Shown here: in pieces, positions 1 through 64,000 of the stretch
Layout of the letters: each line of letters opens with the position of its first letter
Numbering within the stretch: position 1 is the first letter of the stretch
Source: Plantactinospora sp. BC1
GTDB taxonomy: Bacteria > Actinomycetota > Actinomycetes > Mycobacteriales > Micromonosporaceae
Length of the DNA: 64,000 nt
Assembly: GCF_003030345.1 (NCBI RefSeq)
Contig: NZ_CP028158.1
Span: forward strand, 4,588,001 to 4,652,000
Direction: 5' to 3'
Made by a program: the position numbers and the translations under genes
Notes under the pieces: generated by a model
Told to the model about the DNA's origin: nothing
Databases searched by the model: none
Seen by the model: only the letters and a program-made list of their open reading frames with translations

Positions 1-1283
1 CCAAGCGCCTCTACCTGATGTCGCTGGTGCTCTTCCTCGGCGGCTCGGCGCTGTGCAGCGTGGCCTGGGACATCGGCCCACTGATCGTCTTCCGGGCTCT
101 CCAGGGTCTCGGCGGCGGCATGCTGATGCCGCTCGGCATGACGATCATGACTCGCGCCGCCGGCCCGCACCGGGTCGGCCGGGTGATGGCCGTGCTCGGC
201 GTACCGATGCTGCTCGGCCCGATCGGCGGCCCGATCCTCGGCGGCTGGCTGATCGAGGCGGCCTCCTGGCACTGGATCTTCCTGATCAACGTGCCGGTCG
301 GGATCATCGCCTTCGTCTTCGCGCTGCGGGTCCTGCCCAAGGATGAGCCGCAGCCCTCCGAGTCGTTCGACTTCCTCGGCATGCTGCTGCTCTCGCCGGG
401 TCTCGCGCTCTTCCTCTACGGCGTCTCCTCCATCCCGGAGGAGGGCACCGTCGCCGCCGCCAAGGTGCTGGTTCCGGCGATCATCGGCCTGCTGCTGATC
501 CTCGCGTTCGTGGCGCACGCCCTGCGCAAGGACCACCCGCTGATCGACCTCAAGCTGTTCAGGAACCGCAACCTCACCGTCTCGGTCGTCACGATGACGC
601 TCTTCACCGTGGCGTTCATGGGCGCGATGCTGCTGCTGCCCAGCTACTTCCTCCAGGTACGCGGCGAGGGGACCCTCGACGCCGGCCTGCTGCTCGCCCC
701 GCAGGGCATCGGCGCGATGCTGACCATGCCGATCGCCGGCCGGCTGACCGACCGGATCGGCCCCGGCAAGCTGGTACTCGGCGGAATCGTGCTGATCGCC
801 CTGGGGCTCGCCCCGTTCACCCAGATCACCGCCGACAGCTCGTATGGGCTGCTCCTCGGTGGCCTGTTCGTGATGGGCATGGGAATGGGCATGACCATGA
901 TGCCGATGATGTCGGCGGCGATGGCTAGCCTCACCCACCAGCAGGTCGCCCGGGGCTCCACGATGATGAACATCGTCCAGCAGACCGCCGGCTCCATCGG
1001 CACCGCCGTGATGTCCGTCATCCTCACCAACCGGGTGCTGGAGAGCCAGGCGGCCACCGCGTACAGCGCGGTCACCCAGGGGCAGGTGCCGCGCGACCAG
1101 GTGCCGCCGGAGGTACTCACCCAGGGGCAGGCGTCGCTGGCCGACGCGTTCAGCCAGACGTACGTGATCGCGCTGGTGCTGATCGTCCTCTGTGTCATAC
1201 CGGCGGTGCTGCTGCCGCGCAAGCGGATCGAGCCGGCCGCGCCGGAGCAGGGCGAGGTGCCGGTCCCGGTCGTCATGCACTGA
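1..1283 (+). CDS. MFS drug exporter, DHA2 (EmrB/QacA-like) family, 5' truncated by the window
   Basis: Proton-driven multidrug efflux permease of the inner membrane. The reading frame is open from base 3, so the N-terminus lies outside the window. Visible are about ten hydrophobic helices, an RALQGLGGG signature near the start, and the antiporter motif C (GPIGGPILGG) in the following helix. A Met-rich helix (MGMGMGMTMMPM) lies late in the protein, and the C-terminal tail is hydrophilic. The family normally has 14 helices and about 480-520 residues, so roughly 60-100 residues are missing. The substrate cannot be told from sequence. A strong hairpin follows the stop. The family call is firm; drug specificity is not known. 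Confidence 0.9.
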   Translation, partial: KRLYLMSLVLFLGGSALCSVAWDIGPLIVFRALQGLGGGMLMPLGMTIMTRAAGPHRVGRVMAVLGVPMLLGPIGGPILGGWLIEAASWHWIFLINVPVGIIAFVFALRVLPKDEPQPSESFDFLGMLLLSPGLALFLYGVSSIPEEGTVAAAKVLVPAIIGLLLILAFVAHALRKDHPLIDLKLFRNRNLTVSVVTMTLFTVAFMGAMLLLPSYFLQVRGEGTLDAGLLLAPQGIGAMLTMPIAGRLTDRIGPGKLVLGGIVLIALGLAPFTQITADSSYGLLLGGLFVMGMGMGMTMMPMMSAAMASLTHQQVARGSTMMNIVQQTAGSIGTAVMSVILTNRVLESQAATAYSAVTQGQVPRDQVPPEVLTQGQASLADAFSQTYVIALVLIVLCVIPAVLLPRKRIEPAAPEQGEVPVPVVMH

Positions 1284-1316
1284 CGAGCACACCCCGGAGC
1301 GCCGCTCCGGGCACCG

Positions 1317-1351
1317 CGAAGCCCTCCCGCCGCTCCGGCGGGAGGGCTTCG
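1317..1351 (+). terminator. Strong hairpin after the exporter
   Basis: A perfect 16-bp GC-rich stem (1317-1332 with 1336-1351) and 3-base loop, 34 bases after the exporter stop. There is no T-run, as is usual in high-GC actinobacteria. It probably ends the exporter transcript before the DUF2243 gene. Confidence 0.7.
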
Positions 1352-1464
1352 GCGTCCGCACCGGCCCCGGCCGGGACGAATCGGCGTCCTCCGCACGGTT
1401 ACTTCCGCCTTGTCCGGGTACCCGGGAGTGCACAGCGGGCAGGGACGGAGGCGGAGGCGGACCG

Positions 1465-2037
1465 ATGACGACCACCAGGGGTGAGGAACGGGCCGCCGTC
1501 AGGCCGGCCAGCCTCAGGTTGCCGGGGATCGTGCTGGGGGTGGGGCTCGGCGGATTCGTCGACGGCATCCTGCTGCACCAGATCCTGCAATGGCACCACC
1601 TGCTCAGCAGCACCAACACCGACAACGTCGGGGTGCGGTACTACGACCCGAAGACCGTACCCGGGCTGGAGATGAACACCCTCTGGGACGGCATCTTCCA
1701 CGCGGTCTGCTGGCTGGCCGTCCTGATCGGCCTGGCCATCCTCTATTCCCGGGTGACCCACCACCGCCGCCGGGTCTGGACCTCCCGGGTCCTGTGGGGC
1801 TGGATCCTGGTCGGCTGGGGGCTGTTCAACCTCGTCGAAGGCATCCTCGACCACCACATCCTCGGCATCCACCACGTCTATCCGGGCCCGGACCAGCTCT
1901 GGTGGGACATCGCCTTCCTCGTCCTCGGCGCGCTGCTGGTCGTCGGCGGCTGGCTGCTCCAGCGCGGCGGACGCTCGTTCGACCCCGTCTCCGGGCCCGA
2001 CGCGCCGACCGGCGGGCGGGCGCCCCGGAACACCTGA
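1465..2037 (+). CDS. DUF2243 family membrane protein
   Basis: A 190-residue polytopic membrane protein of unknown function. It has the family's signature GGFVDGILLHQILQWHHLLS in the first membrane segment, a second His-rich segment (EGILDHHILGIHHV), and about four hydrophobic helices. The conserved His residues suggest metal or heme handling, but that is inference. ATG 1465 was chosen because a purine-rich GGAGGCGGAGG ribosome site sits just upstream; the frame is open further 5' but without a conserved domain. The stop overlaps the start of the CtaG-like gene (TGATG), so the two are probably translated together and act in one process. Confidence 0.85.
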   Translation: MTTTRGEERAAVRPASLRLPGIVLGVGLGGFVDGILLHQILQWHHLLSSTNTDNVGVRYYDPKTVPGLEMNTLWDGIFHAVCWLAVLIGLAILYSRVTHHRRRVWTSRVLWGWILVGWGLFNLVEGILDHHILGIHHVYPGPDQLWWDIAFLVLGALLVVGGWLLQRGGRSFDPVSGPDAPTGGRAPRNT

Positions 2038-2888
2038 TGGGTCACGAGCCACACCACCTGCCCGAGCACGGGGCCGGCATCGACGTGTTCGGGGTACTGC
2101 TGCCCGCCGTCGTCCTGCTGCTCTGTGCCGGCCTCTACCTCCGGCTGGCCCACCGGGCACGGCGGCGCAACCCGGCGCTGGGCTGGAGCCGGTGGCGCAC
2201 CCTGAGTTTCGGCGTCGGGCTGCTCCTGCTGGCGGTGGCGCTGCTGCCGCCGGTCGCCACCTTCGCGCACACCGACTTCCGGGGTCACATGGTCGCGCAC
2301 CTGCTCGTCGGCATGTACGCCCCGCTCGCCCTGGTGCTCGGTGCCCCGGTCACCCTGCTGCTGCGTACGCTGCCCGCGCGGCGCGGCCGGCGGCTGACCG
2401 GGCTGCTGCACAGCCGTCCCGCCCGGATGCTGACCCACCCGGCAACCGCCTGGCTGCTCTCCACCGGCAGTCTCGTGCCGCTCTACTTCACCCCGCTCTA
2501 CGACACCGCGACGAGCCACCCGGCCGGGCACTGGCTGCTGCACCTCCACTTCCTGCTCGCCGGTTGCCTCTTCGCGCACGCCATCGCCGGCCCCGATCCG
2601 GCGCCCGCCCGGCCCGGCGTGCGTACCCGGCTGGTCTACCTCGGCTGCGGCATCGCGCTGCACGCCGTCGTCTCGCAACTGATGTACGGCGGCTACTGGG
2701 TGCAGATCGCCGCACCCGCCGTCGAGGTCCGGACGGGCGCCGAACTCATGTACTACGGCGGCGACATCGCCGAACTGCTGCTCGCCGCCGCCCTGGTCGC
2801 CACCTGGCGCCCCGAACGCCGCCCGCAACCCGGTGCCCGACCGCAGCGGCGGGCCGCCCCGGCTCCGGCCGGCGGCAGCGGGCTCTGA
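2037..2888 (+). CDS. CtaG-like cytochrome c oxidase assembly membrane protein
   Basis: A 283-residue membrane protein of the caa3-type CtaG family (PF09678), whose members help deliver copper to or assemble the terminal oxidase. Visible are about seven hydrophobic segments and conserved His-containing pieces: FRGHMVAHLLVGMYAPL, the HWLLHLHFLLAG helix, and a late MYYGGDIAEL segment. The start overlaps the DUF2243 stop by one base. No copper chaperone is adjacent. The tail from about residue 255 is Arg/Pro-rich and probably cytoplasmic. Family assignment is good; the specific oxidase partner is inferred only. Confidence 0.8.
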   Translation: MGHEPHHLPEHGAGIDVFGVLLPAVVLLLCAGLYLRLAHRARRRNPALGWSRWRTLSFGVGLLLLAVALLPPVATFAHTDFRGHMVAHLLVGMYAPLALVLGAPVTLLLRTLPARRGRRLTGLLHSRPARMLTHPATAWLLSTGSLVPLYFTPLYDTATSHPAGHWLLHLHFLLAGCLFAHAIAGPDPAPARPGVRTRLVYLGCGIALHAVVSQLMYGGYWVQIAAPAVEVRTGAELMYYGGDIAELLLAAALVATWRPERRPQPGARPQRRAAPAPAGGSGL

Positions 2889-2981
2889 TGATCACCGCGC
2901 TGGCGGGGCGGTGGGGCTGGCGCGGACTGGCGGGGCGGCGGGTTGCGGCGCCATCCAGCCCGCCACCGGGAACACTCCGGC

Positions 2982-3135
2982 GCGCAGACTGTCGAGCTGG
3001 GTGCAGAGACGGGGCAGGCGCCGAATGTCGGAGCGCGTGGGTGCACAGACGGGGCAGCTCGACAGTCTCCGTGCCCGGGAGTGCCTACCCGGCCGGCCGG
3101 AGACCGGCGATGCCCTGACGGCTCGGTACGCCTAG
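2982..3135 (-). repeat. Interspersed palindromic repeat, copy A
   Basis: A 14-bp perfect inverted repeat (AGACTGTCGAGCTG at 2986-2999, its complement at 3055-3068) encloses 55 bases holding two near-identical 20-base direct repeats. Homology to copy B (45892-46041, opposite strand) extends a further 67 bases to 3135. On the minus strand the element begins 9 bases after the stop of the gene at 3145-3645. It fills most of the 256-base gap between that gene and the CtaG-like gene. No coding sense is evident. Confidence 0.85.
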
Positions 3136-3144
3136 AAGAGGGGT

Positions 3145-3645
3145 TCAGCCGGTGCGGAACAGGTCGGCCCGGGACTGCTCCCGGGGTTCGCGCTCGTCCC
3201 GGGACCACCACCAGGCGTAGCTGATCGCCCCGGGGCGGGGTGTGGTCAGCACGATCCGGGCCACCAGCGGTCCCTCGTACGCGGTGAACTGGCCGGGGGT
3301 GCGCTGGGTGAAGCGGACCATGCCGGGCAGTTCGAGGCTGGCGACGTGCAGTTCGAGTCGACCGCCGGCCCCGAGGACCAGCACGCTGTGCTCGACGTGC
3401 CGCAGCCCGTCGCTGTCGGTGGTCGCCTCGTAGTCCAGAATGGCGGCACGTCCGTCGAGGGCGGTCCCCACCACCATCCGCGCCACGAACGGCCCGCTCT
3501 CCGGGCCGTCGCCCCGGCCCCGGTACACCCCGGTCGCGGCGGTGAGGCGGTGCAGTACGTCGGTCTCGGCGGGCACGGCGACACCGTAGCGTCCGGGCGC
3601 CAGCCGCTCCGGCCGAGCTACTGCCGCGTTGACGGTACTGCGCAT
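3145..3645 (-). CDS. Conserved-looking hypothetical protein, 166 aa
   Basis: I do not recognise a family with confidence. The protein is soluble, with no signal peptide or membrane helix. It opens with ERLAPGRYGV and alternates short hydrophobic strands with Gly/Arg turns (GVYRGRGDGPESGPFVARMVVG, then LDYEATTDSDGLRHVEHSVLVLG). This suggests an all-beta fold, possibly a small lipocalin-like or DUF1579-like barrel; that is inference. It is divergent from the PadR gene with only 20 bases between starts, so the pair share a promoter region and PadR may control it. The palindromic repeat follows its 3' end. Confidence 0.6.
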   Translation of the reverse strand: MRSTVNAAVARPERLAPGRYGVAVPAETDVLHRLTAATGVYRGRGDGPESGPFVARMVVGTALDGRAAILDYEATTDSDGLRHVEHSVLVLGAGGRLELHVASLELPGMVRFTQRTPGQFTAYEGPLVARIVLTTPRPGAISYAWWWSRDEREPREQSRADLFRTG

Positions 3646-3658
3646 TGAATAGTAGTAT
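3629..3658 (+). promoter_or_regulatory. Promoter of the PadR gene, leaderless start
   Basis: TTGACG (3629-3634) and TAGTAT (3653-3658) are separated by 18 bases. The GTG start at 3666 lies 7 bases after the -10, where transcription should begin, so the mRNA probably has no leader. The complementary strand carries GATACT over the same -10, which would fire toward the divergent gene. Confidence 0.65.
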
Positions 3659-3665
3659 CGCTGAC

Positions 3666-3998
3666 GTGGACACGACCCAGTTGCTCAAAGGCGTGCTGGA
3701 TCTCGCGGTCCTGGCCGTGCTGAAGGACGAGGACGGCTACGGCTACGACATCATGCGCCGGCTCCGCGCCGCCGGCCTCGAAGAGATCGGCGACGCCTCC
3801 GTCTACGGCACGCTGCGCCGGCTCTTCCAGGCCGGCCTGCTCACCACCTACGTCGTGCCCAGCGAGTCAGGCCCGCACCGCAAGTACTACGCGCTCAACC
3901 CGGCGGGCCGGGACCAGCTCCGCCGGTCCGGCAAGGTCTGGCGGTCCTTCGCCACCACCATGGACACGTTGCTCGACGACGAGGGGATCGCGGCATGA
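3666..3998 (+). CDS. PadR family transcriptional regulator
   Basis: A 110-residue winged-helix repressor. The N-terminus DTTQLLKGVLDLAVLAVL is the standard PadR first helix, followed by YGYDIMRRLRAAGL and the recognition region DASVYGTLRRLFQAGLL, then the wing SGPHRKYYAL. An ATG at 3645 is in frame, but GTG 3666 fits both the family N-terminus and the leaderless promoter. The last bases overlap the next start (ATGA), so it is cotranscribed with its HAAS membrane partner. This is a common PadR arrangement, in which PadR represses its own operon in response to envelope-active compounds. The ligand is unknown. Confidence 0.88.
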   Translation: MDTTQLLKGVLDLAVLAVLKDEDGYGYDIMRRLRAAGLEEIGDASVYGTLRRLFQAGLLTTYVVPSESGPHRKYYALNPAGRDQLRRSGKVWRSFATTMDTLLDDEGIAA

Positions 3999-4987
3999 CC
4001 GTCACCGAGCAGGAGATCGCCCGGTACGTCGGGCAGGTCCGCGAGGCGCTGGCCGACCTCCCGCCGCCGGTCCGCGACGAGCTGCTCGAAGACCTGCCCG
4101 AGCATCTGACCGAGGTGGCGGCCGAGGCGGAGGGGTCGCTCTACGAGCGGCTCGGCCCGCCCGAGGCGTACGCGATGGAGCTGCGCACCGCCGCCGGGGT
4201 CACCCCGCCGGCCGGCACCGTCAACCTCGACCAGCGGATCGGCGCGGCGGTCCGGAAGAGCCGGGAACGGATCCGCGCCGTCGACGGCCGGCTCGGCCCC
4301 GTCGTCGGCTACAGCCGGCTCAGCGACTTCCTCCGGCTGCTCCGCCCCGGCTGGTGGATCCTGCGCGGCTACCTCGCCGCGATGCTGATCACCGTACTGC
4401 TGACCGGCACCTCCTTCGGCCTGCTGCCCCGGCTCGGCGGCAGCGGGCTGGCCGCCCTGCTGCTGCTCGGCGCGACCGTCACCGGATCGATCTGGCTCGG
4501 CCGGCGTACCGAGCGGCTGGGCCCGCGCCCGAGGATGGTCCTCAACCTGGGCGCGGTACTGCTGGTCCTCTTCGGGCTGGCCGGCTTCCTCGAACTGGAC
4601 AGCCGGGCCGGCGGTGGCGGCGGCCCGTTGCAGTACGAGCAGGTCTACACCGACCAGTACTCCGGGGTGCAGGACGTCTACGTCTACGACAGCGAGGGCC
4701 GGCTGCTGGAGGGGGTACGCCTCTTCGACCAGAACGGCGAGCCGATCCGGCTCGGCCACCCCTGGTGCGCCGAGGCGCGCGAGCAACTCCTGCCCGGTCC
4801 GGACTACACCGACCCGATGCGGCAGCCGTACCCGTACTGCCCGGAGGGTGCGCCGTTCCGGTTCGGACCGACCGCGACGCCGACCCCGGAGCCAACCCCG
4901 GAGCCGACCCCGGAGCCGACCGCACCGGCCGAGCCGACCGCCACCCCGAGCGGGGCGCAAACGCCGACTCCTACCCCGACCGGCTGA
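3995..4987 (+). CDS. HAAS (DUF1700) domain membrane protein with PT-repeat tail
   Basis: A 330-residue protein. Residues 1-70 form the helical HAAS domain (YVGQVREALADLPPPVRDELLEDLPEHL), typical of PadR partners. A linker and two to three membrane helices follow (about 125-200), then an extracellular region with a Cys pair and Tyr-rich stretch, and a low-complexity tail of four PTPE-type units (DNA 12-mers near 4882-4920). It starts 4 bases inside padR. Proposed role: membrane sensor or partner for the PadR regulator. The tail suggests an extended surface stalk. The tail is simple-sequence DNA, so its length may vary between strains. Confidence 0.8.
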   Translation: MTVTEQEIARYVGQVREALADLPPPVRDELLEDLPEHLTEVAAEAEGSLYERLGPPEAYAMELRTAAGVTPPAGTVNLDQRIGAAVRKSRERIRAVDGRLGPVVGYSRLSDFLRLLRPGWWILRGYLAAMLITVLLTGTSFGLLPRLGGSGLAALLLLGATVTGSIWLGRRTERLGPRPRMVLNLGAVLLVLFGLAGFLELDSRAGGGGGPLQYEQVYTDQYSGVQDVYVYDSEGRLLEGVRLFDQNGEPIRLGHPWCAEAREQLLPGPDYTDPMRQPYPYCPEGAPFRFGPTATPTPEPTPEPTPEPTAPAEPTATPSGAQTPTPTPTG

Positions 4988-5017
4988 CTCGCAAACCCGG
5001 CCCGGCCGGGCCGGCGA

Positions 5018-5061
5018 CGACGTGGCGTACACCTGTGCAACAGGAGGTGTACGCCACGTCG
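5018..5061. terminator. Long hairpin after the PadR-HAAS operon
   Basis: A perfect 17-bp inverted repeat (5018-5034 with 5045-5061) around a 10-base loop, 31 bases after the HAAS stop. It is best read as a terminator without a T-run. It is the main content of the 208-base gap before the hydrolase gene. Confidence 0.65.
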
Positions 5062-5195
5062 CTGTTGGCTTCCGTCCCCTCGCCGGGCGTGGCAGGCTAC
5101 CCGAACACCCGGCACGCAAGCCCCGGACCACCGGACTTTGGGTGGGTGAAACTGTGCGACCAGCCAACGATGACTGACCGACAGGAGGGCCACCG

Positions 5196-5885
5196 ATGGG
5201 CGAGATGGTGAGTTACCGGAGTAACGGGGGGACCAGCGAGGGCTACCTGGCGCTGCCGGCCGGCGGCGCGACCGGTCCCGCCGTCATCGTGATCCAGGAG
5301 TGGTGGGGACTGGTGCCGCACATCACGTCGGTCGCCGACCGGTTCGCCGAGGCCGGCTTCGTGGCGCTCGCCCCCGACCTCTACCACGGCGCCTCCACCA
5401 CCGAGCCCGACGAGGCCGGCAAGCTCCTGCTGGGTCTGGCGATGGACCAGGCCGCCCGGGACATCGCCGGTGCCGCCGACTACCTGGCGGAGCGGCCCGA
5501 GGTCACCGGCGACACGGTCGGCTGCGTCGGCTTCTGTGCCGGCGGCAGCCTCGCGCTCTGGTCGGCGACGCTCTCCGAGCGGATCGTCGCGACCGTCGGC
5601 TTCTACCCGGTGCTGCCCTGGGAGCGGATGCGGCCCGAGTGGTCCAACTACACCGGCAAGGCCGCGGTGATCCACTGCTCGGAGGAGGACGGCACCTCCG
5701 CCGCCGAGGGAGTCAAGGCGGCCCGGCAGGCGATCGAGGCGGCCGGTGGCGACTGCACCACCCACGACTACCCCGGCACCCGGCACGCGTTCTTCAACGA
5801 CGACCGGCCGGAGGTCTTCGACCAGCGCGCGGCGTCCAGCGCCTGGGCCCGTACCCTGGAACTCTTCCGGTCCCGACTTGGCTGA
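5196..5885 (+). CDS. Dienelactone hydrolase family protein
   Basis: A 229-residue cytoplasmic alpha/beta hydrolase. The nucleophile elbow is GFCAGG (Cys near residue 112, the DLH hallmark). The catalytic His is in [10 protein letters not shown] near the C-terminus. An oxyanion-side QEWWGL motif and APDLYHG at the end of the next strand are also typical. A GACAGGAGGGCCACC ribosome site lies 5' of ATG 5196. Members hydrolyse dienelactones or related lactones and esters; no catechol pathway is nearby, so the real substrate is unknown. The glycosylase gene follows almost without a gap. Confidence 0.9.
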
Positions 5886-5934
5886 ACCGCACCGTCCCGC
5901 CGGCCCGGACCGGCGGTCGCGTACCCCGGCCGAC

Positions 5935-6660
5935 GTGCTCGCCCGCGCCGCGCGCGCGGGCGACCTGGCCGGGTTGGACGACGCCGTCACCGACTGCTTC
6001 GCCTGCCCCCGGCTCGTCGCCTGGCGGGAGGAGGTCGCCGTCGTGCGCCGGGCCGCCTTCCGCGACCAGGAATACTGGGGCCGGCCCATCCCCGGCTTCG
6101 GCGTCCCCGACGCCCGGATCGCCATCCTCGGGCTGGCCCCGGCCGCGCACGGCGGCAACCGGACCGGGCGGATCTTCACCGGTGACCGCTCCGGCGACGT
6201 GCTCTTCGCCGCGCTGCACCGGGCCGGCCTGGCCAACCAGCCGACCAGCGTCGCCGCCGACGACGGCCTCGCCCTGCGACACACCCGGATCGCCGCCGCG
6301 GTCCGCTGCGCCCCGCCGGAGAACAAGCCCAGCCCGGCGGAGCGGGACACCTGCGCCCCCTGGCTGCACCGGGAGATCGAACTGATCAGACCCACCCTGC
6401 GCGTCGTGGTCACCCTCGGCGCGTTCGCCTGGGCGGCGTGGTGGCCGGTGCTCCGCCAGGTGTACGGGGTGCGACCGCCCACCCCGCGACCCGCGTTCGG
6501 GCATGGGGCACACTGGTCGCTAGACGAGGCCGTCCCGCAGGTGCTCGGCTGTTACCACGTCAGCCAGCAGAACACCTTTACCGGGCGACTCACACCGACA
6601 ATGCTGGACGAGGTGTTCGCCCGGGCCCGGCACCTGGCCGGGCTCGACGAGGATCACTAG
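5935..6660 (+). CDS. Uracil-DNA glycosylase, family 5 (UdgB-like)
   Basis: Removes uracil and other deaminated bases from DNA, starting base excision repair. Visible are the iron-sulfur cysteines (CFACPRLV near residues 21-24, then RCAPPENKP and DTC), motif A as [14 protein letters not shown], and the C-terminal [16 protein letters not shown]. All are characteristic of the 4Fe-4S family 5 enzymes of actinobacteria. GTG 5935 (241 aa) starts at the conserved [13 protein letters not shown] helix. TTG 5878, which overlaps the hydrolase stop, is an alternative and would add 19 residues. Probably cotranscribed with the hydrolase. Confidence 0.88.
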
Positions 6661-6681
6661 ACGGCTCAGGGGGGCGGTGCG

Positions 6682-7488
6682 ATGACCGACGGGCACTCCG
6701 GTCGTGCCCGCCCGGCACCGCACCCACCCCGGTCCAGCCTCACCGCCAGCCTGCTCCGGACGCTGTGGCCGCTGGCGGCGGTCGCCGGGCTGCTGGCGCT
6801 GGCCGCGCTCGCCGCCGCGCACTCGTCGATCGGATTCACCCGGGTCGAGCCGCCGGCCGACATCGTGCCGACGATCGAGCAGCCGACCCAGCCCACCGGG
6901 CTGGAGCAGCCGACCAACACACCCGGGCCCGGCCAGCCCGGCGACTTCATCCCGCACTGGGTTTCCTACCTCGGCGCCGTGCTCTGCGGTGCCGTGGTGG
7001 TGGCGGTACTCGGCGCGCTGGTCTGGGCGCTGGCCCGGGACCTGCTGCGCCGCCGCCGGGGACTGGCCCGGCCCGGCGCCCGGAAGCTCCGCTCCGCGCG
7101 GGAGACCGCGGAGGAGGTGGTCGCCGCGCTCGACGCCGGCCTGGTCGACCTCTCCGACAGCGACGCCGACCCGCGCCGGGCGGTGATCGCCTGCTGGGTA
7201 CGCCTGGAGCAGGCCGCCGCCGCGGCCGGGGTCGAACGCCGGCCCGGCGACACCCCGACCGACCTGGTGACCCGGCTGCTCGGCGCCGGCCGGCCGGTCA
7301 GCGCCGACGTGCTGGCCGCGTTCGCCGACGTCTACCGCGAGGCCCGGTACGCCACGCACACCGTCGACGAGCGGATGCGCGCCCAGGCCCTGGCCGCACT
7401 GCGCCGGCTGCGTACCGAACTCACCGCGCCGGTCGACCGGCTGGGCGGGGACGGTGGGCGGGCGACGGCCGGAGGCGGGCAGCGGTGA
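6682..7488 (+). CDS. DUF4129 domain membrane protein
   Basis: A 268-residue protein with a short basic N-terminus, a membrane helix (about 26-48), an external Pro/Thr linker, a second helix (about 94-118), and a cytoplasmic DUF4129 domain (RRAVIACWVRLEQAAAAAGVERRPGDTPTDL, then FADVYREARYATH). It opens a MoxR/DUF58 operon, the usual DUF4129 context. GGGGGGCGGTGCG precedes ATG 6682. The stop overlaps the next GTG start. The role is inferred to be in an envelope-linked MoxR chaperone complex. Confidence 0.82.
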   Translation: MTDGHSGRARPAPHPPRSSLTASLLRTLWPLAAVAGLLALAALAAAHSSIGFTRVEPPADIVPTIEQPTQPTGLEQPTNTPGPGQPGDFIPHWVSYLGAVLCGAVVVAVLGALVWALARDLLRRRRGLARPGARKLRSARETAEEVVAALDAGLVDLSDSDADPRRAVIACWVRLEQAAAAAGVERRPGDTPTDLVTRLLGAGRPVSADVLAAFADVYREARYATHTVDERMRAQALAALRRLRTELTAPVDRLGGDGGRATAGGGQR

Positions 7489-8081
7489 GCGGCTCCAGCA
7501 CCAGCATCTTCGACCTGCTCCAGGACGAGGAGGAGCAGCAGCCCACGGCGACCCGTCGGCGTGCCGGCGTGACCGGCTGGCTGCGGCTCGTACTGGCGGC
7601 GGCCGGTCTCGCCGCGGCGGTCGTACTCGGGCTGCGCATGGTCGGGGTCGGCGTCTCCGCCGTCGCGGTCTTCGCCGGCTTCCTCGCCCTGCTGCTGCTG
7701 CGCCGGCTCACCCGGGCCCTCGCCCCGCCGCCGCCCCCGGTACAGGTCCGGCTGCGCCGCCCCGCCGAGGGCGGCGAGGAGGACGGCAGCTACGACTGGA
7801 CCGTCCGGGACGCCCTGGGCAGCTCGGTCAACCGCTGGGAGACCAAGCTCACCTGGTCGCAGGGGGAGCCGGAGCGGTTCTCCCGGGCGGTGCTGCCGGT
7901 GCTCGCCGAACTCGTCGACGAGCTGCTCCGGCAGCGGCACGGCGTCACCCGGGCCACCGACCCCGAACGGGCCCGGGCGCTGCTCGGCGAGCCACTGTGG
8001 AACTTCATCGACACGCCTCCCAAGCGCACCCCGGCGCCGCGCGACCTCGCGGCGATCGTCGCCCAATTGGAGAAGCTATGA
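7485..8081 (+). CDS. Small membrane protein of the MoxR operon
   Basis: A 198-residue protein of no family I recognise. It has an acidic N-terminus (FDLLQDEEEQQ), two adjacent hydrophobic helices (about 29-70), a PPPPP turn, and a cytoplasmic C-terminal half rich in charged helices ending in DLAAIVAQLEKL. GTG 7485 overlaps the DUF4129 stop, and its own stop overlaps the moxR ATG, so it is translationally coupled on both sides. This strongly implies a structural or adaptor role with the ATPase. Function otherwise unknown. Confidence 0.72.
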   Translation: MSGSSTSIFDLLQDEEEQQPTATRRRAGVTGWLRLVLAAAGLAAAVVLGLRMVGVGVSAVAVFAGFLALLLLRRLTRALAPPPPPVQVRLRRPAEGGEEDGSYDWTVRDALGSSVNRWETKLTWSQGEPERFSRAVLPVLAELVDELLRQRHGVTRATDPERARALLGEPLWNFIDTPPKRTPAPRDLAAIVAQLEKL

Positions 8082-9088
8082 AAGAAGCGGACCAGGTCAG
8101 CACCTTCGACGTGGGTCGGCTGGCGCAGGCCGTGCTGGACCAGGTCGGCACGGTGGTGGTGGGCAAGCGGGACGCCCTGGAGCTGGTGCTGGCCGGGATC
8201 CTGGCCGGCGGACACGTGCTGCTGGAGGATCTGCCGGGGCTCGGCAAGACGCTGACCGCCCGCTCCTTCGCCCAGGCGCTCGGGCTCGACTTCCGGCGGT
8301 TGCAGTTCACCCCCGACCTGCTCCCCGCCGACGTCACCGGGTCGTTCCTCTACGACCAGCGGACCGCCGACTTCAGCTTCCGGGCCGGACCGGTCTTCAC
8401 CAACCTGCTGCTCGCGGACGAGATCAACCGTACGCCGCCGAAGACCCAGGCGGCGCTGCTGGAGGCGATGCAGGAGAAGCAGGTCTCGGTCGAGGGCGTC
8501 ACCTACCGGCTGGACCCGCCGTTCCACGTGATCGCCACCGCCAACCCGATCGAGTACGAGGGCACCTATCCGCTGCCCGAGGCGCAACTCGACCGGTTCC
8601 TGCTCCGGGTCTCGTTCGGCTATCCGGGCCCGGAGGAGGAGTGGGACGTGCTCCGCCGCCGGATGGCCCGCCGCCAGGAGGAGGCGGAGCTGAAGCCGGT
8701 GGTCGACGCCGGGGTGCTCCGGGCGATGCAGGCGGCCCTGGAGAACGTGGTGGTGGAGGACTCGATCGGCCGCTACATCGTGTCGCTGACCGCCGCCACC
8801 CGGGAGCACGCTTCCGTGCTCGTCGGCGCCTCGCCGCGCGGCTCGCTCGCGCTGCTGCTGCTGGCCCGGGCGATCGCCGCGTTCGCCGGCCGCGACTACG
8901 TGATCCCCGAGGACGTCAAGGCGGTGGCGGTGCCGGTGCTCGCACACCGGATCACGCTGCGGCCGGAGATGTGGCTGCGCCGGGTCGACCCGTCTTTCGT
9001 GGTCAACGAGGTACTGGAGACCACACCCGCGCCGGCCAGCGGCGCGCTGCCCAGCTACGCCGGGCCGGCCGGGGCACGCGCGACGTGA
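8078..9088 (+). CDS. MoxR family AAA+ ATPase
   Basis: A 336-residue cytoplasmic chaperone-type ATPase. Walker A is DLPGLGKT (about 51-58), Walker B LLADEINRTPPK, sensor 1 IATANPIEYEGTYPLPEAQLDRF, and a C-terminal lid domain carries the ASPRG motif. MoxR proteins remodel or insert cofactors into partner proteins, usually with the adjacent DUF58 protein. The ATG overlaps the upstream stop (ATGA), and the gene's stop overlaps the DUF58 start. The client in this organism is not evident. Confidence 0.93.
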   Translation: MKEADQVSTFDVGRLAQAVLDQVGTVVVGKRDALELVLAGILAGGHVLLEDLPGLGKTLTARSFAQALGLDFRRLQFTPDLLPADVTGSFLYDQRTADFSFRAGPVFTNLLLADEINRTPPKTQAALLEAMQEKQVSVEGVTYRLDPPFHVIATANPIEYEGTYPLPEAQLDRFLLRVSFGYPGPEEEWDVLRRRMARRQEEAELKPVVDAGVLRAMQAALENVVVEDSIGRYIVSLTAATREHASVLVGASPRGSLALLLLARAIAAFAGRDYVIPEDVKAVAVPVLAHRITLRPEMWLRRVDPSFVVNEVLETTPAPASGALPSYAGPAGARAT

Positions 9089-10557
9089 GTTCCACCGGAC
9101 CGACCCTGCGACCCGCCGTACCCGGGCAGCGGGCGGCCGCCCCTGCCCTGGCGGCGTCGTCCGGGGGCGCCCCCGTGCCGGACTGGGTCTCCACCCGGGC
9201 ACTCGGCCGGGCGGTACTGCTCACCGGGCTCTTCCTGGTCGCCGGTGCGCTGCTCGGCCGGATCGACCTGGTGGTGCTGGCCGCCCCGTTCGCGCTCGGC
9301 ACCGCGTACGCGCTGCGCCGCCGCCCGGTGCGGCCACCGGAGATCGGGATCGGGGCCGAGGACACCAACCTGGTCGAGGGGGGCGAACTGGTCGGCGGGA
9401 TCAGCGTCGGCAACCTCGACGAGGTCGGCTACGACCTGGTGCTGGTCCGTACCGTGGTCTCCTCCTGGCTGCGGATCGACGAGGTCCGGTTCGCGCCCGG
9501 CGGTGCCGGCGCGGAGGGCTCCGTACCGGCGGACGGCGCCGTGGCCCGGTCCGGCCGCCGGGACGCCACCGACCGCCCCTACGGCTTCACCGTGCCGGCC
9601 GGCACCGTCGCCGACCTGGAGTTGCGCGGCGGGACGCTGCGTTGGGGCCGGCACTCGCTCGGGCCGGCCGCGGTGCGGGCGATCGCCTGCGACGGGCTGC
9701 TGGCCAGCCAGACGGTGCGCAGCGAGGCCCGCGCGGTGCCGGTCTATCCGGTGACCGAGCCCTTCGACGCGGACGAGGCGATGCCCCGGGCCGCCGGCCT
9801 GGTCGGCGGGCACCGGTCGCGGCGCCCGGGCGAGGGCGGCGAGCTGGCCGGGGTACGCATCTTCGGACCGGGTGACCGGCTGCGCCGGATCGACTGGCGG
9901 GTCTCGCTGCGGGCCCGCCAACTGCACGTGGCGGCGATGCTCTCCGACCGGGACGCCGAGGTGGTGCTGCTGCTGGACGTGCTGGCCGAGGCGGGCCGGT
10001 CCGGCGGGATCCGGGGCAGCGCCTCGGTGCTGGACACCTGCGTCCGGGCCGCCGCCGCCATCGCCGAGCACTACCTGCACCGGGGCGACCGGGTCTCGCT
10101 GCTGGAGTACGGCCCGTCGGCCCGCAGGCTCCGCCCGGCGACCGGGCGGCGGCAGTACCTGACCCTGCTGGAGTGGCTGCTCGACGTCCGGGTCGAACAG
10201 TCCCCGCACGAGCCGTACGACCAGGTCTTCGGCCCGCAACTGCTCTCCTCCAACGCCCTGGTCGTGGTACTCACCCCGCTGGTCGACCCCCGGTCGGCGG
10301 CGATGCTGGCCCGGCTGGCCCGCTCGGGCCGGTTCGTGGTGGCGGTGGACACGCTGCCGCCGTCGGCCACGCCGCCGAAGCGGGGGCAGTGGACCGAGGT
10401 GGCGCACCGGCTCTGGCGGCTGGACCGGGACATCACGATCGGGCAGCTCCGCGAACACGGGGTGCCGGTGGTCACCTGGGCCGGGGCCGGCAGCCTCGAC
10501 CTGGTGCTCCGGGACGTCGCCCGGCTCGCCTCCGCACCCCGGCCGGCGCTGCGGTGA
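9085..10557 (+). CDS. DUF58 domain protein, MoxR partner
   Basis: A 490-residue protein. After a Pro/Ala-rich start come two close membrane helices (about 38-80) and a beta-rich segment. The DUF58 signature follows (GELAGVRIFGPGDRLRRIDWRVSLRA), leading into a von Willebrand-like fold (VVLLLDVLAEAG). The likely metal site DxxxS is not canonical, so metal binding is uncertain. GTG 9085 overlaps the moxR stop. The predicted function is an ATPase-dependent envelope or cofactor assembly step. Confidence 0.87.
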   Translation: MSSTGPTLRPAVPGQRAAAPALAASSGGAPVPDWVSTRALGRAVLLTGLFLVAGALLGRIDLVVLAAPFALGTAYALRRRPVRPPEIGIGAEDTNLVEGGELVGGISVGNLDEVGYDLVLVRTVVSSWLRIDEVRFAPGGAGAEGSVPADGAVARSGRRDATDRPYGFTVPAGTVADLELRGGTLRWGRHSLGPAAVRAIACDGLLASQTVRSEARAVPVYPVTEPFDADEAMPRAAGLVGGHRSRRPGEGGELAGVRIFGPGDRLRRIDWRVSLRARQLHVAAMLSDRDAEVVLLLDVLAEAGRSGGIRGSASVLDTCVRAAAAIAEHYLHRGDRVSLLEYGPSARRLRPATGRRQYLTLLEWLLDVRVEQSPHEPYDQVFGPQLLSSNALVVVLTPLVDPRSAAMLARLARSGRFVVAVDTLPPSATPPKRGQWTEVAHRLWRLDRDITIGQLREHGVPVVTWAGAGSLDLVLRDVARLASAPRPALR

Positions 10558-10585
10558 GCGCCGTCGTGTCGAACGGAGCGCCGCC

Positions 10586-11137
10586 ATGGTGACCCGGATC
10601 CGCGAGTTCTACGCCGCGATCGGCCGGATCACCCTGGTGCCGCTGCTGGTCCGGGTCGGTGTCTTCGGCTGCGCGCTGGTCGCGCTGCTGCTGGCGTACC
10701 CGGAAAGGCCGTCGGACCCGCGCCTGCTCGGCCTGCTGGTGGTGGCGGCGCTGGCGCCCGCGGTGGCGCCCCGGCGCAACTGGCCCACCATGGTGCTGCT
10801 GGCCGCGGTCGGTGCCTGGGTGGCGGCGACCGGCTGGTACGACCAGCAGGTGGAGCTCTGGCGGCTGCTCGCCCTGGCCACCTTCCTCTACCTGACCCAC
10901 ACCCTCGCGGCGCTCGCCGCCCTGCTCTCGTACGACGCGGTGGTCGCCCCCGAGGTGCTGGCCCGGTGGGTGGCCCGGGCGCTGGGGGTGGCGCTCGCCT
11001 CGGCGGTGATCTCGATGCCGCTGCTGGCGATGGACGGCCGGTTCGGCGACCGGAGTTTCGTCGTCGCGCTGCTCGGCGGGCTGGTCCTGGCGGTCTGCGC
11101 CGCCGCGCTGCTCGGCTGGCTGTTCCGGCGCAGGTGA
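10586..11137 (+). CDS. Membrane protein closing the MoxR operon
   Basis: A 183-residue protein that is almost entirely hydrophobic, with about five to six helices separated by short Arg/Pro loops (YPERPSDPR, APRRNWPTM). No domain recognised. It lies 28 bases after the DUF58 stop with GGAGCG before ATG 10586, so it is probably part of the same transcript. It may anchor the MoxR/DUF58/DUF4129 complex; that is inference from position only. Confidence 0.7.
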   Translation: MVTRIREFYAAIGRITLVPLLVRVGVFGCALVALLLAYPERPSDPRLLGLLVVAALAPAVAPRRNWPTMVLLAAVGAWVAATGWYDQQVELWRLLALATFLYLTHTLAALAALLSYDAVVAPEVLARWVARALGVALASAVISMPLLAMDGRFGDRSFVVALLGGLVLAVCAAALLGWLFRRR

Positions 11138-11274
11138 CGGCCGGTCTGCACCGGTCCGCCGGCCCGGCGGAACAAGATCGGCGCAAACCGGGGTAACGGG
11201 GGTCACTTGGCGTCGTCAATCACAGAAGGGGCATCTGGCCAGCATCTGGCGCCGGGTGGGGGAAAGATGGAGGG

Positions 11275-12621
11275 GTGAAACCGCAGCGGATCCTTGTGGT
11301 AGGTGCCGGTCACGTCGGCCTGTACGCGGCCCTGCGCCTGTCGAAGAAGCTCCGGTCGTGGGAGGCCGAGGTCATCGTCGTCGACCCTCAGCCCCACATG
11401 ACGTACCAACCCTTCCTCCCCGAGGCGGCGGCCGGCAACATCTCCCCCCGGCACTCCGTGGTGCCGCTCCGGCGCGAACTGCGCCGCTGCACCGTGGTCT
11501 CCGGCACGGTCACCCGGATCGAGCACGACCGGAAGACCGCCGTGGTGCAGCCGATCATCGGCCCGGCCCGGGAGATCGAGTACGACCACGTCGTGGTGGC
11601 GCCCGGCTCGGTCTCCCGTACCCTGCCGATCCCCGGGCTGGCCGAGCACGGCATCGGGTTCAAGACCATCGGTGAGGCCATCTACCTGCGCAACCACGTG
11701 CTGGACCGGTTGGACGTGGCCGCCGCCACCACCGACCCGGACGTCCGGCGCTGCGCGTTGACCTTCGTCTTCGTCGGCGGCGGCTACGCCGGCATCGAGG
11801 CGCTGGCCGAGATGGAGGACATGGCCCGGGACGCGCTGAAGTACTACCCGGAGCTGAAGCCCGACGACATGCGCTGGGTACTCGTCGAGGCGACCCTGCG
11901 GGTGCTGCCCGAGGTCGACCGGGACATGGGCGCGTACACGGTCGCGCAGTTGCTGAAGCGGAAGATGGACATCCGGCTGGAGACCCGGCTGGAGTCCTGT
12001 GTGGACGGCCTGGTCCGGCTCTCCGACGGGGACAGCTTCCGGGCCGACACGATCGTCTGGACGGCCGGGGTGAAGCCTTCGCCGATGCTGGCCCAGACCG
12101 ACCTGCCTCGGGACGACCGGGGCCGGGTCACCTGCCTGCCGACCCTCCAGGTGGTCGACGGCGACCGGGTCGTCGACGGGGCGTGGAGCGCCGGTGACTG
12201 CGCGGCGGTGCCGGACCTGACCGGCCCGCCCGGGGCGTACTGCTCGCCGAGTGCCCAGCACGCGGTGCGGCAGGCGGCCCGGATGGCCGACAACATCCGG
12301 GCGGTGATCCGGGGGCGGCAGCCGGTCGAATACAAGCACAAGCACGCCGGCAGCGTGGCCAGCCTCGGCCTGCACAAGGGCGTCGCCCAGGTCTACGGGA
12401 TCAAGCTCAAGGGGCTGCCGGCCTGGTTCATGCACCGGACGTACCACATGAGCCGGATCCCGTCGCTGAACCGCAAGGTACGGGTGATCGTCGACTGGAC
12501 CCTCGCCTTCGTCCTCCGCCGCGAGGTGGTCGCGCTGGGCCAGTTGCACGACCCCCGGGAGGAGTTCGTCGAGGCGAGCACGGCGGCGGGCAGCCGTCCG
12601 GGCGACCGCCGCCCGGTCTGA
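11275..12621 (+). CDS. ndh: Type II NADH:quinone dehydrogenase
   Basis: A 448-residue single-subunit flavoprotein that passes electrons from NADH to the quinone pool without proton pumping, bound peripherally to the membrane. The FAD Rossmann motif is ILVVGAGHVGLYAA at the N-terminus, and the NADH Rossmann motif is FVFVGGGYAGIE near 165. The family marker WTAGVKPSPM and a late GDCAAVPD FAD contact follow, then a QHAVRQA segment. The C-terminal amphipathic region (LKGLPAWFMHRTYHMSRIP) is the membrane anchor. GTG 11275 has GATGGAGGG upstream. It stands alone, with a hairpin behind it. Confidence 0.92.
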   Translation: MKPQRILVVGAGHVGLYAALRLSKKLRSWEAEVIVVDPQPHMTYQPFLPEAAAGNISPRHSVVPLRRELRRCTVVSGTVTRIEHDRKTAVVQPIIGPAREIEYDHVVVAPGSVSRTLPIPGLAEHGIGFKTIGEAIYLRNHVLDRLDVAAATTDPDVRRCALTFVFVGGGYAGIEALAEMEDMARDALKYYPELKPDDMRWVLVEATLRVLPEVDRDMGAYTVAQLLKRKMDIRLETRLESCVDGLVRLSDGDSFRADTIVWTAGVKPSPMLAQTDLPRDDRGRVTCLPTLQVVDGDRVVDGAWSAGDCAAVPDLTGPPGAYCSPSAQHAVRQAARMADNIRAVIRGRQPVEYKHKHAGSVASLGLHKGVAQVYGIKLKGLPAWFMHRTYHMSRIPSLNRKVRVIVDWTLAFVLRREVVALGQLHDPREEFVEASTAAGSRPGDRRPV

Positions 12622-12628
12622 CCCGAGC

Positions 12629-12663
12629 CCGGCGCCCGGTCCGTCTGCACGGCCGGGCGCCGG
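12629..12663. terminator. Hairpin between ndh and the convergent membrane gene
   Basis: An 11-bp perfect stem (12629-12639 with 12653-12663), extended by two further pairs with one bulge, 8 bases after the ndh stop. It could serve both converging transcripts. Confidence 0.6.
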
Positions 12664-12666
12664 AAC

Positions 12667-12719
12667 TGCTCGGTCCGTCGGCCGCTCGGTTCGTCTGCTG
12701 CTCGGTCCGTCGGCCGCTC
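12667..12719. repeat. Short direct repeat in a gene junction
   Basis: A 21-base sequence (TGCTCGGTCCGTCGGCCGCTC) occurs at 12667-12687 and 12699-12719, 32 bases apart. The second copy touches the stop of the convergent membrane gene. It looks like a simple slippage duplication. Confidence 0.6.
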
Positions 12720-14559
12720 AGACCCGCCAGGTCCAGGCGTCGGCGACTCGGGTGCCGGGGCCGAGCAGCGCCTCCAGGGTGCCGCGCAGGCTGGCCGCGT
12801 TCGGGGCGTCGTCGGTGACCGCGACGCAGGAGGCGCCCCAGAACTCGATGTCCCGCCGGGCCTGGTCGCGCTGCTCCTGGCCGATCACCGGTACGCCGCC
12901 GTTCTTGGCCACGTCGGTGAGCAGTTGCGAGGTCGGCTGCTTGTAGGTGCCCATCGAGGCCTGGCCGCCGGCCGCGTACGGGCCGATGAAGAAGCCCTCC
13001 GGCAGCGCGAACGAGGCGTCGGCGGCGGCGGCCCAGCGCATCGGCCAGGGCTCCTGCGGGGTCGGCAGCGGCACCGGCACCAGTACGCCGTTCGGCTCGA
13101 CACAGTCCCGCCAGTGCCCGTCGGCGATGAACTGCGGCAGCGGCGGCCGGGCGGCGGTCGGGATCTGGGCCGGGAAGATCGGCAGCAGCGCGATGACCGC
13201 GGCCAGCGGCACCATGATCCGTACCGGCCGCTCCGGTGCGGCCAGTCCCCGGTCGACGGCGAGCACCAGCACCGTGGCGATCAGCGGCAGCAGCGCCAGG
13301 GCGAACCGCATCGGCAGCGCGCCGTCCACCACGGGGAGCCCGAGGAGCAGTGAGTACGGTCCGGTGATCCCGGTCTGCTCCTTGTTCACCACGATCGTCG
13401 GCCCGAGCGAGAGCGCCGCCATCACGACGCCGGAGGCGACGCAGGCGATCACCACCGGTTTCCGGATCAGCCAGCCGGCGCCGAGGACGGCGGCGAGCAG
13501 GAGCGGCCAGCCGAGGAAGGTGTTGTACTCGGCCGGCCCGGTGGTCAACCGGGCGGCCTCGGGCGAGCCGGCGATCGACATCGGCGAGATCGCCGACCAG
13601 CTCGCCAGGTCGGCGTAGAAGTAGTGCGGGCTGAACATGCCGTTCGGCACGCTCTGCTCCCCGGCGAACTGGAACCAGAGCGGGTACGCCAGCACCGGCA
13701 CGGCGAGCGCGACCGCCAGCACCATCCCGGCGAGGAAACCGGGCATCACCCGCCGGGCCAGCGACCAGTTCGCGGCGGCGTACGCCAGGGTGAAGACGAC
13801 CAGGGCGACGGCGGCCAGGAAGAGCGTCTCCTCGCCGACGAAGACCTGCACCGTCACTCCGGCGGCGAGCCCGACCGCCGAGGTGACGATCCGGCGCCGG
13901 TCGATCCCGGGCCGGTCCGGCCGGGCCTGCGGGTCGGCGGCCCGGACCATCCGGACGACCAGCCAGATCAGCACCGGCACCAGCCACTGCGCGGTCATGT
14001 GCAGGTGGCTGTTGGACTGGGAGATGATCCCGGGACCGAAGCCGCAGAGCCCGGCGCCGAGCGCGGCGGCGAGCCGCCGTGCGCCGAGCAGCCGGGTGAA
14101 GAGCAGATACCAGGCGATCGCGGTACCGGCCAGGTTGCCGGCGGCGAGCAGCGCGAAGGTGACCGGTGCACCGAAGGCCAGCGTGACCGGCGCGAAGAGG
14201 AAGCCGAGGGCGATGACCGTGGTGTTGGCCATCAGGTTCACCCCGTCCGGGGCGTTGAGCCGGTCGCTCAACAGCGAGAAGTCGCCGTGCAGCACCCGGG
14301 AGTCGACGGCCAGGAACCACTCGTAGAGGGCCTGGTCCTCCGGGTTGAGCGCCAGCACCCGGGCGCCGGGATCCGGCCAGAGCCCGGCGGTGAGCCAGCC
14401 GGCGAGGACGACGAAGAACAGGCACGTCGCCAGGTCGGGCCAGTGCCGGTGCAGTGCGCCCGGCCAGCGCCCCCGGAAGGACCTGGTCGGGCCGGAGACG
14501 GTCTCTGTCGTGGCCGGGCCGGAGTCGGCGTCCTGCGCCGCGCGGGCAGTGCTGGTCAC
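12718..14559 (-). CDS. Large polytopic membrane protein, GT-C-like
   Basis: A 613-residue protein with about a dozen hydrophobic helices. An acidic motif lies in the first outer loop (LNPEDQALYEWFLA), followed by VLHGDFSLLSDRLNAPDG and a long soluble C-terminal part. This layout (early loop acidic residues, many helices, external C-domain) resembles GT-C glycosyltransferases or YfhO-like proteins of actinobacteria, but no exact family is certain. The frame stays open back through the tRNA-Leu gene. I chose GTG 14559, which lies beyond the tRNA and gives a normal N-terminus; 5' extension is unlikely. It probably handles a lipid-linked sugar. Confidence 0.68.
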   Translation of the reverse strand: MTSTARAAQDADSGPATTETVSGPTRSFRGRWPGALHRHWPDLATCLFFVVLAGWLTAGLWPDPGARVLALNPEDQALYEWFLAVDSRVLHGDFSLLSDRLNAPDGVNLMANTTVIALGFLFAPVTLAFGAPVTFALLAAGNLAGTAIAWYLLFTRLLGARRLAAALGAGLCGFGPGIISQSNSHLHMTAQWLVPVLIWLVVRMVRAADPQARPDRPGIDRRRIVTSAVGLAAGVTVQVFVGEETLFLAAVALVVFTLAYAAANWSLARRVMPGFLAGMVLAVALAVPVLAYPLWFQFAGEQSVPNGMFSPHYFYADLASWSAISPMSIAGSPEAARLTTGPAEYNTFLGWPLLLAAVLGAGWLIRKPVVIACVASGVVMAALSLGPTIVVNKEQTGITGPYSLLLGLPVVDGALPMRFALALLPLIATVLVLAVDRGLAAPERPVRIMVPLAAVIALLPIFPAQIPTAARPPLPQFIADGHWRDCVEPNGVLVPVPLPTPQEPWPMRWAAAADASFALPEGFFIGPYAAGGQASMGTYKQPTSQLLTDVAKNGGVPVIGQEQRDQARRDIEFWGASCVAVTDDAPNAASLRGTLEALLGPGTRVADAWTWRV

Positions 14560-14655
14560 GACAGTGACCCTAGTGCCGATCCGAGAACGGGGTGCGCCCG
14601 GTGGGGCTCCACCCGCTACCGTGGCAGGCACCAGGACCGAGGAAATTCGGTACCT

Positions 14656-14736
14656 GCCCGGGTGGTGGAAAGGCAGACACGGCCGCCTTAAAAGCGGCTG
14701 CCGCAAGGCGTGCGGGTTCGACCCCCGCCCCGGGCA
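14656..14736 (+). tRNA. tRNA-Leu (anticodon UAA)
   Basis: The cloverleaf is readable. The acceptor stem is GCCCGGG (14656-14662) with CCCGGGC (14729-14735) and discriminator A. The anticodon stem GCCGC/GCGGC encloses loop CTTAAAA, giving anticodon TAA at 14689-14691. A class II variable arm follows, then the T-arm GCGGG-TTCGACC-CCCGC. CCA is not encoded. It decodes the rare UUA codon and so corresponds to the bldA-type tRNA of Streptomyces. Boundaries are accurate to a base or two. Confidence 0.95.
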
Positions 14737-14871
14737 CTATCCGTGCTGCCGGCCGGCCGAACCCCTCCGCCGGGTGGCCGAGTGACGTGGATCTCCACAA
14801 CCTCGCCGGGGAGCATTACCCTGGATAGGGCACGGGCATTGTGCACCGACCTTTTCAGGAGGCTTGACAAA

Positions 14872-15693
14872 GTGAAGACGTCCAATCCGGTGCTGGCCCG
14901 ACTCGGCCAGGCGGCCGAGCGGGAGCGGGCCGCGGGTTACGCCCCGGCCGGCGCATACGGACAGCCCGGCTACGGGCAGCCCTACCCGACGGACGCGGGC
15001 TACCCCGCCGCGCCGCCCACCGTGGCGCCGATGTCCATCGACGACGTCGTCGTCAAGACGGTCACCCTGCTCGGCATCACCGGGCTCTCCGCCGCGCTCG
15101 CCTGGGTCCTGGTGCCGGACAGCGCGATCGGTGCGGCCTGGATCGGCGCCGCAGTGGTCGGGCTGGTGCTCGGCCTGGTGATCTCGTTCATGCGGATCGC
15201 CAACCCGGCACTGGTGATCACCTACGCCGTCGTCGAGGGCGTCTTCGTCGGCATGGTCAGCAAGTTCTTCGAGGTCATCGCCGGATACCAGGGCATCGTC
15301 CTCCAGGCGGTGATCGCCACCTTCGGTGTCTTCTTCCTGATGGCCGGGCTCTACAAGGCCAAGGCCATCCGGGCGACGCCGAAGTTCATCCGCGGCGTGA
15401 TCGCGGCGACCGTCGGCATCTTCGCGGTCATCCTGATCAACTTCGTGCTGGCGCTCTTCGGCGTCGACACCGGACTGCGCGACGGTGGCCCGATCGCCAT
15501 CGGGTTCAGCCTGATCTGCATCGTGATCGCCTCGCTCAGCTTCATCCTCAGCTTCCACGAGGTGGAGGAGGGCGTGCGGATGGGGCTGCCGCGCCGCTAC
15601 TCCTGGACCGCCGCCTTCGGCATCCTGGTCAGCCTGGTCTGGCTCTACATCGAAATCCTGCGGTTGCTCAGCTACTTCCAGGGCGACGACTGA
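14872..15693 (+). CDS. Bax inhibitor-1/YccA family membrane protein (copy 1)
   Basis: A 273-residue protein. The cytoplasmic N-terminus starts KTSNPVLARL, followed by a Gly/Tyr/Pro-rich stretch (YGQPGYGQPY) and then seven hydrophobic helices. The helices carry the family pattern, including IVLQAVIATFGVFFLMAGLY and the C-terminal YIEILRLLSYFQ. BI-1-like proteins are ion- or pH-responsive membrane proteins; the bacterial role is unclear. GTG 14872 has a consensus AGGAGG 9 bases upstream. It is a tandem paralogue of the next gene but separated by a terminator, so it is transcribed alone. Confidence 0.88.
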   Translation: MKTSNPVLARLGQAAERERAAGYAPAGAYGQPGYGQPYPTDAGYPAAPPTVAPMSIDDVVVKTVTLLGITGLSAALAWVLVPDSAIGAAWIGAAVVGLVLGLVISFMRIANPALVITYAVVEGVFVGMVSKFFEVIAGYQGIVLQAVIATFGVFFLMAGLYKAKAIRATPKFIRGVIAATVGIFAVILINFVLALFGVDTGLRDGGPIAIGFSLICIVIASLSFILSFHEVEEGVRMGLPRRYSWTAAFGILVSLVWLYIEILRLLSYFQGDD

Positions 15694-15751
15694 GCGGAGT
15701 CGACTCCCTGATCTGATCCCGGCGGCCGGTCGACGGCCCGCCAGGCCCTAC

Positions 15752-15786
15752 CGACGCCCGTCCCCGCTTCCCGGGGGCGGGCGTCG
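15752..15786 (+). terminator. Hairpin between the two BI-1-like genes
   Basis: A 14-bp stem (15752-15765 with 15773-15786, one G-T pair) and 7-base loop, 58 bases after the first BI-1 gene. It separates the paralogues into independent transcripts. Confidence 0.65.
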
Positions 15787-15846
15787 CGCTGGTGTGGGGG
15801 ATGGATCAGGGTACTGCCGGAGTTGTCTAGTTTATTGTCGTTAGAC

Positions 15847-16602
15847 GTGAGAAGTTCCAACCCGGTGCTGACCCGGCTGGACGACACCGCCCGGGTGGAA
15901 CACCGCGTCCTCGGCGCCGGGGCCGCCCGGCCGATGACCGTCGACGACGTGGTGGTGCGTACCGTCGGCCTGCTGCTGCTGACCGGTGCCACCGGCGCGG
16001 TCGCCTGGACGTACGTCACCGACGGCTGGGCCGCGCCGGCCGCGCTCGGCTCCGCGCTGGCCGGGCTGGTCCTGGCCCTGGTGATCTCGTTTCGGCGGGT
16101 CACCAACCCGATCCTGGTCGGCGGGTACGCGGTGCTCCAGGGCGTACTGCTCGGCGTCGCCAGCCGGGGCTTCGAGGCGGTCTACCCCGGCATCGTGGTG
16201 CAGGCCGTCGTCGGCACCTTCGGAGTCTTCGTCGGGATGGCGGTGCTCTACGGGCTGCGGGTGCTCCGCGCCACGCCCCGGTTCGCCCGGCTGGTGGTCG
16301 GGGCGCTGATCGGGGTGGTGGTGCTGAGCCTGGTCAACCTCGCCGTCTACCTGATCTCCGGCCGGGAGGCCCTGGTCGTCTACAGCACCGGCAGCAAGGT
16401 CGGCTGGTTGCCGTACGTCTTCGCGCTGGTCGCCATCACGGTCGGCGCGCTCACCTTCGTGCTCGACTTCGACCTGGTGGAGCGGGGGGTACGGGACGGG
16501 CTGCCGGCCCGGTACGCCTGGTTCTGCGCGTTCGGACTCCTGGTCGGCCTGGTCTTCCTCTACTGGCAGATCCTCCGTCTGCTCAGCTACGTACGGCGCT
16601 GA
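15847..16602 (+). CDS. Bax inhibitor-1/YccA family membrane protein (copy 2)
   Basis: A 251-residue paralogue of the preceding gene. It keeps the SNPVLTRLD start and the DDVVVRTV lead into helix 1, the IVVQAVVGTFGVFVGMAVLY core helix and the C-terminal YWQILRLLSYVRR, but lacks the Tyr/Gly/Pro linker. GTG 15847 is chosen by alignment with copy 1. A TATTGT -10 (15833-15838) lies 8 bases upstream and there is no ribosome site, which points to a leaderless mRNA. Ancestral tandem duplication is the simplest origin. Confidence 0.85.
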   Translation: MRSSNPVLTRLDDTARVEHRVLGAGAARPMTVDDVVVRTVGLLLLTGATGAVAWTYVTDGWAAPAALGSALAGLVLALVISFRRVTNPILVGGYAVLQGVLLGVASRGFEAVYPGIVVQAVVGTFGVFVGMAVLYGLRVLRATPRFARLVVGALIGVVVLSLVNLAVYLISGREALVVYSTGSKVGWLPYVFALVAITVGALTFVLDFDLVERGVRDGLPARYAWFCAFGLLVGLVFLYWQILRLLSYVRR

Positions 16603-16628
16603 GCCCGAGCGACCGTAGACTCCCCGCG

Positions 16629-16970
16629 ATGGACGCGCCCGAACCCACCCGCCCGGCCGAGCCGCTGCTCCGTCAGCTCGATCTGCTGGTCCGTCAGGTG
16701 GGGCACTGGACCCCGCCGCGCTGGGCCGCGTCGGGCCCGTCCGGTGGGCCGGCCCGGGCCGACCTGGTGCACCGGCTGGTCCAGCTCCTGGCCGATCTGG
16801 GCGCGGACGCGGCCGGGGAGCCGCGCCGGCCGGTACCCCGGTTGGAGAACGACCTGGCCCTGCCCGACCAGCTCCGGGTGGTGGTGGCCGACCTGGTCGC
16901 CGCCGGACCGCCGCCGCCGGTGCTGGCCGGCGCGGCCGACGAGGTGGCGGCCGTCCGACAGGCGCTCTGA
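16629..16970 (+). CDS. Small conserved-type hypothetical protein, 113 aa
   Basis: No family recognised. It is soluble, Pro/Ala/Asp-rich and mostly helical (LLRQLDLLVRQVGHW, LVHRLVQLLADLG, DQLRVVVADLV), with no signal or membrane segment. TAGACT (16616-16621) sits 7 bases before ATG 16629, a good leaderless promoter, which supports it as a real gene. It converges on the thiolase gene with a 41-base gap. Confidence 0.65.
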   Translation: MDAPEPTRPAEPLLRQLDLLVRQVGHWTPPRWAASGPSGGPARADLVHRLVQLLADLGADAAGEPRRPVPRLENDLALPDQLRVVVADLVAAGPPPPVLAGAADEVAAVRQAL

Positions 16971-17011
16971 GCACCACCACCACCGACGGCCGGCCGGGCC
17001 GGTGGGTCAGC

Positions 17012-18274
17012 TCAGCTCAGCCGCTCCAGCACCATCGCCATGCCCTGGCCGCCGCCGACGCACATGGTCTCCAGCCCGACGGTCCGGTCGTGCCAGTCCA
17101 GGGCGTTGAGCAGGGTGCCGGTGATCCGGGCCCCGGTCATCCCGAACGGGTGCCCGACCGCGATCGCCCCGCCCATCACGTTGAGCTTCTCCAGCGGGAT
17201 GTCGAGCTGCCGGTACGAGGGGATCACCTGGGCCGCGAACGCCTCGTTGATCTCGACCAGGTCGACGTCGTCGATGGTCATCCCGGCGCGCCGCAACGCC
17301 TGCCGGGACGCCTCGACCGGACCGAGTCCCATGATCTCCGGGGAGAGCGCGGTCACCCCGGTGGAGACGATCCTGGCCAGCGGGGTGATCTCCAGCTCGC
17401 GGGCCCGTTCCGCGCTCATGATGACCACGGCGGCCGCGCCGTCGTTGAGCGGGCAGCAGTTGCCGGCGGTGATCCGGCCGTCGGGGCGGAAGACCGGCTT
17501 CAGCCCGGCCACCCCCTCCAGGGTCACCCCGGCGCGGGGGCCGTCGTCGGAGTCGACCCACTCGCCGGAGGGCAGGGTGACCGGGGTGATCTCCCGGGCC
17601 CAGAAGCCGTCGGCGATGGCCTTTTCCGCGAGGTTCTGGCTGCGTACGCCGAACTCGTCCATCTCGGCCCGGCTCACGTCGTACGCCTGGGCGAGGTTCT
17701 CGGCGGTCTGCCCCATCGTCAGGTAGATGTCCGGCAGTCCGCCGTCGAGCCGGGGGTCGGTCCAGACCGGCGCGCCGGCCTCGGTACGGGCCGCCGAGCG
17801 GGCCCGGGCCGCGTCGAACCTCGGGTTCTGCCAGCCGCCGCCGACGAGTGCCTGTGCCTCCGGCGGCAGGGCGTCGGAGTTGCCCCGGGCGTACCGGGAG
17901 ACGCACTCGACGCCGGCCGAGACGAAGACGTCGCCCTCGCCGGCCCGGATCGCGTGGAACGCCATCCGGGTGGTCTGCAACGAGGAGGCGCAGTAGCGGG
18001 TGAGGGTGGCTCCGGGCACCGTGTCCAGGCCGAGCAGGGTGGCCACCACCCGGGCCATGTTGAAGCCCTGCTCGCCGCCGGGCAGGCCGCAGCCGAGATA
18101 GAGGTCGTCGATCTGGGCCGGGTCGAGCTGCGGGATCTTGTCGAGGGCCGCCTGCACGATGGTCGCGGCCAGGTCGTCCGCGCGCAGTTCACGCAGGGAG
18201 CCCTTGTGGGCCCGGCCGATGGGGGAGCGGGCGGTTGCGACGATAACGGCTTCGCGGGGGGACGCGGTCGACAT
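17012..18274 (-). CDS. Acetyl-CoA C-acetyltransferase (thiolase)
   Basis: A 420-residue thiolase that joins or splits acetyl units in acyl-CoA metabolism. The acyl-accepting Cys is C95 in RYCASSLQT. The other motifs are EINEAFAAQ, GGAIAVGHPFGMTGAR (catalytic His) and MCVGGGQGMA (second Cys), so all catalytic parts are present. TAACGT lies 6 bases before ATG 18274 (plus-strand 18281-18286), suggesting a leaderless mRNA. The TetR gene is just upstream on the same strand. It could act in beta-oxidation or acetoacetyl-CoA synthesis, matching the acyl-CoA genes later in the window. Confidence 0.93.
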   Translation of the reverse strand: MSTASPREAVIVATARSPIGRAHKGSLRELRADDLAATIVQAALDKIPQLDPAQIDDLYLGCGLPGGEQGFNMARVVATLLGLDTVPGATLTRYCASSLQTTRMAFHAIRAGEGDVFVSAGVECVSRYARGNSDALPPEAQALVGGGWQNPRFDAARARSAARTEAGAPVWTDPRLDGGLPDIYLTMGQTAENLAQAYDVSRAEMDEFGVRSQNLAEKAIADGFWAREITPVTLPSGEWVDSDDGPRAGVTLEGVAGLKPVFRPDGRITAGNCCPLNDGAAAVVIMSAERARELEITPLARIVSTGVTALSPEIMGLGPVEASRQALRRAGMTIDDVDLVEINEAFAAQVIPSYRQLDIPLEKLNVMGGAIAVGHPFGMTGARITGTLLNALDWHDRTVGLETMCVGGGQGMAMVLERLS

Positions 18275-18283
18275 GAACCAACG

Positions 18284-18970
18284 TTAACCCGCTTCGGCTC
18301 CGGGGTCACCAGCGGGCGAGCCGCCCCGCCGCTCCGCCGGGCCGGGGGCAGGCGGGGCGGACGGGTACGGCATGGCCGCGACCAGTTCCCCGACGAACCG
18401 GTCGGGATCGTGGTCGAGGAGTTGCTCGCCGGCCGGACCGAGGAAGGCGACCAGGAAGGCGCGGTAGAAGCAGGCGCCGAGGAAGAGGTTGGCCAGCGCC
18501 ACCGGGTCCGCCGTCGGGGCGAGCCGGCCCCGCTCCCGCTCCCGCCGGAGGTACTCGGCGAGGACGGCGTTCGCGTGCTGCGGCCCGGCGCCCGTCTGGC
18601 GGAACAGTTCGCGCTGCCGGTCGAGCAGTACCGGTTCGGCGAAGAGCGCCATGGCGAGCTGTGCCGACTCCTCGTAGACCCGGAGCATCTGGTGGCCGAG
18701 TTCGGTCAGCCGGGCCGGGACGGTGCCGCTGCCGGCCTGCTCCGGCAACTGGACCATCAGCCCGATGAACGGGGCGAGCCGGATCCGCAGGACCGCGAGG
18801 AAGAGGTCCTCCTTGCCGGTGAAGTGCTTGTAGAGGGTGGCCTCGGAGTAGCCGGCGACCCGGGCGATCTCCTTGGTCGTGGTGTGCGCCAGCCCCCGCT
18901 CCCGGATCACCGTCGAGGCGGCGGCCAGGATGCGCTCGCGGGTCGCCTCGCCTCGGCCTCTGCTGGTCAT
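18284..18970 (-). CDS. TetR/AcrR family repressor
   Basis: A 228-residue regulator. The N-terminal helix-turn-helix domain reads TRERILAAASTVIRERG, then TTTKEIARVAGYSEATLYKHFTGKEDLF. A ligand-binding C-terminal domain follows, with a Pro-rich tail. ATG 18970 (MTSRGRGEATRER) fits the family; an upstream in-frame start would add a Pro/Asp-rich stretch with no match. It is divergent from the NAD(P)-binding gene, and the shared 116-base region holds paired operators, so it very likely represses that gene. The inducer is unknown. Confidence 0.88.
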   Translation of the reverse strand: MTSRGRGEATRERILAAASTVIRERGLAHTTTKEIARVAGYSEATLYKHFTGKEDLFLAVLRIRLAPFIGLMVQLPEQAGSGTVPARLTELGHQMLRVYEESAQLAMALFAEPVLLDRQRELFRQTGAGPQHANAVLAEYLRRERERGRLAPTADPVALANLFLGACFYRAFLVAFLGPAGEQLLDHDPDRFVGELVAAMPYPSAPPAPGPAERRGGSPAGDPGAEAG

Positions 18971-19014
18971 CGCTCTCGTTCCGTCGGTGTCCGGCGGGGG
19001 TGGATCGACCCCGC

Positions 19015-19062
19015 TTGACAGGTGGTGAGTGCTCACTACTCTAAAGGTAAGTGAACACTCAC
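19015..19062 (+). promoter_or_regulatory. Promoter with two TetR operator palindromes
   Basis: TTGACA (19015-19020), 16 bases, TACTCT (19037-19042). GTGAGTGCTCAC (19025-19036) fills the spacer, and GTGAACACTCAC (19051-19062) lies just after the -10. Both are imperfect palindromes of the same type. Binding by the divergent TetR protein would block the polymerase. Confidence 0.75.
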
Positions 19063-19086
19063 TACCCCTCGGGAGCTGGGAGCGAC

Positions 19087-19758
19087 ATGAAACTCACGGT
19101 CTTCGCGGCCAGCGGCGGGATCGGCCGACACCTGCTCCGGCAGGCCGTCGCCGCCGGTCACGACGTGACAGCGGTGGTACGCAGCCCGGCGAGCCTGGCC
19201 GGCGAGCCCGACGCCGTACGGGTGGTCCCGGCCGACCTGAGCGACCCCGACCCGGCGGTACTGGCCGACGCCGTGCACCGGGCCGACGCGGTGCTCTCCG
19301 GCCTCGGCCCCCGGTCGATGGCGGAGAGCGGGGTCGCCTCCCGGGGCACCCGCGAGATCGTCACCGCGATGCGGGCCCGGGGCGTACGCCGGATCGTCGT
19401 GGTCAGCGCCGCCCCGATCTCCACCGTCGCCGCTCCGGGCCGCCCGAAACCACCGCCCGACCCGGGTGAGGGACCACTGCTGCGGTACCTGCTGGGTCCG
19501 GTCCTCAAGACCGTGCTCCGGAAGCCCTACGCCGACCTGGCGGCGATGGAGGAGCTGCTCCGGGAGAGCGACCTGGACTGGACCGTCGTACGGCCGCCCC
19601 GGCTGACCGACAAGCCGCTGACCGGCGCCTACCGCACGGCGTACGGAAGGAGTGTCCGGGGCGGGCTGGTCGTGCCGCGCGCCGACGTCGCGCACTGCAT
19701 GCTGCGGGCGCTCGAACAGCCCGAGACGATCCGGCAGGCGGTCGCCGTCGCCACCTGA
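19087..19758 (+). CDS. NAD(P)-binding protein, NmrA/atypical SDR type
   Basis: A 223-residue soluble protein with an N-terminal Rossmann motif of the atypical form (LTVFAASGGIGRHLLRQA), a strand-turn VVPADLSDPD, and a later VVRPPRLTDKPLTGAYR typical of NAD(P)H-binding (PF13460) proteins. The classical SDR YxxxK is absent, so it is a reductase of unknown substrate or a redox sensor. ATG 19087 follows GGGAGCTGGGAG. Likely under the divergent TetR, and perhaps a small stress or xenobiotic response unit. Confidence 0.85.
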   Translation: MKLTVFAASGGIGRHLLRQAVAAGHDVTAVVRSPASLAGEPDAVRVVPADLSDPDPAVLADAVHRADAVLSGLGPRSMAESGVASRGTREIVTAMRARGVRRIVVVSAAPISTVAAPGRPKPPPDPGEGPLLRYLLGPVLKTVLRKPYADLAAMEELLRESDLDWTVVRPPRLTDKPLTGAYRTAYGRSVRGGLVVPRADVAHCMLRALEQPETIRQAVAVAT

Positions 19759-19780
19759 CCGCCGGCCGGGCCGGGCGGAA

Positions 19781-20614
19781 CTACCGCTGCCGGGTCCCGG
19801 CTGCGGCCCGGGCCACCGCGGGGAGCATGGCGTGCGCCCAGACCCGGTAGCCGTCGGCCGACGGGTGGTAACCGTCGTGGCAGAGCGTGCCGGCGTCGGC
19901 CCGGAACACCGCACCGGTCTCGGCGGCGAGGTCCACCACCGTGCCGCCGGCCTCCAGCACGGCGACGGCCTGCGCCCGGGCGGTCTGCCGGCCCAGCCAG
20001 CCGGCGACCTGGCGCAGCGGGGGTGCGATGGCCCGGACCGCGCCGAGGTCGGGACAGGTGCCGACCACCACCCGGACGCCGGCACCGCGCAGCCGCCGCA
20101 CCGCCGCACCGAGGTACGCCGCCGCCTCCGCCGGCCGGCGCAGCCCCACCACGTCGTTCGCGCCGACCAGGATCACCGCGACGTCCGGGCGCTCGCCGAG
20201 CAGCGCCCGGGCCACCTGGGTCGCCAGGTCGGTGGAGCGGGAGCCGGAGACGCCGACGCTGGAGAGCCAGACCTGACGCTCACCGGCGCCGCCCGGCCCG
20301 GCCCCCTCGGAGAGCAGCCGGGCGAGCTGCCCGCCGACCGTGTCGTCGGCCCGGTCCACCCCGACCCCGAGCGCCGCCGAATCGCCGAGCAGCACCAGCC
20401 GCAGCGGCGGCGCGCCGGCCCGGCCGACCGTGGAGCGCAGCGCCAGGCCCAGCTCCGGGCGGGCGTACCGCCGGCTGCGGGCCACGAACGCCTCGCCGGC
20501 CAGTAACGCCATCCCGCCGACCGCACCGGCGAGCAGCGTGACCGCGGCCCCCCGGGCGATCCGGGTCGTCATCCCGTACGTCGCCGTGCCGCTCGTCATG
20601 TCGAGTCCGGTCAT
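19781..20614 (-). CDS. SGNH/GDSL hydrolase (downstream copy), contains a TTA codon
   Basis: A 277-residue esterase-type protein. Block I is LVLLGDSAALGVG (Ser 79), block III is ILVGANDV, and block V is HDGYHPSADGY (Asp and His), so the triad is intact. A hydrophobic segment at about 22-42 is a signal anchor, so it is probably exported. ATG 20614 overlaps the stop of the upstream SGNH gene (ATGA). Codon 37 is TTA (plus-strand 20504-20506), very rare here and read by the UAA tRNA at 14656. The substrate is not known; cell-wall or lipid deacylation is possible. Confidence 0.85.
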   Translation of the reverse strand: MTGLDMTSGTATYGMTTRIARGAAVTLLAGAVGGMALLAGEAFVARSRRYARPELGLALRSTVGRAGAPPLRLVLLGDSAALGVGVDRADDTVGGQLARLLSEGAGPGGAGERQVWLSSVGVSGSRSTDLATQVARALLGERPDVAVILVGANDVVGLRRPAEAAAYLGAAVRRLRGAGVRVVVGTCPDLGAVRAIAPPLRQVAGWLGRQTARAQAVAVLEAGGTVVDLAAETGAVFRADAGTLCHDGYHPSADGYRVWAHAMLPAVARAAAGTRQR

Positions 20615-21789
20615 GCTCGTTCCTCTACGGTGGAGGTTGTCGCCTCGTCCAGCGGTGCCGGTGTCTCCGGTGGGCCTCCAGTCTCTCCCGTCCGGGGGTG
20701 GCCGAACCAGGCCCCACGGCGGCGCAGCTGTGCCCACCGCCCGCCCGGGCCGTGCTCGTGCCCGCCGACCCGGACACCCCGAACCTCCGTACCGGCGTGC
20801 CGGGCCGCCTCGTGGGCGGCCGCCGGCAGCGACCGTACGCCCTGGTCGACGGCGAGCGAGGGGCGCCGCTCGGTACCGGCGCCGAGCGCGGCCAGTACGG
20901 TCGGCAGCAGGACGGCCGCCGCGATCGCGTACCCCTCGGCGGAGGGGTGGAAGTGGTCCCAGGCGAACATCCGGGTCGGTTCGGCGGCGAACCGGGGACC
21001 GAGCAGGTCACCGAGGGAGACGGTCAGGCCACCGGCCTCGACCACCGCGACGGTCTGCGCGGCGGCCAGTTGCCGGCTCCACCGCCGGGCCAGCCAGCGC
21101 AGCGGCGGCTTGATCGGCTGGATCGCGCCGAGGTCGGGACAGGTGCCGACCACCACCTGGGCGCCGGCGGCCCGCAGGTCGCGTACCGCCTCGACGAGGT
21201 AGCGGACCGCCACCGCGTGCGGGGTACGGTTCGTCACGTCGTTGCCGCCGATCAGGATCACCGCCACGTCCGGCTGGCGCTCCAGCGCCGCGTCGACCTG
21301 CGGGCGGAGCCCGGCGGAGAGGCAGCCGACCACGGCGAACCGGTACAGCCGGACCGGTCGACGCAGCCGGCGGGAGGTGCCGGTGGCGAGCAGCGCCCCG
21401 GGCGTCTCCCGGGGCCGGTGCACCCCGTAGCCGGCGGCGGAGGAGTCACCGAGGATCACCATCGTGATCGGCTCGCCCGGGAACTTGGCGCCGTAGACAC
21501 CGTCGCCGCGCGGCGGCGGCGCCTCGGCCAGCGGGATCACCCGGCGGGCCTGCCGGGCCTGCCCGAGCAGCAGCCCGTAGCCGGCGGCGGTGGTGAGCGC
21601 GGTCAGTCCCACGCCCAGGGCGGTCGCCTTCGCCACCCGCCGGGCGACCGGCCAGGCCGACCACTCCGGCTGGGCCGGCTCCGCCCCCCACGCCGTCCGG
21701 TGCCGCCGCGCCGGCCGCCGCGGCTGCCACCGCGACGCCAGGTTCCGCTGCCGCGACCGTTGTCGCCGTGTCGATCCGGCCGGACTCAT
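20611..21789 (-). CDS. SGNH/GDSL hydrolase (upstream copy)
   Basis: A 392-residue protein. It has a basic Arg-rich N-terminus, a membrane anchor (about 54-78), then SGNH blocks: VILGDSSAAGYG, ILIGGNDVTNR and WDHFHPSAEGY. It is clearly related to the coupled downstream copy (TCPDLGAI is shared), so it is a tandem duplication. An extra C-terminal Gly/Arg/Pro region of about 95 residues is not found in the smaller copy. ATG 21789 is preferred over the TTG directly before it. Likely a membrane-anchored, outward-facing esterase. Confidence 0.84.
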   Translation of the reverse strand: MSPAGSTRRQRSRQRNLASRWQPRRPARRHRTAWGAEPAQPEWSAWPVARRVAKATALGVGLTALTTAAGYGLLLGQARQARRVIPLAEAPPPRGDGVYGAKFPGEPITMVILGDSSAAGYGVHRPRETPGALLATGTSRRLRRPVRLYRFAVVGCLSAGLRPQVDAALERQPDVAVILIGGNDVTNRTPHAVAVRYLVEAVRDLRAAGAQVVVGTCPDLGAIQPIKPPLRWLARRWSRQLAAAQTVAVVEAGGLTVSLGDLLGPRFAAEPTRMFAWDHFHPSAEGYAIAAAVLLPTVLAALGAGTERRPSLAVDQGVRSLPAAAHEAARHAGTEVRGVRVGGHEHGPGGRWAQLRRRGAWFGHPRTGETGGPPETPAPLDEATTSTVEERA

Positions 21790-21941
21790 CAAGGCCCCCC
21801 GCCTGTCACGCCGTACCCTTCGCGACCTTCGAGATTAACCCCGGTCGCCCACCTCGCGCTGTCGGCGTTCCGCCTCCGCCGAGGGTGGCGGTCGGGTACC
21901 CGGCGAGCGCCGGTTCATCGCCGACCGTCCGGCGTTTCTCC

Positions 21942-21975
21942 GATTCCGACCGGATTTCGATCCCGACCGGATTTT
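21942..21975. repeat. Tandem 17-bp repeat upstream of the DUF1232 gene
   Basis: Two adjacent 17-base units share GAT-CCGACCGGATTT at 15 of 17 positions. They lie 57 bases before the chosen start within a 243-base gap. This could be a double binding site for an activator. No other element was seen in the gap. Confidence 0.45.
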
Positions 21976-22032
21976 CCCGACGAGCGGTCGGTTGCGTTCG
22001 GATGCATCATGAACTCAGAGGAGGGCGCGGAC

Positions 22033-22392
22033 ATGGCCACCAGGACACTTCGACGAACTGCCGCCTTCAGGGCGCTGTTCCGGGCACTGACCGCCGGCTC
22101 CCGGGGCGGACCGTCGCTGGGCAAGCGGATCGCCGCCCTGCCCCGCATGATCGCGGCGACCGCCCGGGGCGAGTACGACGGCGGGCTGCGGCTCGCCCTG
22201 ATGACCGCCGCGACCGCGTACGTGCTCTCCCCGGTCGACGTACTCCCGGAACTCACCCTGCTGATCTTCGGCCTGGCCGACGACGCGGTGATGGTGACCT
22301 GGCTGGCCGGTGCCGTACTCGCCGAGACGGAACGCTTCCTCGCCTGGGAGGCCGCCCGGGACTCCGTGATCCCCGGCCGGGTGGTGCACTGA
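22033..22392 (+). CDS. DUF1232 (YkvA-like) membrane protein
   Basis: A 119-residue protein with the DUF1232 core: RLALMTAATAYVLSPVDVLPE, two helices joined by the SPVDVLPE turn, then LADDAVMVTWLAG. Function unknown across the family. ATG 22033 has an AGAGGAGGG ribosome site 8-9 bases upstream. ATG 22009 in the same frame lacks one. A GC hairpin-like stretch follows (22403-22420). It is transcribed independently of its neighbours. Confidence 0.82.
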   Translation: MATRTLRRTAAFRALFRALTAGSRGGPSLGKRIAALPRMIAATARGEYDGGLRLALMTAATAYVLSPVDVLPELTLLIFGLADDAVMVTWLAGAVLAETERFLAWEAARDSVIPGRVVH

Positions 22393-22552
22393 CCCCGCCC
22401 CGGGCCGGGGAACCCCGGCCACGGGCCGGGCCGGCGGCACGTACGCTGGCGGGAGAACCCACCATCCTTCGCCCCGACCGCACGCCACCAGCACCGACCC
22501 TGTGCCCGGCCAGTGCCGTCCGGCCGGCGAGCACCGAGAAGGGCACAACGTC

Positions 22553-23929
22553 GTGCGCTACTACGACAACGTCATCGAGCTGATCGGTGACACCCCGCTG
22601 GTCCGGCTCCGGCAGGTGACCGCCGGAATCCCGGCGACCGTCCTCGCCAAGATCGAGTATTTCAACCCGGGCGGTTCGGTCAAGGACCGCATCGCGCTGC
22701 GGATGGTCGAGGAGGCGGAGCGGGCCGGGCTGCTCCAGCCGGGCGGCACCATCGTCGAGCCGACCAGCGGGAACACCGGCGTCGGGCTGGCGCTGGTGGC
22801 GCAGACCCGGGGTTACCGGTGCGTCTTCGTCTGCCCGGACAAGGTCAGCGAGGACAAGCAGAACGTGCTGCGGGCGTACGGGGCCGAGGTGGTGGTCTGC
22901 CCGACGGCGGTCGCCCCGGAGGACCCCCGCTCGTACTACAACGTGTCGGACCGGCTGACCCGGGAGATTCCGGGCGCCTGGAAGCCCAACCAGTACGCCA
23001 ACCCGGCGAACCCGCGCTCGCACTACGAGACCACCGGTCCGGAGCTGTGGGAGCAGACCGGCGGCCGGATCACGCACTTCGTGGCCGGGGTCGGCACCGG
23101 CGGCACCATCTCCGGTACCGGCCGCTACCTCAAGGAGGTCTCCGGCGGGGCGGTACGGGTCATCGGCGCCGACCCGGAGGGCTCGGTCTACTCCGGCGGC
23201 ACCGGCCGGCCGTACCTGGTCGAGGGGGTCGGCGAGGACTTCTGGCCGGAGACGTACGACCGGGGCATCTGCGACGAGATCGTGGAGGTCTCCGACAAGA
23301 CCTCCTTCGAGCTGACCCGGCGACTCGCCCGCGAGGAGGGGCTGCTGGTCGGCGGCTCCTGCGGGATGGCGGTCGCCGCCGCCCTGGAGGTGGCCCGGAA
23401 GGCCGGCCCGGACGACGTGGTGGTGGTGCTGCTGCCGGACGGCGGCCGGGGCTACCTGTCCAAGATCTTCGACGACGAGTGGATGGCCCGGTACGGCTTC
23501 ATGGACACCAGCGCCACCGAGCCGACCGTGGCCGACGCGCTGAACAGCAAGCCGAACGGCATCCCGGAGCTGGTCCACGTGCACCCGACCGAGACGGTCC
23601 GGGACGCCGTCGACTACATGCGGGAATACGCCGTCTCGCAGCTTCCGGTGCTCAAGGCCGAGCCGCCGGTGGTGACCGGCGAGGTCGCCGGCTCGATCGC
23701 CGAACGGGATCTGCTGGACGCGCTCTTCACCGGCCAGGCGAAGCTGCACGACACCATCGAGCGGCACATGGGGCCGCCGCTGCCGATGATCGGCGGCGGG
23801 CAGCCGGTGAGCGAGGCGGTCGGGCTGCTGGAGAAGTCCGACGCGGCGCTGGTGCTGGTGGACGGCAAGCCGAAGGGCGTACTCACCCGGCAGGACCTGC
23901 TGGCCCACCTGGGTGCGCACTCCCGCTGA
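22553..23929 (+). CDS. Cystathionine beta-synthase
   Basis: A 458-residue PLP enzyme condensing serine (or acetylserine) with homocysteine to cystathionine. The PLP lysine is K44 in NPGGSVKDR. The PLP phosphate loop is GVGTGGTISGTGR, and the substrate loop is EPTSGNTGVGLA. The C-terminal third (about 335-455) carries two CBS domains (VADALNSKPNG and PVSEAVGLLEKSDAALVLVDG), the usual regulatory module. GTG 22553 has GAGAAGG before it. Cystathionine gamma-synthase (29864-31006) is nearby, so the organism has both directions of transsulfuration. Confidence 0.92.
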   Translation: MRYYDNVIELIGDTPLVRLRQVTAGIPATVLAKIEYFNPGGSVKDRIALRMVEEAERAGLLQPGGTIVEPTSGNTGVGLALVAQTRGYRCVFVCPDKVSEDKQNVLRAYGAEVVVCPTAVAPEDPRSYYNVSDRLTREIPGAWKPNQYANPANPRSHYETTGPELWEQTGGRITHFVAGVGTGGTISGTGRYLKEVSGGAVRVIGADPEGSVYSGGTGRPYLVEGVGEDFWPETYDRGICDEIVEVSDKTSFELTRRLAREEGLLVGGSCGMAVAAALEVARKAGPDDVVVVLLPDGGRGYLSKIFDDEWMARYGFMDTSATEPTVADALNSKPNGIPELVHVHPTETVRDAVDYMREYAVSQLPVLKAEPPVVTGEVAGSIAERDLLDALFTGQAKLHDTIERHMGPPLPMIGGGQPVSEAVGLLEKSDAALVLVDGKPKGVLTRQDLLAHLGAHSR

Positions 23930-23966
23930 CCCCGGCACCCGCCCGGCGCCGCGCGCGGCTGGACCG

Positions 23967-24923
23967 TCAGCGGGCCAGCTCGGCCGGTACCGCGATCACG
24001 TCGACGAAGGCGCCCCGGCGCAGCAGGGTCATCGGCAGCCGGGTGCCGATGGCCGGGCCGAGCATGAGCCGTTGCAGGCTCTGCCCGTCCGCCACCGGCC
24101 GGCCGCCGGCCGAGATGATCACGTCGCCGAGGTAGATCCCGGCGACCCCGGCCGGGCTCTCCGGGACGACCTCCACCACCCGCAGCCCGCGCCGCTGGCC
24201 GGTGCGCTCGGCCACCGCCGGCGGCAGCGGTACCGGCACCCCGGCGACGCCGAGCCAGGCCCGCCGGACCCGTCCCGAGGTCACCAGGTCGCCGATGATC
24301 TGCCGGGTGGTGGAGTTGATCGGCACCGCCAGGCCGAGGCCGTACCCGGCGACGGCGGTGTTGATCCCGACCACCCGGCCGGCGGCGTCGGCCAGCGCCC
24401 CACCGGAGTTGCCGGGGTTGAGCGCGGCGTCGGTCTGGATGACGTCCTCGATCAGCCGGACGACCCGGCCGTCCCGGGCCGGCAGCGACCGGCCCAGCCC
24501 GGAGACCACCCCGGCGGTGACCGAGCCGGCCAGCCCCATCGGGTTGCCGACCGCCACCACAAGCTGCCCGATCCGCAGCGGGTCGGCGTCGCCGAGTTCG
24601 GCGGGCGGGGCGGCGGTGGCCCGGACCCGGAGTACGGCCAGGTCGGAGAGGGGGTCGGTGCCGACCACGTCGAACCGGGCCTCGGCGCCGTCGCCGAAGG
24701 TGGCCTGCCCGCCGGCCGCCCCGTCCACCACGTGCGCGCTGGTGAGCAGGAACCCGTCGTCGGTGAAGGTCACCGCCGAACCGGCTCCGGCGCCGCGCGG
24801 ACCGCGTACGGCCAGCGCGGCCACGCTGGGCAGCACCCGGGCGGCCACCCCGGTCACCACCTGGGAGTACGCGTCCAGAGCGGCCCGCTCGGCACGCTCC
24901 GGTTCTGCTCGTTCGGTGCTCAT
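23967..24923 (-). CDS. HtrA/DegP-type serine protease with PDZ domain
   Basis: A 318-residue protein. The trypsin-like triad is H64 (TSAHVVDG), D94 (PLSDLAVL) and S173 (LNPGNSGGAL), and a single PDZ domain follows from about 225 (LRVVEVVPESPAGVAGIYLGD). No signal peptide or membrane helix precedes the protease domain, unlike typical actinobacterial HtrA, so it looks cytoplasmic. It may be a housekeeping protein-quality protease or a processing enzyme. Convergent with CBS. Confidence 0.88.
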   Translation of the reverse strand: MSTERAEPERAERAALDAYSQVVTGVAARVLPSVAALAVRGPRGAGAGSAVTFTDDGFLLTSAHVVDGAAGGQATFGDGAEARFDVVGTDPLSDLAVLRVRATAAPPAELGDADPLRIGQLVVAVGNPMGLAGSVTAGVVSGLGRSLPARDGRVVRLIEDVIQTDAALNPGNSGGALADAAGRVVGINTAVAGYGLGLAVPINSTTRQIIGDLVTSGRVRRAWLGVAGVPVPLPPAVAERTGQRRGLRVVEVVPESPAGVAGIYLGDVIISAGGRPVADGQSLQRLMLGPAIGTRLPMTLLRRGAFVDVIAVPAELAR

Positions 24924-25029
24924 GTGCCGGTCAACGCCGGCCAGACCCCGGTCGATCCCCGGCGCCGCTGCGCCCAGAGCGAAATCCGCCGACCCGTCCC
25001 GTCCGGGCGGGAGCCGTCGTTGACCCGCG

Positions 25030-25557
25030 CTACGGCAGGTCGCGGGCGTAGCGCAGCTGTGGGGTCAGCACCGGGCCGATCGCGCCCTCCCGCTCGACGC
25101 CGTCGGGCACCCAGCCGCCCCGGGCGTAGAAGTTCCGGGCGTGCGCGTTGTCGACGAGTACCCAGAGCACGGCCCGGCGCCAGCCCCGGGCGTGCAGCTT
25201 CGCCAGCGCGTCGACCATCAGGGTCCGGCCCACCCCGTGGCCCTGCACGGCCGGGTCCAGGTGGATCGCGTACAGCTCGCCGACGTCCGGGCCGGCCGAA
25301 ACGGGTTCGGTGGGGTCGTGCGGCCCGAGATAGGTGAAGCCGAGCAGCCGGCCGTCCCGTTCCGCCACCGTCATCAGGTGGGTGTCCCGCTCGTAGGTCC
25401 AACGCTCCGCCCAGTACCGCCCCATCATCTCGCCGGTCTGTGCCGCCAGCGCGTCCGCCGGGATGATCTCCCGGTACGCCGCCGCACGCGATCTGTGGTG
25501 CAGGTCGCCGATCGCCAGCAGGTCGGCGGTCACCGCCGGGCGCAGAGTGAGGGTCAT
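25030..25557 (-). CDS. GNAT family N-acetyltransferase
   Basis: A 175-residue acetyl-CoA-dependent transferase. Motif A is LDPAVQGHGVGRTLM, followed by the typical VDNAHARNFYARGGW in the C-terminal part. The substrate is unknown. TACGAT (plus-strand 25564-25569) lies 6 bases before ATG 25557, so the mRNA is probably leaderless. It is divergent from the YjbR gene, sharing a 26-base intergenic region. Confidence 0.88.
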   Translation of the reverse strand: MTLTLRPAVTADLLAIGDLHHRSRAAAYREIIPADALAAQTGEMMGRYWAERWTYERDTHLMTVAERDGRLLGFTYLGPHDPTEPVSAGPDVGELYAIHLDPAVQGHGVGRTLMVDALAKLHARGWRRAVLWVLVDNAHARNFYARGGWVPDGVEREGAIGPVLTPQLRYARDLP

Positions 25558-25583
25558 TAGTTGATCGTAGTAACGTGGCCGAT

Positions 25584-25913
25584 ATGGTCACCTGGGACAG
25601 AGTGTGTGATCTGGTGTCGGTGCTACCCGAGGTGGAACAGGGCATCTCATACGGGACGCCCGCCTGCAAGATCCGGGGCAAGCTCTTCGCCCGGCTGCTG
25701 GAGGACGGCGAGCGGATCGCGATCTTCACGCACGAGCGGGAGGCGCTGCTCGCGGCGGCGCCGCAGACCTACACCGTGCCGGCGCACTACGCCAACTATC
25801 CGATGGTGGTGGTCGCGCTCGACACCGCCGATCCGGTCGAGCTGAGCGAACTGCTCACCGAGTCGTGGCGGATCAGGGCGCCGAAGCGGCTGGCGGCGAC
25901 CCTGCCGCGCTGA
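25584..25913 (+). CDS. MmcQ/YjbR family protein
   Basis: A 109-residue small DNA-binding-fold protein of unknown function (CyaY-like double-wing fold). The pattern [32 protein letters not shown] then [11 protein letters not shown] and [10 protein letters not shown] is the YjbR hallmark. ATG 25584 fits homologous N-termini; GTG 25575 is an in-frame alternative. Its last 41 bases overlap the 3' end of the convergent RNase Z gene. Confidence 0.82.
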
Positions 25914-26856
25914 CCGCCACCCGGGGCGGCACCGCCACCCGGGCCAGATCCTCGGCGATCACCAGGTCACCGTCGAAGTGCTCCCGGGCCTCGGCCGCGA
26001 AACGCTCGGCGGCCGGTGGCAGCCCGGCCCGGGACGTCGGGGCGTACCGCTGGGAGAAGTGGGTCAGCACGAGCCGGCGTACCCCGGACTCGGCCGCCAC
26101 CCGGCCGGCCTGGGCCGCCGTCAGGTGGCCGACCTCGGCGGCGAGCGCGGCATCCTCGGCCAGGAACGTCGACTCGATCACCAGCAGATCGGCCCGGTCG
26201 GCCAGTTCGAAGACCCCGTCGCAGAGCCCGGTGTCCATCACGAAGCCGAACCGCTGGCCGGGACGCGGCGCGCTCACCTCGGCGAGCGTCACCCGCCGGC
26301 CGGCCACGTGGACGTGACCGGCCCGGATCAGCTCGCCGATCGCCGGCCCCCGGACGCCGAACCCGGCCAGCCGGTCCGGCAGCATCCGCCGCTCGTCCGG
26401 CTCGACCAGCCGGTAGCCGTACGTCTCGACCGGGTGCCGGAGCCGGCGGGCCAGCAGCGTGCCGGCGGAGGTCTCGAAGGTCTGGCCGTCCCGCAGCACC
26501 GGCAGTTCGCGCAGCTCGGCGGTCTCGTGGAACGAGCTGGCGTGCCACAGCCGGGCGAAGAAGTGCGCGTCGCCGCCCGGATAGTGCGCGTCGACCGGAT
26601 GCGGCACCCGGTCCAGCGAGAGCCGCTGGATCACCCCGGGCAGGCCGAGACAGTGGTCGCCGTGGAAGTGCGTGACGCAGATCCGGGTCAGGTCGCCGGC
26701 CGGGATGCCGGCGAACATCATCTGCCGCTGGGTGCCCTCGCCGGGGTCGAAGAGGATCACCTCGCGGTCCCAGCGCAGCAGGTACCCGTTGTGGTTGCGG
26801 TGCCGGGTCGGCACCTGGCTGGCCGTGCCCAGCACCGCCAGCTCACGTACGGACAC
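25873..26856 (-). CDS. rnz: Ribonuclease Z
   Basis: A 327-residue metallo-beta-lactamase-fold enzyme that trims the 3' end of tRNA precursors lacking an encoded CCA. The zinc motif is [13 protein letters not shown] (residues 62-74). Other ligands are in VMDTGLCDG and [31 protein letters not shown] is the usual start. GTG 26856 follows GAAGAGG. This agrees with the tRNA in this window lacking CCA. The long frame upstream to 27075 has no conserved content. Confidence 0.9.
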
Positions 26857-27228
26857 GGCGGCCTCTTCGAGGGGGTACCGGTCGACGGCGTCGGCGGTCG
26901 ACCGGAGAAATGGTCGACCCCCGGGGTTCCGCGTGACGGTCGTCACGCGAGGGCCGGCTGGACTGTGGCCGGCTCGCCCCGGGGGTCGGGTGGCTGTCGT
27001 GGATTCGCCGCACCGCTGCCACACGGTCTCGACGACTTGCAACTGCCCGCTTGCGGCGGACACCGAAACTGTCAAGGACAGCGGCTAGCGGACAGCCACC
27101 TCACGAGTCCTGTTGCTATACAAAGCTCGGACCACCTCCCTTCCCGTGTACGGCCACGCTATCCATCCCCGGACGGCCCCGGCAACGGTTTTTGGCCACA
27201 CTTCCGCGCGGAGGGCGGGTCCCGGCGG
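26857..27228. other. Intergenic stretch upstream of rnz
   Basis: 372 bases without a supported gene. It contains a 9-bp perfect palindrome (26930-26938 with 26941-26949, CGCGTGACG arms), which could be an operator for rnz, and repeated GGTCGACC words near 26897-26919. A TATACA word occurs near 27117. The 27140-27228 part is plain GC-rich DNA next to the displaced msrA end. Confidence 0.6.
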
Positions 27229-27309
27229 TTACGCCCCGGTCCGAGCCACCCCGACCGGGCAGGTCGGCCCGTTCGGCCCGTGGTTGCAGTACCCGTTCGG
27301 GTTCTTGGA
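27229..27309 (-). pseudogene. Displaced 3' end of msrA
   Basis: An in-frame 26-codon piece ending in TAA encodes [20 protein letters not shown] and VARTGA. This matches the C-terminus of the intact MsrA at 28014-28673 at 18 of 21 aligned residues. The rest of the gene is absent here. Homology starts at the sequence CCAAGAACCCG and is 72% GC by hand count, as is normal for this genome. It is the likely original 3' end. Confidence 0.82.
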
Positions 27310-27347
27310 CTCTGACGAACAGTGATGTGCTGATTCGCGCCTTCGAA

Positions 27348-27638
27348 TCAACGCGACCGGTAGGCGTCGGCGCGATGTTCTATGGCCGTCACGGTCACGA
27401 CGCGGTCGTCCTCGTCGATCTCGTAGAGGACTCGATACGTGCCCCGTCTGGCCGACCAGGTTCCCTGGAACGGTGGCAGAAGCAGTCGTTTGCCGACGCG
27501 ATGCGGGTTGTCGAGGAGGGCGGTGGTGATGAACTCGTAGACGGCTGCGGCGATCTTCTCTGGCAGCCGCCCGGCCAAGGCGCGTGCGGCCGGCCCGGCG
27601 ACCTGCAGTCGGTAGCGGTCGGAGGCCGGGCCAGTCAC
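27348..27638 (-). CDS. RelE/ParE family toxin
   Basis: A 96-residue type II toxin, probably a ribosome-dependent mRNA endonuclease. It has RYRLQVAGPAARALAGRLPEKIAAAVYEFI at the N-terminus and then LLLPPFQGTWSARRGTYRVLYEIDEDD, the RelE core strands with basic residues, ending VTVTAIEHRADAYR. GTG 27638 overlaps the antitoxin stop. Base composition is lower in GC than neighbours. Activity is inferred from family. Confidence 0.88.
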   Translation of the reverse strand: MTGPASDRYRLQVAGPAARALAGRLPEKIAAAVYEFITTALLDNPHRVGKRLLLPPFQGTWSARRGTYRVLYEIDEDDRVVTVTAIEHRADAYRSR

Positions 27639-27919
27639 CGTGCCTGCTTCGACCGCTTCGCCATCAACGCCGCGAGTTCGTCGGCGTCGAGAACGTCACC
27701 GGCTTCGACGGCTGCCTTGGATTCGGCAAGTTGCCGCATGGCTTCAGCGCTGGACAGGACCTCCAGCGTCTCTTCCAAAGCCGCGAGATCGTCGGCGGAG
27801 ATGAGTACCGCGGCGGTGTGGCCGTGTTTGGTGATCTCTATCCGCTCATGGGTCGAGGTCACCTCGTCGATGAGTTCTGAGAGGCGGTTGCGAGCGTCGG
27901 TGAAGGGCACGACAGTCAT
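27635..27919 (-). CDS. Phd/YefM family antitoxin
   Basis: A 94-residue partner of the toxin. The N-terminal DNA-binding fold is VVPFTDARNRLSELIDEV with ITKHGHTAAVLISADDL, typical of Phd/YefM. The C-terminal half is acidic and helical and should wrap the toxin. ATG 27919 is 6 bases after a TATACT -10 and has no ribosome site, so the mRNA is leaderless. It should repress its own promoter. Confidence 0.88.
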   Translation of the reverse strand: MTVVPFTDARNRLSELIDEVTSTHERIEITKHGHTAAVLISADDLAALEETLEVLSSAEAMRQLAESKAAVEAGDVLDADELAALMAKRSKQAR

Positions 27920-27925
27920 GCTCGA

Positions 27926-27931
27926 AGTATA
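27926..27931 (-). promoter_or_regulatory. -10 element of the toxin-antitoxin operon
   Basis: TATACT on the minus strand, 6 bases before the antitoxin ATG, in an AT-rich patch (27925-27965). The -35 is weak (near CAGACT, 17 bases upstream), which fits an autoregulated promoter. Confidence 0.6.
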
Positions 27932-27977
27932 GGCAGTTACTGGCGTGAAGTCTGTACAAATTTGAGGCTTGGTGGAT

Positions 27978-28008
27978 CAGGCTACCGGGCCGATGGCCCG
28001 GTAGCCTG
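27978..28008 (-). terminator. Terminator of msrA
   Basis: A 14-bp perfect stem (27978-27991 with 27995-28008) and GAT loop, 5 bases after the msrA stop. It separates msrA from the toxin-antitoxin operon. Confidence 0.75.
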
Positions 28009-28013
28009 CGGTG

Positions 28014-28673
28014 CTACGCGGTCTTGGCCACGCCAACCGGACAAGTCAGGCCATTGGGGCCATGATTACAATAACCGCCCGGGTTCTTGGTCGGCGCCAG
28101 GTACTGCTGGTGGTAGTCCTCGGCGTAGTAGTAGTCGCCCAGCTCGGCGATCTCCGTGGTGATCTCGCCGTGCCCGGCCCCCGCCACGATCGGCGCGAAC
28201 GCGTCCCGGGACGCCCGGGCGACCGCGGCCTGCTCCTCGGTGGTGGTGTAGATCGCCGACCGGTACTGCGTGCCGACGTCGTTGCCCTGCCGCATCCCCT
28301 GGGTCGGGTCGTGGTTCTCCCAGAAGACCTTGAGCAGGTCCTCGTAACCGATCTTCGAGGGGTCGTAGACCACCTGGACCACCTCGGCGTGCGCCGTCCG
28401 GCCCGAGCAGACCTCCTCGTAGGTCGGATTCTTCGTATAACCGCCCGCGTAGCCCGCGGAGGTGGAAATCACCCCGGGCAGCGTCCAGAACAGCCGCTCG
28501 GCTCCCCAGAAACAGCCCATCCCGAAGACGGCGACCTGGGCACCCTCGGGCCACGGGCCCCGCAGCGGGGTACCGAGCACCTCGTGCCGGTCGGCGATCG
28601 GCATCGCGATCGGCCGGCCGGGCAGGGCCTGGTCGGGGGTGGGCAGCTCGGCATTGGTGCGCCGTAGGAACAC
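28014..28673 (-). CDS. msrA: Peptide methionine sulfoxide reductase A
   Basis: A 219-residue enzyme that reduces methionine S-sulfoxide in damaged proteins. The catalytic Cys is C54 in [34 protein letters not shown] and [22 protein letters not shown] follow, then the recycling Cys region near the C-terminus ([16 protein letters not shown]). GTG 28673 has AGAGGAG upstream and gives the known N-terminus. The last 22 codons belong to the lower-GC incoming sequence and probably replaced the native end. The reductant is likely thioredoxin or mycothiol-linked. Confidence 0.93.
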
Positions 28674-28864
28674 GATGGAACTCCTCTCGTACCTCTGCCG
28701 GGTGTAACACGACACGCACCCGGATCCTTACCCGCCCAGGCCCGCACCACCCCCTCGGGTTCACCCGGCCGGGGGAGCCGGATGGCGCTGGGGCGGGAGG
28801 TGCCGGTGGGTGCTCCGGCGGATCGTGGGATCCGGCGGGCAGGCCGGTCGGAGGGGGCGACGAG

Positions 28865-29437
28865 ATGACGGTGCAGACCACGGAGGTGCCGCGCTGGGCG
28901 GTCCGGGCGGCGTACGCGGTGCCGCTCTGCGTACTGCCGTCGGCGCTGTCCCGGCTGGCCCTGCTCGCCGGGCTGCTCGACGGCGGCGGCACCTCGGTGA
29001 CCGTCACGCCGGCCGAGCGGCTCTACGTGCTCTCCCTCAGCCTCGTCTCGATGGGGCTGGCGCTGCTCACCGTCGGCCTGGTCCGGCCCTGGGGCGAGCG
29101 GCTGCCGGGCTGGCTGCCGCTGCTGGGCGGCCGGCGGGTGCCGATCCGGGCGGCGGTGGTACCGGCCGTCACCGGGGCGGGCGTGCTGATCGGGCTCTGC
29201 GGCTATCTGCTGGTCGAGTCCCTGTTCGACCTCGTCGGGCCGGTCCGGCCGGCGATCGGGGAGGCGGGCACGGCGACGCTGGAGGGCAGCGCGCAGGTGG
29301 TGGTGGCCGTCACGTACGCGCCACTGGTGGCCTGGGGGCCGCTGCTGCTGGCGGTCGCCGTCGCGTACCACCGGCGGCGGAGCCGGGGCGGGCGGGCGAC
29401 ACCGGGGCGGGCCGCCTCCGCCGCGGCTACTCGGTGA
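28865..29437 (+). CDS. Hypothetical membrane protein, 190 aa
   Basis: No family recognised. There are four clear hydrophobic helices (about 14-37, 50-72, 96-120, 140-165), with short loops rich in Arg/Pro and a basic C-terminal tail ([16 protein letters not shown]). ATG 28865 follows a CGGAGGGGGCGACGAG ribosome site. The last 11 bases overlap the convergent HIT gene. A membrane role is likely; substrate unknown. Confidence 0.7.
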
Positions 29438-29840
29438 GCGCGGCGGCGATCCGGTCGGCGTACGAGCCGGCCTCGGCGTCCGAGGCGTACTTCGTGCGGG
29501 GCCAGAAGAAGCCGCGCAGCCCGTCGCCCTTCGTCCGCGGTACGACATGGGTGTGCAGGTGCGGCACGGACTGGGAGACCCGGTTGTTCATCGCCACGAA
29601 CGTCCCGCCCGCGCCGAGCCCCTCCTCGACGGCCACGGCCAGCCGCCGGACCAGCCGGAAGTAGCCGGGCAGCGCCTCGTCCGGCAGCTCGCCCAGCGTC
29701 TCGACGTGTGCGCGCGGCACCACCAGTAAGTGCCCCCTGAACACCGGGCGGACGTCGAGGAAGGCCACCCCGTCGGGGGAGTCGACCACCCGGAACGCCG
29801 CCGCGCCCGCCACGATCCCGCAGAACACGCACCCCGCCAC
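29427..29840 (-). CDS. HIT family protein
   Basis: A 137-residue nucleotide hydrolase or transferase of the histidine-triad type. The triad is VPHLHTHVV (His 94, 96, 98). An N-terminal pair of Cys (CVFCGIV) matches zinc-binding HIT proteins. GTG 29840 is 6 bases after TAGCCT on the minus strand (plus 29847-29852). It is divergent from metB and shares the palindromic -10 with it. Confidence 0.88.
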   Translation of the reverse strand: MAGCVFCGIVAGAAAFRVVDSPDGVAFLDVRPVFRGHLLVVPRAHVETLGELPDEALPGYFRLVRRLAVAVEEGLGAGGTFVAMNNRVSQSVPHLHTHVVPRTKGDGLRGFFWPRTKYASDAEAGSYADRIAAALTE

Positions 29841-29846
29841 CAGTGC

Positions 29847-29856
29847 AGGCTAGCCT
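29847..29856. promoter_or_regulatory. Palindromic shared -10 for HIT and metB
   Basis: AGGCTAGCCT reads TAGCCT on both strands. The plus-strand hexamer (29851-29856) is 7 bases before the metB ATG, and the minus-strand hexamer (29852-29847) is 6 bases before the HIT GTG. Both would give leaderless mRNAs from one overlapping bidirectional promoter. Confidence 0.65.
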
Positions 29857-29863
29857 TCTGCAA

Positions 29864-31006
29864 ATGAGTCACGGCTTCGAGACACTCGCCATCCACGCCG
29901 GCCAGGAGCCGGAGCCCCGCACCGGGGCGGTGGTGCCGCCGATATACCAGACCAGCACGTACGCCCAGGACGCCGTCGGCGCGCCCCGGCTCGGCTACGA
30001 GTACAGCAGGTCGGGCAACCCGACCCGGGACGCGTTGCAGGAGTGCCTCGCCGCGCTGGAGGGCGGCCCGGTCGGGCTCGCCTTCGCCAGCGGGCTGGCC
30101 GCCGAGGACGCCCTGCTGCGTACCGTCTGCCGCCCGGGGGACCACGTGGTGATCCCGGACGACGCGTACGGCGGCACGTTCCGGCTCTTCGCCCGGGTCG
30201 CCGAGCGCTGGGGACTGAGCTGGACGGCGGCCCGGATCTCCGACGTCGACGCGGTCCGGGCGGCGGTCCGCCCCGGCCAGACGAGGGTGATCTGGGTGGA
30301 GACCCCCACCAACCCGCTGCTCGGGATCGCCGACATCGCCGGGCTGGCCGCGCTGGCCAATGACGTCGACGCGCTGCTGGTCGTCGACAACACCTTCGCC
30401 TCGCCCTACCTCCAGCAGCCGATCGCGCTCGGCGCGGACGTGGTGGTGCACTCGACGACGAAGTACGTCGGCGGGCACTCCGACGTGGTCGGGGGCGCCC
30501 TCGTCGCGGCCAGCGCCGCGCTCGGCGAGGAGCTGCGCTACCACCAGAACGCGATGGGCGCGGTGAACGGGCCCTTCGACGCCTGGTTGACGCTGCGCGG
30601 GGTGAAGACCCTCGGGGTACGGATGGACCGGCACTGCGACAACGCCGAGCGGATCGCCGACTATCTCAACGGGCATAGGGCGGTGTCCCAGGTGCTCTAC
30701 CCGGGCCTGCCGGAACACCCCGGGCACGAGGTCGCGGCGAAGCAGATGCGCCGGTTCGGCGGCATGATCTCGTTCCGGGCGGCCGGTGGCGAGGAGCACG
30801 CCGTACGGATTTGCGACCGGGCGAAACTCTTCGTGCTCGCCGAGTCACTGGGCGGAGTCGAGTCGCTTATCGAACATCCGGGCCGGATGACACACGCAAG
30901 TGCCGCCGGCTCGCCGCTTGAAGTTCCCGCCGATCTCGTGCGACTGTCTGTCGGCATCGAGACCGCCGACGACCTACTCGCAGACCTGGAGCAGGCGCTC
31001 GGATGA
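29864..31006 (+). CDS. metB: Cystathionine gamma-synthase
   Basis: A 380-residue PLP enzyme (Cys/Met metabolism family) that makes cystathionine from an activated homoserine and cysteine. The PLP lysine is K200 in HSTTKYVGGHSDVVGG. The Tyr/Arg substrate region is YEYSRSGNPTRDAL, and the late SLGGVESLIEHPGRMTHAS is characteristic. A gamma-lyase role cannot be fully excluded by sequence. ATG 29864 is leaderless. The stop overlaps an in-frame ATG of the amidase region (31003), so the genes are probably cotranscribed. Confidence 0.88.
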   Translation: MSHGFETLAIHAGQEPEPRTGAVVPPIYQTSTYAQDAVGAPRLGYEYSRSGNPTRDALQECLAALEGGPVGLAFASGLAAEDALLRTVCRPGDHVVIPDDAYGGTFRLFARVAERWGLSWTAARISDVDAVRAAVRPGQTRVIWVETPTNPLLGIADIAGLAALANDVDALLVVDNTFASPYLQQPIALGADVVVHSTTKYVGGHSDVVGGALVAASAALGEELRYHQNAMGAVNGPFDAWLTLRGVKTLGVRMDRHCDNAERIADYLNGHRAVSQVLYPGLPEHPGHEVAAKQMRRFGGMISFRAAGGEEHAVRICDRAKLFVLAESLGGVESLIEHPGRMTHASAAGSPLEVPADLVRLSVGIETADDLLADLEQALG

Positions 31007-31059
31007 CCGCTGTCCGGCCGCCCGGACGGCGCTGCGGACAAGCCGATGGGGAGTTGGCC

Positions 31060-32454
31060 GTGCAGGACATCACGCCGAACTGGGTGGGCGCGACCGCGAA
31101 ACAGATCGCCCGGGCCGTCCGTCGTGGGGACGCCTCCGCCACCCAGGTGGTGGCGGACCACCTCGACCACATCGACCGGGCGGACCGCGAGCTGTCCGCG
31201 TTCCGGGTGGTCCGGGGTGGCGAGGCGATCGTCGAGGCCGAGAAGGTCGACGAGCAGGACGACCTGGCGAACCTGCCGCTGGCCGGGGTGCCGATCGCGG
31301 TCAAGGAGAACACCGCCGTCGCGGGGCTGCCGACCTGGAACGGGTCGGCAGCCGCGCGTACCCCGGTCGCCGAGTCCGACCACGAGGTGGTCCGGCGGCT
31401 GCGCGGCGCCGGAGCGGTGATCGTCGGGGTGACCCGGATGCCCGAGCTCGGGCTCTTCGGGGTCACCGACGACGAGACCGTGGCGACCCGCAACCCGTGG
31501 GCGACCGACCGGACCCCGGGCGGCTCCTCCGGCGGTTCGGCGGCGGCCGTCGCCTCCGGGATGGTGCCGATCGCGCACGGCAACGACGGACTCGGCTCGA
31601 TCCGGATCCCGGCCGCCTGCTGCGGGCTGGTCGGGCTCAAGCCCGGCCGGGGCGTCGTACCGAGCCAGCTCGGCGCCAACGACTGGTACGGCCTCGCCGA
31701 GCAGGGCATCCTGGCCACCACCGTGGCGGACGCGGCGGTCGGCTTCGCGGTGCTCGCCGGACGCCGGCCGGACAAGCTGGTACCGCCGGAGCGGCTCCGG
31801 GTCGCCGTCTCGCTCCGCTCACCGGTGGCCGGGGTACGCCCGGACCAGCCCAACCGGGACGCGGTGGGCGCCGCCGCCAAGCTGCTGGCGGTGGCCGGAC
31901 ACGACACCGTCTCGGTCGACCCGGTCTATCCGACCTCGCTGGGGCTGCGCGGCGTCGCCACCTGGCTGGCGGCGGCGGCGAACGAGGTCGAGGCGGCCGG
32001 TCTCGACCCCGCCACCCTGCAACGGCGCAGCCGCCGGCACGCCGCCCTCGGCGGCTGGGCACAGCGCCGTGGCCTGGTACGCGAGCAGGACCGCACCCGG
32101 TGGCGGGAGCGGAGCGTCAACTTCTTCGGCGACCACTCGGTCGACCTGATGCTCACTCCCGCGCTGGCCAGCGCCCCTCCGCCGGCCCTTGGCTGGGCCA
32201 CCCGCTCGTGGCGGTCCAACCTGCTGACCTGCATCCGCTACGCGCCGTACGCCGCGCCGTGGAATCTCGCCGGCCTGCCGTCGCTGGTCGTACCGGTCGG
32301 GCTGCGCCCGGACGGGCTGCCGGTCGGAGTGCAGCTGGTCGGCCCGCCCGGCTCGGAGCTGCTGCTGCTCGGCGTGGCCGGGCAGTTCGAGCTGGCCGGC
32401 CCGTGGCGGCGGCACGCGCCGGACTGGCCCCGGGTGCCCACCCCGGCCGGCTAA
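31060..32454 (+). CDS. Amidase (amidase signature family)
   Basis: A 464-residue hydrolase. The Ser-cisSer-Lys triad is present: Lys in PIAVKENTAVAG, and the Gly/Ser motif GGSSGGSAAAVASGM with a following GLGSIRIPAACCGLVGLKP. The substrate (amide or ester) is not known. GTG 31060 is 6 bases after GGGGAG and begins QDITPNWVGATAKQ. ATG 31003 in the same frame overlaps metB and would add 19 residues of low-complexity sequence. The 3' end overlaps the convergent gene by 4 bases. Confidence 0.87.
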   Translation: MQDITPNWVGATAKQIARAVRRGDASATQVVADHLDHIDRADRELSAFRVVRGGEAIVEAEKVDEQDDLANLPLAGVPIAVKENTAVAGLPTWNGSAAARTPVAESDHEVVRRLRGAGAVIVGVTRMPELGLFGVTDDETVATRNPWATDRTPGGSSGGSAAAVASGMVPIAHGNDGLGSIRIPAACCGLVGLKPGRGVVPSQLGANDWYGLAEQGILATTVADAAVGFAVLAGRRPDKLVPPERLRVAVSLRSPVAGVRPDQPNRDAVGAAAKLLAVAGHDTVSVDPVYPTSLGLRGVATWLAAAANEVEAAGLDPATLQRRSRRHAALGGWAQRRGLVREQDRTRWRERSVNFFGDHSVDLMLTPALASAPPPALGWATRSWRSNLLTCIRYAPYAAPWNLAGLPSLVVPVGLRPDGLPVGVQLVGPPGSELLLLGVAGQFELAGPWRRHAPDWPRVPTPAG

Positions 32455-33734
32455 GCGCCGCCGCCCCGGCCGGACCGGAACGACGGGACCGGGCGACGGG
32501 GCCGGACCGGCACCCCGGACCGGCGGCGCCGGGTGGTCAGCCACGGCGCGGTCGGCTCGGGCAGCAGCACCGGACCGGTGGGCGAGAGGGTACGGCCGTC
32601 GACCGTCACCGTGCCCCACCGCCCGGGTACGGGCACACCGTGCAGTACCGCCGGGCCGGGCTCGGTGCCGACCGTCGGGGTGAGCCGCTCCCGTACCTCG
32701 ATCTCGGCCAGCGGCATCACCTCCGGACCCTCGCCGGCGTAGACGTACACCCGGTCGACGCCCTGGTGCAGCAGTACGCCGCTGACCGGCTGCGGCCGGC
32801 GGAAGAACCGGCGCCCGGCGCGTACCCGGGCGGCAGCGCGCCAGCCGACGCCGAGCCCGAGCAGTGCGAGAACCACCACGAGGGCCAGCCACGGCGTCAG
32901 GTCGTACGGCTCGGTGACGAGCTGCCGCAGGCCGGCGTCGTCCACCGCCAGCTCGACCGTGGAGCCGACGGGATAGGCGGCCGCGTCGAGGACGGAAAGC
33001 CGCGCGGGCGGCCGGCCGGCGGGGAGGTCGAGGTCGACCTCTGCCCAGGACGGGTGCGCGCGCACGGTCGCGGTGACGATCTCCGCCCGGCGCTGCTGGT
33101 CGTCGACCTCGCTCTGCCGCAGGCCGGTCCAGCCGGCGACGACCAGCGCGGCGACGAGCAGCAGGGTGGCGGCGACCGAGGTACCCAGCGGCGGGCGGGG
33201 CAGCCGTGCCGGCGACGGCGGTACGGCGAGCCGGGCCCGCCGGTGCCAGTCGCGCAACCCGGCCCGGTACCGCGCAGGGCCCCGGGCCAGCCGGGCGAGC
33301 AGCCCGCAGCCGACCGCGTACCCGACGAGCAGCGGATAGAACCACGGCGGCAGGTGCTCGGACTGGGTCAGCTCGTAGCCGAGCGTGACGGCCAGCGACG
33401 TGCCGGCCGCCGCCCCGGCGAACTCCAGCCGCACCAGGGCGAGCAGCGGCAGGCTGCCGACCAGCCCGAAGATGACGTTGCCGACCCGGTCCGGGTGGCA
33501 GGGTGCCGCCACCGTGCAGGCGGTGGCCGGGACGACGACCAGGAACAGGCAGCAGAGCAGCACTCCGGCGCCGAAGCCGAGCCACCCAGCGTACCGGGCC
33601 AGCGACTCCGCCCGGCCCTGCGGCTCGGCCGCCAACCGGAGCCGGATGACGTCCCGCCAGGGCAGCGGTGGCGGTTGCGCGCCGTCCAGCGCCGCCGGAC
33701 CCTGCTCGGAGATCGGCTCGGTACCGGCAGACAT
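32451..33734 (-). CDS. Membrane protein with DUF3592-like external domain
   Basis: A 427-residue protein. An N-terminal Pro-rich cytoplasmic part precedes about four early helices, a basic loop (RYRAGLRDWHRRARL), then a helix before a beta-rich segment (ATVRAHPSWAEVDLDLPAG with AAAYPVGSTVELAVDD) resembling DUF3592. Two more helices and a final beta-rich cytoplasmic region follow. The family match is tentative. It may be an ABC-like or envelope sensor accessory. ATG 33734 is the chosen start. Confidence 0.62.
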   Translation of the reverse strand: MSAGTEPISEQGPAALDGAQPPPLPWRDVIRLRLAAEPQGRAESLARYAGWLGFGAGVLLCCLFLVVVPATACTVAAPCHPDRVGNVIFGLVGSLPLLALVRLEFAGAAAGTSLAVTLGYELTQSEHLPPWFYPLLVGYAVGCGLLARLARGPARYRAGLRDWHRRARLAVPPSPARLPRPPLGTSVAATLLLVAALVVAGWTGLRQSEVDDQQRRAEIVTATVRAHPSWAEVDLDLPAGRPPARLSVLDAAAYPVGSTVELAVDDAGLRQLVTEPYDLTPWLALVVVLALLGLGVGWRAAARVRAGRRFFRRPQPVSGVLLHQGVDRVYVYAGEGPEVMPLAEIEVRERLTPTVGTEPGPAVLHGVPVPGRWGTVTVDGRTLSPTGPVLLPEPTAPWLTTRRRRSGVPVRPRRPVPSFRSGRGGGA

Positions 33735-33841
33735 CTGAGGCTCCGTCCCCGTCTTCGGTCCGGCCCGCCGACGGCCGGTCGGGGCACCGGGCGGGGGTGA
33801 CGCCGTCCGAACGAACGGCCCGAGCGAGAGGGTAGAACGCC

Positions 33842-33855
33842 TCGACGATCGTCGA
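33842..33855. promoter_or_regulatory. 14-bp perfect palindrome upstream of ilvA
   Basis: TCGACGATCGTCGA in the 201-base region between two divergent genes. It may be an operator for one or both. No partner regulator is adjacent. Nothing else was seen in the gap. Confidence 0.35.
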
Positions 33856-33935
33856 CGGCGGCCGGCGGGGTGACCTCCGGCACGCCGGTACCGCCGACGC
33901 GAACACCCCGGGAGCGGGATGCGACGATCTGGGGC

Positions 33936-35156
33936 ATGACGGAGCTGGTCGGACTCGCCGAGGTCGCCGCCGCCCGCGAACTGCTCGCCGACGTCGTCCG
34001 GGTCACTCCGCTGGAGCCGTCCCGGCCGCTCTCCGCCGCGCTGGGCGGACCGGTCTGGCTCAAGTGCGAGCACGTGCAGCGGGCCGGGTCGTACAAGGTG
34101 CGGGGCGCGTACGTGCGGATCGCCCGGCTCTCGGCGGCGGAGCGCGACCGGGGGGTGGTGGCGGCCAGCGCCGGCAACCACGCCCAGGGGGTGGCACTCG
34201 CCGCCGGGCTGCTCGGCGCCGCCGCCACGGTCTTCATGCCGGTGGGCGCGCCGCTGCCGAAGGTGGCGGCGACCAAGGGGTACGGCGCCCGGGTGGAGCT
34301 GGTCGGCAACACCGTCGACGAGTCACTGGTCGCGGCGGAGGACTTCGCGAACCGTACCGGTGCGGTCTTCATCCACCCGTTCGACCACCCGGACGTGATC
34401 GCCGGGCAGGGCACGGTGGCGCTGGAGATCCTGGAGCAGTGCCCGGAGGTGCGGACCATCATCGCCGGGGTCGGCGGCGGCGGACTCGTCTCCGGGATCG
34501 CGGTGGCGGCCAAGGCGCTCCGCCCGGACGTACGCGTGATCGGGGTGCAGGCCGCCGGTGCCGCCGCCTTCCCCGCGTCGCTGCGGGCCGGCGAACCGGT
34601 ACGGCTGCCCGCCTTCGCCACGATCGCCGACGGCATCGCGGTCGGCCGGCCCGGTGAGGTCACCTTCGCGCACGTCAGCAAGCTGGTGGACGAGATCGTG
34701 ACGGTAGCCGACGAGGACATCTCGCGGGCCCTGCTGATGCTGCTGGAACGGGGCAAGCAGGTGGTGGAGCCGGCCGGGGCGGCCGGGGTGGCCGCGCTGA
34801 TGTCCGGCGCGGTGCAGGTCGAGCCGCCGGTGGTGGCGGTGCTCTCCGGCGGCAACATCGACCCGCTGCTGATGCTGCGGGTGATCGAGCACGGGCTCGC
34901 CTCGGCGGGCCGCTTCCTGCGGATCACCGTGCGCTGCGCCGACCGGCCCGGCCAGTTGGCGTCGCTGCTGGGCATGATCGCCGAGCACCGGGGCAACGTG
35001 GTCGACGTGGTGCACCAGCGGCAGAACCCGCACCTGCGGCTCGGTGAGGTCGAGGTGGCGCTCTCGGTGGAGACCCGGGGCTCCGAGCACTCCGACCGGC
35101 TGATCAGTGCGCTGCGCGGCTGCGGCTACCAGGTCGACGTCGCCCAGCCGGGCTGA
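33936..35156 (+). CDS. ilvA: Threonine ammonia-lyase
   Basis: A 406-residue PLP enzyme converting threonine to 2-oxobutyrate for isoleucine synthesis or catabolism. The PLP lysine is K54 in GSYKVRGAY. The SAGNHAQG loop, the GVGGGGLVSGIA phosphate loop and VLSGGNIDPL are all present. A C-terminal ACT domain (about 325-400; ITVRCADRPGQLASLLGMIAE) suggests amino acid feedback control. ATG 33936 was selected; it lacks a ribosome site and lies 7 bases after GACGAT. Confidence 0.92.
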   Translation: MTELVGLAEVAAARELLADVVRVTPLEPSRPLSAALGGPVWLKCEHVQRAGSYKVRGAYVRIARLSAAERDRGVVAASAGNHAQGVALAAGLLGAAATVFMPVGAPLPKVAATKGYGARVELVGNTVDESLVAAEDFANRTGAVFIHPFDHPDVIAGQGTVALEILEQCPEVRTIIAGVGGGGLVSGIAVAAKALRPDVRVIGVQAAGAAAFPASLRAGEPVRLPAFATIADGIAVGRPGEVTFAHVSKLVDEIVTVADEDISRALLMLLERGKQVVEPAGAAGVAALMSGAVQVEPPVVAVLSGGNIDPLLMLRVIEHGLASAGRFLRITVRCADRPGQLASLLGMIAEHRGNVVDVVHQRQNPHLRLGEVEVALSVETRGSEHSDRLISALRGCGYQVDVAQPG

Positions 35157-35207
35157 GCCGGCTGGGTCGGACGTCCCGGCCCGCCGCCTCCGACGGGCCG
35201 CTGCCGG

Positions 35208-35705
35208 TCAGCCGCCGTACGCCTCGAACCGGACCACCGTCACCTTGATCTCCGCGCCGCTCGGCGCCGTGTAGGTGACGGTCTGGCCGGGCCGGGCGCC
35301 GAGGATGGACTTGCCGAGCGCCGACTCCGGGCTGTAGACGGTCAGGTCGGTGGTCGCGGCGATCTCCCGGGAACCGAGCAGGAAGGTCTCGGTGTCGTCG
35401 GTGTCGTCGTCGAAGTGGATCGTGACGACGCAGCCCGGCGCCACCACGTCCGCGGCCGGCGCCTCGCCGACCTGGGCGGTACGGAGAAGTTCCTGTAGCT
35501 GACGGATCCGGAACTCCTGCTTGCCCTGTTCCTCCCGGGCGGCGTGGTAACCGCCGTTCTCCCTGAGGTCACCCTCTTCGCGCCGGGCGTTGATCTCCGC
35601 GGCGATCGCAGGACGGCCGGCGATCAGCTCGTTGAGCTCCGCCTGCAGCCGGTCGTAGGCCTCCTGCGACAGCCAGGTGGCTGCCTCGCGGTCGGTCGTG
35701 GACAC
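35208..35705 (-). CDS. greA: Transcription elongation factor GreA
   Basis: A 165-residue factor that rescues backtracked RNA polymerase. The N-terminal antiparallel coiled coil carries EEGDLRENGGYHAAREEQG, with the acidic tip residues that enter the polymerase channel. The C-terminal FKBP-like domain contains VTIHFDDDTDDTETFLLG and SPLGK-type SALGKSILG. GTG 35705 follows GAGGAG. It stands alone, with a 227-base gap toward the DUF4307 gene that shows no other feature. Confidence 0.93.
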   Translation of the reverse strand: MSTTDREAATWLSQEAYDRLQAELNELIAGRPAIAAEINARREEGDLRENGGYHAAREEQGKQEFRIRQLQELLRTAQVGEAPAADVVAPGCVVTIHFDDDTDDTETFLLGSREIAATTDLTVYSPESALGKSILGARPGQTVTYTAPSGAEIKVTVVRFEAYGG

Positions 35706-35932
35706 AGACGATCTCCTCGGGTAGTCGTGGACAGGGACGAATTACCAAGTTACCAGTGCGCTACACACCGGACGCCACGTCATTTATCGGTGGCCGGCGC
35801 AGGCCGGGGCGCTGCGGGCGGCCGGAACGCCGTCGCGCCGGGTGGCTCGGGCCGCCGGTCGGCGAGGCTCGGGAGCGCGGTTCGGCCGACCGTCGGGGCG
35901 GCCGGTGCCGGCCGGCGGTCAGCCGTTCGGGC

Positions 35933-36367
35933 TCATCCGGTGGGGCGGCAGCGGAGCACCTCGCCGAGGATCGGCCGGGCCGTGGTGACCAACCGGTGCC
36001 GGGCGGTCAGGTGCCGCTGCCCCGGCTCGGCGTCGACCCGTACCTCCTCGCGGGCGACCTCGGCGCCGTCCTTGGAGCGGGCCCGGAGCACGCAGATCGC
36101 CGAGCCGCCGGCCGGCACGGTGACCCGGAAGTCGAGCACGAGCTGGCTGTCGGTGATCTCGGTGTAGGTGATCACCTGGGCGTCGTAGTTCGGGTCGCCG
36201 TACTGCCGGTAGAGGCGGTAGGAGACGGCGCTCATCACCACCAGCAGGGCGACCGCCAGCAGTGCCGCGACCCAGGGCCGGCGGCGCCGCTGCGCGCGGC
36301 GGTGGCCGTACCGGCCGGGTGGGAACACCGGGGCGGTCGGTACTGGTGTGGCGGGCGTCTCGGACAC
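35933..36367 (-). CDS. DUF4307 membrane protein
   Basis: A 144-residue protein with a short Pro/Thr-rich cytoplasmic start, one membrane helix (about 37-58) and an extracytoplasmic beta-rich domain (VITYTEITDSQLVLDFRVTV, AICVLRARSKDGAEVA), the DUF4307 layout. GTG 36367 follows AGGAGA; the frame continues 5' through non-conserved sequence. It is divergent from mca, a common actinobacterial neighbourhood. Function unknown. Confidence 0.8.
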   Translation of the reverse strand: MSETPATPVPTAPVFPPGRYGHRRAQRRRRPWVAALLAVALLVVMSAVSYRLYRQYGDPNYDAQVITYTEITDSQLVLDFRVTVPAGGSAICVLRARSKDGAEVAREEVRVDAEPGQRHLTARHRLVTTARPILGEVLRCRPTG

Positions 36368-36571
36368 CGGCGGGTATCTCCTGGGACTGTTGTCGGTGGC
36401 ATCGGCAAGAATGGGTACGCCCATCTTCTCATCGGCGGCCGGGCCGGCTCTGGCAGGTCCGCCACCGGTCGGCAGACCACGGGTCAGCAGACCACCGGTC
36501 AGCGGAGGGCGGGCGTTCGAGGGGGACGGGGGGCCGAGCCCGGCCCGGGGCATCACGAGGGAGCACCTGAG

Positions 36572-37453
36572 TTGGCAGAACAGCTACGTCTGATGGCCGT
36601 GCACGCCCATCCCGACGACGAGTCGAGCAAGGGCGCGGCGACCATGGCGAAATACGTCGCCGAAGGGGTGCAGGTCCTCGTCGTCACGTGTACCGGCGGC
36701 GAGCGGGGCAGTGTCCTCAACCCGAAGCTGGACCGGCCGGACGTCTGGGCCAACATCGCCGAGATCCGCCGGGCCGAGATGGACGCCGCCCGGGCCATCC
36801 TCGGCGTCGAGCAGGCGTGGCTCGGCTTCGTCGACTCGGGGCTGCCGGAGGGCGACCCGCTGCCCCCGCTGCCGGAGGGCTGCTTCGCGCTCCAGGACGT
36901 CGAGGTCGCGGCGGCGCCGCTGGTCAAGCTGATGCGCGAGTTCCGTCCGCACGTCGTCACCACCTACGACGAGGACGGCGGCTACCCGCACCCCGACCAC
37001 ATCATGTGCCACAAGGTCAGCGTGGCGGCGTTCGACGCGGCCGGTGACCCGGAGCGCTTCCCGGAGTCGGGTGCTCCGTGGCAGCCGTTGAAGCTCTACT
37101 ACGACATCGGCTTCTCCAAGGCGAAGATCATGGCGCTGCACGAGGCGATGCTGGCCCGGGGCGCGGAGTCGCCGTACGCGGAGTGGCTGGAGCGGTGGGA
37201 GGACCGGCCGGACAAGGGGCCGAGGATCACCACCCGGGTCCCCTGCGCGGACTACTTCCCGGTCCGCGACGACGCGCTGCGCGCCCACGCCACCCAGGTC
37301 GACCCGGACGGCTTCTGGTTCCACGTGCCGATGGAGTTGCAGCAGCAGGCCTGGCCGACCGAGGACTTCGAGCTGGTCCGCTCGGTCGTCGACAGTCCGC
37401 TGCCCGAGTCGGACCTCTTCGCCGGGGTTCGGGAGACCGCGCAGGTCCGGTGA
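36572..37453 (+). CDS. mca: Mycothiol S-conjugate amidase
   Basis: A 293-residue zinc amidase that cleaves mycothiol-toxin conjugates for export as mercapturic acids. The zinc motif is AVHAHPDDESSKGAAT at residues 9-24, and the second ligand region is GGYPHPDHIMCH. TTG 36572 is the start, with GAGGGAG 8 bases upstream and the exact AEQLRLMAVHAHPDD N-terminus of known Mca proteins. This is one of the few TTG starts here. MsrA and the transsulfuration genes lie nearby. Confidence 0.93.
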   Translation: MAEQLRLMAVHAHPDDESSKGAATMAKYVAEGVQVLVVTCTGGERGSVLNPKLDRPDVWANIAEIRRAEMDAARAILGVEQAWLGFVDSGLPEGDPLPPLPEGCFALQDVEVAAAPLVKLMREFRPHVVTTYDEDGGYPHPDHIMCHKVSVAAFDAAGDPERFPESGAPWQPLKLYYDIGFSKAKIMALHEAMLARGAESPYAEWLERWEDRPDKGPRITTRVPCADYFPVRDDALRAHATQVDPDGFWFHVPMELQQQAWPTEDFELVRSVVDSPLPESDLFAGVRETAQVR

Positions 37454-37509
37454 ACCGAGGCTAGGCGTACCGTAAGGGGGTAGGCCGCCACATCGGAGGA
37501 TTTCCAGTC

Positions 37510-37815
37510 ATGCTTACCGCTGCGCAGGTGCTCGCGGAGAACAACTTCGGTGACACCCGGACCGGCGGCCTGGCCGGACCGATGGGTCTCTTCCTGATCA
37601 CCGTACTGGCTATCGCCACGGTTCTGCTGATCCGTAACATGAACGCCCGGTTGCGCCGGCTGCCCGAGCGCTTCCCGCACCAGCGGGACGACGAGCCGTC
37701 GGCGGCCGAGCCGGGCGACCCGGAGGCGTCTGCCGAGGCGCCTGCGGCGGAGGAATCTGGTGGAAGCGCTCCCAATGCCCCCCAGCAGGACAGGAACAGC
37801 CAGTCCGCGCCATGA
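37510..37815 (+). CDS. Small single-helix membrane protein downstream of mca
   Basis: A 101-residue protein. One membrane helix (MGLFLITVLAIATVLLI, about 25-41) is followed by a basic stretch (RNMNARLRRLPERF) and an acidic, Ala/Pro-rich cytoplasmic tail. GGAGG precedes ATG 37510. It follows mca by 56 bases and may be cotranscribed. Positive charges after the helix place the tail inside. Function not known. Confidence 0.8.
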   Translation: MLTAAQVLAENNFGDTRTGGLAGPMGLFLITVLAIATVLLIRNMNARLRRLPERFPHQRDDEPSAAEPGDPEASAEAPAAEESGGSAPNAPQQDRNSQSAP

Positions 37816-37878
37816 TTCACGCTAATCCGGCCAGGCGCCCCCTGTTGCGCTCAATCGGATTGGCTTAGCCTTCCGCCG

Positions 37879-37895
37879 GGGGACCAAAAGTCCCC
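37879..37895 (+). ncRNA. Small leader hairpin before the GGDEF-EAL gene
   Basis: GGGGAC (37879-37884), loop CAAAA, GTCCCC (37890-37895), followed by a second weaker stem near 37893-37909. It lies between a TTAGCC-type promoter region and the ribosome site of the leader ORF. It could shape translation. I do not recognise a known riboswitch class. Confidence 0.35.
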
Positions 37896-37920
37896 GCACC
37901 GTGCGCGGGAGGGGGCGCCG

Positions 37921-38004
37921 ATGAGAACCAGACCCGACGCCCAGCGCCGGTCGCGGCACGGCCACGTCCCGAGACGGCCACCGGCGAACGGCGGCGATCC
38001 GTGA
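37921..38004 (+). CDS. 27-residue leader ORF coupled to the GGDEF-EAL gene
   Basis: ATG 37921 follows a GGGAGGGGG ribosome site, and the peptide MRTRPDAQRRSRHGHVPRRP continues to 27 residues, rich in Arg. Its TGA overlaps the GTG of the large downstream gene (GTGA), which has no ribosome site of its own. This arrangement indicates translational coupling. The peptide itself may be unimportant, and whether it is conserved is not known. Confidence 0.5.
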   Translation: MRTRPDAQRRSRHGHVPRRPPANGGDP

Positions 38005-40757
38005 CGTCCGGGCGTCGGTCCGGGCGTTTCCTCGCCCTGGTCGGCATCGCGTCGGCACCCCGTCGGGTGCGCGTGCTCACCCTCACCGTCCTGCCCGTCG
38101 CGGTGACCCTCGTCGCGGCCGGTCTGCTCATCCCCACCGACCTGCCCGCCGACGACCCGCTGCCGGCGATGGCCCGGCTCGGCATCGCCACCGCCGTGAT
38201 GGCGACGGCACAGCTCTTCCGGCTGCGGTTCCGGGTCGGTTCGGGCCGGGTCAGCGTCACCTGGGGCGAGGCGTCCCTCATCATCGGCCTCTCCCTGGTC
38301 CCGCCCGGCTGGCTGCCGGCCGCCGCCCTGCTCGGCGCGGTGCTGGCCTGGACGCTGCTGACGATCTTCGTGGACCGGCGTTCGTCGCTGGACGTCGTAC
38401 ACAGCGCCGCCTCGCTGACCATCTCCGTCGCGCTCGCCGTCACGGTCGCGCTGACCGTCGCCGGTGCGCTCGGCACGCCCGTACCGGACGTGCTCGGCAC
38501 CCGCCTCGTCACCGAGCTGACGCCGCCGCTGATCGCCGCGCTCGCGGTCGGGTCGATGACGTACCTGCTGGTCACCGCCGGGCTGGCCGGATTCACCCTG
38601 TCGCTGCGGCACGGCGAACGGCTCTGGCCGGCGCTGCTGCGCGCCCTACAGGGCAAGCTGCTGATGTTCGTCGGCAACGTCTTCGTCGGGCTGGCCGTGG
38701 TGGCCGTGGTCGAGTACGACCCGCGCTGGCTGCTCTTCCTGCCGCCGGTGCTCTGGCTGCTCCAGCAGACGTACAGTCAGCGGCTCCGCGCCGACGACGA
38801 GCGACGCGCCTGGCGGGCCCTTGCCGAGGCCACCGGCGCGCTCAACCAGCTCGACGAGCACGGCGTCGCGACCGCCGGGGTGGCCGGCCCGCTGGCCCTG
38901 TTCGGCGCGGAGTGGGTCGAGGTGGACGTGCGGCGCGGCGACGGGCGGTGGCGGCGCTACCGTGGCGAGCCGGGCGGTCCGGTGGTGCACCGCGACCTGA
39001 CCACCGCCGAGCGGGCCGACAGCGGCGAACGGGCCGGCTTCCCGGCGCCGCCGGACGACGGAACCGCCCGGCTGCCCTTCGCCAGCCGGCTCGGCCTGGA
39101 TCTGGCCGCGAGCCAGGTCGGCGGCGACCTGTCGACCGGCCGCGCTGCCGGCATCGACGGTCGGGCCGGCGCCGAGCACGGTCCGGCGGCCACCGGACGG
39201 GCCGACCAGGAGCTGACCCGGCCGCTTGTGGTGGGCAGCTCCCCGGTCGGCGAGCTGCGGGTACGCTTCCCCCGCTCCGCCCCGCCGAGCCAGCGGGAGC
39301 AGGACGCGCTCTCGGCGTTCGGCGACGCGCTGGCGGCGGCCCTGCACGACGCGGCGACGCACCGCCAGCTCCGGCTGGTGACGGCCCGCTCGTCGTACGA
39401 GGCGGTGCACGACGCGCTGACCAACCTGATCAACCGGGCCGCCCTGCTGAGCAAGGGCGACCTGGCGCTGCACCAGCTCGGCCACGACCACCCGGTGGCC
39501 CTGCTGCTGCTCGACATCAACCACTTCAAAGAGGTCAACGACACGCTCGGGCACGCGGCCGGCGACGAGCTGCTCCAGGTGACCGCCGACCGGCTGGACG
39601 CGCTGGTCCGCCCCGGTGAGCTGCTGGGCCGGCTCGGCGGTGACGAGTTCGCGCTGCTGATCCCCTCCCCGGCGGTACTGGCCGAGCCGGCCACCGACCG
39701 GTCGCCGATGCCGAACGTGCTCCGCCGCGCCCGCGAGATCGTCGAGCTGCTCGCCACCCCGATCGAGGTGGCCGGGGTGCGGATGTCGGTCGAGGTCTCC
39801 GTCGGGGTGGTGGTGGCCGGTGCGGGTACCGCCGACATGACCGAGCTGCTGCGCCGGGCCGACATCGCGATGTACCAGGCGAAGCAGGGCGGCGGCAGCG
39901 TCGCGTCGTACGACAGTGCCCGGGACGCGGCCAGCACCGACAAGCTCGCCCTCCTCGCCGAGCTGCGCGAGGCGCTGGACGTGGACGACCAGCTCGAGTT
40001 GGCGCTCCAGCCGGCGGTGGACCTCTGCACCGGGGAGCCGACCGGGGTGGAGGCGCTGATCCGCTGGCGGCACCCCCGGCGGGGCCGGCTCACCCCGGCC
40101 GACTTCGTCCGGACCATCGAGGGCAGCGAACTGCTCGGCGCCTTCACCCGCTATGTGGTGGACAAGGCGCTCGGCGTCGCGGCCGACTGGGCCCGGCACG
40201 GTCTCGACGTACCGATCTCGATCAACCTGTCGGCGCGCAGCCTGCTCGACCCGAGGCTGCCGGCCGAGGTGGCCGAGTCGCTGCGCCGGCACCAGGTGCC
40301 GGCGCACCGGCTGGTGCTGGAGATCACCGAGACGGTGGTGATGAGCGAGCTGGAGGTCATCGACGAGGTGCTCTCCGCGCTGCGCGCGATGGGCGTGCAG
40401 TTGGCGGTCGACGACTTCGGCACCGGCTTCTCCTCGCTGACCTTCCTGACCCGGATCTCGGTGGACGAACTCAAGGTCGACCGGTCGTTCGTGATGAAGA
40501 TGGCGGAGTCACCGGAGGCGGCGGCGATCGTCCGGACCACCGTGGACCTCGGCCGCGAGCTGGGGCTGCGGGTGGTGGCCGAGGGGGTGGAGACCGCCGA
40601 CCAGCGGGCCGCGCTCGCCGAGCTGGGCTGCACCGCCGCGCAGGGCTACCACTTCTTCCGGCCGATGCCGTCGGACAAGATCGTCGCGGTGCTCCGGTCG
40701 CTGCTCGACTCCGCGCAGGCGCGGATCCTGCCGCTGCGCGCCGACGGCGCCTCGTAG
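38001..40757 (+). CDS. GGDEF-EAL membrane protein (c-di-GMP metabolism)
   Basis: A 918-residue protein with about seven to eight membrane helices in the first 260 residues, a variable GAF-like region (about 280-440), then GGDEF and EAL domains. GGDEF is intact (GRLGGDEFALL, near 546). The EAL part keeps VEALIRWRHP, INLSARSL, ITETVV, DDFGTGFSS, LKVDRSF and EGVET. The inhibitory I-site reads RPGE, five residues before GGDEF, instead of RxxD. Both cyclase and phosphodiesterase activity are possible; phosphodiesterase looks well preserved. GTG 38001 is coupled to a leader ORF. Confidence 0.9.
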   Translation: MTSGRRSGRFLALVGIASAPRRVRVLTLTVLPVAVTLVAAGLLIPTDLPADDPLPAMARLGIATAVMATAQLFRLRFRVGSGRVSVTWGEASLIIGLSLVPPGWLPAAALLGAVLAWTLLTIFVDRRSSLDVVHSAASLTISVALAVTVALTVAGALGTPVPDVLGTRLVTELTPPLIAALAVGSMTYLLVTAGLAGFTLSLRHGERLWPALLRALQGKLLMFVGNVFVGLAVVAVVEYDPRWLLFLPPVLWLLQQTYSQRLRADDERRAWRALAEATGALNQLDEHGVATAGVAGPLALFGAEWVEVDVRRGDGRWRRYRGEPGGPVVHRDLTTAERADSGERAGFPAPPDDGTARLPFASRLGLDLAASQVGGDLSTGRAAGIDGRAGAEHGPAATGRADQELTRPLVVGSSPVGELRVRFPRSAPPSQREQDALSAFGDALAAALHDAATHRQLRLVTARSSYEAVHDALTNLINRAALLSKGDLALHQLGHDHPVALLLLDINHFKEVNDTLGHAAGDELLQVTADRLDALVRPGELLGRLGGDEFALLIPSPAVLAEPATDRSPMPNVLRRAREIVELLATPIEVAGVRMSVEVSVGVVVAGAGTADMTELLRRADIAMYQAKQGGGSVASYDSARDAASTDKLALLAELREALDVDDQLELALQPAVDLCTGEPTGVEALIRWRHPRRGRLTPADFVRTIEGSELLGAFTRYVVDKALGVAADWARHGLDVPISINLSARSLLDPRLPAEVAESLRRHQVPAHRLVLEITETVVMSELEVIDEVLSALRAMGVQLAVDDFGTGFSSLTFLTRISVDELKVDRSFVMKMAESPEAAAIVRTTVDLGRELGLRVVAEGVETADQRAALAELGCTAAQGYHFFRPMPSDKIVAVLRSLLDSAQARILPLRADGAS

Positions 40758-40817
40758 CCGGTTCGGCTGAGTATCCGGGCTCGGTCGCGGCCGGTGGCGG
40801 TACTGCACACTGTGCCG

Positions 40818-42134
40818 ATGAGGCGGGTGAAGCTTTCGCTGGCGGTACTCCTGGCCGCCGGAACACTGCTCGGCTGCGCGGGACCGGGTGCGCCGGGCGG
40901 GCCGGCGGAGATCCCGGACGAGGTGCTGCTGCGCAGCGACGACCTGGGCGGCGCGGAAGTCTCCGCCGGTGGCCCGCAGGCCCCGCACTCGCTGCCGCCC
41001 CGGCCCTGCGCCGGCACCGTTCCCGCCGTCCCGAGCGGTTCCGCCCCGAGCGGTTCCGTGTCGAGCGGTCCGGACCGGCCCGAGCCGCTGGCCGAGCGGA
41101 CGATCAACGCGACGATGGGCCGGTACCGGGTCTACGAGTACGTCGGCCGCTATCCGGCCGGGCTCGTCGAGCGCGCGATGGCGACGCTCCGGGACGAGCT
41201 GTCCCGGTGCGGCCGTCCGGCCGAGGGCGAGGACTGGAAGGTACTCGCCGAGGACAGCGCCGGCCTGCTGCTCCTGCGGTCGTACTCCGGCGGTGACGCC
41301 ACCGCCGCCTACTACGTCGGGGCGGCCGGGGACTACCTGGTGGCGGTACTGGTCACCGGCACCAGGACGCCGAACGGCGACCCGACCACCGCCTCCGGGC
41401 TCGGCAGCACGGCACTGGCCCGGGCCGGTGGCACCCGGGGTACCCCGGCGCCGCCGACCACCGCGGCCGGGCCGGCGACCTGGACGACGTACGAGGCGGA
41501 GGTGACCGGCCTGCGACGCGGGCCGAACCCGCGCACCCTGCTGGTCGACGTGGCGGTGCCGGCCGGTGGCCCGGACTGCGCCCGGAACCCGCGGGTCGGC
41601 TGGTACACCGAGGAGAACGGGCTGATCTATGCCAACATCGTGGTCGACTCGGCCGGGTCCGGACAGGTCGGCGGCTGCCCGACCCGGGCACCGGGGGTGG
41701 CCCGGCTGACCTCGCCGAAGCCGGTCGGCGATCGGGTGGTGGTGCTCAACCAGCAGCCGTGGGCGCCGGACGGGACCGGCTACCGGCGCTGCTCCGCCGA
41801 TCTCGGCTGCACGCCGCCGGCCGACCACTGCGACTCGACCTGGGTGCTCGCGGCGATCAAGGGGATGGACGTACCCCGGAACAGCTCCCGGAAGGTGGAG
41901 GAGTGTGACGGGAACTGGCTGGTGATGACGCTCGACCTGAACACCAACCAGTGCGGTGTCGGCGGGCGTCCCGGCTGCTCGGCGCCGCCGGCCCGGTACC
42001 GGTACTTCCTGCGCTTCGAGTCGGCCGGCTGGCGGACCGTGCTCCGGACCACCGCCCCGGGCTGCGCCGACGTGCTGACGGTACGGCCGGACTTTCCGGC
42101 CGCGCTCTGCCGTACGCTCCCGGCGCCCGGTTAG
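40818..42134 (+). CDS. Secreted lipoprotein of unknown function
   Basis: A 438-residue protein with a signal peptide ending in a lipobox ([18 protein letters not shown]), so it is likely lipid-anchored outside the membrane. Two similar Cys-containing external regions follow, with a Pro/Thr linker near residue 215. The paired Cys residues in the C-terminal half ([23 protein letters not shown]) suggest disulfides. No catalytic motif found. ATG 40818 is 6 bases after CACACT, a plausible leaderless start. Confidence 0.75.
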
Positions 42135-42202
42135 GCCGCGCCGGGACGCCTCGAACGCCCGAGCGCCGAGCGGCGTACCGGCACAGCGGTTATGGTCGTC
42201 GG

Positions 42203-44203
<2,001 letters not shown>

Positions 44204-44216
44204 GCTTGCCCGCGCT

Positions 44217-45392
44217 ATGGATTCCCGCACGGGTCTGCCCGTTGTCGGCATGGTGGGCGGCGGCCAACTGGCCCGGATGACCCACCAGGCCGCGATCGCC
44301 CTCGGCCAGTCGCTCCGCGTCCTCGCGCTCACCCCCGAGGACGGGGCCGCACTGGTCGCCGCCGACGTCCGGTACGGCGAACACACCGATCTCGCCGCGC
44401 TGCGCGACTTCGCCGACGGCGCCGACGTGGTCACCTTCGACCACGAGCACGTGCCGACCGAGCACGTCCGGGCGCTGGCCGAGGCCGGGGTGACCGTCTA
44501 TCCGCCCGCCGACGCGCTGCTGCACGCCCAGGACAAGCGGGTCATGCGGGAGCGGCTGACCGAGCTGGGTGCCCCGGTGCCGCGCTGGCGGCCGGTCGCC
44601 GAACCGGGCGACCTGGTCGGCTTCGGTGCCGAGCTGGGCTGGCCGGTGATCCTGAAGGCGGCCCGGGGCGGCTACGACGGCCGGGGCGTCTGGGTCGTCT
44701 CCGGCCCGGCCGAGGCCGCCGAGCTGGTCGGCACACTGCGCGCCGCCGGGACCGAACTGATCGCCGAGGAGCGGGTCGCGCTCCGCCGGGAGCTGGCGGT
44801 GCAGGTCGCCCGCTCGCCGTTCGGCCAGGTGGCGGCGTACCCGGTGGTGGAGACCGTGCAGCGGGACGGCATCTGCGTGCAGGTGCTGGCGCCGGCACCC
44901 CGGCTGCCGGAGGAGGTGGCGCTGCGGGCCCAGCAGCTCGCGATCGACCTGGCCACCGCGCTCGGCGTGGTCGGGCTGCTGGCGGTGGAGCTGTTCGAGG
45001 TGGCCGGCCCGGACGGCGAGCCGGCGCTGGTCGTCAACGAGCTGGCGATGCGGCCGCACAACTCCGGGCACTGGACGATCGAGGGTTCCCGGACCTCCCA
45101 GTTCGAGCAGCACCTGCGGGCGGTGCTCGACTATCCGATGGGGGACACCGCGCTGACCGCCCCGGTGGTGGTGATGGCCAACGTGCTCGGCGGCCCGGAC
45201 GGCGGCATGTCGATCGACGAGCGGCTGCACCACCTCTTCGCCGAGGACCCGGGTGCCAAGGTGCACCTCTACGGCAAGCAGGTCCGGCCCGGCCGGAAGA
45301 TCGGGCACGTCACGGTGCTCGGTGACGATCTGGAGAAGGTACGTGCCCGGGCGGCTCGCGCCGCCTGGTGGCTGCGGGAGGGGCACGAGTGA
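44217..45392 (+). CDS. purK: 5-(carboxyamino)imidazole ribonucleotide synthase
   Basis: A 391-residue ATP-grasp enzyme that carboxylates AIR with bicarbonate in purine synthesis. The N-terminal [11 protein letters not shown] dinucleotide-like loop, the ATP-grasp lysine in [17 protein letters not shown], and [17 protein letters not shown] near residue 280 are family marks. A TAGGCT -10 (44201-44206) overlaps the stop of the DUF255 gene, leaving a leader of only a few bases. It is coupled to purE by overlap. Confidence 0.94.
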
Positions 45393-45895
45393 CGGAGTCG
45401 GCGCCGCCGGTCGGTCTGATCATGGGTAGCGACTCGGACTGGCCGGTGATGGGTGCGGCGGCCGAGGCGCTGGCCGAGTTCGGCGTCGGCTACGAGGTCG
45501 GGGTGGTGTCGGCGCACCGCACTCCGGTGAAGATGATCGACTATGCCCAGGCCGCCGCCGGCCGGGGCATCCGGGTGATCATCGCGGGGGCGGGCGGGGC
45601 CGCCGCGCTCCCCGGGATGGTGGCCTCGGCCACCCCGCTGCCGGTGATCGGGGTACCGGTGCCGCTCAAGCACCTCGACGGGCTGGACTCGCTGCTCTCC
45701 ATCGTGCAGATGCCGGCCGGCATCCCGGTGGCGACCGTGTCGATCGGCAACGGTCGCAACGCCGGCCTGCTGGCGGTACGCATCCTGGCCGCCTCGGACG
45801 AGACACTGCGGGACCGGATGGTGGCGTACCAGGCCGAGCTGGAGACGCTGGTCGCGCAGAAGGAAGCCGCGCTGCGGGCCAGCCTCGGCGGCTAG
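45389..45895 (+). CDS. purE: 5-(carboxyamino)imidazole ribonucleotide mutase
   Basis: A 168-residue enzyme that moves the carboxylate from N5 to C4 of AIR, the step after PurK. The signature [13 protein letters not shown] is at the N-terminus, and [11 protein letters not shown] has the catalytic His. [14 protein letters not shown] follows. GTG 45389 overlaps the purK stop. The palindromic repeat copy B starts at the stop codon itself. Confidence 0.94.
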
Positions 45896-46041
45896 GCGTA
45901 CCGAGCCAGCCAGGGCGTTGCCGGCTTCCGGCCGGTCGGGTCGGCACCACCCGCTGCGGAGACTGTCGAGCTGCCCCGTCTGTGCGCCCACGCGCTCCGG
46001 CACTCTGCCCCGTCTCTGCACCCAGCTCGACAGTCTGCGCG
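45892..46041 (+). repeat. Interspersed palindromic repeat, copy B
   Basis: The same element as copy A on the opposite strand. The 14-bp arms are 45960-45973 and 46023-46036. The interior carries two 20-base direct repeats (45971-45990, 46005-46024; 18 of 20 identical). The element starts with CTAGGCGTACCGAGCC at the purE stop. The following 46045-46150 is a low-complexity CCGCC run. No gene lies in the 258-base gap. Confidence 0.85.
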
Positions 46042-46153
46042 CGGCACTCCCTCCTGCCGCCGCCCCGCCGCTCCGTCGCCCTGCCGCCCCGTCGCCCCGC
46101 CGCCCCGCCGGGGGCACGCGCCGGGTGGCGGGCGCGGTCAGCGGCGGGTGCGG

Positions 46154-49100
46154 TCAGCGCATCCCGCGTACCGCCCGGAAGCGCTCCTGGGTGCGGCGCC
46201 GGTTCTCGTTGCTGGCCCCGAACGCCAGCAGCAGCAGGCCGACCGGGATCAGCACCAGCCACGGCCCGAAGCTGAACAGGGCGCGCAGCGCGGCCAGCGC
46301 GGTCACCACCGCCCCGATGATCACCGGGGCCTGCTGCCGCCGGTTGGATCCCCAGATCAGCGTGGCCACCCCGCCGAGCAGCAGCAGCACCTGACGGATC
46401 GCGCTGTCGTTGCCGGCCAGCACGATCACCAGGGTGGGCAGGAACGCCGCCACCAGCGCCGGCCCGTACGCCACCCAACTGCTCAGGTCGGCGCGGTGCC
46501 GCATCTCCAGCAGGCCGACCAGCAGGGCCAGGACGGCGAACGCCAGCGTGTACGCCTCCGGCAGCGCCACGTCGGCGAGCGCCATCAGCATCCACCAGGC
46601 GACGACCTCACAACCGACCGCCGACCAGAAGAGCGTGCGCCGCTCGGCCGTACGACGGTACGGCCGTACCGCCGCCATGCCGAGCACGGCGCCCCAGGCG
46701 GCGAGCAGCGCGGCGATGTGCCGGGGTGAGTCGTAGGCGAGCGCGGCGGCGATGAGCGCGGCAGCGTACCCGCTCCACTCCACCGTGGTCGCCTCGCGGA
46801 TCGCCTCCGGCCGGCGCAGTCGGGGCAGCATCGCCGCGACCAGCAGCAGCACCGCGCCCACCGCCAGCACCCCGAACGCGGACCAGGCCGGGTCGAGCCC
46901 GAGCACCAGCCCGAGGGTGAAGACGAAGGTCTGGGCCATCACCGAGGCGAAGAGCCAGCCGAGGATGCGGGCGTTCTGGGTCCGGCCGCCGAGCGCGGCG
47001 ACCGCGCCGACCCCCACCGCCGCGCCCAGGGTGAACAGGGTCAGCTCCCGGCTGGCCAGCGCGCCGGCCAGCCCGGCCCCACCGGCGGCCAGCCCGATGC
47101 CGAAGACCAGGATCCGGGTCAGCCGCAGCGAGCGGGCGACCTCGGCGTCCGGCGGCGGCGGGGTCAGGGCCAGCCCGAGCATCGCGATGGTGAAGACGGC
47201 GAGCGCCGCCAGGGTGCCGTTCGGCCAGGCCAGGTCGAGCGAGATCGGGGTGATCAGCAGGGTGATCGCGGCGCCGGGCAGCACCACGGGTACGGCCCGG
47301 GCCGGCCGTCCGCCGCTGAACCCGGTGGCGGCCAGCCCGGCCGCGATGGTCAGCAGCAGCGCCGCCAGCACGTTGCCGGGGTCGACGGCACCGGGCTCCG
47401 GGTCGACGAGCGCGGCCGGCACCCCGTCCCAGATCTGGGTGAGCGTCTGGTACGGCTCGACCAGCGCCACCACCAGGGCAGGCGCCAGCGCGGCCACCGC
47501 CAGGGCGGTCGGCAGCGCCGCCGCGAGCATCGCCCCGACGGCCGGGCTGACCGACCAGCGGCCGCCCCGCGCCGGCTCGGGCAGCCGGCGCAGCGCGCCG
47601 CCGAGCATCACCGACCAGCGTCGGATCGGCTCCCGCAGCGGGGTCGGGGCCGGGGTGACCGCCCGGATCAGCTCGGCGAGCACCCCGAGCAGTACGGCCG
47701 CGGCGGCGTAGACGCCCCAGGGCAGGCCGGTGAAGAGCGCCGCCACCGAGGTCGCGGTGGCACCGCCGACGATGCCCATCGTGGCGTACGGGAGGTATTG
47801 CGGGACCTGGCGGCGGACCAGTCCGGTCACCGCGACGCCGAGGCTCGCCCCGGCGAGGGTGGCCAGCACCACCACCTCGGCCGGCCGGTGCAGCGCGGCG
47901 GCGAGCGAGGCGAGCGCCCCGCTGAGCGCGAAGAGCGCCCCACCGGCGGCGAGCCCGCCGATCTGGGCGGTCTGCGGCGGCATCGACCAGGTGTCGGCCT
48001 CGTCCGCCGGGCCGGAGAGGGTACCGACGACCCGGGCCAGGATGGCGACGACCGCCCCGATCAGCGCGACGATGCCGAGCGCGGCGGCGGTCGTCCACGG
48101 CCGGACCAGGCTCGCCCCGACCGCGTGCAGGGCCACGACGCCGGCCACGGTGGCCCGGGCCAGCCCGGCCCGGGGATCGCTGGCGACGACCGAACTCACC
48201 CCGTAGACGGTGGCGACCGCCCCGCCGACCACGATCGGGGACCACCAGGGCAGCCCGAACGCCGCCGGGGTGCCGATGGTGGCGAGTCCGACACAGACGG
48301 CGGCGACGTCGTACGCCCACGGCCGGGGCAGGGCGATCGCGGCGGCGCCGGCCAGCAGGAGCAGCGCGACCGGGGCCTGCCAGCCGGTGCCGGTCTCGCT
48401 GACGTGCCACTGCGCGAGGTCGGCCGCCCAGAGCCGGCCCGGGGTGGCCAGCACCTGGAGGCCGCCGCTCAGCGCCGTCCAGCCGGCGAGCAGCGCCACG
48501 ATGCCGCCGGTCAGCGCGATGCCGAGGATCGGTCCGCGCCGCCACTCGACCGGCATGGCCCGGATTCCGGCGGCCACCACCAGGATGAGGAAGGCGGCGG
48601 CGGCCAGCTCGGCGCCGTCGCCGAGGATGCCGGCGATCCGGGCGAGGGTGCCGACCAGGGCGGCGGTGACCGCCGCGGCGGCGATGTCCGAGCCGTCGAG
48701 CAGCCGGTCCGCCCGCCGGCCGGAGTCGATCGACGGCGCCAGCACCAGCAGTACCGCGCTGACCAGCAGCAGCCCGCCGACCAGGGTGTCCGGCAGGGTG
48801 GCGCCGGGTGCGCCGAAGGCCGCCGCGGTGACCGCGAGTGCGCCGAGGCCGGTACCGAGGGCCAGCGGCACGCTGATCTGCCGCTGGGCGACCTGGGTCA
48901 CCGCCGCGTAGCAGAGCACCGCGCAGACGGCCAGGAAGCTGGCGGCGAGGACCGGTTCGGTGGCCTCCCGTACCGACAGGGCGGTCGGGGTGGGGTCGAC
49001 GGGTACCGCCGAGGCGACGAAGGCCGCCACCGCACCGGGGAAGGCGAACGCCGCCCCGCCGGCCGCCCAGTCGCCGACCAGGCCGGACCACCGGCCCGCC

Positions 49101-51199
49101 GGGGTGGTACGGGCGAGCGGGGCGAGCGCCACCAGCGCACCGCCGACGGCGAGCGCGAAGAGTACGGCCGCGGTCAGGCCGGGCCGGGCCACCGAGGCGG
49201 CCGCCCCGGCGAGCCCCACCACGGCGGCGGCGACGGCGTGGGTCAGCGCGGCCCGCCGGGTCTCGGCGGTCAGCCCGACCACCCCGATGGCGACGGCGAC
49301 CAGCACCGGTGGCCAGGGAGCGGCGACCCAGCCGAGCCCGAACGAGGCGGGCATGGCGAGTGCGGTCAGCGCCGCACCGACCACGGCGAACTCGCGGCGC
49401 ACCTCCGGCGGCGAGGAGAGCACGGCGGCGATGGTGAGCAGCAGGGCGGTGACGGCGAGCTGCCAGGAGGTGTCGCCGACCCCGGCGGCGAGCTTTCCGG
49501 GGTATTCGGAGAGATCGGCCTCCCAGACCGGGAGCGCGGCCCGGATCGGGGCCAGGGCGGCCCGCAGCGCCCCGCCGGCCACCACGATGCCGATGACGAT
49601 CAGGGCGGCGGCGGAGGCGAGTTGCGGCCCGCGCCGGGCCGCCTCGGGGACCGCGCGTACGCCGAGCCCGGTCAGCGCGATGACGGCGGCGATCACCACC
49701 AGGGCCCGCCCCGGCAGGGCGACCGCGGCGACCCGGCCGGCGGCGCCGATCACGGCCAGGGTCAGGATCCCGGCGCCGATGTCCGGCAGGGGCGGCCGGC
49801 GCAGCACCAGCGCACCGACCATGCCGACCCCGGCGGCGAGCAGCAGCGCCAGGCCGGCCCGGGACGCGCCCGGTACGGTGTCGGCGTTCACCAGCGCGAT
49901 GACGGCGCAGACCACGGCGACGGCGAAGGCCAGCCCGTGCAGCGCCCAGGCCAGTTCCCGGACCCAGGGGGTGCGGGTCGTCGACCGGACGCCGGGGGTG
50001 CGGACCCGCTTCGTCGGCCCGCCCAGCGCCGGATCGGCCTGGACGACCGCGTCCGCCTCCTCGGGAAAGGTCTCCGGCCGATCCGGGCCGATCCCGTCCG
50101 GGTCGGTCGGGTCGCCGCCCACCCGTCCCGGCCGCTCGTCGGGGCGGACTCTCGGCGTGCCGGGCGGGGCGGTCACCGGCACCTCGGGGCCGAACCGGAA
50201 CCGGGCCGGCCAGCCGGTCAGCCGCCCGTCGTCACCGAAGAGCCGACCGAGATAGAGGTTGCCGACCGCCACCGCCGCCAGTACCACGGCCCAGCCGGCC
50301 GGCCCGGTGACGAAGGAGTACGCCAGCAGCGGCAGGATCGGCTGCACGGCGAGTACGGCCGCGTAGCGGGGGGCGTTCAGCCCGGTCACCGAGGCGTACC
50401 CGGCGGCGACGGCGGCGGTGAGCAGGAAGGTCAGCCCGGCGAAGAGCGACCCGGGCAGTCCACTGTCGCCGAACCGGTCGACGGTCCAGAGCGAGTACCC
50501 GGTCAGCGGCACCAGCAGCAGCCCGACCGCCGCGATGGTCTCGGCGGTGGCGCTCAACCCGCGCTGGGCCACCCGGGGCGGTACGGCCAGCATCAGCGCG
50601 GTGGCCAGCACCAGGATCGCGACCCGGCTGAAGTCGTCCAGCGAGCTGAGCGCGACCGCGACGAAGACCACCGCCGCGATGCCGAGCAGCAGCGCCCCGA
50701 GCCCGAGCAGGATGTTCTGCACCTCGCGGGTGGAGGCCTCGGGTCGGGCCTTCCCGCCGTCGTCCCAGCTCGGCTCGGCGCCGGCCGGTGGGGGTGGCGG
50801 CGGTGGGGGCGGTGTGCTGGGTGTGGTCCGGTCGGGGCCGCTCCTCGGCTGTCGGGGTACCCGGGGTGGCGGCCCGCCCGGGGCGGTCCCGGGCGCGGCG
50901 GTCGGTGGGCGCCGGTTGGCCTTGCGCCGGATCACCCGGCGCGGCTTGGTGTTCTGCTTGCGGCGCTGGTCCGCCGCGTGCGACAGGATGTCCCGCTGGA
51001 AGAGCGCCGCCTGCATCTGCGAGGCGATCGTCTTCTGCTCCCTGGCGAGCGCCGCCTCGCGGATCTTCATCTCGGCGATGGAGCGCTCGATCCGGGCGAC
51101 GTCGTCGGCCCACCGGAGCTGCTCGGTCCCGCAGTGCGGGCAGTGTGGTGCCGGCTCGATCTCCCGGCCGCACGAGGAGCACTGGTACGTCGTACTCAC
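46154..51199 (-). CDS. Giant zinc-ribbon polytopic membrane protein, 1681 aa
   Basis: An unusually large integral membrane protein. Residues 7-23 form a zinc ribbon (CSSC and CPHC). A coiled coil (about 30-85) and a basic Pro-rich segment with a run of nine or ten Pro follow (about 90-145). The remaining 1500 residues are almost wholly hydrophobic, with several dozen helices in repeating Ala/Gly/Val/Leu-rich bundles and one acidic cytoplasmic loop near 335-400. GTG 51199 follows GGAGGGGG. It is conserved in type in actinobacteria, with no proven function. It stands alone. Confidence 0.82.
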   Translation of the reverse strand: MSTTYQCSSCGREIEPAPHCPHCGTEQLRWADDVARIERSIAEMKIREAALAREQKTIASQMQAALFQRDILSHAADQRRKQNTKPRRVIRRKANRRPPTAAPGTAPGGPPPRVPRQPRSGPDRTTPSTPPPPPPPPPAGAEPSWDDGGKARPEASTREVQNILLGLGALLLGIAAVVFVAVALSSLDDFSRVAILVLATALMLAVPPRVAQRGLSATAETIAAVGLLLVPLTGYSLWTVDRFGDSGLPGSLFAGLTFLLTAAVAAGYASVTGLNAPRYAAVLAVQPILPLLAYSFVTGPAGWAVVLAAVAVGNLYLGRLFGDDGRLTGWPARFRFGPEVPVTAPPGTPRVRPDERPGRVGGDPTDPDGIGPDRPETFPEEADAVVQADPALGGPTKRVRTPGVRSTTRTPWVRELAWALHGLAFAVAVVCAVIALVNADTVPGASRAGLALLLAAGVGMVGALVLRRPPLPDIGAGILTLAVIGAAGRVAAVALPGRALVVIAAVIALTGLGVRAVPEAARRGPQLASAAALIVIGIVVAGGALRAALAPIRAALPVWEADLSEYPGKLAAGVGDTSWQLAVTALLLTIAAVLSSPPEVRREFAVVGAALTALAMPASFGLGWVAAPWPPVLVAVAIGVVGLTAETRRAALTHAVAAAVVGLAGAAASVARPGLTAAVLFALAVGGALVALAPLARTTPAGRWSGLVGDWAAGGAAFAFPGAVAAFVASAVPVDPTPTALSVREATEPVLAASFLAVCAVLCYAAVTQVAQRQISVPLALGTGLGALAVTAAAFGAPGATLPDTLVGGLLLVSAVLLVLAPSIDSGRRADRLLDGSDIAAAAVTAALVGTLARIAGILGDGAELAAAAFLILVVAAGIRAMPVEWRRGPILGIALTGGIVALLAGWTALSGGLQVLATPGRLWAADLAQWHVSETGTGWQAPVALLLLAGAAAIALPRPWAYDVAAVCVGLATIGTPAAFGLPWWSPIVVGGAVATVYGVSSVVASDPRAGLARATVAGVVALHAVGASLVRPWTTAAALGIVALIGAVVAILARVVGTLSGPADEADTWSMPPQTAQIGGLAAGGALFALSGALASLAAALHRPAEVVVLATLAGASLGVAVTGLVRRQVPQYLPYATMGIVGGATATSVAALFTGLPWGVYAAAAVLLGVLAELIRAVTPAPTPLREPIRRWSVMLGGALRRLPEPARGGRWSVSPAVGAMLAAALPTALAVAALAPALVVALVEPYQTLTQIWDGVPAALVDPEPGAVDPGNVLAALLLTIAAGLAATGFSGGRPARAVPVVLPGAAITLLITPISLDLAWPNGTLAALAVFTIAMLGLALTPPPPDAEVARSLRLTRILVFGIGLAAGGAGLAGALASRELTLFTLGAAVGVGAVAALGGRTQNARILGWLFASVMAQTFVFTLGLVLGLDPAWSAFGVLAVGAVLLLVAAMLPRLRRPEAIREATTVEWSGYAAALIAAALAYDSPRHIAALLAAWGAVLGMAAVRPYRRTAERRTLFWSAVGCEVVAWWMLMALADVALPEAYTLAFAVLALLVGLLEMRHRADLSSWVAYGPALVAAFLPTLVIVLAGNDSAIRQVLLLLGGVATLIWGSNRRQQAPVIIGAVVTALAALRALFSFGPWLVLIPVGLLLLAFGASNENRRRTQERFRAVRGMR

Positions 51200-51315
51200 G
51201 GCACCCCCTCCAGCCGGCGCGCAGGCCGCATCACGGGCTTACACCGAAGCATGCCCACGGGAGGCTGCCGTTGAACAGCCCCCGGTCGCGTGCGAAACCC
51301 GGCTGAGGAGATCCT

Positions 51316-51354
51316 AAAAGGCCGGCCGTGGACCTGGTCGGGTCCACGGCCGGC
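51316..51354 (-). terminator. Intrinsic terminator of the UDP-glucose dehydrogenase gene
   Basis: A 14-bp perfect stem (51321-51334 with 51341-51354) and 6-base loop. Followed on the minus strand by TTTTAG, one of few in this window with a T-run. It separates ugd from the giant membrane protein gene. Confidence 0.8.
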
Positions 51355-51426
51355 AAGTCGGCGTCGAATTCACGATTGTCGCCGTCCGGCCGCTGCGCTA
51401 TCGGCGGCGCGGCGGCGGTTTCGGCG

Positions 51427-52854
51427 CTAGGGCCGGCCCATGCCCCGGTAGTCCCAGCCGGCCTGGGTCCACAGTCCAGAGTCGAGGCAGTTGCGGCCGT
51501 CCACGACCCGCCGTCCGGCGGCGAGTTCGCCGAGCGCCACCGGGTCTGCGTTGCGGAAGTCGGCCCACTCGGTGAGTACGCAGACCAGGTCGGCCCCGGC
51601 GACGGCGTCGTTCATGCTGGCCGTGTACGACAGCTCGGGCCGCTCGCGGCGGGCGTTCTCCATCCCCTGCGGGTCGTAGACCTGCACGTCGGCGCCGGCC
51701 TTGTGCAGCGCGGCGGCGACGGCGAGCGAGGGGGCGTCCCGGACGTCGTCGGAGTTCGGCTTGAAGGTGGCGCCGAGCACCGCGATCCGGGTCCCGGAGA
51801 GGTCCGGCCCGGCCGGCCCGTACCGGCGGCCGAGCAGTTCGGCGGCGAGCTGGAGCACCCGGCTGCGGCGGCGCAGGTTGATCAGGTCGACCTCGTGCAG
51901 GAAGCGCAGCGCCTCGCCGGCACCCAGCTCCTGGGCCCGGGCCTGGAACGCCCGGATGTCCTTGGGCAGGCAGCCGCCGCCGAAGCCGACGCCGGCCTGG
52001 AGGAACCGGTTGCCGATCCGGGGGTCGTAGCCGATCGCCCGGGCGAGCTGGGTGACGTCGCCGCCGGCCACCTCGCAGACCTCGGCCATCGCGTTGATGA
52101 ACGAGATCTTGGTGGCCAGGAAGGCGTTCGCGGCCACCTTGACCAGTTCGGCGGTGGCGAAATCGGTCACCACCAGCGGAACCTCCCGGTCCTCGGTGGC
52201 GGCCAGGTCGTAGACGCCCTTGTGCGCGGCGTAGAGCATGCCGTTGGCCCACTCGCTCTTGACGCCGACCACGATCCGGTTGGGCCGGAGCACGTCCTCG
52301 ACGGCGAAGCCCTCCTGGAGGAACTCGGGGCTCCAGGCGACCTCGACCCCGAGGCCGACGTCGGCGTGCTTGCCGACGAGCTGCTCGATCCACTCGGCGG
52401 TGCCGACCGGGACGGTGGACTTGCCGACGATCAGGGCCTTGCGGGTCAGGTGCTGGGAGAGCCCGGTGACGGCGGCCTCGACGTACGACAGGTCGGCGCC
52501 CATGCCGTCGGCCCGCTGCGGGGTGCCGACGCAGATGAAGTGCACGTCGCCGAAGGCGGCGGTCTCGGCGATGTCGGTCGAGAACCGGAGCCGACCGGCC
52601 GAGAGGTTGCGCTTGAGCAGCTCGTCGAGGCCGGGCTCGTGGAACGGCACCTCGCCGCCGGCCAGCTTGGCGATCTTCTCGGCGTCGACGTCGAAGCCGA
52701 TCACCTCGTAGCCGAGTTCGGCGAAGCAGATGGCGTACGTCGCGCCCAGGTAGCCGGTGCCGAGGAAGGTCAGACGCGGGCGGGCGGCGCCGGACGGCGG
52801 AGTCACCGCCGGGATCGTCGGCATGGGCTGAGTGCTCGGGTACGGGATCGTCAC
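51427..52854 (-). CDS. UDP-glucose/GDP-mannose dehydrogenase
   Basis: A 475-residue NAD enzyme oxidising a sugar nucleotide to the uronic acid for envelope polysaccharide synthesis. The Rossmann motif is TFLGTGYLGATYAICFAELGYEVIG, and the catalytic Cys is in GVGFGGGCLPKD. The C-terminal NAD domain carries VLGATFKPNSDDVRDAPS. GTG 52854 has GGAGAA upstream and gives a 28-residue Pro-rich lead. ATG 52824 is an alternative without a ribosome site. UDP-glucose is the most likely substrate. Confidence 0.9.
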   Translation of the reverse strand: MTIPYPSTQPMPTIPAVTPPSGAARPRLTFLGTGYLGATYAICFAELGYEVIGFDVDAEKIAKLAGGEVPFHEPGLDELLKRNLSAGRLRFSTDIAETAAFGDVHFICVGTPQRADGMGADLSYVEAAVTGLSQHLTRKALIVGKSTVPVGTAEWIEQLVGKHADVGLGVEVAWSPEFLQEGFAVEDVLRPNRIVVGVKSEWANGMLYAAHKGVYDLAATEDREVPLVVTDFATAELVKVAANAFLATKISFINAMAEVCEVAGGDVTQLARAIGYDPRIGNRFLQAGVGFGGGCLPKDIRAFQARAQELGAGEALRFLHEVDLINLRRRSRVLQLAAELLGRRYGPAGPDLSGTRIAVLGATFKPNSDDVRDAPSLAVAAALHKAGADVQVYDPQGMENARRERPELSYTASMNDAVAGADLVCVLTEWADFRNADPVALGELAAGRRVVDGRNCLDSGLWTQAGWDYRGMGRP

Positions 52855-53287
52855 GCCTGTGTTCTCCGCTCGCAGTGGCGGCGCTTCATTGCGTCGCGGT
52901 GGGAGGTCGGCGCCGGAGGAGAGCGCCGATGTCGGACATTGTGGGCCTTGTTCACCTGGTGTCGAGGGTGCGCGGTCGGCGAGTCGGCCGCCCGCACCGG
53001 GACGACAAGCGCTGAGCCTACGCGGATCGCGCTTCCCGGTGCATCTTCGGTCGGGCTTTTCACAGCGTGCCCGCCGGCCCGGGTGCACCGCCCCCTGGCC
53101 GTCCGGCTCGCCCCATCTCGGCGCTATTCCCCTGATTTCTGCTGCTAGGCGTGTTTGGTAGGTGGTGGGCGAACGTCCTACCTAGAAGATCTTGACCGTC
53201 GGAAATGGCTGCTCATAGGCTCCGAGCCACCTCCACGTCGATCTCCGCAGCCTCACCCCACCCCCGAGAAGGGAATCCGAACGTCAG
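52855..53287. other. Intergenic region between ugd and the carboxypeptidase
   Basis: 433 bases without a supported gene. It holds the divergent promoter regions of both neighbours. A TTGACC (53192-53197), 18 bases, TAGGCT (53216-53221) lies upstream of the carboxypeptidase. Near 53157-53183 there is a loose inverted repeat (GTAGGT with ACCTAC). Frames here lack conserved content. Confidence 0.55.
53192..53221 (+). promoter_or_regulatory. Promoter candidate for the M14 carboxypeptidase
   Basis: TTGACC and TAGGCT with an 18-base spacer, giving a leader of about 60 bases before ATG 53288. GAGAAGGGA serves as the ribosome site. Confidence 0.5.
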
Positions 53288-56140
53288 ATGACGGTTCCGA
53301 AGTTCCCCCCGACGCCCGCTCCGAAGCCTCCCAGATCGATGTCCCGGCGCCTCGGCGGGGCAGCTGTCGCCCTGCTGCTCGCCCCGCTGCCGCTGCTGCC
53401 CGGCGCCCCGGCCGCCGCCCACCCGGGCAAGCCGCCGACCCCGGCCGGATGCAGCCAGGACCCGTCCGCCCGGCTCACCGGGGTACCGAGCCCGGAGCGG
53501 CACCTCGGCTTCCCGCTCGGCCTCGGCCAGCAGCGGGTGGTCACCGACGACGAGATCCGCTCGTACCTCGGTGCCGTCGACGCCGCCTCCGACCGGGTCG
53601 TCACCGGCAACGTCGGCAACAGCGTGCTCGGCCAGTCGATGCCGTACGCGATCGTCTCCGACCCCGGCCACCTGCGCCGGGGCGAGCTGGAGAAGATCGC
53701 CGAGAACATCCGCGATCTGCGCGACCCGCGCAGGCTGTCGGACCGGAAGGCGGCGGAGATCGCCGCGAAGGGCCCCGCGATCGTCTGGGTGACCGGCAAC
53801 GTGCACGGCGGCGAGAAGTCCGGCGGCGACGCCGCGCTGAAGACCCTCTACGAGCTGGCCGCCGGCCTCTCCTGTGAGGTACGCGAGCGCAACCGGAACC
53901 TCGTCACGATCATCGTGCCGACGCAGAACCCGGACGGCCGGGACGCCAGCCGCCGGCAGAACGAGTACGGCTTCGACCTGAACCGGGACTGGTTCTCCCG
54001 TACCCAGCCGGAGACCGACGCCAAGCTGGAGATGCTGCGCCGCTATCCGCCGCAGGTCTACGTCGACGCGCACGAGATGGGCGGCGACGAGTACTTCTTC
54101 CCGCCGAACGCGGACCCGATCCACCACGAGATCTCCGACGAGGCGGTCGACTGGATCAACCGGATCGGCGCGGCCAACGCCGAGGGCTTCGGCTACAACG
54201 GCGCCTGCACCGAGACGGTCACCAGCGAGTGCTACTTCAACTACGACACCTACGACATGTTCTTCATGGGGTACGGCGACACGGTGCCGGCCACCGGCTT
54301 CGGCGCCGCCGGGATGACGTACGAGAAGGGCAGCTCCTCGGCGGTCCAGGACCGGGTGCAGCAGCAGTTCAACACCCAGTGGGCAACCGTCGGCTGGGCC
54401 TCGGAGAACCGGCGGGAGATCCTGTCGGACTACTTCCGGATCTGGTCCGACGCCCTGGCCGAGGGTCGGGCCGGCAAGCTCCAGCCGAACGAGGTCGTGC
54501 AGCCGACCAACGAGGTCCAGTTCCCGGTGCCGGACATCACCGTCCGGTCGTACTTCCTGCTGCCGAACCGGCAGCTCGGCGACGTACGCCAGCTCGTCGA
54601 GCGGCTGCGCCGGATGGACGTCGAGGTGTACCGGCTGACCAAGCCGGTGAAGGTGCCGAACGCGAAGATCTTCGGCGGCCGGTCGGCCCGGAACCACACC
54701 GTGCCGGCGGGCGCGTACTGGATCCCGATGGAGCAGCCGCAGAAGCACTGGATCCAGGCGATCCTGGGCGAGGACCCGTACGTCCCGTTCCCGTACTTCT
54801 ACGACGTCTCGTCCTGGAGCAACCCGCTGCTGATGGGCGTGGAGACGATCTACACCGGTGACCGGCTCTCGCCGCGGGCGGAACGGGTCCGCGGCATCGA
54901 CGGCGGGCGCGGCGGGTACGCGCCGAGGCACGGCTCGTACGCGTACCCGCTGGACTCGGCGGCGGCGGCCGAGCTGACCTTCAAGCTGCTCGGCGCGGGC
55001 GTCGAACTGCGCCGCGACCAGCGCAGCGGCGTCGTCACCCTGCCGGCGGCGGCCCTGACCGGCTCGCACGACCGGCTCGCCCGCTCCCTCGGGGTGACCC
55101 TGACCGCGAGCTGGCGCGGCGTCACCGGCACCCGGCTGGCCCTGCCCGACGTCGGCCTCTACGCCGGCACCGGCATCTCCACCACCTCCGGCTCGCACGG
55201 CGAGGCCCGGTACGTCCTCGGCGACCAGTGGGGCCTCGACCTCAAGCCGGTGAGCACGGCGGACATCAACGACAACACCGCCGCCTTCACCGGCCGGACC
55301 GTCCTGCTGGTGCCGGACGGCAGCAACCCGACCGGCGGCCTCACCGCCGCCGGCCAGGCCAACCTGCGGGCCTGGGTGGCGGCCGGCGGCACCTACGTCG
55401 GGCTGCGCAACCAGGGCACCCGGATGGCCCGCTCCGCCGGGCTCACCTCGACGGTCGAGCTGCCGAAGCCGACCGACTACACGGTGATCGGCTCGCACCT
55501 GCGGGTCGACGTCGACCGGAGCAGCCCGGTCGGGCTGGGCCGGCCGGCCGAGGACTTCGAGTTCAACAACAACGACTCGATCCTGTCGCCGAGCACCACG
55601 GGTAGGAACGTGCTGACGTACCCGGCCGACGGGCGGTTCTGGCTCAACGGCTTCACCGAGCACGCGGACGCGCTCAAGGGCACGGTCGCGCTGGTCGACG
55701 AGCCGACCGGGGCCGGCCGGGCCGTGCTGTTCGCGTTCAACCCGCTGTTCCGGGCGTACAACGAGAGCGGGCTGCACCTGGTCGCCAACGCGCTGCTGGC
55801 ACCGCGTACCGCCCCGGCGGTCGCGGCGTCCCCGGGTGCCCGGGCGGCGGCTCCGGCCGTACCCCCGGCGCGGGCCTCGGCCGCAGCGGCGCCGGCGGCG
55901 GAGAACCTGGGTGGTGAATGGCGGCCGATCTCCATCCGGGTCGCCGCGACCGACCTGGACCGGACCCGGGCGATCGTCGCCCGGCACACCGGCGACGCCC
56001 AGGTCGGCACGGCGGGCGGTACGGCGTACCTGACCATCCCCAACCCGGAGGGTCTGACGTCGGACGAGCACCCGTTCCTGCGTGAACTGGTACGCGAGAT
56101 CCGCGCGGCGGGCATTCCGCTGCGTTCCGTCGTCGGCTAG
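53288..56140 (+). CDS. Secreted M14 family zinc carboxypeptidase
   Basis: A 950-residue exported metallopeptidase. A signal peptide (about 17-44, SRRLGGAAVALLLAPLPLL) ends at PAAAH. The catalytic domain spans about 80-390. Zinc ligands are H173 and E176 (NVHGGEKSGG) and H262 (VDAHEMGG). The substrate-binding Asn/Arg pair is in FDLNRDW, and the catalytic Glu is E346 (MTYEKGSS). The remaining 550 residues are beta-rich domains with a late Ala/Pro linker near 850. It probably degrades peptides or cell-wall stems outside the cell. An ATG at 53339 is a less likely start. Confidence 0.9.
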   Translation: MTVPKFPPTPAPKPPRSMSRRLGGAAVALLLAPLPLLPGAPAAAHPGKPPTPAGCSQDPSARLTGVPSPERHLGFPLGLGQQRVVTDDEIRSYLGAVDAASDRVVTGNVGNSVLGQSMPYAIVSDPGHLRRGELEKIAENIRDLRDPRRLSDRKAAEIAAKGPAIVWVTGNVHGGEKSGGDAALKTLYELAAGLSCEVRERNRNLVTIIVPTQNPDGRDASRRQNEYGFDLNRDWFSRTQPETDAKLEMLRRYPPQVYVDAHEMGGDEYFFPPNADPIHHEISDEAVDWINRIGAANAEGFGYNGACTETVTSECYFNYDTYDMFFMGYGDTVPATGFGAAGMTYEKGSSSAVQDRVQQQFNTQWATVGWASENRREILSDYFRIWSDALAEGRAGKLQPNEVVQPTNEVQFPVPDITVRSYFLLPNRQLGDVRQLVERLRRMDVEVYRLTKPVKVPNAKIFGGRSARNHTVPAGAYWIPMEQPQKHWIQAILGEDPYVPFPYFYDVSSWSNPLLMGVETIYTGDRLSPRAERVRGIDGGRGGYAPRHGSYAYPLDSAAAAELTFKLLGAGVELRRDQRSGVVTLPAAALTGSHDRLARSLGVTLTASWRGVTGTRLALPDVGLYAGTGISTTSGSHGEARYVLGDQWGLDLKPVSTADINDNTAAFTGRTVLLVPDGSNPTGGLTAAGQANLRAWVAAGGTYVGLRNQGTRMARSAGLTSTVELPKPTDYTVIGSHLRVDVDRSSPVGLGRPAEDFEFNNNDSILSPSTTGRNVLTYPADGRFWLNGFTEHADALKGTVALVDEPTGAGRAVLFAFNPLFRAYNESGLHLVANALLAPRTAPAVAASPGARAAAPAVPPARASAAAAPAAENLGGEWRPISIRVAATDLDRTRAIVARHTGDAQVGTAGGTAYLTIPNPEGLTSDEHPFLRELVREIRAAGIPLRSVVG

Positions 56141-56157
56141 CGCACAGCGGTACGAAT

Positions 56158-56189
56158 GTGGAGGGTGGGAGACATCTCCCACCCTCCAC
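56158..56189 (+). terminator. Hairpin after the carboxypeptidase
   Basis: A 15-bp perfect stem (56158-56172 with 56175-56189), 18 bases after the stop. It is directly followed by palindromic repeat copy C. Confidence 0.75.
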
Positions 56190-56190
56190 T

Positions 56191-56240
56191 GACTGTCGAG
56201 CTGCCCCGTTTCTGCGCCCAGCTCGACAGCCTCCGCGCGT
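56191..56240 (+). repeat. Interspersed palindromic repeat, copy C (short form)
   Basis: The same arms as copies A and B (56191-56203 and 56219-56231, one mismatch), but with only one of the two internal 20-base units, so the loop is 15 bases. This is what deletion between the two direct repeats would give. The flanking TCTGCGC/CTCCGCGC parts still match. Confidence 0.78.
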
Positions 56241-56284
56241 CGGCTCGGCTCGCGCCGCACTCCCGGTGGCGGAAGCGCCAAGTC

Positions 56285-56339
56285 CAAGATTCTTGGAGAT
56301 CTATGGCGCGTGGTGAACCACAGATCACCAAGAATCTTG
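56285..56339. repeat. Nested inverted repeat, AT-rich for this genome
   Basis: 18-base arms (56285-56302 and 56322-56339, 17 of 18 paired) flank a 5-bp palindrome (GTGGT-GA-ACCAC, 56310-56321). Each outer arm also contains an odd-centred palindrome, CAAGATTCTTG or CAAGAATCTTG. It may be a small inverted-repeat element or a double operator. It lies in the 386-base gap between the carboxypeptidase and the acyl-CoA dehydrogenase. Confidence 0.65.
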
Positions 56340-56526
56340 AAGTACGCCGCGCACGGCGACGCGGAGGTCGGCTACGGCGACGTCCCTTCCCGGCGGCGCT
56401 CTCCGGCCGGCCTCGGCCCTCCCGGCGCAGCAGGTGGGGAGGGCTGTCGGGACTAGGTTACTGGCGGGTATGGTTCGGATATCCGGGGCGTGGGGCCGCC
56501 GGAGACGAGTGCCGGGGAGGGCCGCG

Positions 56527-57690
56527 GTGACCAGTGAGCCGTCGTTCGACGCATACCTGCTGCCTGAGGAGCACCAGGCGATCCGGGAGGCCGTCCGGGA
56601 GGTCTGCGACGCCAAGGTCGCGCCGAACGCGGCCGAGGCCGACGAGACCGGCGAGTTCCCGAAGGCGTCGTACGAGGCGCTGAGGGCCGCCGACTTCCAC
56701 GCCCCGCACATCCCCGAGGAGTACGGCGGAGCGGGCGCCGACGCGCTCGCCACCGCGATCGTGATCGAGGAGGTGGCCCGGGCCTGCGCCTCCTCCTCGC
56801 TGATCCCGGCCGTGAACAAGCTCGGCACCATGCCGCTGCTGCTGTCCGGCTCCGCGGAGCTGAAGCGGCGCTACCTGCCGCCGGTGGCCCGGGGCGAGGC
56901 GATGTTCTCGTACTGCCTCTCCGAGCCGGAGGCGGGCAGCGACGCCGCGTCGATGCTCACCCGGGCGGTCCGGGACGGCGACCACTACGTGCTCAACGGC
57001 GTCAAGCGGTGGATCACCAACGCCGGGGTGTCGGAGTACTACACCGTCTTCGCGGCGACCGACCCGGCGGCCCGCTCGCGCGGCATCTCCGCCTTCGTGG
57101 TGGAGAAGTCGGACCCGGGGGTCAGCTTCGGGGCGCCGGAGAAGAAGCTCGGCATCAAGGGCTCGCCGACCCGTGAGGTCTACCTCGACAACGTGCGGAT
57201 CCCGGCCGACCGCATGATCGGCGAACCGGGCAGCGGCTTCGGCACCGCCATGCAGACCCTGGACCACACCCGGGTCACCATCGCCGCCCAGGCGGTCGGG
57301 ATCGCCCAGGGCGCGCTGGACTACGCCAAGGGGTACGTGCGGGAGCGGCGGCAGTTCGGCAGGGCGGTCGCCGAGTTCCAGGGCGTGCAGTTCATGCTCG
57401 CCGACATGGGGATGAAGCTGGAGGCGGCCCGGCAGTTGACGTACGCGGCGGCCGGTAGGTCGGAGCGCGGCGACGCCGACCTGACCTACTTCGGTGCCGC
57501 CGCGAAGTGCTTCGCCTCGGATGCCGCGATGGAGATCACCACCGACGCGGTGCAGCTGCTCGGCGGGTACGGCTACACCCGGGACTACCCGGTCGAGCGG
57601 ATGATGCGGGACGCCAAGATCACCCAGATCTACGAGGGCACCAACCAGGTCCAGCGGATCGTGATGGCCCGCCAACTCCTCAAGGACTGA
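56527..57690 (+). CDS. Acyl-CoA dehydrogenase
   Basis: A 387-residue FAD enzyme that introduces the alpha-beta double bond in acyl-CoA. The FAD loop is YCLSEPEAGSDAASM, followed by LNGVKRWITNAG. The catalytic Glu is in IYEGTNQVQRIVMARQLL. Chain-length preference is unknown; its likeness to branched-chain AcdH types is an inference. GTG 56527 follows GGGAGGGCC; an upstream in-frame ATG would add non-conserved Arg-rich sequence. Confidence 0.92.
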   Translation: MTSEPSFDAYLLPEEHQAIREAVREVCDAKVAPNAAEADETGEFPKASYEALRAADFHAPHIPEEYGGAGADALATAIVIEEVARACASSSLIPAVNKLGTMPLLLSGSAELKRRYLPPVARGEAMFSYCLSEPEAGSDAASMLTRAVRDGDHYVLNGVKRWITNAGVSEYYTVFAATDPAARSRGISAFVVEKSDPGVSFGAPEKKLGIKGSPTREVYLDNVRIPADRMIGEPGSGFGTAMQTLDHTRVTIAAQAVGIAQGALDYAKGYVRERRQFGRAVAEFQGVQFMLADMGMKLEAARQLTYAAAGRSERGDADLTYFGAAAKCFASDAAMEITTDAVQLLGGYGYTRDYPVERMMRDAKITQIYEGTNQVQRIVMARQLLKD

Positions 57691-57773
57691 CCTCGGGTGC
57701 CAGCGCGGGCCGCTGCCACGCCACGGCCGCGCAACGCCGACCGGCGTGGATGGCCTGCGGATAGGATGGCCGC

Positions 57774-58334
57774 ATGAGTGCGGAGGCGTTCGGCAGGGCC
57801 CTGCCCGCCGTCGTCACGCTCGACGACCTGGCGGCCATGATCGCTGCCGACGAGCACGGCCATCGGTATGAGCTGAGCCCCGAGGGAGCCCTGTCGATCA
57901 TGCCGCCGCCCGATTCCGAGCATGCCGCGATCGCCAGCCGTCTCCTGGTCTGGCTCGCCATGGCGGGTTGGCCGGCCGAGCAGGTGCTCCAGGCCGCCGG
58001 CATCCGGATCCCGGGCCCCGACGGCGACGGCGGCCGGATCCCCGACCTCACGGTCTGGGCCCGTGCACAGCCACGGAGTGTCTGGCTGCCCCTGGCCGAC
58101 CTGGTTCTGGTGATCGAGATCGTGTCACCCGGCTCGGCGGTGATCGACGAGGTCGTCAAACGCCGCGAGTACGCGTACGCCGGGATCCCGCGCTACTGGA
58201 TGGTCGAGCGGGACGCGGCGCAGACGGTCACCCTGCACGTCCTCGGCCCGGACCGGACGTACGAGGTGGCGGCGAAGATGCCGTTGGCCTGGCTGTTGCA
58301 GACCGACCCGGCCGACCACCGGATCGGCGAGTGA
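57774..58334 (+). CDS. Uma2 family (PD-(D/E)XK nuclease-fold) protein
   Basis: A 186-residue member of the DUF820/Uma2 restriction-endonuclease fold. The acidic triad can be read as YELSPEG, RIPDLTVW and LVIEIVSPGS, then KRREYAYAGIPRYWMVE with the following lysine. Biological role unknown; the family is common in actinobacteria and cyanobacteria, often in many copies. TAGGAT (57762-57767) is 6 bases before ATG 57774, a clear leaderless promoter. No partner is nearby. Confidence 0.86.
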   Translation: MSAEAFGRALPAVVTLDDLAAMIAADEHGHRYELSPEGALSIMPPPDSEHAAIASRLLVWLAMAGWPAEQVLQAAGIRIPGPDGDGGRIPDLTVWARAQPRSVWLPLADLVLVIEIVSPGSAVIDEVVKRREYAYAGIPRYWMVERDAAQTVTLHVLGPDRTYEVAAKMPLAWLLQTDPADHRIGE

Positions 58335-58399
58335 CCTGTCGAGCGGCCGGTCGACAGCGCCGGTCCGTCGCGAGCGGGCGGTGGACGGTGCTGGGACCG

Positions 58400-59365
58400 T
58401 CAGCGGTCGCCGAGGCGGCGGGTCGCCCCGTCCAAGCCGTCGTCGTCCGGGCCGCCGGTGAACTGGGTGGTCTCGTCGGAGCGCCCGAACTGGGTGGTCT
58501 CGTCGCTGCCCGGCTGGCCGGATCGGGGTGCCGGAGCCGGCGGCGTCAGCGGGCTGAAGATGGGCGGCTGCGGCGGCGCGCCCACCGGCGGGCCGGAGAT
58601 CGGTGAGCCCGGTGGGCGCCCCAGATTGCCCGGCGCGGTCGGCTGACCGTACTGCGGTGCGCCCGTCGGGGCGTTGTACGGCGGTGCCGACGGCGTCTGC
58701 TGGTGCGGCCCGGCAGGGCCGTAGTTCGGCGGTACGGCGGGTCCGAAGTTCGGCGGTGCGGACTGGGCGTAGCTCGGGGCGACCGAGGGGCCGTAGTTCG
58801 GTGGGTGCGTCCCCGGGCCACCGGGCGGGAACTGCCCGGGCGGGAACTGTCCGCCGGACGGCATGGGGGTGCCGGGCGGGAACTGTCCGCCGGGCGGCAT
58901 CTGACCGGCCGGCGGGTGGGGTGCGAAGCCGGACTGGCCGGCGGCGCCGCGGTAGCCGGCCGCGGCGGGGCGGGGCGAGCGCCAGCGCTGCGGTACGAGC
59001 AGGGTCGCGCCGAGCAGCACGGCCAGCAGCGTGGCGAAGGCGCCGGACGGTGCGGTGAGGGCGAAGTCGACGCCGACGAAGGAGCGCGGCAGCAGGTCGA
59101 TCATCGACCCGAAATCGATCATGGACCAGAGTGCCATGACCATGAAGAGCAGGCCGGCGACCGCCGTACCGACCGGGGACCACCGGGGCAGCAGCAGCGC
59201 GGCGAGCAGCCCGGCCACGACCACGATCGCGATGAACCCGACGATCATGTCCCCGGTCTGCTCCCGGGAGATCCCACCGTTGAACCTGACCAGTCCGATC
59301 CCGGACAACACCCAGATGACCGGCGCGCTGACCAGCCCGAATACCAGCGATCCAAGGTGTCGCAC
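58400..59365 (-). CDS. Four-helix membrane protein with Pro/Gly tail and TTQF motifs
   Basis: A 321-residue protein. Four helices occupy residues 1-125 (MRHLGSLVFGLVSAPVIWVL). A long Pro/Gly/Gln low-complexity cytoplasmic tail follows. It ends with two DETTQF repeats (SDETTQFGRSDETTQF), similar to the ETTSVF phosphorylation motif of actinobacterial FHA proteins. GGGGAGG precedes ATG 59365. It is paralogous in its N-terminus with the next upstream gene, so the two form a duplicated membrane pair. Function unknown. Confidence 0.75.
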   Translation of the reverse strand: MRHLGSLVFGLVSAPVIWVLSGIGLVRFNGGISREQTGDMIVGFIAIVVVAGLLAALLLPRWSPVGTAVAGLLFMVMALWSMIDFGSMIDLLPRSFVGVDFALTAPSGAFATLLAVLLGATLLVPQRWRSPRPAAAGYRGAAGQSGFAPHPPAGQMPPGGQFPPGTPMPSGGQFPPGQFPPGGPGTHPPNYGPSVAPSYAQSAPPNFGPAVPPNYGPAGPHQQTPSAPPYNAPTGAPQYGQPTAPGNLGRPPGSPISGPPVGAPPQPPIFSPLTPPAPAPRSGQPGSDETTQFGRSDETTQFTGGPDDDGLDGATRRLGDR

Positions 59366-59474
59366 TGCAACCTCCCCAGCCGGGTGCCTCCCGGCACCGT
59401 ACCCGGGCCGGGCAACGCCGGTCCTCGGCGTGTCGGTCCGGGGCGGGTCGACCCGACGACCCGCCCCGGCATGG

Positions 59475-60137
59475 TCAGCCGGTCGTGCTGTCGGCCGCGT
59501 CGTCGCGCTTCGTCGCGGTCCGGGGCGGCGCCGACCACGGCGAGCCGGCGTCGCGGCGCGGCAGCGGCGGTAGCGGTTGCGTGTCCGGCTCCGGGTAACC
59601 CAGCGTCGGCGGCTTGATGTCGCGCTCCGGCGGGTTGTTCAGCAGGGACCAGTCGGTCGGGGTCGGCTCCTCCTCGTCGGCCGGGGTCGGTGCCGGGGCG
59701 GCGGCGACCGGGCCGGGCCAACGACGCCAGCGCTGGATGCTGAAGGTGGCCATCAGCAGCAGCAGGCCGACCAGGAACGTGGTGCCGTTGTCCAGCACCT
59801 GCACCAACGGCAGCGGGTCGCCGAACACCTTCCAGTTCGCCGGCACCGCGTCGCGCACGGTGAAGGGGTCGACGAACAGCCCGACGTACGGTGCCGCCAG
59901 CAGCAGGCCGGCGACGAGCGGACCCGCCGGGGAGAGTCGCAGGGTGCCGAGCAGGCCGAGCAGGATGCCCGCGACTCCGAGGTAGACGGCCCCCTGGATC
60001 AGGTTGGCCGTGTTGAAGGTACCGACTTCCTCCCAGCGGGTGACGGTGCGGGCGGACCCGTCCTGACCGAGCGCGATCAGGGCCCAGGTCAGTGGCGCCG
60101 CCACCACTCCGGCGAGGAAGCTCCAGAGATGTCGCAT
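59475..60137 (-). CDS. Four-helix membrane protein, paralogue
   Basis: A 220-residue protein that starts MRHLWSFLAGVVAAPLTWAL like its neighbour and has about four helices in the first 135 residues. The tail is acidic/Pro-rich (PADEEEPTPTDWSLLNNPPERD) and probably cytoplasmic. TACGGT lies 6 bases before ATG 60137, a leaderless promoter. It is upstream of the 58400 gene on the same strand with 109 bases between them. No function known. Confidence 0.75.
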   Translation of the reverse strand: MRHLWSFLAGVVAAPLTWALIALGQDGSARTVTRWEEVGTFNTANLIQGAVYLGVAGILLGLLGTLRLSPAGPLVAGLLLAAPYVGLFVDPFTVRDAVPANWKVFGDPLPLVQVLDNGTTFLVGLLLLMATFSIQRWRRWPGPVAAAPAPTPADEEEPTPTDWSLLNNPPERDIKPPTLGYPEPDTQPLPPLPRRDAGSPWSAPPRTATKRDDAADSTTG

Positions 60138-60293
60138 CCGCGCACCGTACCGTTTCGGAGGCCGCCCGGCAGCCTGCCCGGGCGCGTCTCGTATCGATCT
60201 TGCTGACTGTCACCGTGGGATGACCGGGTGACCCGGGTAACCGCCGTCACCGGCGAGGGCGGCGGCGCGGCGGGTCGCCGTACCGTTGCGGGC

Positions 60294-60830
60294 ATGACCG
60301 AGCAGCTCTCGCCGCCGGCCGGCAAGCCGACCTCGTACTCCCGGGTCACGCTGAGCCGGATCATGACGGCGGTCGACGTCAACCTCTACGGCACCGTGCA
60401 CGGCGGCGTGCTGATGAAGTTCGTCGACGACGTGGCCGGAGCGTCGGCGGCCCGGCACTCCGGCGGTACGGCGGTGACCGCCGCGATCGACGAGATCGTC
60501 TTCGCCGAGCCGGTCCGGGTCGGTGACCTGGTGCACGCCCACGCCCAGGTCAACTGGACCGGGCAGACCTCGATGGAGGTCGGGGTCCGGGTGGTCGCCG
60601 AGCGCTGGGACAGCGCCGAGGACGCCCCGATCCTGGTCGCCACCGCCTATCTGGTCTTCGTCGGGGTGGACGTGGCCGGCAACCCGCGCCCGGTCCGCCC
60701 GGTGCTGCCGGAGACCCCCACCGACGAGCGCCGGTTCCGCGAGGCGGAGATCCGCCGGGAGCACCGGCTGGCCAGGCGCAGGGCGATCCAGGCGCACCGG
60801 GGCGCCGGCGACTCCTCCGTCGCCGGCTGA
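60294..60830 (+). CDS. Acyl-CoA thioesterase, hotdog fold
   Basis: A 178-residue thioesterase of the YciA/BACH type. It has MTAVDVNLYGTVHGGVLMKFVDDVAG, where Asn/His and the following Asp form the active site. VNWTGQTSMEVGVRVVAE and a highly charged Arg-rich C-terminus follow. It hydrolyses acyl-CoA to free acid. TACCGT (60281-60286) is 7 bases before ATG 60294. A hairpin follows the stop. Confidence 0.88.
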   Translation: MTEQLSPPAGKPTSYSRVTLSRIMTAVDVNLYGTVHGGVLMKFVDDVAGASAARHSGGTAVTAAIDEIVFAEPVRVGDLVHAHAQVNWTGQTSMEVGVRVVAERWDSAEDAPILVATAYLVFVGVDVAGNPRPVRPVLPETPTDERRFREAEIRREHRLARRRAIQAHRGAGDSSVAG

Positions 60831-60861
60831 GCCGCCCCGGCGCCGGCCACCCCGGGGCGGC
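60831..60861 (+). terminator. Hairpin after the thioesterase
   Basis: A 10-bp perfect stem (60831-60840 with 60852-60861) starting right after the stop codon. The loop is 11 bases and GC-rich. Confidence 0.5.
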
Positions 60862-61002
60862 CCACATGATCCGGGGGCCGGACATGTGCGCCGGGCACGC
60901 GTACCGGCGCCGCCTGCCGGGCGGAGAATTGCGGGTCGGGTACGGCAGTATGGCGACCGGGTCCGGCACACCGGCGTGTCGGCCGTAGGGAGGGGCAGGA
61001 CC

Positions 61003-63039
61003 ATGGTTGGCGAGGTGCTCTGGACGCCGCCACCGGCCGGCGACGACCGGTCCCGGATCGGCGACTACCTGCGCTGGCTGCGCCGGCACCGGGGCCTCGA
61101 CTTCGACGACTACGCCGCGCTGTGGCGCTGGTCGGTCACCGACCTCGACGGCTTCTGGCGCTCGATCTGGGACTACTTCGAGGTGCGAGCCCACACCGAA
61201 CCGACCGCGACCCTGGTCGACACCTCCATGCCCGGCACCCGCTGGTTTCCCGGCGCCACCCTCAACTACGCCGAGCACGTGCTCCGGATGCCCGGGATGG
61301 CCGACGACGAGCCGGTGGTGATCGCGCAGAGCCAGACCCGCGCCCCGGTCACCCTGACTGCCGCGCAGCTGCGCGAGCAGGTACGCCGGGTCCGGGCCGC
61401 ACTGGTTCGTCTCGGGATCGGCCCCGGCGACCGGGTGGCGGCGTACGCCCCGAACATTCCCGAGACGTTCGTGCTGATGCTCGCCACCGCCAGCCTCGGC
61501 GCGGTCTTCTCCTCCTGCGCCCCCGAGTTCGGCACCCGCAGCGTGCTCGACCGCTGGCGGCAGATCGCCCCGACCGTGCTGGTGGCCGTCGACGGCTACC
61601 GGTACGGCGACAGGCCCGTCGACCGCCGCGCCGAGCTGGCGACGATCCGGGCCGAGCTGCCGTCGCTCGTACACACGGTGGTGCTGCCCTATCTGGAGCC
61701 GGACGCCGCGCCGCCGGAGGCCACCCTGAGCTGGGCGGAGCTGGCGGCCCCGACCGACGAGCCGCTGACCTTCACGGCGGTCCCCTTCGACCACCCGCTC
61801 TACGTGCTCTATTCCTCCGGCACCACCGGGCTGCCGAAGCCGATCGTGCACGGGCACGGCGGCATCCTGCTCGAACACCTGAAGATGCTGGCGCTGCACC
61901 ACGACCTCGGCCCGGGGGACCGGTTCTTCTGGTTCACCACCACCGGCTGGATGATGTGGAACTTCCTGGTCTCCGGCCCGGCGGTGGGGGCCGCGATCGT
62001 GCTCTTCGACGGCAACCCGGCGGTCCGGGCCGAGCCGGGTGGGCCGGCCGAGCCCGACCTGGGCACGCTGTGGCGGCTCGCCGCCGAGACCGGCACGACC
62101 TATTTCGGCACCTCGGCGCCGTTCCTGCTGGCCTGCCGCAAGGCCGGGCTGCGCCCGGCGGAGTCGTTCGATCTCTCCGCCGTGCGCGGGGTCGGTTCGA
62201 CCGGTGCGCCGCTGCCGGCCGAGGGCTTCCGCTGGGTGTACGACTCCGTCGGCGCCGACCTGCGGCTCGACTCGATCTCCGGTGGCACCGACGTCTGCAC
62301 GGGGTTCGTCGGCGGCGTGCCGCTGCTGCCGGTCGTCGCCGGTGAGATCACCTGCCGCTGCCTGGGCGCCAGGGTGGAGGCGCGGTCGGCCGACGGCGAC
62401 CCGGTGATCGACCAGCTCGGCGAGTTGGTGATCACGGCACCGATGCCGAGCATGCCGGTCGGGTTCTGGAACGACCCGGACGGGCGCCGCTACCGGGAGG
62501 CGTACTTCGACGTCTATCCGGGGGTGTGGCGGCACGGGGACTGGATCACCGTCACCGAGCGGGGCAGTTGCGTGATCACCGGCCGCTCCGACGCCACCCT
62601 CAACCGGGGCGGGGTGCGGCTGGGCACCGCCGAGTTCTACTCGGTGGTCGAGGGGCTGCCCGAGGTGACCGACTCGCTGGTCGTACACCTGGAGGACGAC
62701 GAGGGCGGGGCGGGGGAGCTGCTGCTCTTCGTCGTACTCGCGCCGGGGCTGGAGCTGGGTCCGGAGCTGACCGCGCGGATCAACCGGGAGCTGCGTACCG
62801 GGCTGTCGCCCCGGCACGTGCCGGACGAGATCCACCAGGTCGGGGCGGTACCGAGGACGCTCTCGGCGAAGAAGCTGGAGGTGCCGGTGAAGAAGATCCT
62901 CACCGGCGCGGCGGTGGACTCGGCCGCCGCCACCGGCGCGCTGGCCAACCCGGACTCGCTGCGCGCCTTCGAGCGGTTCGCCCGGCAGCGGACCGCCGAC
63001 CGGCCCAGTGTGACCTCCGTTACGTCAACCGAACCGTGA
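61003..63039 (+). CDS. Acetoacetate-CoA ligase
   Basis: A 678-residue adenylate-forming enzyme that activates acetoacetate to acetoacetyl-CoA. The P-loop-like A3 motif is YSSGTTGLPKPIVHGHGG, with TTTGWMMWN and the late GRSDATLNRGGVRLGT. The C-terminal lysine is in LSAKKLEVPVKKIL, as in AACS and acetyl-CoA synthetases. The length and the LWTPP start match AACS. GTAGGGAGGGGCAGGA precedes ATG 61003. With the thiolase it could feed acetoacetyl-CoA into central metabolism. The last 20 bases overlap the convergent gene. Confidence 0.91.
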   Translation: MVGEVLWTPPPAGDDRSRIGDYLRWLRRHRGLDFDDYAALWRWSVTDLDGFWRSIWDYFEVRAHTEPTATLVDTSMPGTRWFPGATLNYAEHVLRMPGMADDEPVVIAQSQTRAPVTLTAAQLREQVRRVRAALVRLGIGPGDRVAAYAPNIPETFVLMLATASLGAVFSSCAPEFGTRSVLDRWRQIAPTVLVAVDGYRYGDRPVDRRAELATIRAELPSLVHTVVLPYLEPDAAPPEATLSWAELAAPTDEPLTFTAVPFDHPLYVLYSSGTTGLPKPIVHGHGGILLEHLKMLALHHDLGPGDRFFWFTTTGWMMWNFLVSGPAVGAAIVLFDGNPAVRAEPGGPAEPDLGTLWRLAAETGTTYFGTSAPFLLACRKAGLRPAESFDLSAVRGVGSTGAPLPAEGFRWVYDSVGADLRLDSISGGTDVCTGFVGGVPLLPVVAGEITCRCLGARVEARSADGDPVIDQLGELVITAPMPSMPVGFWNDPDGRRYREAYFDVYPGVWRHGDWITVTERGSCVITGRSDATLNRGGVRLGTAEFYSVVEGLPEVTDSLVVHLEDDEGGAGELLLFVVLAPGLELGPELTARINRELRTGLSPRHVPDEIHQVGAVPRTLSAKKLEVPVKKILTGAAVDSAAATGALANPDSLRAFERFARQRTADRPSVTSVTSTEP

Positions 63040-63730
63040 CCTTCTCCGCCGCCGCCCGGTCGGCCAGCCGGGCCGGGTCGAGACTGCCGCAGAGCACCGT
63101 GCTGGCCCCGGCGGCCAGCGGGGCGAGCAGCCAGTCCACCGGATCGGGGTAACGGGCGGCGTCGACCAGCACCCGGTCGCCGGCCCCGATGCCCAGCTCG
63201 GTGGCGCGCTGGGCCGCCAGGTCGGCCAGTACCGGATCCTGCGGGCCGGCCGCCGGGTACGGCGTGAAGTGGTCGCCGTGCCCGCGTACCTCGACCACGT
63301 AGTCGGCCCAGCCGGACGGCAGTTCCCGTACGGGTGCGGCGAGCGGGGCGAGCGCGAGAGCGTACCGGTCACCGGCCGGCCAGGCCGTCGCCTCGCCGAC
63401 CCGGTCGACCGAGGCGAAGAGCACGTCGACCGGCTGCGGGTCGTCCGACTCGCCGGGCCGGGCACCGGAGACGGCGGAACCGACCGACCAGCAGCCGAGC
63501 AGCACGGCGGCGGTCTGCCAGTGCGGCGGCAGCAGCACCCCGACGGGATCGGCCGGAGCCAGCCCGGCCGAGTCGACCAGCAGGTTGGCCGTCTTGGCCA
63601 CCCAGTTGGCCAGGGTCGCCCCGGAAAGTTCGGTCCGGTCCCCGGTGGCGTCGTCGTACCAGGTCAGCAGCGGTCGGGTCGGGTCGGCGGCGATCGCGGC
63701 GGCGAAGAGCCCGGAAATGTTCTCGGTCAT
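63020..63730 (-). CDS. TIGR03089 family protein
   Basis: A 236-residue protein with the shape of the N-terminal part of an AMP-dependent ligase (PLLTWYDDATGDRTELSGATLANWVAKTANLL, then GVLLPPHWQTAAVLLGCW), but lacking the ATP P-loop and C-terminal domain. It is therefore unlikely to adenylate a substrate. The family is restricted to actinobacteria and has no known role. TATCGT lies 8 bases before ATG 63730, consistent with a leaderless mRNA. It converges on the ligase gene. Confidence 0.85.
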   Translation of the reverse strand: MTENISGLFAAAIAADPTRPLLTWYDDATGDRTELSGATLANWVAKTANLLVDSAGLAPADPVGVLLPPHWQTAAVLLGCWSVGSAVSGARPGESDDPQPVDVLFASVDRVGEATAWPAGDRYALALAPLAAPVRELPSGWADYVVEVRGHGDHFTPYPAAGPQDPVLADLAAQRATELGIGAGDRVLVDAARYPDPVDWLLAPLAAGASTVLCGSLDPARLADRAAAEKVTVRLT

Positions 63731-63967
63731 CGCCCGCGACGATACCGACCCGGCCGGCCGGTGACGGTGATCTCCGGGCCGGGTCGTGGTGTCCTCGGAA
63801 CCGGAGCGGGAGCGCGGATCACACCCGCTGTGACGGCCCCGTCGCGTACCCGTCGGAGTCACCGGAAAGACAGTTGCCCGACGGGTCGCAGTCGACGCGT
63901 CCGGGGCGGCGCGGCGTAGGCTTGGAGGAAGTGTTCCGCACATCACACCCAGCCGAGGAGTCGCCCA

Positions 63968-64000
63968 GTGACCGCCGGTCGCCCGCCCCGCGTGCTCATT
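63968..64000 (+). CDS. Start of a gene cut by the window end
   Basis: GTG 63968 is 7 bases after GAGGAG and opens TAGRPPRVLI before the window stops. This is consistent with a real start on the plus strand. Too little is visible to name a product. Confidence 0.5.
   Translation, partial: MTAGRPPRVLI

Follow-up and report, generated by a model that had tools for sequence, protein, structure and literature searches.

Three Copies of a Palindromic Repeat Lie at Gene Ends in the Window

The window analyzed here, a 64-kb stretch at positions 4588001–4652000 of the single 8.33-Mb chromosome of a Plantactinospora soil bacterium (G000, the "own genome" below), contains three copies of a palindromic repeat (Table 1). 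Gene calls are those of a simple codon-usage finder rather than a curated annotation. Copy 1 is flanked by genes at 2037–2888 (+) and 3145–3645 (−), and copy 2 by purE at 45389–45895 (+) and a gene at 46154–51199 (−), whereas copy 3 lies between tandem genes, one ending at 56140 and the next starting at 56509. Pfam backs the purE (AIRC), M14 carboxypeptidase, CtaG-like, and acyl-CoA dehydrogenase neighbors.

The initial annotation described inverted arms in all three copies, with two 20-bp direct repeats in each long copy and one in the short copy. This description holds, the 14-bp arms of copy 3 (56190–56203 and 56219–56232) carrying one mismatch each. Its coordinates are also right, since copies 1 and 2 align over ∼151 bp at 85% identity, including 68 bp to the left of the arm and starting at CTAG.

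Table 1. Coordinates of the three repeat copies and an adjacent hairpin in the window
Feature	Position	Strand	Context or basis
Copy 1, long form with left flank in common with copy 2 (begins at CTAG 3132–3135)	2982–3135	−	between convergent genes
Copy 1 right arm, 14-mer AGACTGTCGAGCTG	2986–2999	+	arm match
Copy 1 left arm	3055–3068	−	arm match
Copy 1 right unit CTGCCCCGTCTCTGCACCCA	2998–3017	−	genome 4590998–4591017
Copy 1 left unit CTGCCCCGTCTGTGCACCCA	3038–3057	−	genome 4591038–4591057
Copy 2, long form with left flank in common with copy 1	45892–46042	+	between convergent genes
Copy 2 left arm	45960–45973	+	arm match
Copy 2 right arm	46023–46036	−	arm match
Copy 2 left unit CTGCCCCGTCTGTGCGCCCA	45971–45990	+	genome 4633971–4633990
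Copy 2 right unit CTGCCCCGTCTCTGCACCCA	46005–46024	+	genome 4634005–4634024
Copy 3, short form of 41 bp with one unit (56201–56220) between its arms	56191–56231	+	unit and arm matches
Carboxypeptidase-gene hairpin, terminator-like, immediately upstream of copy 3 and separate from it	56158–56189	+	also in G006 and G002, element-free there

The Family Has Asymmetric Ends and an Expendable Interior

Classified by their ends, the elements of the own genome number 48, at 46 loci; the set over four Plantactinospora species comprises 120. The arm GACTGTCGAGCTG has 101 matches in the own genome with at most one mismatch, versus 21 for its reversed control, and matches to the 20-bp unit fall at the same places. 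In the 64-kb window, 23 arm matches with at most three mismatches were found against 6.7 expected, a count reached in none of 100 shuffles.

The repeat arms are 13 bp long (GACTGTCGAGCTG//CAGCTCGACAGTC). Within each lies a 20-bp direct unit, the two units enclosing an expendable interior, and a weakly conserved 24-bp flank lies outside. The left end reads GACTGTCGAGCTG-CCCCGYYTGTGCNCCCR and the right end, read inward, GACTGTCGAGCTG-GGTGCACAGRCGGGGCA, so that the units within the two arms usually run in the same direction. Beyond the arms, conservation falls to background by ∼24 bp, and most copies have in common only the core and these ∼24 bp. The shortest elements, of 41 bp, consist of two arms and a single unit, and the longest reach ∼370 bp; most are 41–335 bp long and non-coding, with terminal inverted repeats, and strong hairpins are predicted for them. 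The near-invariant left end, GACTGTCGAGCTGCCCCGYYTGTGCNCCC, is often kept without the right end: the own genome has 15 left-only copies and a single right-only copy. This ratio comes from a set found by arms and is unbiased, whereas a search pattern based on the left end supplied the sets from G003, P. endophytica (G006), and P. mayteni (G002), which biases their left/right counts.

The interior is poorly conserved. It contains a 19-bp minisatellite resembling the 20-bp unit at L038 and a 36-bp duplication, equal to unit plus spacer, at L112; at L032 and L060, the left ends are repeated. One-unit forms were found at the same site as a longer form in another species for three pairs (L067/L278, L047/L174, and L068/L112), and for a fourth, L065/L140, with synteny on one side only. 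A further candidate pair, L054/L119, was dropped because its copies, when placed by the flanking genes, are separated by more than 1 kb. The same-site orthologues support gain and loss of sequence between direct units and lend weight to the earlier proposal that the short form arose by recombination between them.

Elements Are Enriched near Gene Ends without Orientation Bias

In the loci sampled, gaps between convergent genes account for 11.8% of the intergenic bases, yet they hold 31 of 82 copies (38%) in G000 and G003 (p = 1.4e-9). On the same measure, divergent-gene gaps are depleted, with 12 of the 82 copies versus 38.4% expected (p = 3.6e-6). Between tandem genes in the four species, 39 of 51 copies are nearer the upstream stop than the downstream start (p = 2e-4). 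The gene-end bias noticed in the window is confirmed.

The same cannot be said of orientation. The three window copies had been read as sharing one orientation relative to their upstream gene, yet copies 1 and 2 lie between convergent genes and only copy 3 is in a tandem context. Across the four species, tandem copies are oriented with the genes in 21 cases and against them in 29 (n = 50, p = 0.32), so the proposed orientation bias is refuted, and with it goes the main support for a directional 3′-end RNA element. This outcome was among those that the initial annotation had named as counting against it. By hand count, the strands of successive elements on the own chromosome look clustered, in ∼15 runs versus 23 expected; a similar count in G003 gave no clear clustering.

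The Left End Does Not Decay

Counted from the unit, with no arm required, left arms in the own genome show zero, one, or two mismatches in 40, 11, and 1 cases, none has three to five, and chance matches begin at six. Right arms include a few intermediates, with 18, 6, and 4 in the same classes, two with four mismatches and one with five. Substitutions are mostly at arm positions 1, 2, and 7. Of 46 arm changes, 45 are one-sided and the other is two-sided but non-complementary, which argues that sequence is kept rather than pairing; we infer that arm sequence would matter more than arm pairing.

In 45 comparisons of orthologous ends, some of which pair several arms of one element and so are not fully independent, identity is 96% in the arms and 83% in the units; the outer 25–104 bp (57%, versus 54% in mismatched pairs) and the interior (56% versus 50%) are near the mismatched level. 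Just outside the arms, the first 8 nt are more complementary within than between elements (z = 3.9; z = 3.5 over 13 nt), and farther out than 13 nt complementarity is not above the between-element level. A long compensatory stem was rejected, only these first 8–13 nt pairing above chance, as were local hairpins in the outer flanks, which are weak. The missing decay intermediates of the left arm are not expected for dead mobile copies and leave room for a host protein that would bind the left end.

The Family Is Restricted to One Clade and Absent from Many Orthologous Sites

The end motif has 51 matches in the own genome, 60 in G003, 32 in P. endophytica, and 9 in P. mayteni. It has none in the congeners G001, G004, and G005, and at most one match, with a mismatch, elsewhere. 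Three of six congeners thus carry the family, and the other three and other genera do not. Identity of the purE-site neighbor gene to that of the own genome is 94% in G002, 93% in G003, 92% in G006, 89% in G004, 88% in G001, and 86% in G005. These values suggest that the carriers are its closest relatives, so a single origin or arrival in the clade would be the simplest reading. No match was found among viral contigs or plasmids that would indicate an origin there.

Several orthologous sites are empty. The own gap is 504 bp versus 25 and 11 bp in empty orthologues at L040, 198 versus 29 and 31 bp at L058, and 404 versus 58, 69, and 61 bp at L060. At purE, where the own gap is ∼258 bp, the element is absent in six relatives, and the carboxypeptidase 3′ end lacks it in G006 and G002.

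Subfamily I occupies seven own loci and at least four G003 loci at unrelated positions, its copies having ∼330–370 bp in common, with ∼36-bp outer inverted repeats visible in two own copies. One of its members, L040, has CTAG at both ends and a ∼25-bp direct repeat around the copy. No target-site duplication is consistent over copies, and at sites other than L040 the intergenic DNA is too diverged for such a comparison. In some subfamily I copies, CTAG contains the stop codon of the neighboring gene, and copy 2 starts at a CTAG that contains the purE stop codon; such ends may account for part of the association with stop codons. A reading of the core as nested in a bigger MITE was rejected. 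Subfamily I was never seen without the core, which makes it a subfamily rather than the general rule, and the other copies are without distant inverted repeats.

In G003, a 1.25-kb block comprising a secreted-protein gene and an element is present at three loci (L149, L152, and L158) with 98–99% identity, its edge 24–34 bp beyond the right arm. The gene has no Pfam match, and a fourth copy of it, at L292, lacks the element. Together, empty sites, recent subfamilies of near-identical copies at unrelated loci, and this gene-plus-element block support dispersal, although the dispersed blocks could be the product of ordinary recombination. Genome counts, empty sites, and context statistics likewise support the initial suggestion of a dispersed, gene-end-biased, and apparently mobile element.

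Two left-left pairs of 1.2–1.3 kb, L031 (MDMPI gene) and L072 (DUF5753 and DUF397), are exceptions to the size range and looked like passenger-gene transposons. At L031, four species retain the left end, and the right side varies. At L072 (4408–5347), the DUF5753 gene starts directly inside the left unit, without the N-terminal part that its relative in P. endophytica (L113) has, as though sequence had been deleted from the element into the gene. The missing 5′ end and the variable right side make two half-elements around genes likelier than cargo transposons. Elsewhere in P. endophytica, a tandem repeat beside a left-only element (L094, 6609–6830) apparently derives from the 3′ end of the neighboring coding sequence (GGTCAGCGACCGTCCGCGAGCGCCAGGTCC).

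Relatives Carry a Second Palindrome Family at These Gene Ends

Two of the three window loci have, in relatives, a palindrome of another family, GGAAGGGGCCCTTC, just after the stop codon. This palindrome (AAGGAAGGGCCCCTTCTTATCGC...GAAGGGGCCC) is unrelated in sequence to the family studied here and follows purE in G001, G003, and G004 and the carboxypeptidase gene in G001 and G004 (L181, L183, L184, L222, and L223). It has 269, 374, and 66 matches in the three species without the studied family. Among the carriers, G003 has 66, G002 one, and G000 and G006 none, so that the second family is essentially absent from the carriers other than G003, which has both. The resulting distributions are almost complementary over the genus, which is no more than suggestive of turnover in a common slot, two sites being a small number. 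Beyond Plantactinospora, the second family is plentiful in one more genus (G016, with 315 matches).

It is conceivable, if rather doubtful, that the 30 bp of the left end form a recognition site under constraint in the host chromosome and that, as species form, one palindrome family takes the place of another at a given gene end. Such replacement, if true, would imply a common gene-end function that interchangeable repeats fulfill and a putative protein serves.

The carboxypeptidase 3′ end has other inverted repeats. The terminator-like hairpin before copy 3 is near-perfect, and in G006 several of its stem bases differ in step, such that the stem is kept. At 56283–56350 of the window, ∼50 bp after copy 3, is an inverted repeat based on CAAGATTCTTGG, and stretches like it are found again, on either strand, in the own genome and several congeners. 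In G002 (L220), an inverted repeat, GGATCCTTTCAACATGAACC...GGTTGAAAGATTC, lies between the carboxypeptidase stop codon and the conserved terminator-like hairpin.

Candidate Mechanisms

We favor, as probable if by no means assured, a model in which these are lineage-specific, non-autonomous, REP/MITE-like extragenic palindromes copied to many intergenic sites in one Plantactinospora clade. A protein acting in trans, in the simplest case the enzyme responsible for copying, would recognize the left end by its specific sequence. Gene-end bias would arise because selection removes insertions from promoter regions. Interiors vary by tandem duplication, with a one-unit form at some sites where the orthologue has more. 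A search for Y1 transposases throughout the carrier genomes, and for transposases in the element neighborhoods, found no mobilizing enzyme, either between the ends or recurrently near them. This counts against the model, as do the undecayed left arms, the absence of a consistent target-site duplication, and the chance that ordinary recombination produced the dispersed blocks.

The non-decaying left end can also be explained by a host-adapted DNA-binding network, in which it binds a chromosomal protein (a nucleoid, supercoiling, or regulatory factor) and is selected site by site at gene ends, much as has been proposed for REP/BIME arrays, with mobility being past history. The absence of decay intermediates, arms conserved at orthologous sites between near-random flanks, the excess of left-only over right-only copies in the own genome, and another palindrome family at the same gene ends in relatives all agree with such a network. 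However, many sites are empty in close relatives, three congeners live without the family, and the binding protein is only hypothetical; we consider it unlikely, while giving it real weight. An RNA element at 3′ ends, whose transcribed palindrome would terminate or stabilize mRNAs, in both directions between convergent genes, is improbable. It would account for the enrichment at gene ends, the strong predicted hairpins, and the complementarity within elements just outside the arms. Yet orientation is unbiased, 12 of 82 copies lie between divergent genes, arm changes are uncompensated, and the covariance models of Rfam 15 gave no match above gathering score in six element-bearing loci. An intrinsic terminator, with its G+C-rich hairpin, T-run, and direction, fits poorly: the case for this role is weak because the elements have no preferred direction, the flank consensus has no T-run, left-only copies are unable to form the hairpin, and copy 3 is preceded by a terminator-like hairpin distinct from it.

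That the family reflects chance, or was carried along in larger segmental duplications, is very improbable. The initial annotation would have been undermined by a family of only three copies inside larger duplicated blocks; instead there are 46 loci, and genome and window counts are far above controls. Some subfamilies do travel as larger blocks, with 300–1250 bp in common, but most copies are alike over little more than the core. We give least credence of all to REPIN-type elements mobilized by a RAYT (Y1) transposase, which is hardly plausible here even though the family is palindromic, extragenic, and gene-end-biased, with paired inverted ends around a variable spacer. The PF01797 profile finds no Y1 transposase in the four carriers (G000, G002, G003, and G006), and its sole match in the genus is in G001, which is element-free. 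Within the reach of the Pfam model, Y1/RAYT transposases are thus excluded, though a highly diverged RAYT could escape it. In the end consensus, moreover, neither a GTAG nor a CGTC tag adjoins the palindrome.

Relation to Known Repeat Families

Extragenic palindromes are well studied in proteobacteria. We found no published description of the repeat studied here, nor, among the papers searched, one with its arm sequence. The anatomy of the family is resolved and its clade defined; it has empty sites and a non-decaying left end, and no transposase of the expected class was found. Whether an enzyme, a host protein, or both hold such repeats at gene ends can be put to the test with it.

As in REP/BIME and REPIN families, the copies are short, multicopy extragenic palindromes, and REPs too lie mainly between convergent and co-directional genes (PMC3733652). 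The CGTC REPs are likewise without a dedicated transposase. A survey of GTAG and CGTC repeats lists other phyla and does not mention Actinobacteria in its text (PMC3733652). We have not filed the family as REP/REPIN because the tag, sought in the position-wise end consensus, and the Y1 transposase were looked for and not found; asymmetric left and right ends, direct internal units, and an interior variable up to hundreds of bases set it further apart.

Like MITEs, the elements are small, non-coding, and dispersed, with inverted ends and empty sites in relatives, and subfamily I adds its outer inverted repeats and terminal CTAG. In contrast to MITEs, the left end does not decay, no consistent target-site duplication was seen, and no autonomous element with the same ends was found; on the last two grounds, the family is not filed as a strict MITE. 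The BOX elements of pneumococcus, boxA-boxB(n)-boxC, are also intergenic, their conserved ends enclosing internal modules that vary in number. They are an architectural analogue only, differing in sequence, host phylum, and module layout. Considered as a whole, the behavior of the Plantactinospora family is closest to that of REP/BIME and MITE elements.

Follow-up and report, generated by a model that had tools for sequence, protein, structure and literature searches.

Gene and domain order

The window analysed here, a 64,000-nucleotide stretch of the Plantactinospora sp. BC1 genome, contains on its minus strand an open reading frame of 1681 residues (Table 1) that starts with GTG and has a ribosome-binding-site-like ggaggggg directly 5' of the start codon. 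GC at codon positions 1, 2 and 3 of this frame is 77, 58 and 95%, respectively, as is typical of genuine genes in genomes of high GC. Other long frames overlap the gene, for example a plus-strand frame of 1158 aa and a minus-strand frame of 827 aa. The family scan covered the 1681-aa frame, to which the above-cut-off family match and the protein-level conservation among relatives belong. Together with the codon GC pattern these data confirm the frame proposed in an earlier, sequence-only reading of this DNA.

The encoded protein is a three-unit variant of the known SCO7613 family. Residues 1496-1677 match the NCBIfam model NF047321 (SCO7613_CTERM) at 164.2 bits, compared with a cut-off of 45. 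The domain order is zinc ribbon, coiled coil, basic/polyproline linker, N-terminal membrane domain (N-domain), three repeat units (R1-R2-R3) and C-terminal membrane domain (C-domain). The closest named relative, from Plantactinospora mayteni, is 92% identical. The genome is a single contig of 8.33 Mb with two SCO7613_CTERM copies, the second being a 1223-aa paralogue of the two-unit form at 3.30 Mb.

Table 1. Features of the three-unit gene and of the interval upstream of it (window coordinates)
Feature	Position	Strand	Basis
Complete gene for the three-unit membrane protein of SCO7613 type (1681 aa)	46154..51199	-	ORF; NF047321 match
C-domain, SCO7613_CTERM, 6 segments, residues 1479-1681	46157..46765	-	NF047321, 164.2 bits
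Repeat unit R3, residues 1141-1478, first half shortened, 10 segments detected	46766..47779	-	Profile alignment to R1 and R2
Repeat unit R2, residues 777-1140, 12 hydrophobic segments	47780..48871	-	R1 vs R2 profile alignment
Repeat unit R1, residues 412-776, 12 hydrophobic segments	48872..49966	-	Profile self-comparison; pLDDT mostly >80
Hydrophilic K/R-rich loop, residues 326-411, predicted cytoplasmic	49967..50224	-	K+R per loop; pLDDT mostly <50
N-domain, DUF2157-like, 6 hydrophobic segments, residues 152-325	50225..50746	-	DUF2157, 25.1 bits; common to relatives
Basic segment and polyproline linker, residues 79-150	50750..50965	-	Sequence
Probable coiled coil, residues 29-78	50966..51115	-	a/d heptad count; retained in ribbon-less relatives
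Zinc-ribbon cysteines C7, C10, C20, C23	51131..51181	-	Invariant, 17-sequence alignment
Terminator-like hairpin (stem of 14 bp, loop of 6 nt), then CUUUU, in the interval to ugd	51321..51354	-	Fold of a 53-nt stretch

The membrane part is built from tandem units

In an alignment of 89 proteins, some of them near-duplicates, averaged hydropathy identifies 46 hydrophobic segments, and a scan of the single sequence 47. The alignment comprises the window protein, 19 proteins from the genome survey and 69 of those encoded at the 80 named loci, where the other 11 were shorter and were omitted. The continuous run of hydrophobic helices claimed from sequence therefore stands in extent but not in continuity, as hydrophilic loops at residues ~326-411 and ~1180-1228 interrupt it.

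The repetitive character of the helix bundles, also claimed from sequence, resolves into three tandem units of ~340-365 residues each. Self-alignment, the check that had been proposed, does not reveal them when performed by single-sequence BLASTP, so the evidence for the repeats rests on profiles. In the comparison of non-overlapping windows with hhalign, 45 of 231 pairs scored E<1e-3 compared with 0 of 231 for reversed profiles, whose best E was 0.0018. The best pair (E 4.1e-27) joins R1 and R2, which are related at offsets of 359-372; R1 and R3 align at an offset of ~697 (E 2.7e-7), and R2 and R3 at 324-340 (best E 8.9e-5). A set of 20 sequences gives the same repeat picture, with a best E of 4.9e-24 compared with 0.017 for the reversed control.

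Alternate loops tend to be rich in lysine and arginine, which are also abundant at both termini. By the positive-inside rule both ends of the protein are predicted to be cytoplasmic, and the number of helices should therefore be even, which 46 to 48 would fit. The predicted helix count of ~46-48 is, to our knowledge, among the largest for one bacterial polypeptide. Acidic residues in the two flanking domains are nearly invariant: Glu220 of the N-domain occurs in 117 of 117 alignment rows, Glu1548 and Glu1665 of the C-domain in 116 and 118 of 118, respectively.

Relatives differ by whole units

The family model matches 74 of the 81 Micromonosporaceae genomes sampled, in a long or a short form, with two or more matches in 56 genomes, one in 18 and none in 7. 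Across the phylum SCO7613_CTERM was detected in 34 of 296 genomes, in 24 of them above the cut-off. Pfam lists five families for the protein at E<=1, DUF2157 and zinc-ribbon-like models, all sub-threshold. DUF2157 (PF09925) reaches E 1.5e-5 with a score below its gathering score of 32.4. The same model matches 12 of 45 long fragments (E<=0.01), 7 of 16 shorter relatives (E<=0.1) and 6 of 15 distant relatives (E<=0.05), among which only L196 (33.4 bits) exceeds the gathering score; L196 is also above the SCO7613_CTERM cut-off.

Profiles of the two-unit group (12 loci) align with those of the long form in the N-domain (E 1.9e-48) and the C-domain (E 2e-41). Between them, one unit of the short form matches both R1 (offset ~115) and R2 (offset ~480), and R3 follows; 88 of 432 pairs scored E<1e-4 and none of the reversed ones did. 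Self-comparison of the two-unit group, made without a reversed control, displays one repeat, and the best of its 120 pairs has E 6.3e-7. The one-unit type, ~805 aa long, is represented by six proteins of group g8, taken as Streptomyces, which consist of N-domain, one unit and C-domain. In a comparison with the long form that likewise had no reversed control, their N- and C-domains gave E 4.6e-22 and 3.3e-30, and the single unit aligned with R1 (E 1.9e-6), R3 (E 3.1e-6) and, more weakly, R2 (E 4.5e-4). Hydrophobic segments number 24, 36 and 46 in the one-, two- and three-unit forms, and the stretch between N- and C-domain measures ~352, 727 and 1067 residues, the last value excluding the 86-residue loop of the long form. 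The lengths of these relatives thus differ by whole 12-helix-type units, which supplies a growth rule for the SCO7613 family, the tandem addition of such units, and gives a clear anatomy to a family that is widespread in one actinobacterial group. In more distant relatives the N- and C-domains are detectable in many, and a unit match at E<1e-3 was obtained in 1 of 18.

A tree of the N- and C-domains of 41 proteins separates the long forms, except the divergent L079, with a support of 1.0, and the short forms, except L083, with 0.97. L083 groups with the short forms at 0.74, while the support for L079 (0.19) gives it no placement. As L083 is a two-unit protein located at the purE-purK/ugd locus, the ancestral protein of that locus may have had two units.

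The predicted cytoplasmic head

The soluble head described from sequence, a CxxC pair, coiled coil, basic segment and polyproline, is present in all its parts, with the coiled coil graded as probable. The two CxxC pairs (C7/C10 and C20/C23) lie ~9 residues apart, and all four cysteines are invariant among 17 aligned long proteins. The zinc ribbon is called on this sequence pattern, zinc binding being putative; Pfam zinc-ribbon models match the head, all of them below their cut-offs. In the charged segment of residues 29-78, 10 of 14 a/d heptad positions in the best register are hydrophobic compared with 23 of 50 positions overall, a count obtained on one sequence by a register scan rather than a formal coiled-coil program.

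The ribbon is not general even among long proteins. The CxxC-pair pattern occurs within the first 80 residues of 65 of the 89, whereas the coiled coil is the first element of 18 others (first 60 residues inspected), which belong to Actinoplanes and related genera, Couchioplanes and Mangrovihabitans among them. The remaining 6 of the 24 pattern-less proteins have long upstream extensions or a frame change. By eye, CxxCG pairs are present in 10 of the 12 two-unit proteins, L085 and L089 carrying long extensions instead, and no zinc ribbon was found in the six one-unit g8 proteins. The name zinc-ribbon protein is apt at the level of sequence, but because 18 of 89 long proteins start at the coiled coil the ribbon is dispensable, and the constant part of the head looks like the coiled coil rather than the zinc ribbon.

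Predicted structure

AlphaFold2 models were obtained for residues 150-1145 (mean pLDDT 83.6, pTM 0.67) and, more weakly, for residues 771-1681 (mean pLDDT 74.2, pTM 0.43). Structure prediction had been suggested as a check; the resemblances of the models are mostly to stacked-helix solenoids, at scores that fall short of proof, and neither model has a Foldseek match in the PDB at E<=0.001. The model of residues 150-1145 was also compared with viral models, with nothing at E<=0.001. The best 50 Foldseek rows for each model are mostly helical solenoids or toroids (importins, CRM1, SKI, 14-3-3 and the designed circular repeat 7rdr), and they include transport-type proteins at E >=0.6 (P-glycoprotein, Mrp, complex I subunits, SUR1 and LYCHOS). 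The end of R3 with the C-domain superimposes on 7rdr with Z 11.7 and an rmsd of 5.1 over 319 residues; the Foldseek probability of this match is 0.95, yet its E is 0.39. Importin/CRM1-type repeats match the model of residues 150-1145 with large rmsd. VIA-align rows include the ESX-3 core (Z 10.7), LGN (Z 12.2) and 14-3-3 (near Z 9), several with an rmsd of 10-30, and according to the tool Z values below ~13 fall in the range common for helical models and repeats. The solenoid likeness taken from these lists is a hint only.

A search for relatives of solved structure with the window protein as query returned one match at E<=1, a urease chain (E 0.0066), which we take as chance. With profiles A2 and A3 as queries, nothing was returned at E<=0.1.

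Genomic context

Conservation of the gene neighbourhood, another check proposed from sequence, was counted over 80 named loci. Where there is enough flank, ugd is found upstream in the same direction in 55 of 61, as is an acyl-CoA dehydrogenase gene in 58 of 61, and purE is convergent downstream, within ~8 kb, in 69 of 71. Among 20 further loci, 18 have ugd, purE and purK, L074 has ugd without the pur genes and L079 has neither. The conserved ugd/pur synteny looks like vertical inheritance. The genes around the three-unit gene, namely ugd, purE, purK and the acyl-CoA dehydrogenase gene, are uninformative on lysolipids. An operon with ugd is unlikely despite the frequent co-directional arrangement. 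The 53-nt stretch with the hairpin between the two genes folds at -35 kcal/mol (z -6.44), although a simple terminator scan did not list this hairpin. As the hairpin and its CUUUU separate the gene from ugd, the three-unit gene is probably a separate transcription unit.

The surroundings of the paralogue were searched for two chosen genes, with families assigned by Pfam. The two-unit gene is preceded by cutA1 on the same strand in 8 of 12 loci. Downstream, a fatty acid desaturase gene on the same strand is present in 7 of 12 (a match at <=250 bp in six and at ~1.5 kb in L084) and was not found in the other five. Neither cutA1 nor a desaturase gene was found near the six one-unit g8 genes. A role in anti-phage defence was also considered and set aside, since neither this protein nor the paralogue has a PADLOC match at E<=0.01.

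A possible role in membrane-lipid homeostasis

The architecture is the solid part of these results. As to function, our best bet, to which we assign a probability of about 35%, is that the SCO7613-family giant protein serves membrane-lipid homeostasis, because its relatives distantly resemble DUF2339/Arc3A and a desaturase gene adjoins the paralogue. Arc3A of Pseudomonas aeruginosa, a DUF2339 protein with 35 predicted helices, is described in PMC8926400 as preventing the accumulation of lysophosphatidylethanolamine and monolysocardiolipin under phospholipase attack, by a mechanism that is still unexplained there. Its protection against lipase effectors is repeated in PMC12663445.

The resemblance is seen with the shorter relatives. 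The two-unit profile aligns over positions 150-313 with positions 116-268 of DUF2339 (E 3.7e-6), and the one-unit profile over 719-794 with 517-590 (E 3.1e-6), where the DUF2339 profile represents 10 actinobacterial proteins rather than Arc3A's own sequence. A second DUF2339 master gave 4.8e-5 (two-unit, N-terminal) and 3.2e-5 (one-unit, C-terminal). With these queries reversed controls reached 0.017 or worse and MFS controls 0.016 or worse. By eye, a GR...RR pattern is common to the aligned relatives and DUF2339, and 6 of the 10 DUF2339 proteins have a charged, helical start followed by a linker rich in proline. SCO7613_CTERM in turn hits weakly, under its cut-off, inside a DUF2339 gene (G043:C8:161166-161534 within 160401-161939; 20.2 bits, E 5.1e-4).

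Several results weigh against the link. Pfam does not match DUF2339 to the window protein even at E<=1, and the long-form profiles are not significant against DUF2339, with 0.0037 for the N-domain, 0.035 for the C-domain and, for the whole membrane part, 0.033 compared with 0.039 when reversed. The DUF2339 Pfam model matches 1 of 45 long fragments (2.3e-4) and none of 16 shorter relatives at E<=0.1. In the 81 Micromonosporaceae genomes it has no match above its cut-off and five weak ones, which lie in other genes. Pooled profiles range from 6e-5 to 8e-4 for the N-domain and from 0.004 to 0.013 for the C-domain, while their controls reach 0.001 (MFS) and 0.0018 (reversed DUF2157); as many profile pairs were compared, E values near 1e-4 are weak. 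The desaturase neighbour of the paralogue also counts for less, with no match for it at five of the 12 two-unit loci or at the six one-unit loci. The link between the SCO7613 family and DUF2339/Arc3A is plausible but unproven.

In this reading the giant protein would, for example, clear, move or sequester lysophospholipids or other abnormal lipids. Its units, stacked side by side, could form a curved membrane wall with a large lipid-facing surface. Glu220, Glu1548 and Glu1665 might be working or assembly sites, and the coiled coil may join copies of the protein or partners. In a bolder version, SCO7613 proteins would be membrane-spanning α-solenoids that gain or lose entire 12-helix units as soluble solenoids do their repeats, and whose 24, 36 or 48 helices form curved or ring-like walls that enclose or bind membrane lipid, the actinobacterial counterpart of Arc3A. 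We rate this version as improbable; if it were true, it would represent a new class of membrane-protein architecture. The Arc3A link, if it holds, would provide a testable hypothesis of lysolipid damage control in Gram-positive bacteria.

Other explanations

No annotated function had been recognized from sequence. As regards function this stands, yet the protein is a member of a curated family, and a deletion of the protein after which that family is named has been published. According to PMC8313934, removal of SCO7613 from Streptomyces coelicolor lowered polyhydroxyalkanoate (PHA): the loss was 41.2% in a spectrophotometric assay, and gas chromatography gave 104 mg/L after deletion compared with 124 mg/L before. 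Growth was unharmed, and the authors weighed an indirect effect. The decrease is the ground for the original proposal that SCO7613 is a PHA synthase. That proposal is hardly tenable, as the deletion did not abolish PHA, the authors could not find a catalytic triad near the putative lipase box (PMC8313934), and no synthase family is among the five that Pfam lists for the window protein. A search of the open-access literature found no other experiments on the family.

The sequence-only reading had offered a membrane scaffold or a multi-repeat permease, and its multi-repeat element stands. A permease would consist of 12-helix transporter modules for a soluble substrate, fused two or three times. 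About 12 helices is the size of common secondary carriers and is also the size of the units here. Consistent with this, positions 178-337 of R3 align weakly with the first half of the MFS profile (E 0.0012), the pooled C-domain gives 0.001 against MFS, and the Foldseek rows include P-glycoprotein (9nfm, E 0.61), the Mrp antiporter complex (7d3u, E 0.65) and antiporter-like subunits of complex I (E 1.0-2.1). However, R1 (0.069) and R2 (0.26) are no better than reversed controls against MFS, Pfam contributes no transporter family at E<=1, and neither model has a significant Foldseek match in the PDB. The question of glycerol transport raised by the SCO7613 authors, via a predicted GylR link (PMC8313934), also points towards a permease, which we nonetheless consider unlikely. 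Clear full-length homology to a characterised transporter or enzyme was looked for and not found.

Equally unlikely, in our view, is an envelope-stress sensor, in which the DUF2157-like part would sense membrane damage and the zinc-ribbon/coiled-coil head relay it, in the manner of LiaF or PspC. PMC11237479 uses DUF2157 as the name of the LiaF membrane part and places an N-terminal zinc ribbon in some PspC proteins, to which the resemblance of the N-domain to DUF2157 and the double match of L196 correspond. The conserved neighbours that were tested, however, are metabolic genes, the ribbon is missing from 18 of 89 long proteins, and sensing alone does not explain 36-48 helices. Somewhat less probable still is a passive role as membrane organiser, in which the protein would act as a scaffold or corral and shape a patch of membrane or hold other proteins. 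This role would suit the variable number of units and the structural resemblances, most of which are stacked-helix solenoids or toroids such as 7rdr and the importin/CRM1 type, but the match scores remain within the range common for helical repeats, and the near-invariance of acidic residues in the two flanking domains hints at a role beyond passive structure. We retain membrane-lipid homeostasis as the preferred, still tentative, reading.

Comparison with known systems

PIEZO channels are giant single polypeptides with repeated membrane helices. The window protein shares this general build but has units of ~12 helices in place of the 4-helix repeats of PIEZO, which is absent among the best 50 Foldseek rows for each of the two models. 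The likeness to the membrane part of LiaF is limited to the N-domain, which resembles DUF2157, a model of 146 positions; the window protein scores below the cut-off of that model and its distant relative L196 above it.

Arc3A is likewise a very large polytopic membrane protein, and its family varies in helix number, according to PMC8926400. The collinear profile similarity between DUF2339 and the shorter relatives of the window protein is marginal and extends to both ends, whereas the Pfam model of the Arc3A family fails to detect the window protein itself. Lipidation and a periplasm span are predicted for Arc3A in the text of PMC8926400, where text and legend differ in the A/B naming.

With SCO7613 of S. 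coelicolor, the window protein is connected by a C-domain above the cut-off of NF047321. The comparison was made via the g8 one-unit proteins rather than SCO7613's own sequence. These share the order of N-domain, unit and C-domain with the window protein, and differ from it in having one unit, 24 segments and no ribbon (n=6), where the protein described here has three units, 46 segments and a ribbon.

Variation and absence among relatives of the long gene

The number of units in this family of membrane proteins varies between relatives. At L083 (4989-8552) the purE-purK/ugd locus holds a two-unit protein, whereas elsewhere the three-unit form occupies this place; the match is the sole one to the family in that genome (G356). 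In a 1,282-aa relative, L096 (G268:C1:308176-309567), a single frame carries two matches to SCO7613_CTERM, the model of the C-terminal membrane domain, and judging from this sequence the domain itself may therefore have been duplicated. At L070 (7451-12564) two overlapping frames of 1,381 and 1,461 aa replace the one long gene, a split that is a frameshift or sequencing error. While most related genomes have the family, the family model search did not find it in any of the three sampled genomes of genus g210 (G306, G344 and G364).

Genomic context

The hairpin in the window was absent from the output of a terminator scan that demanded five T in eight. The product of 38001-40757 is, judging by its motifs, presumably of the GGDEF/EAL type.

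Features around the long gene in the window
Feature	Position	Strand	Remarks
Perfect hairpin, 14-bp stem, then CUUUU	51321-51354	-	gap between ugd and long gene
Putative membrane GGDEF/EAL-type protein	38001-40757	+	motifs judged by eye; flanks region
M14 zinc carboxypeptidase, 950 aa	53288-56140	+	Pfam; flanks region

At L080 (3793-9120) three genes follow one another on the same strand: cutA1, the gene of the two-unit paralogue and one for a fatty acid desaturase. The same row occurs at L081, L082, L086, L089 and L091, and also at L084 but more widely spaced; it is possibly an operon.
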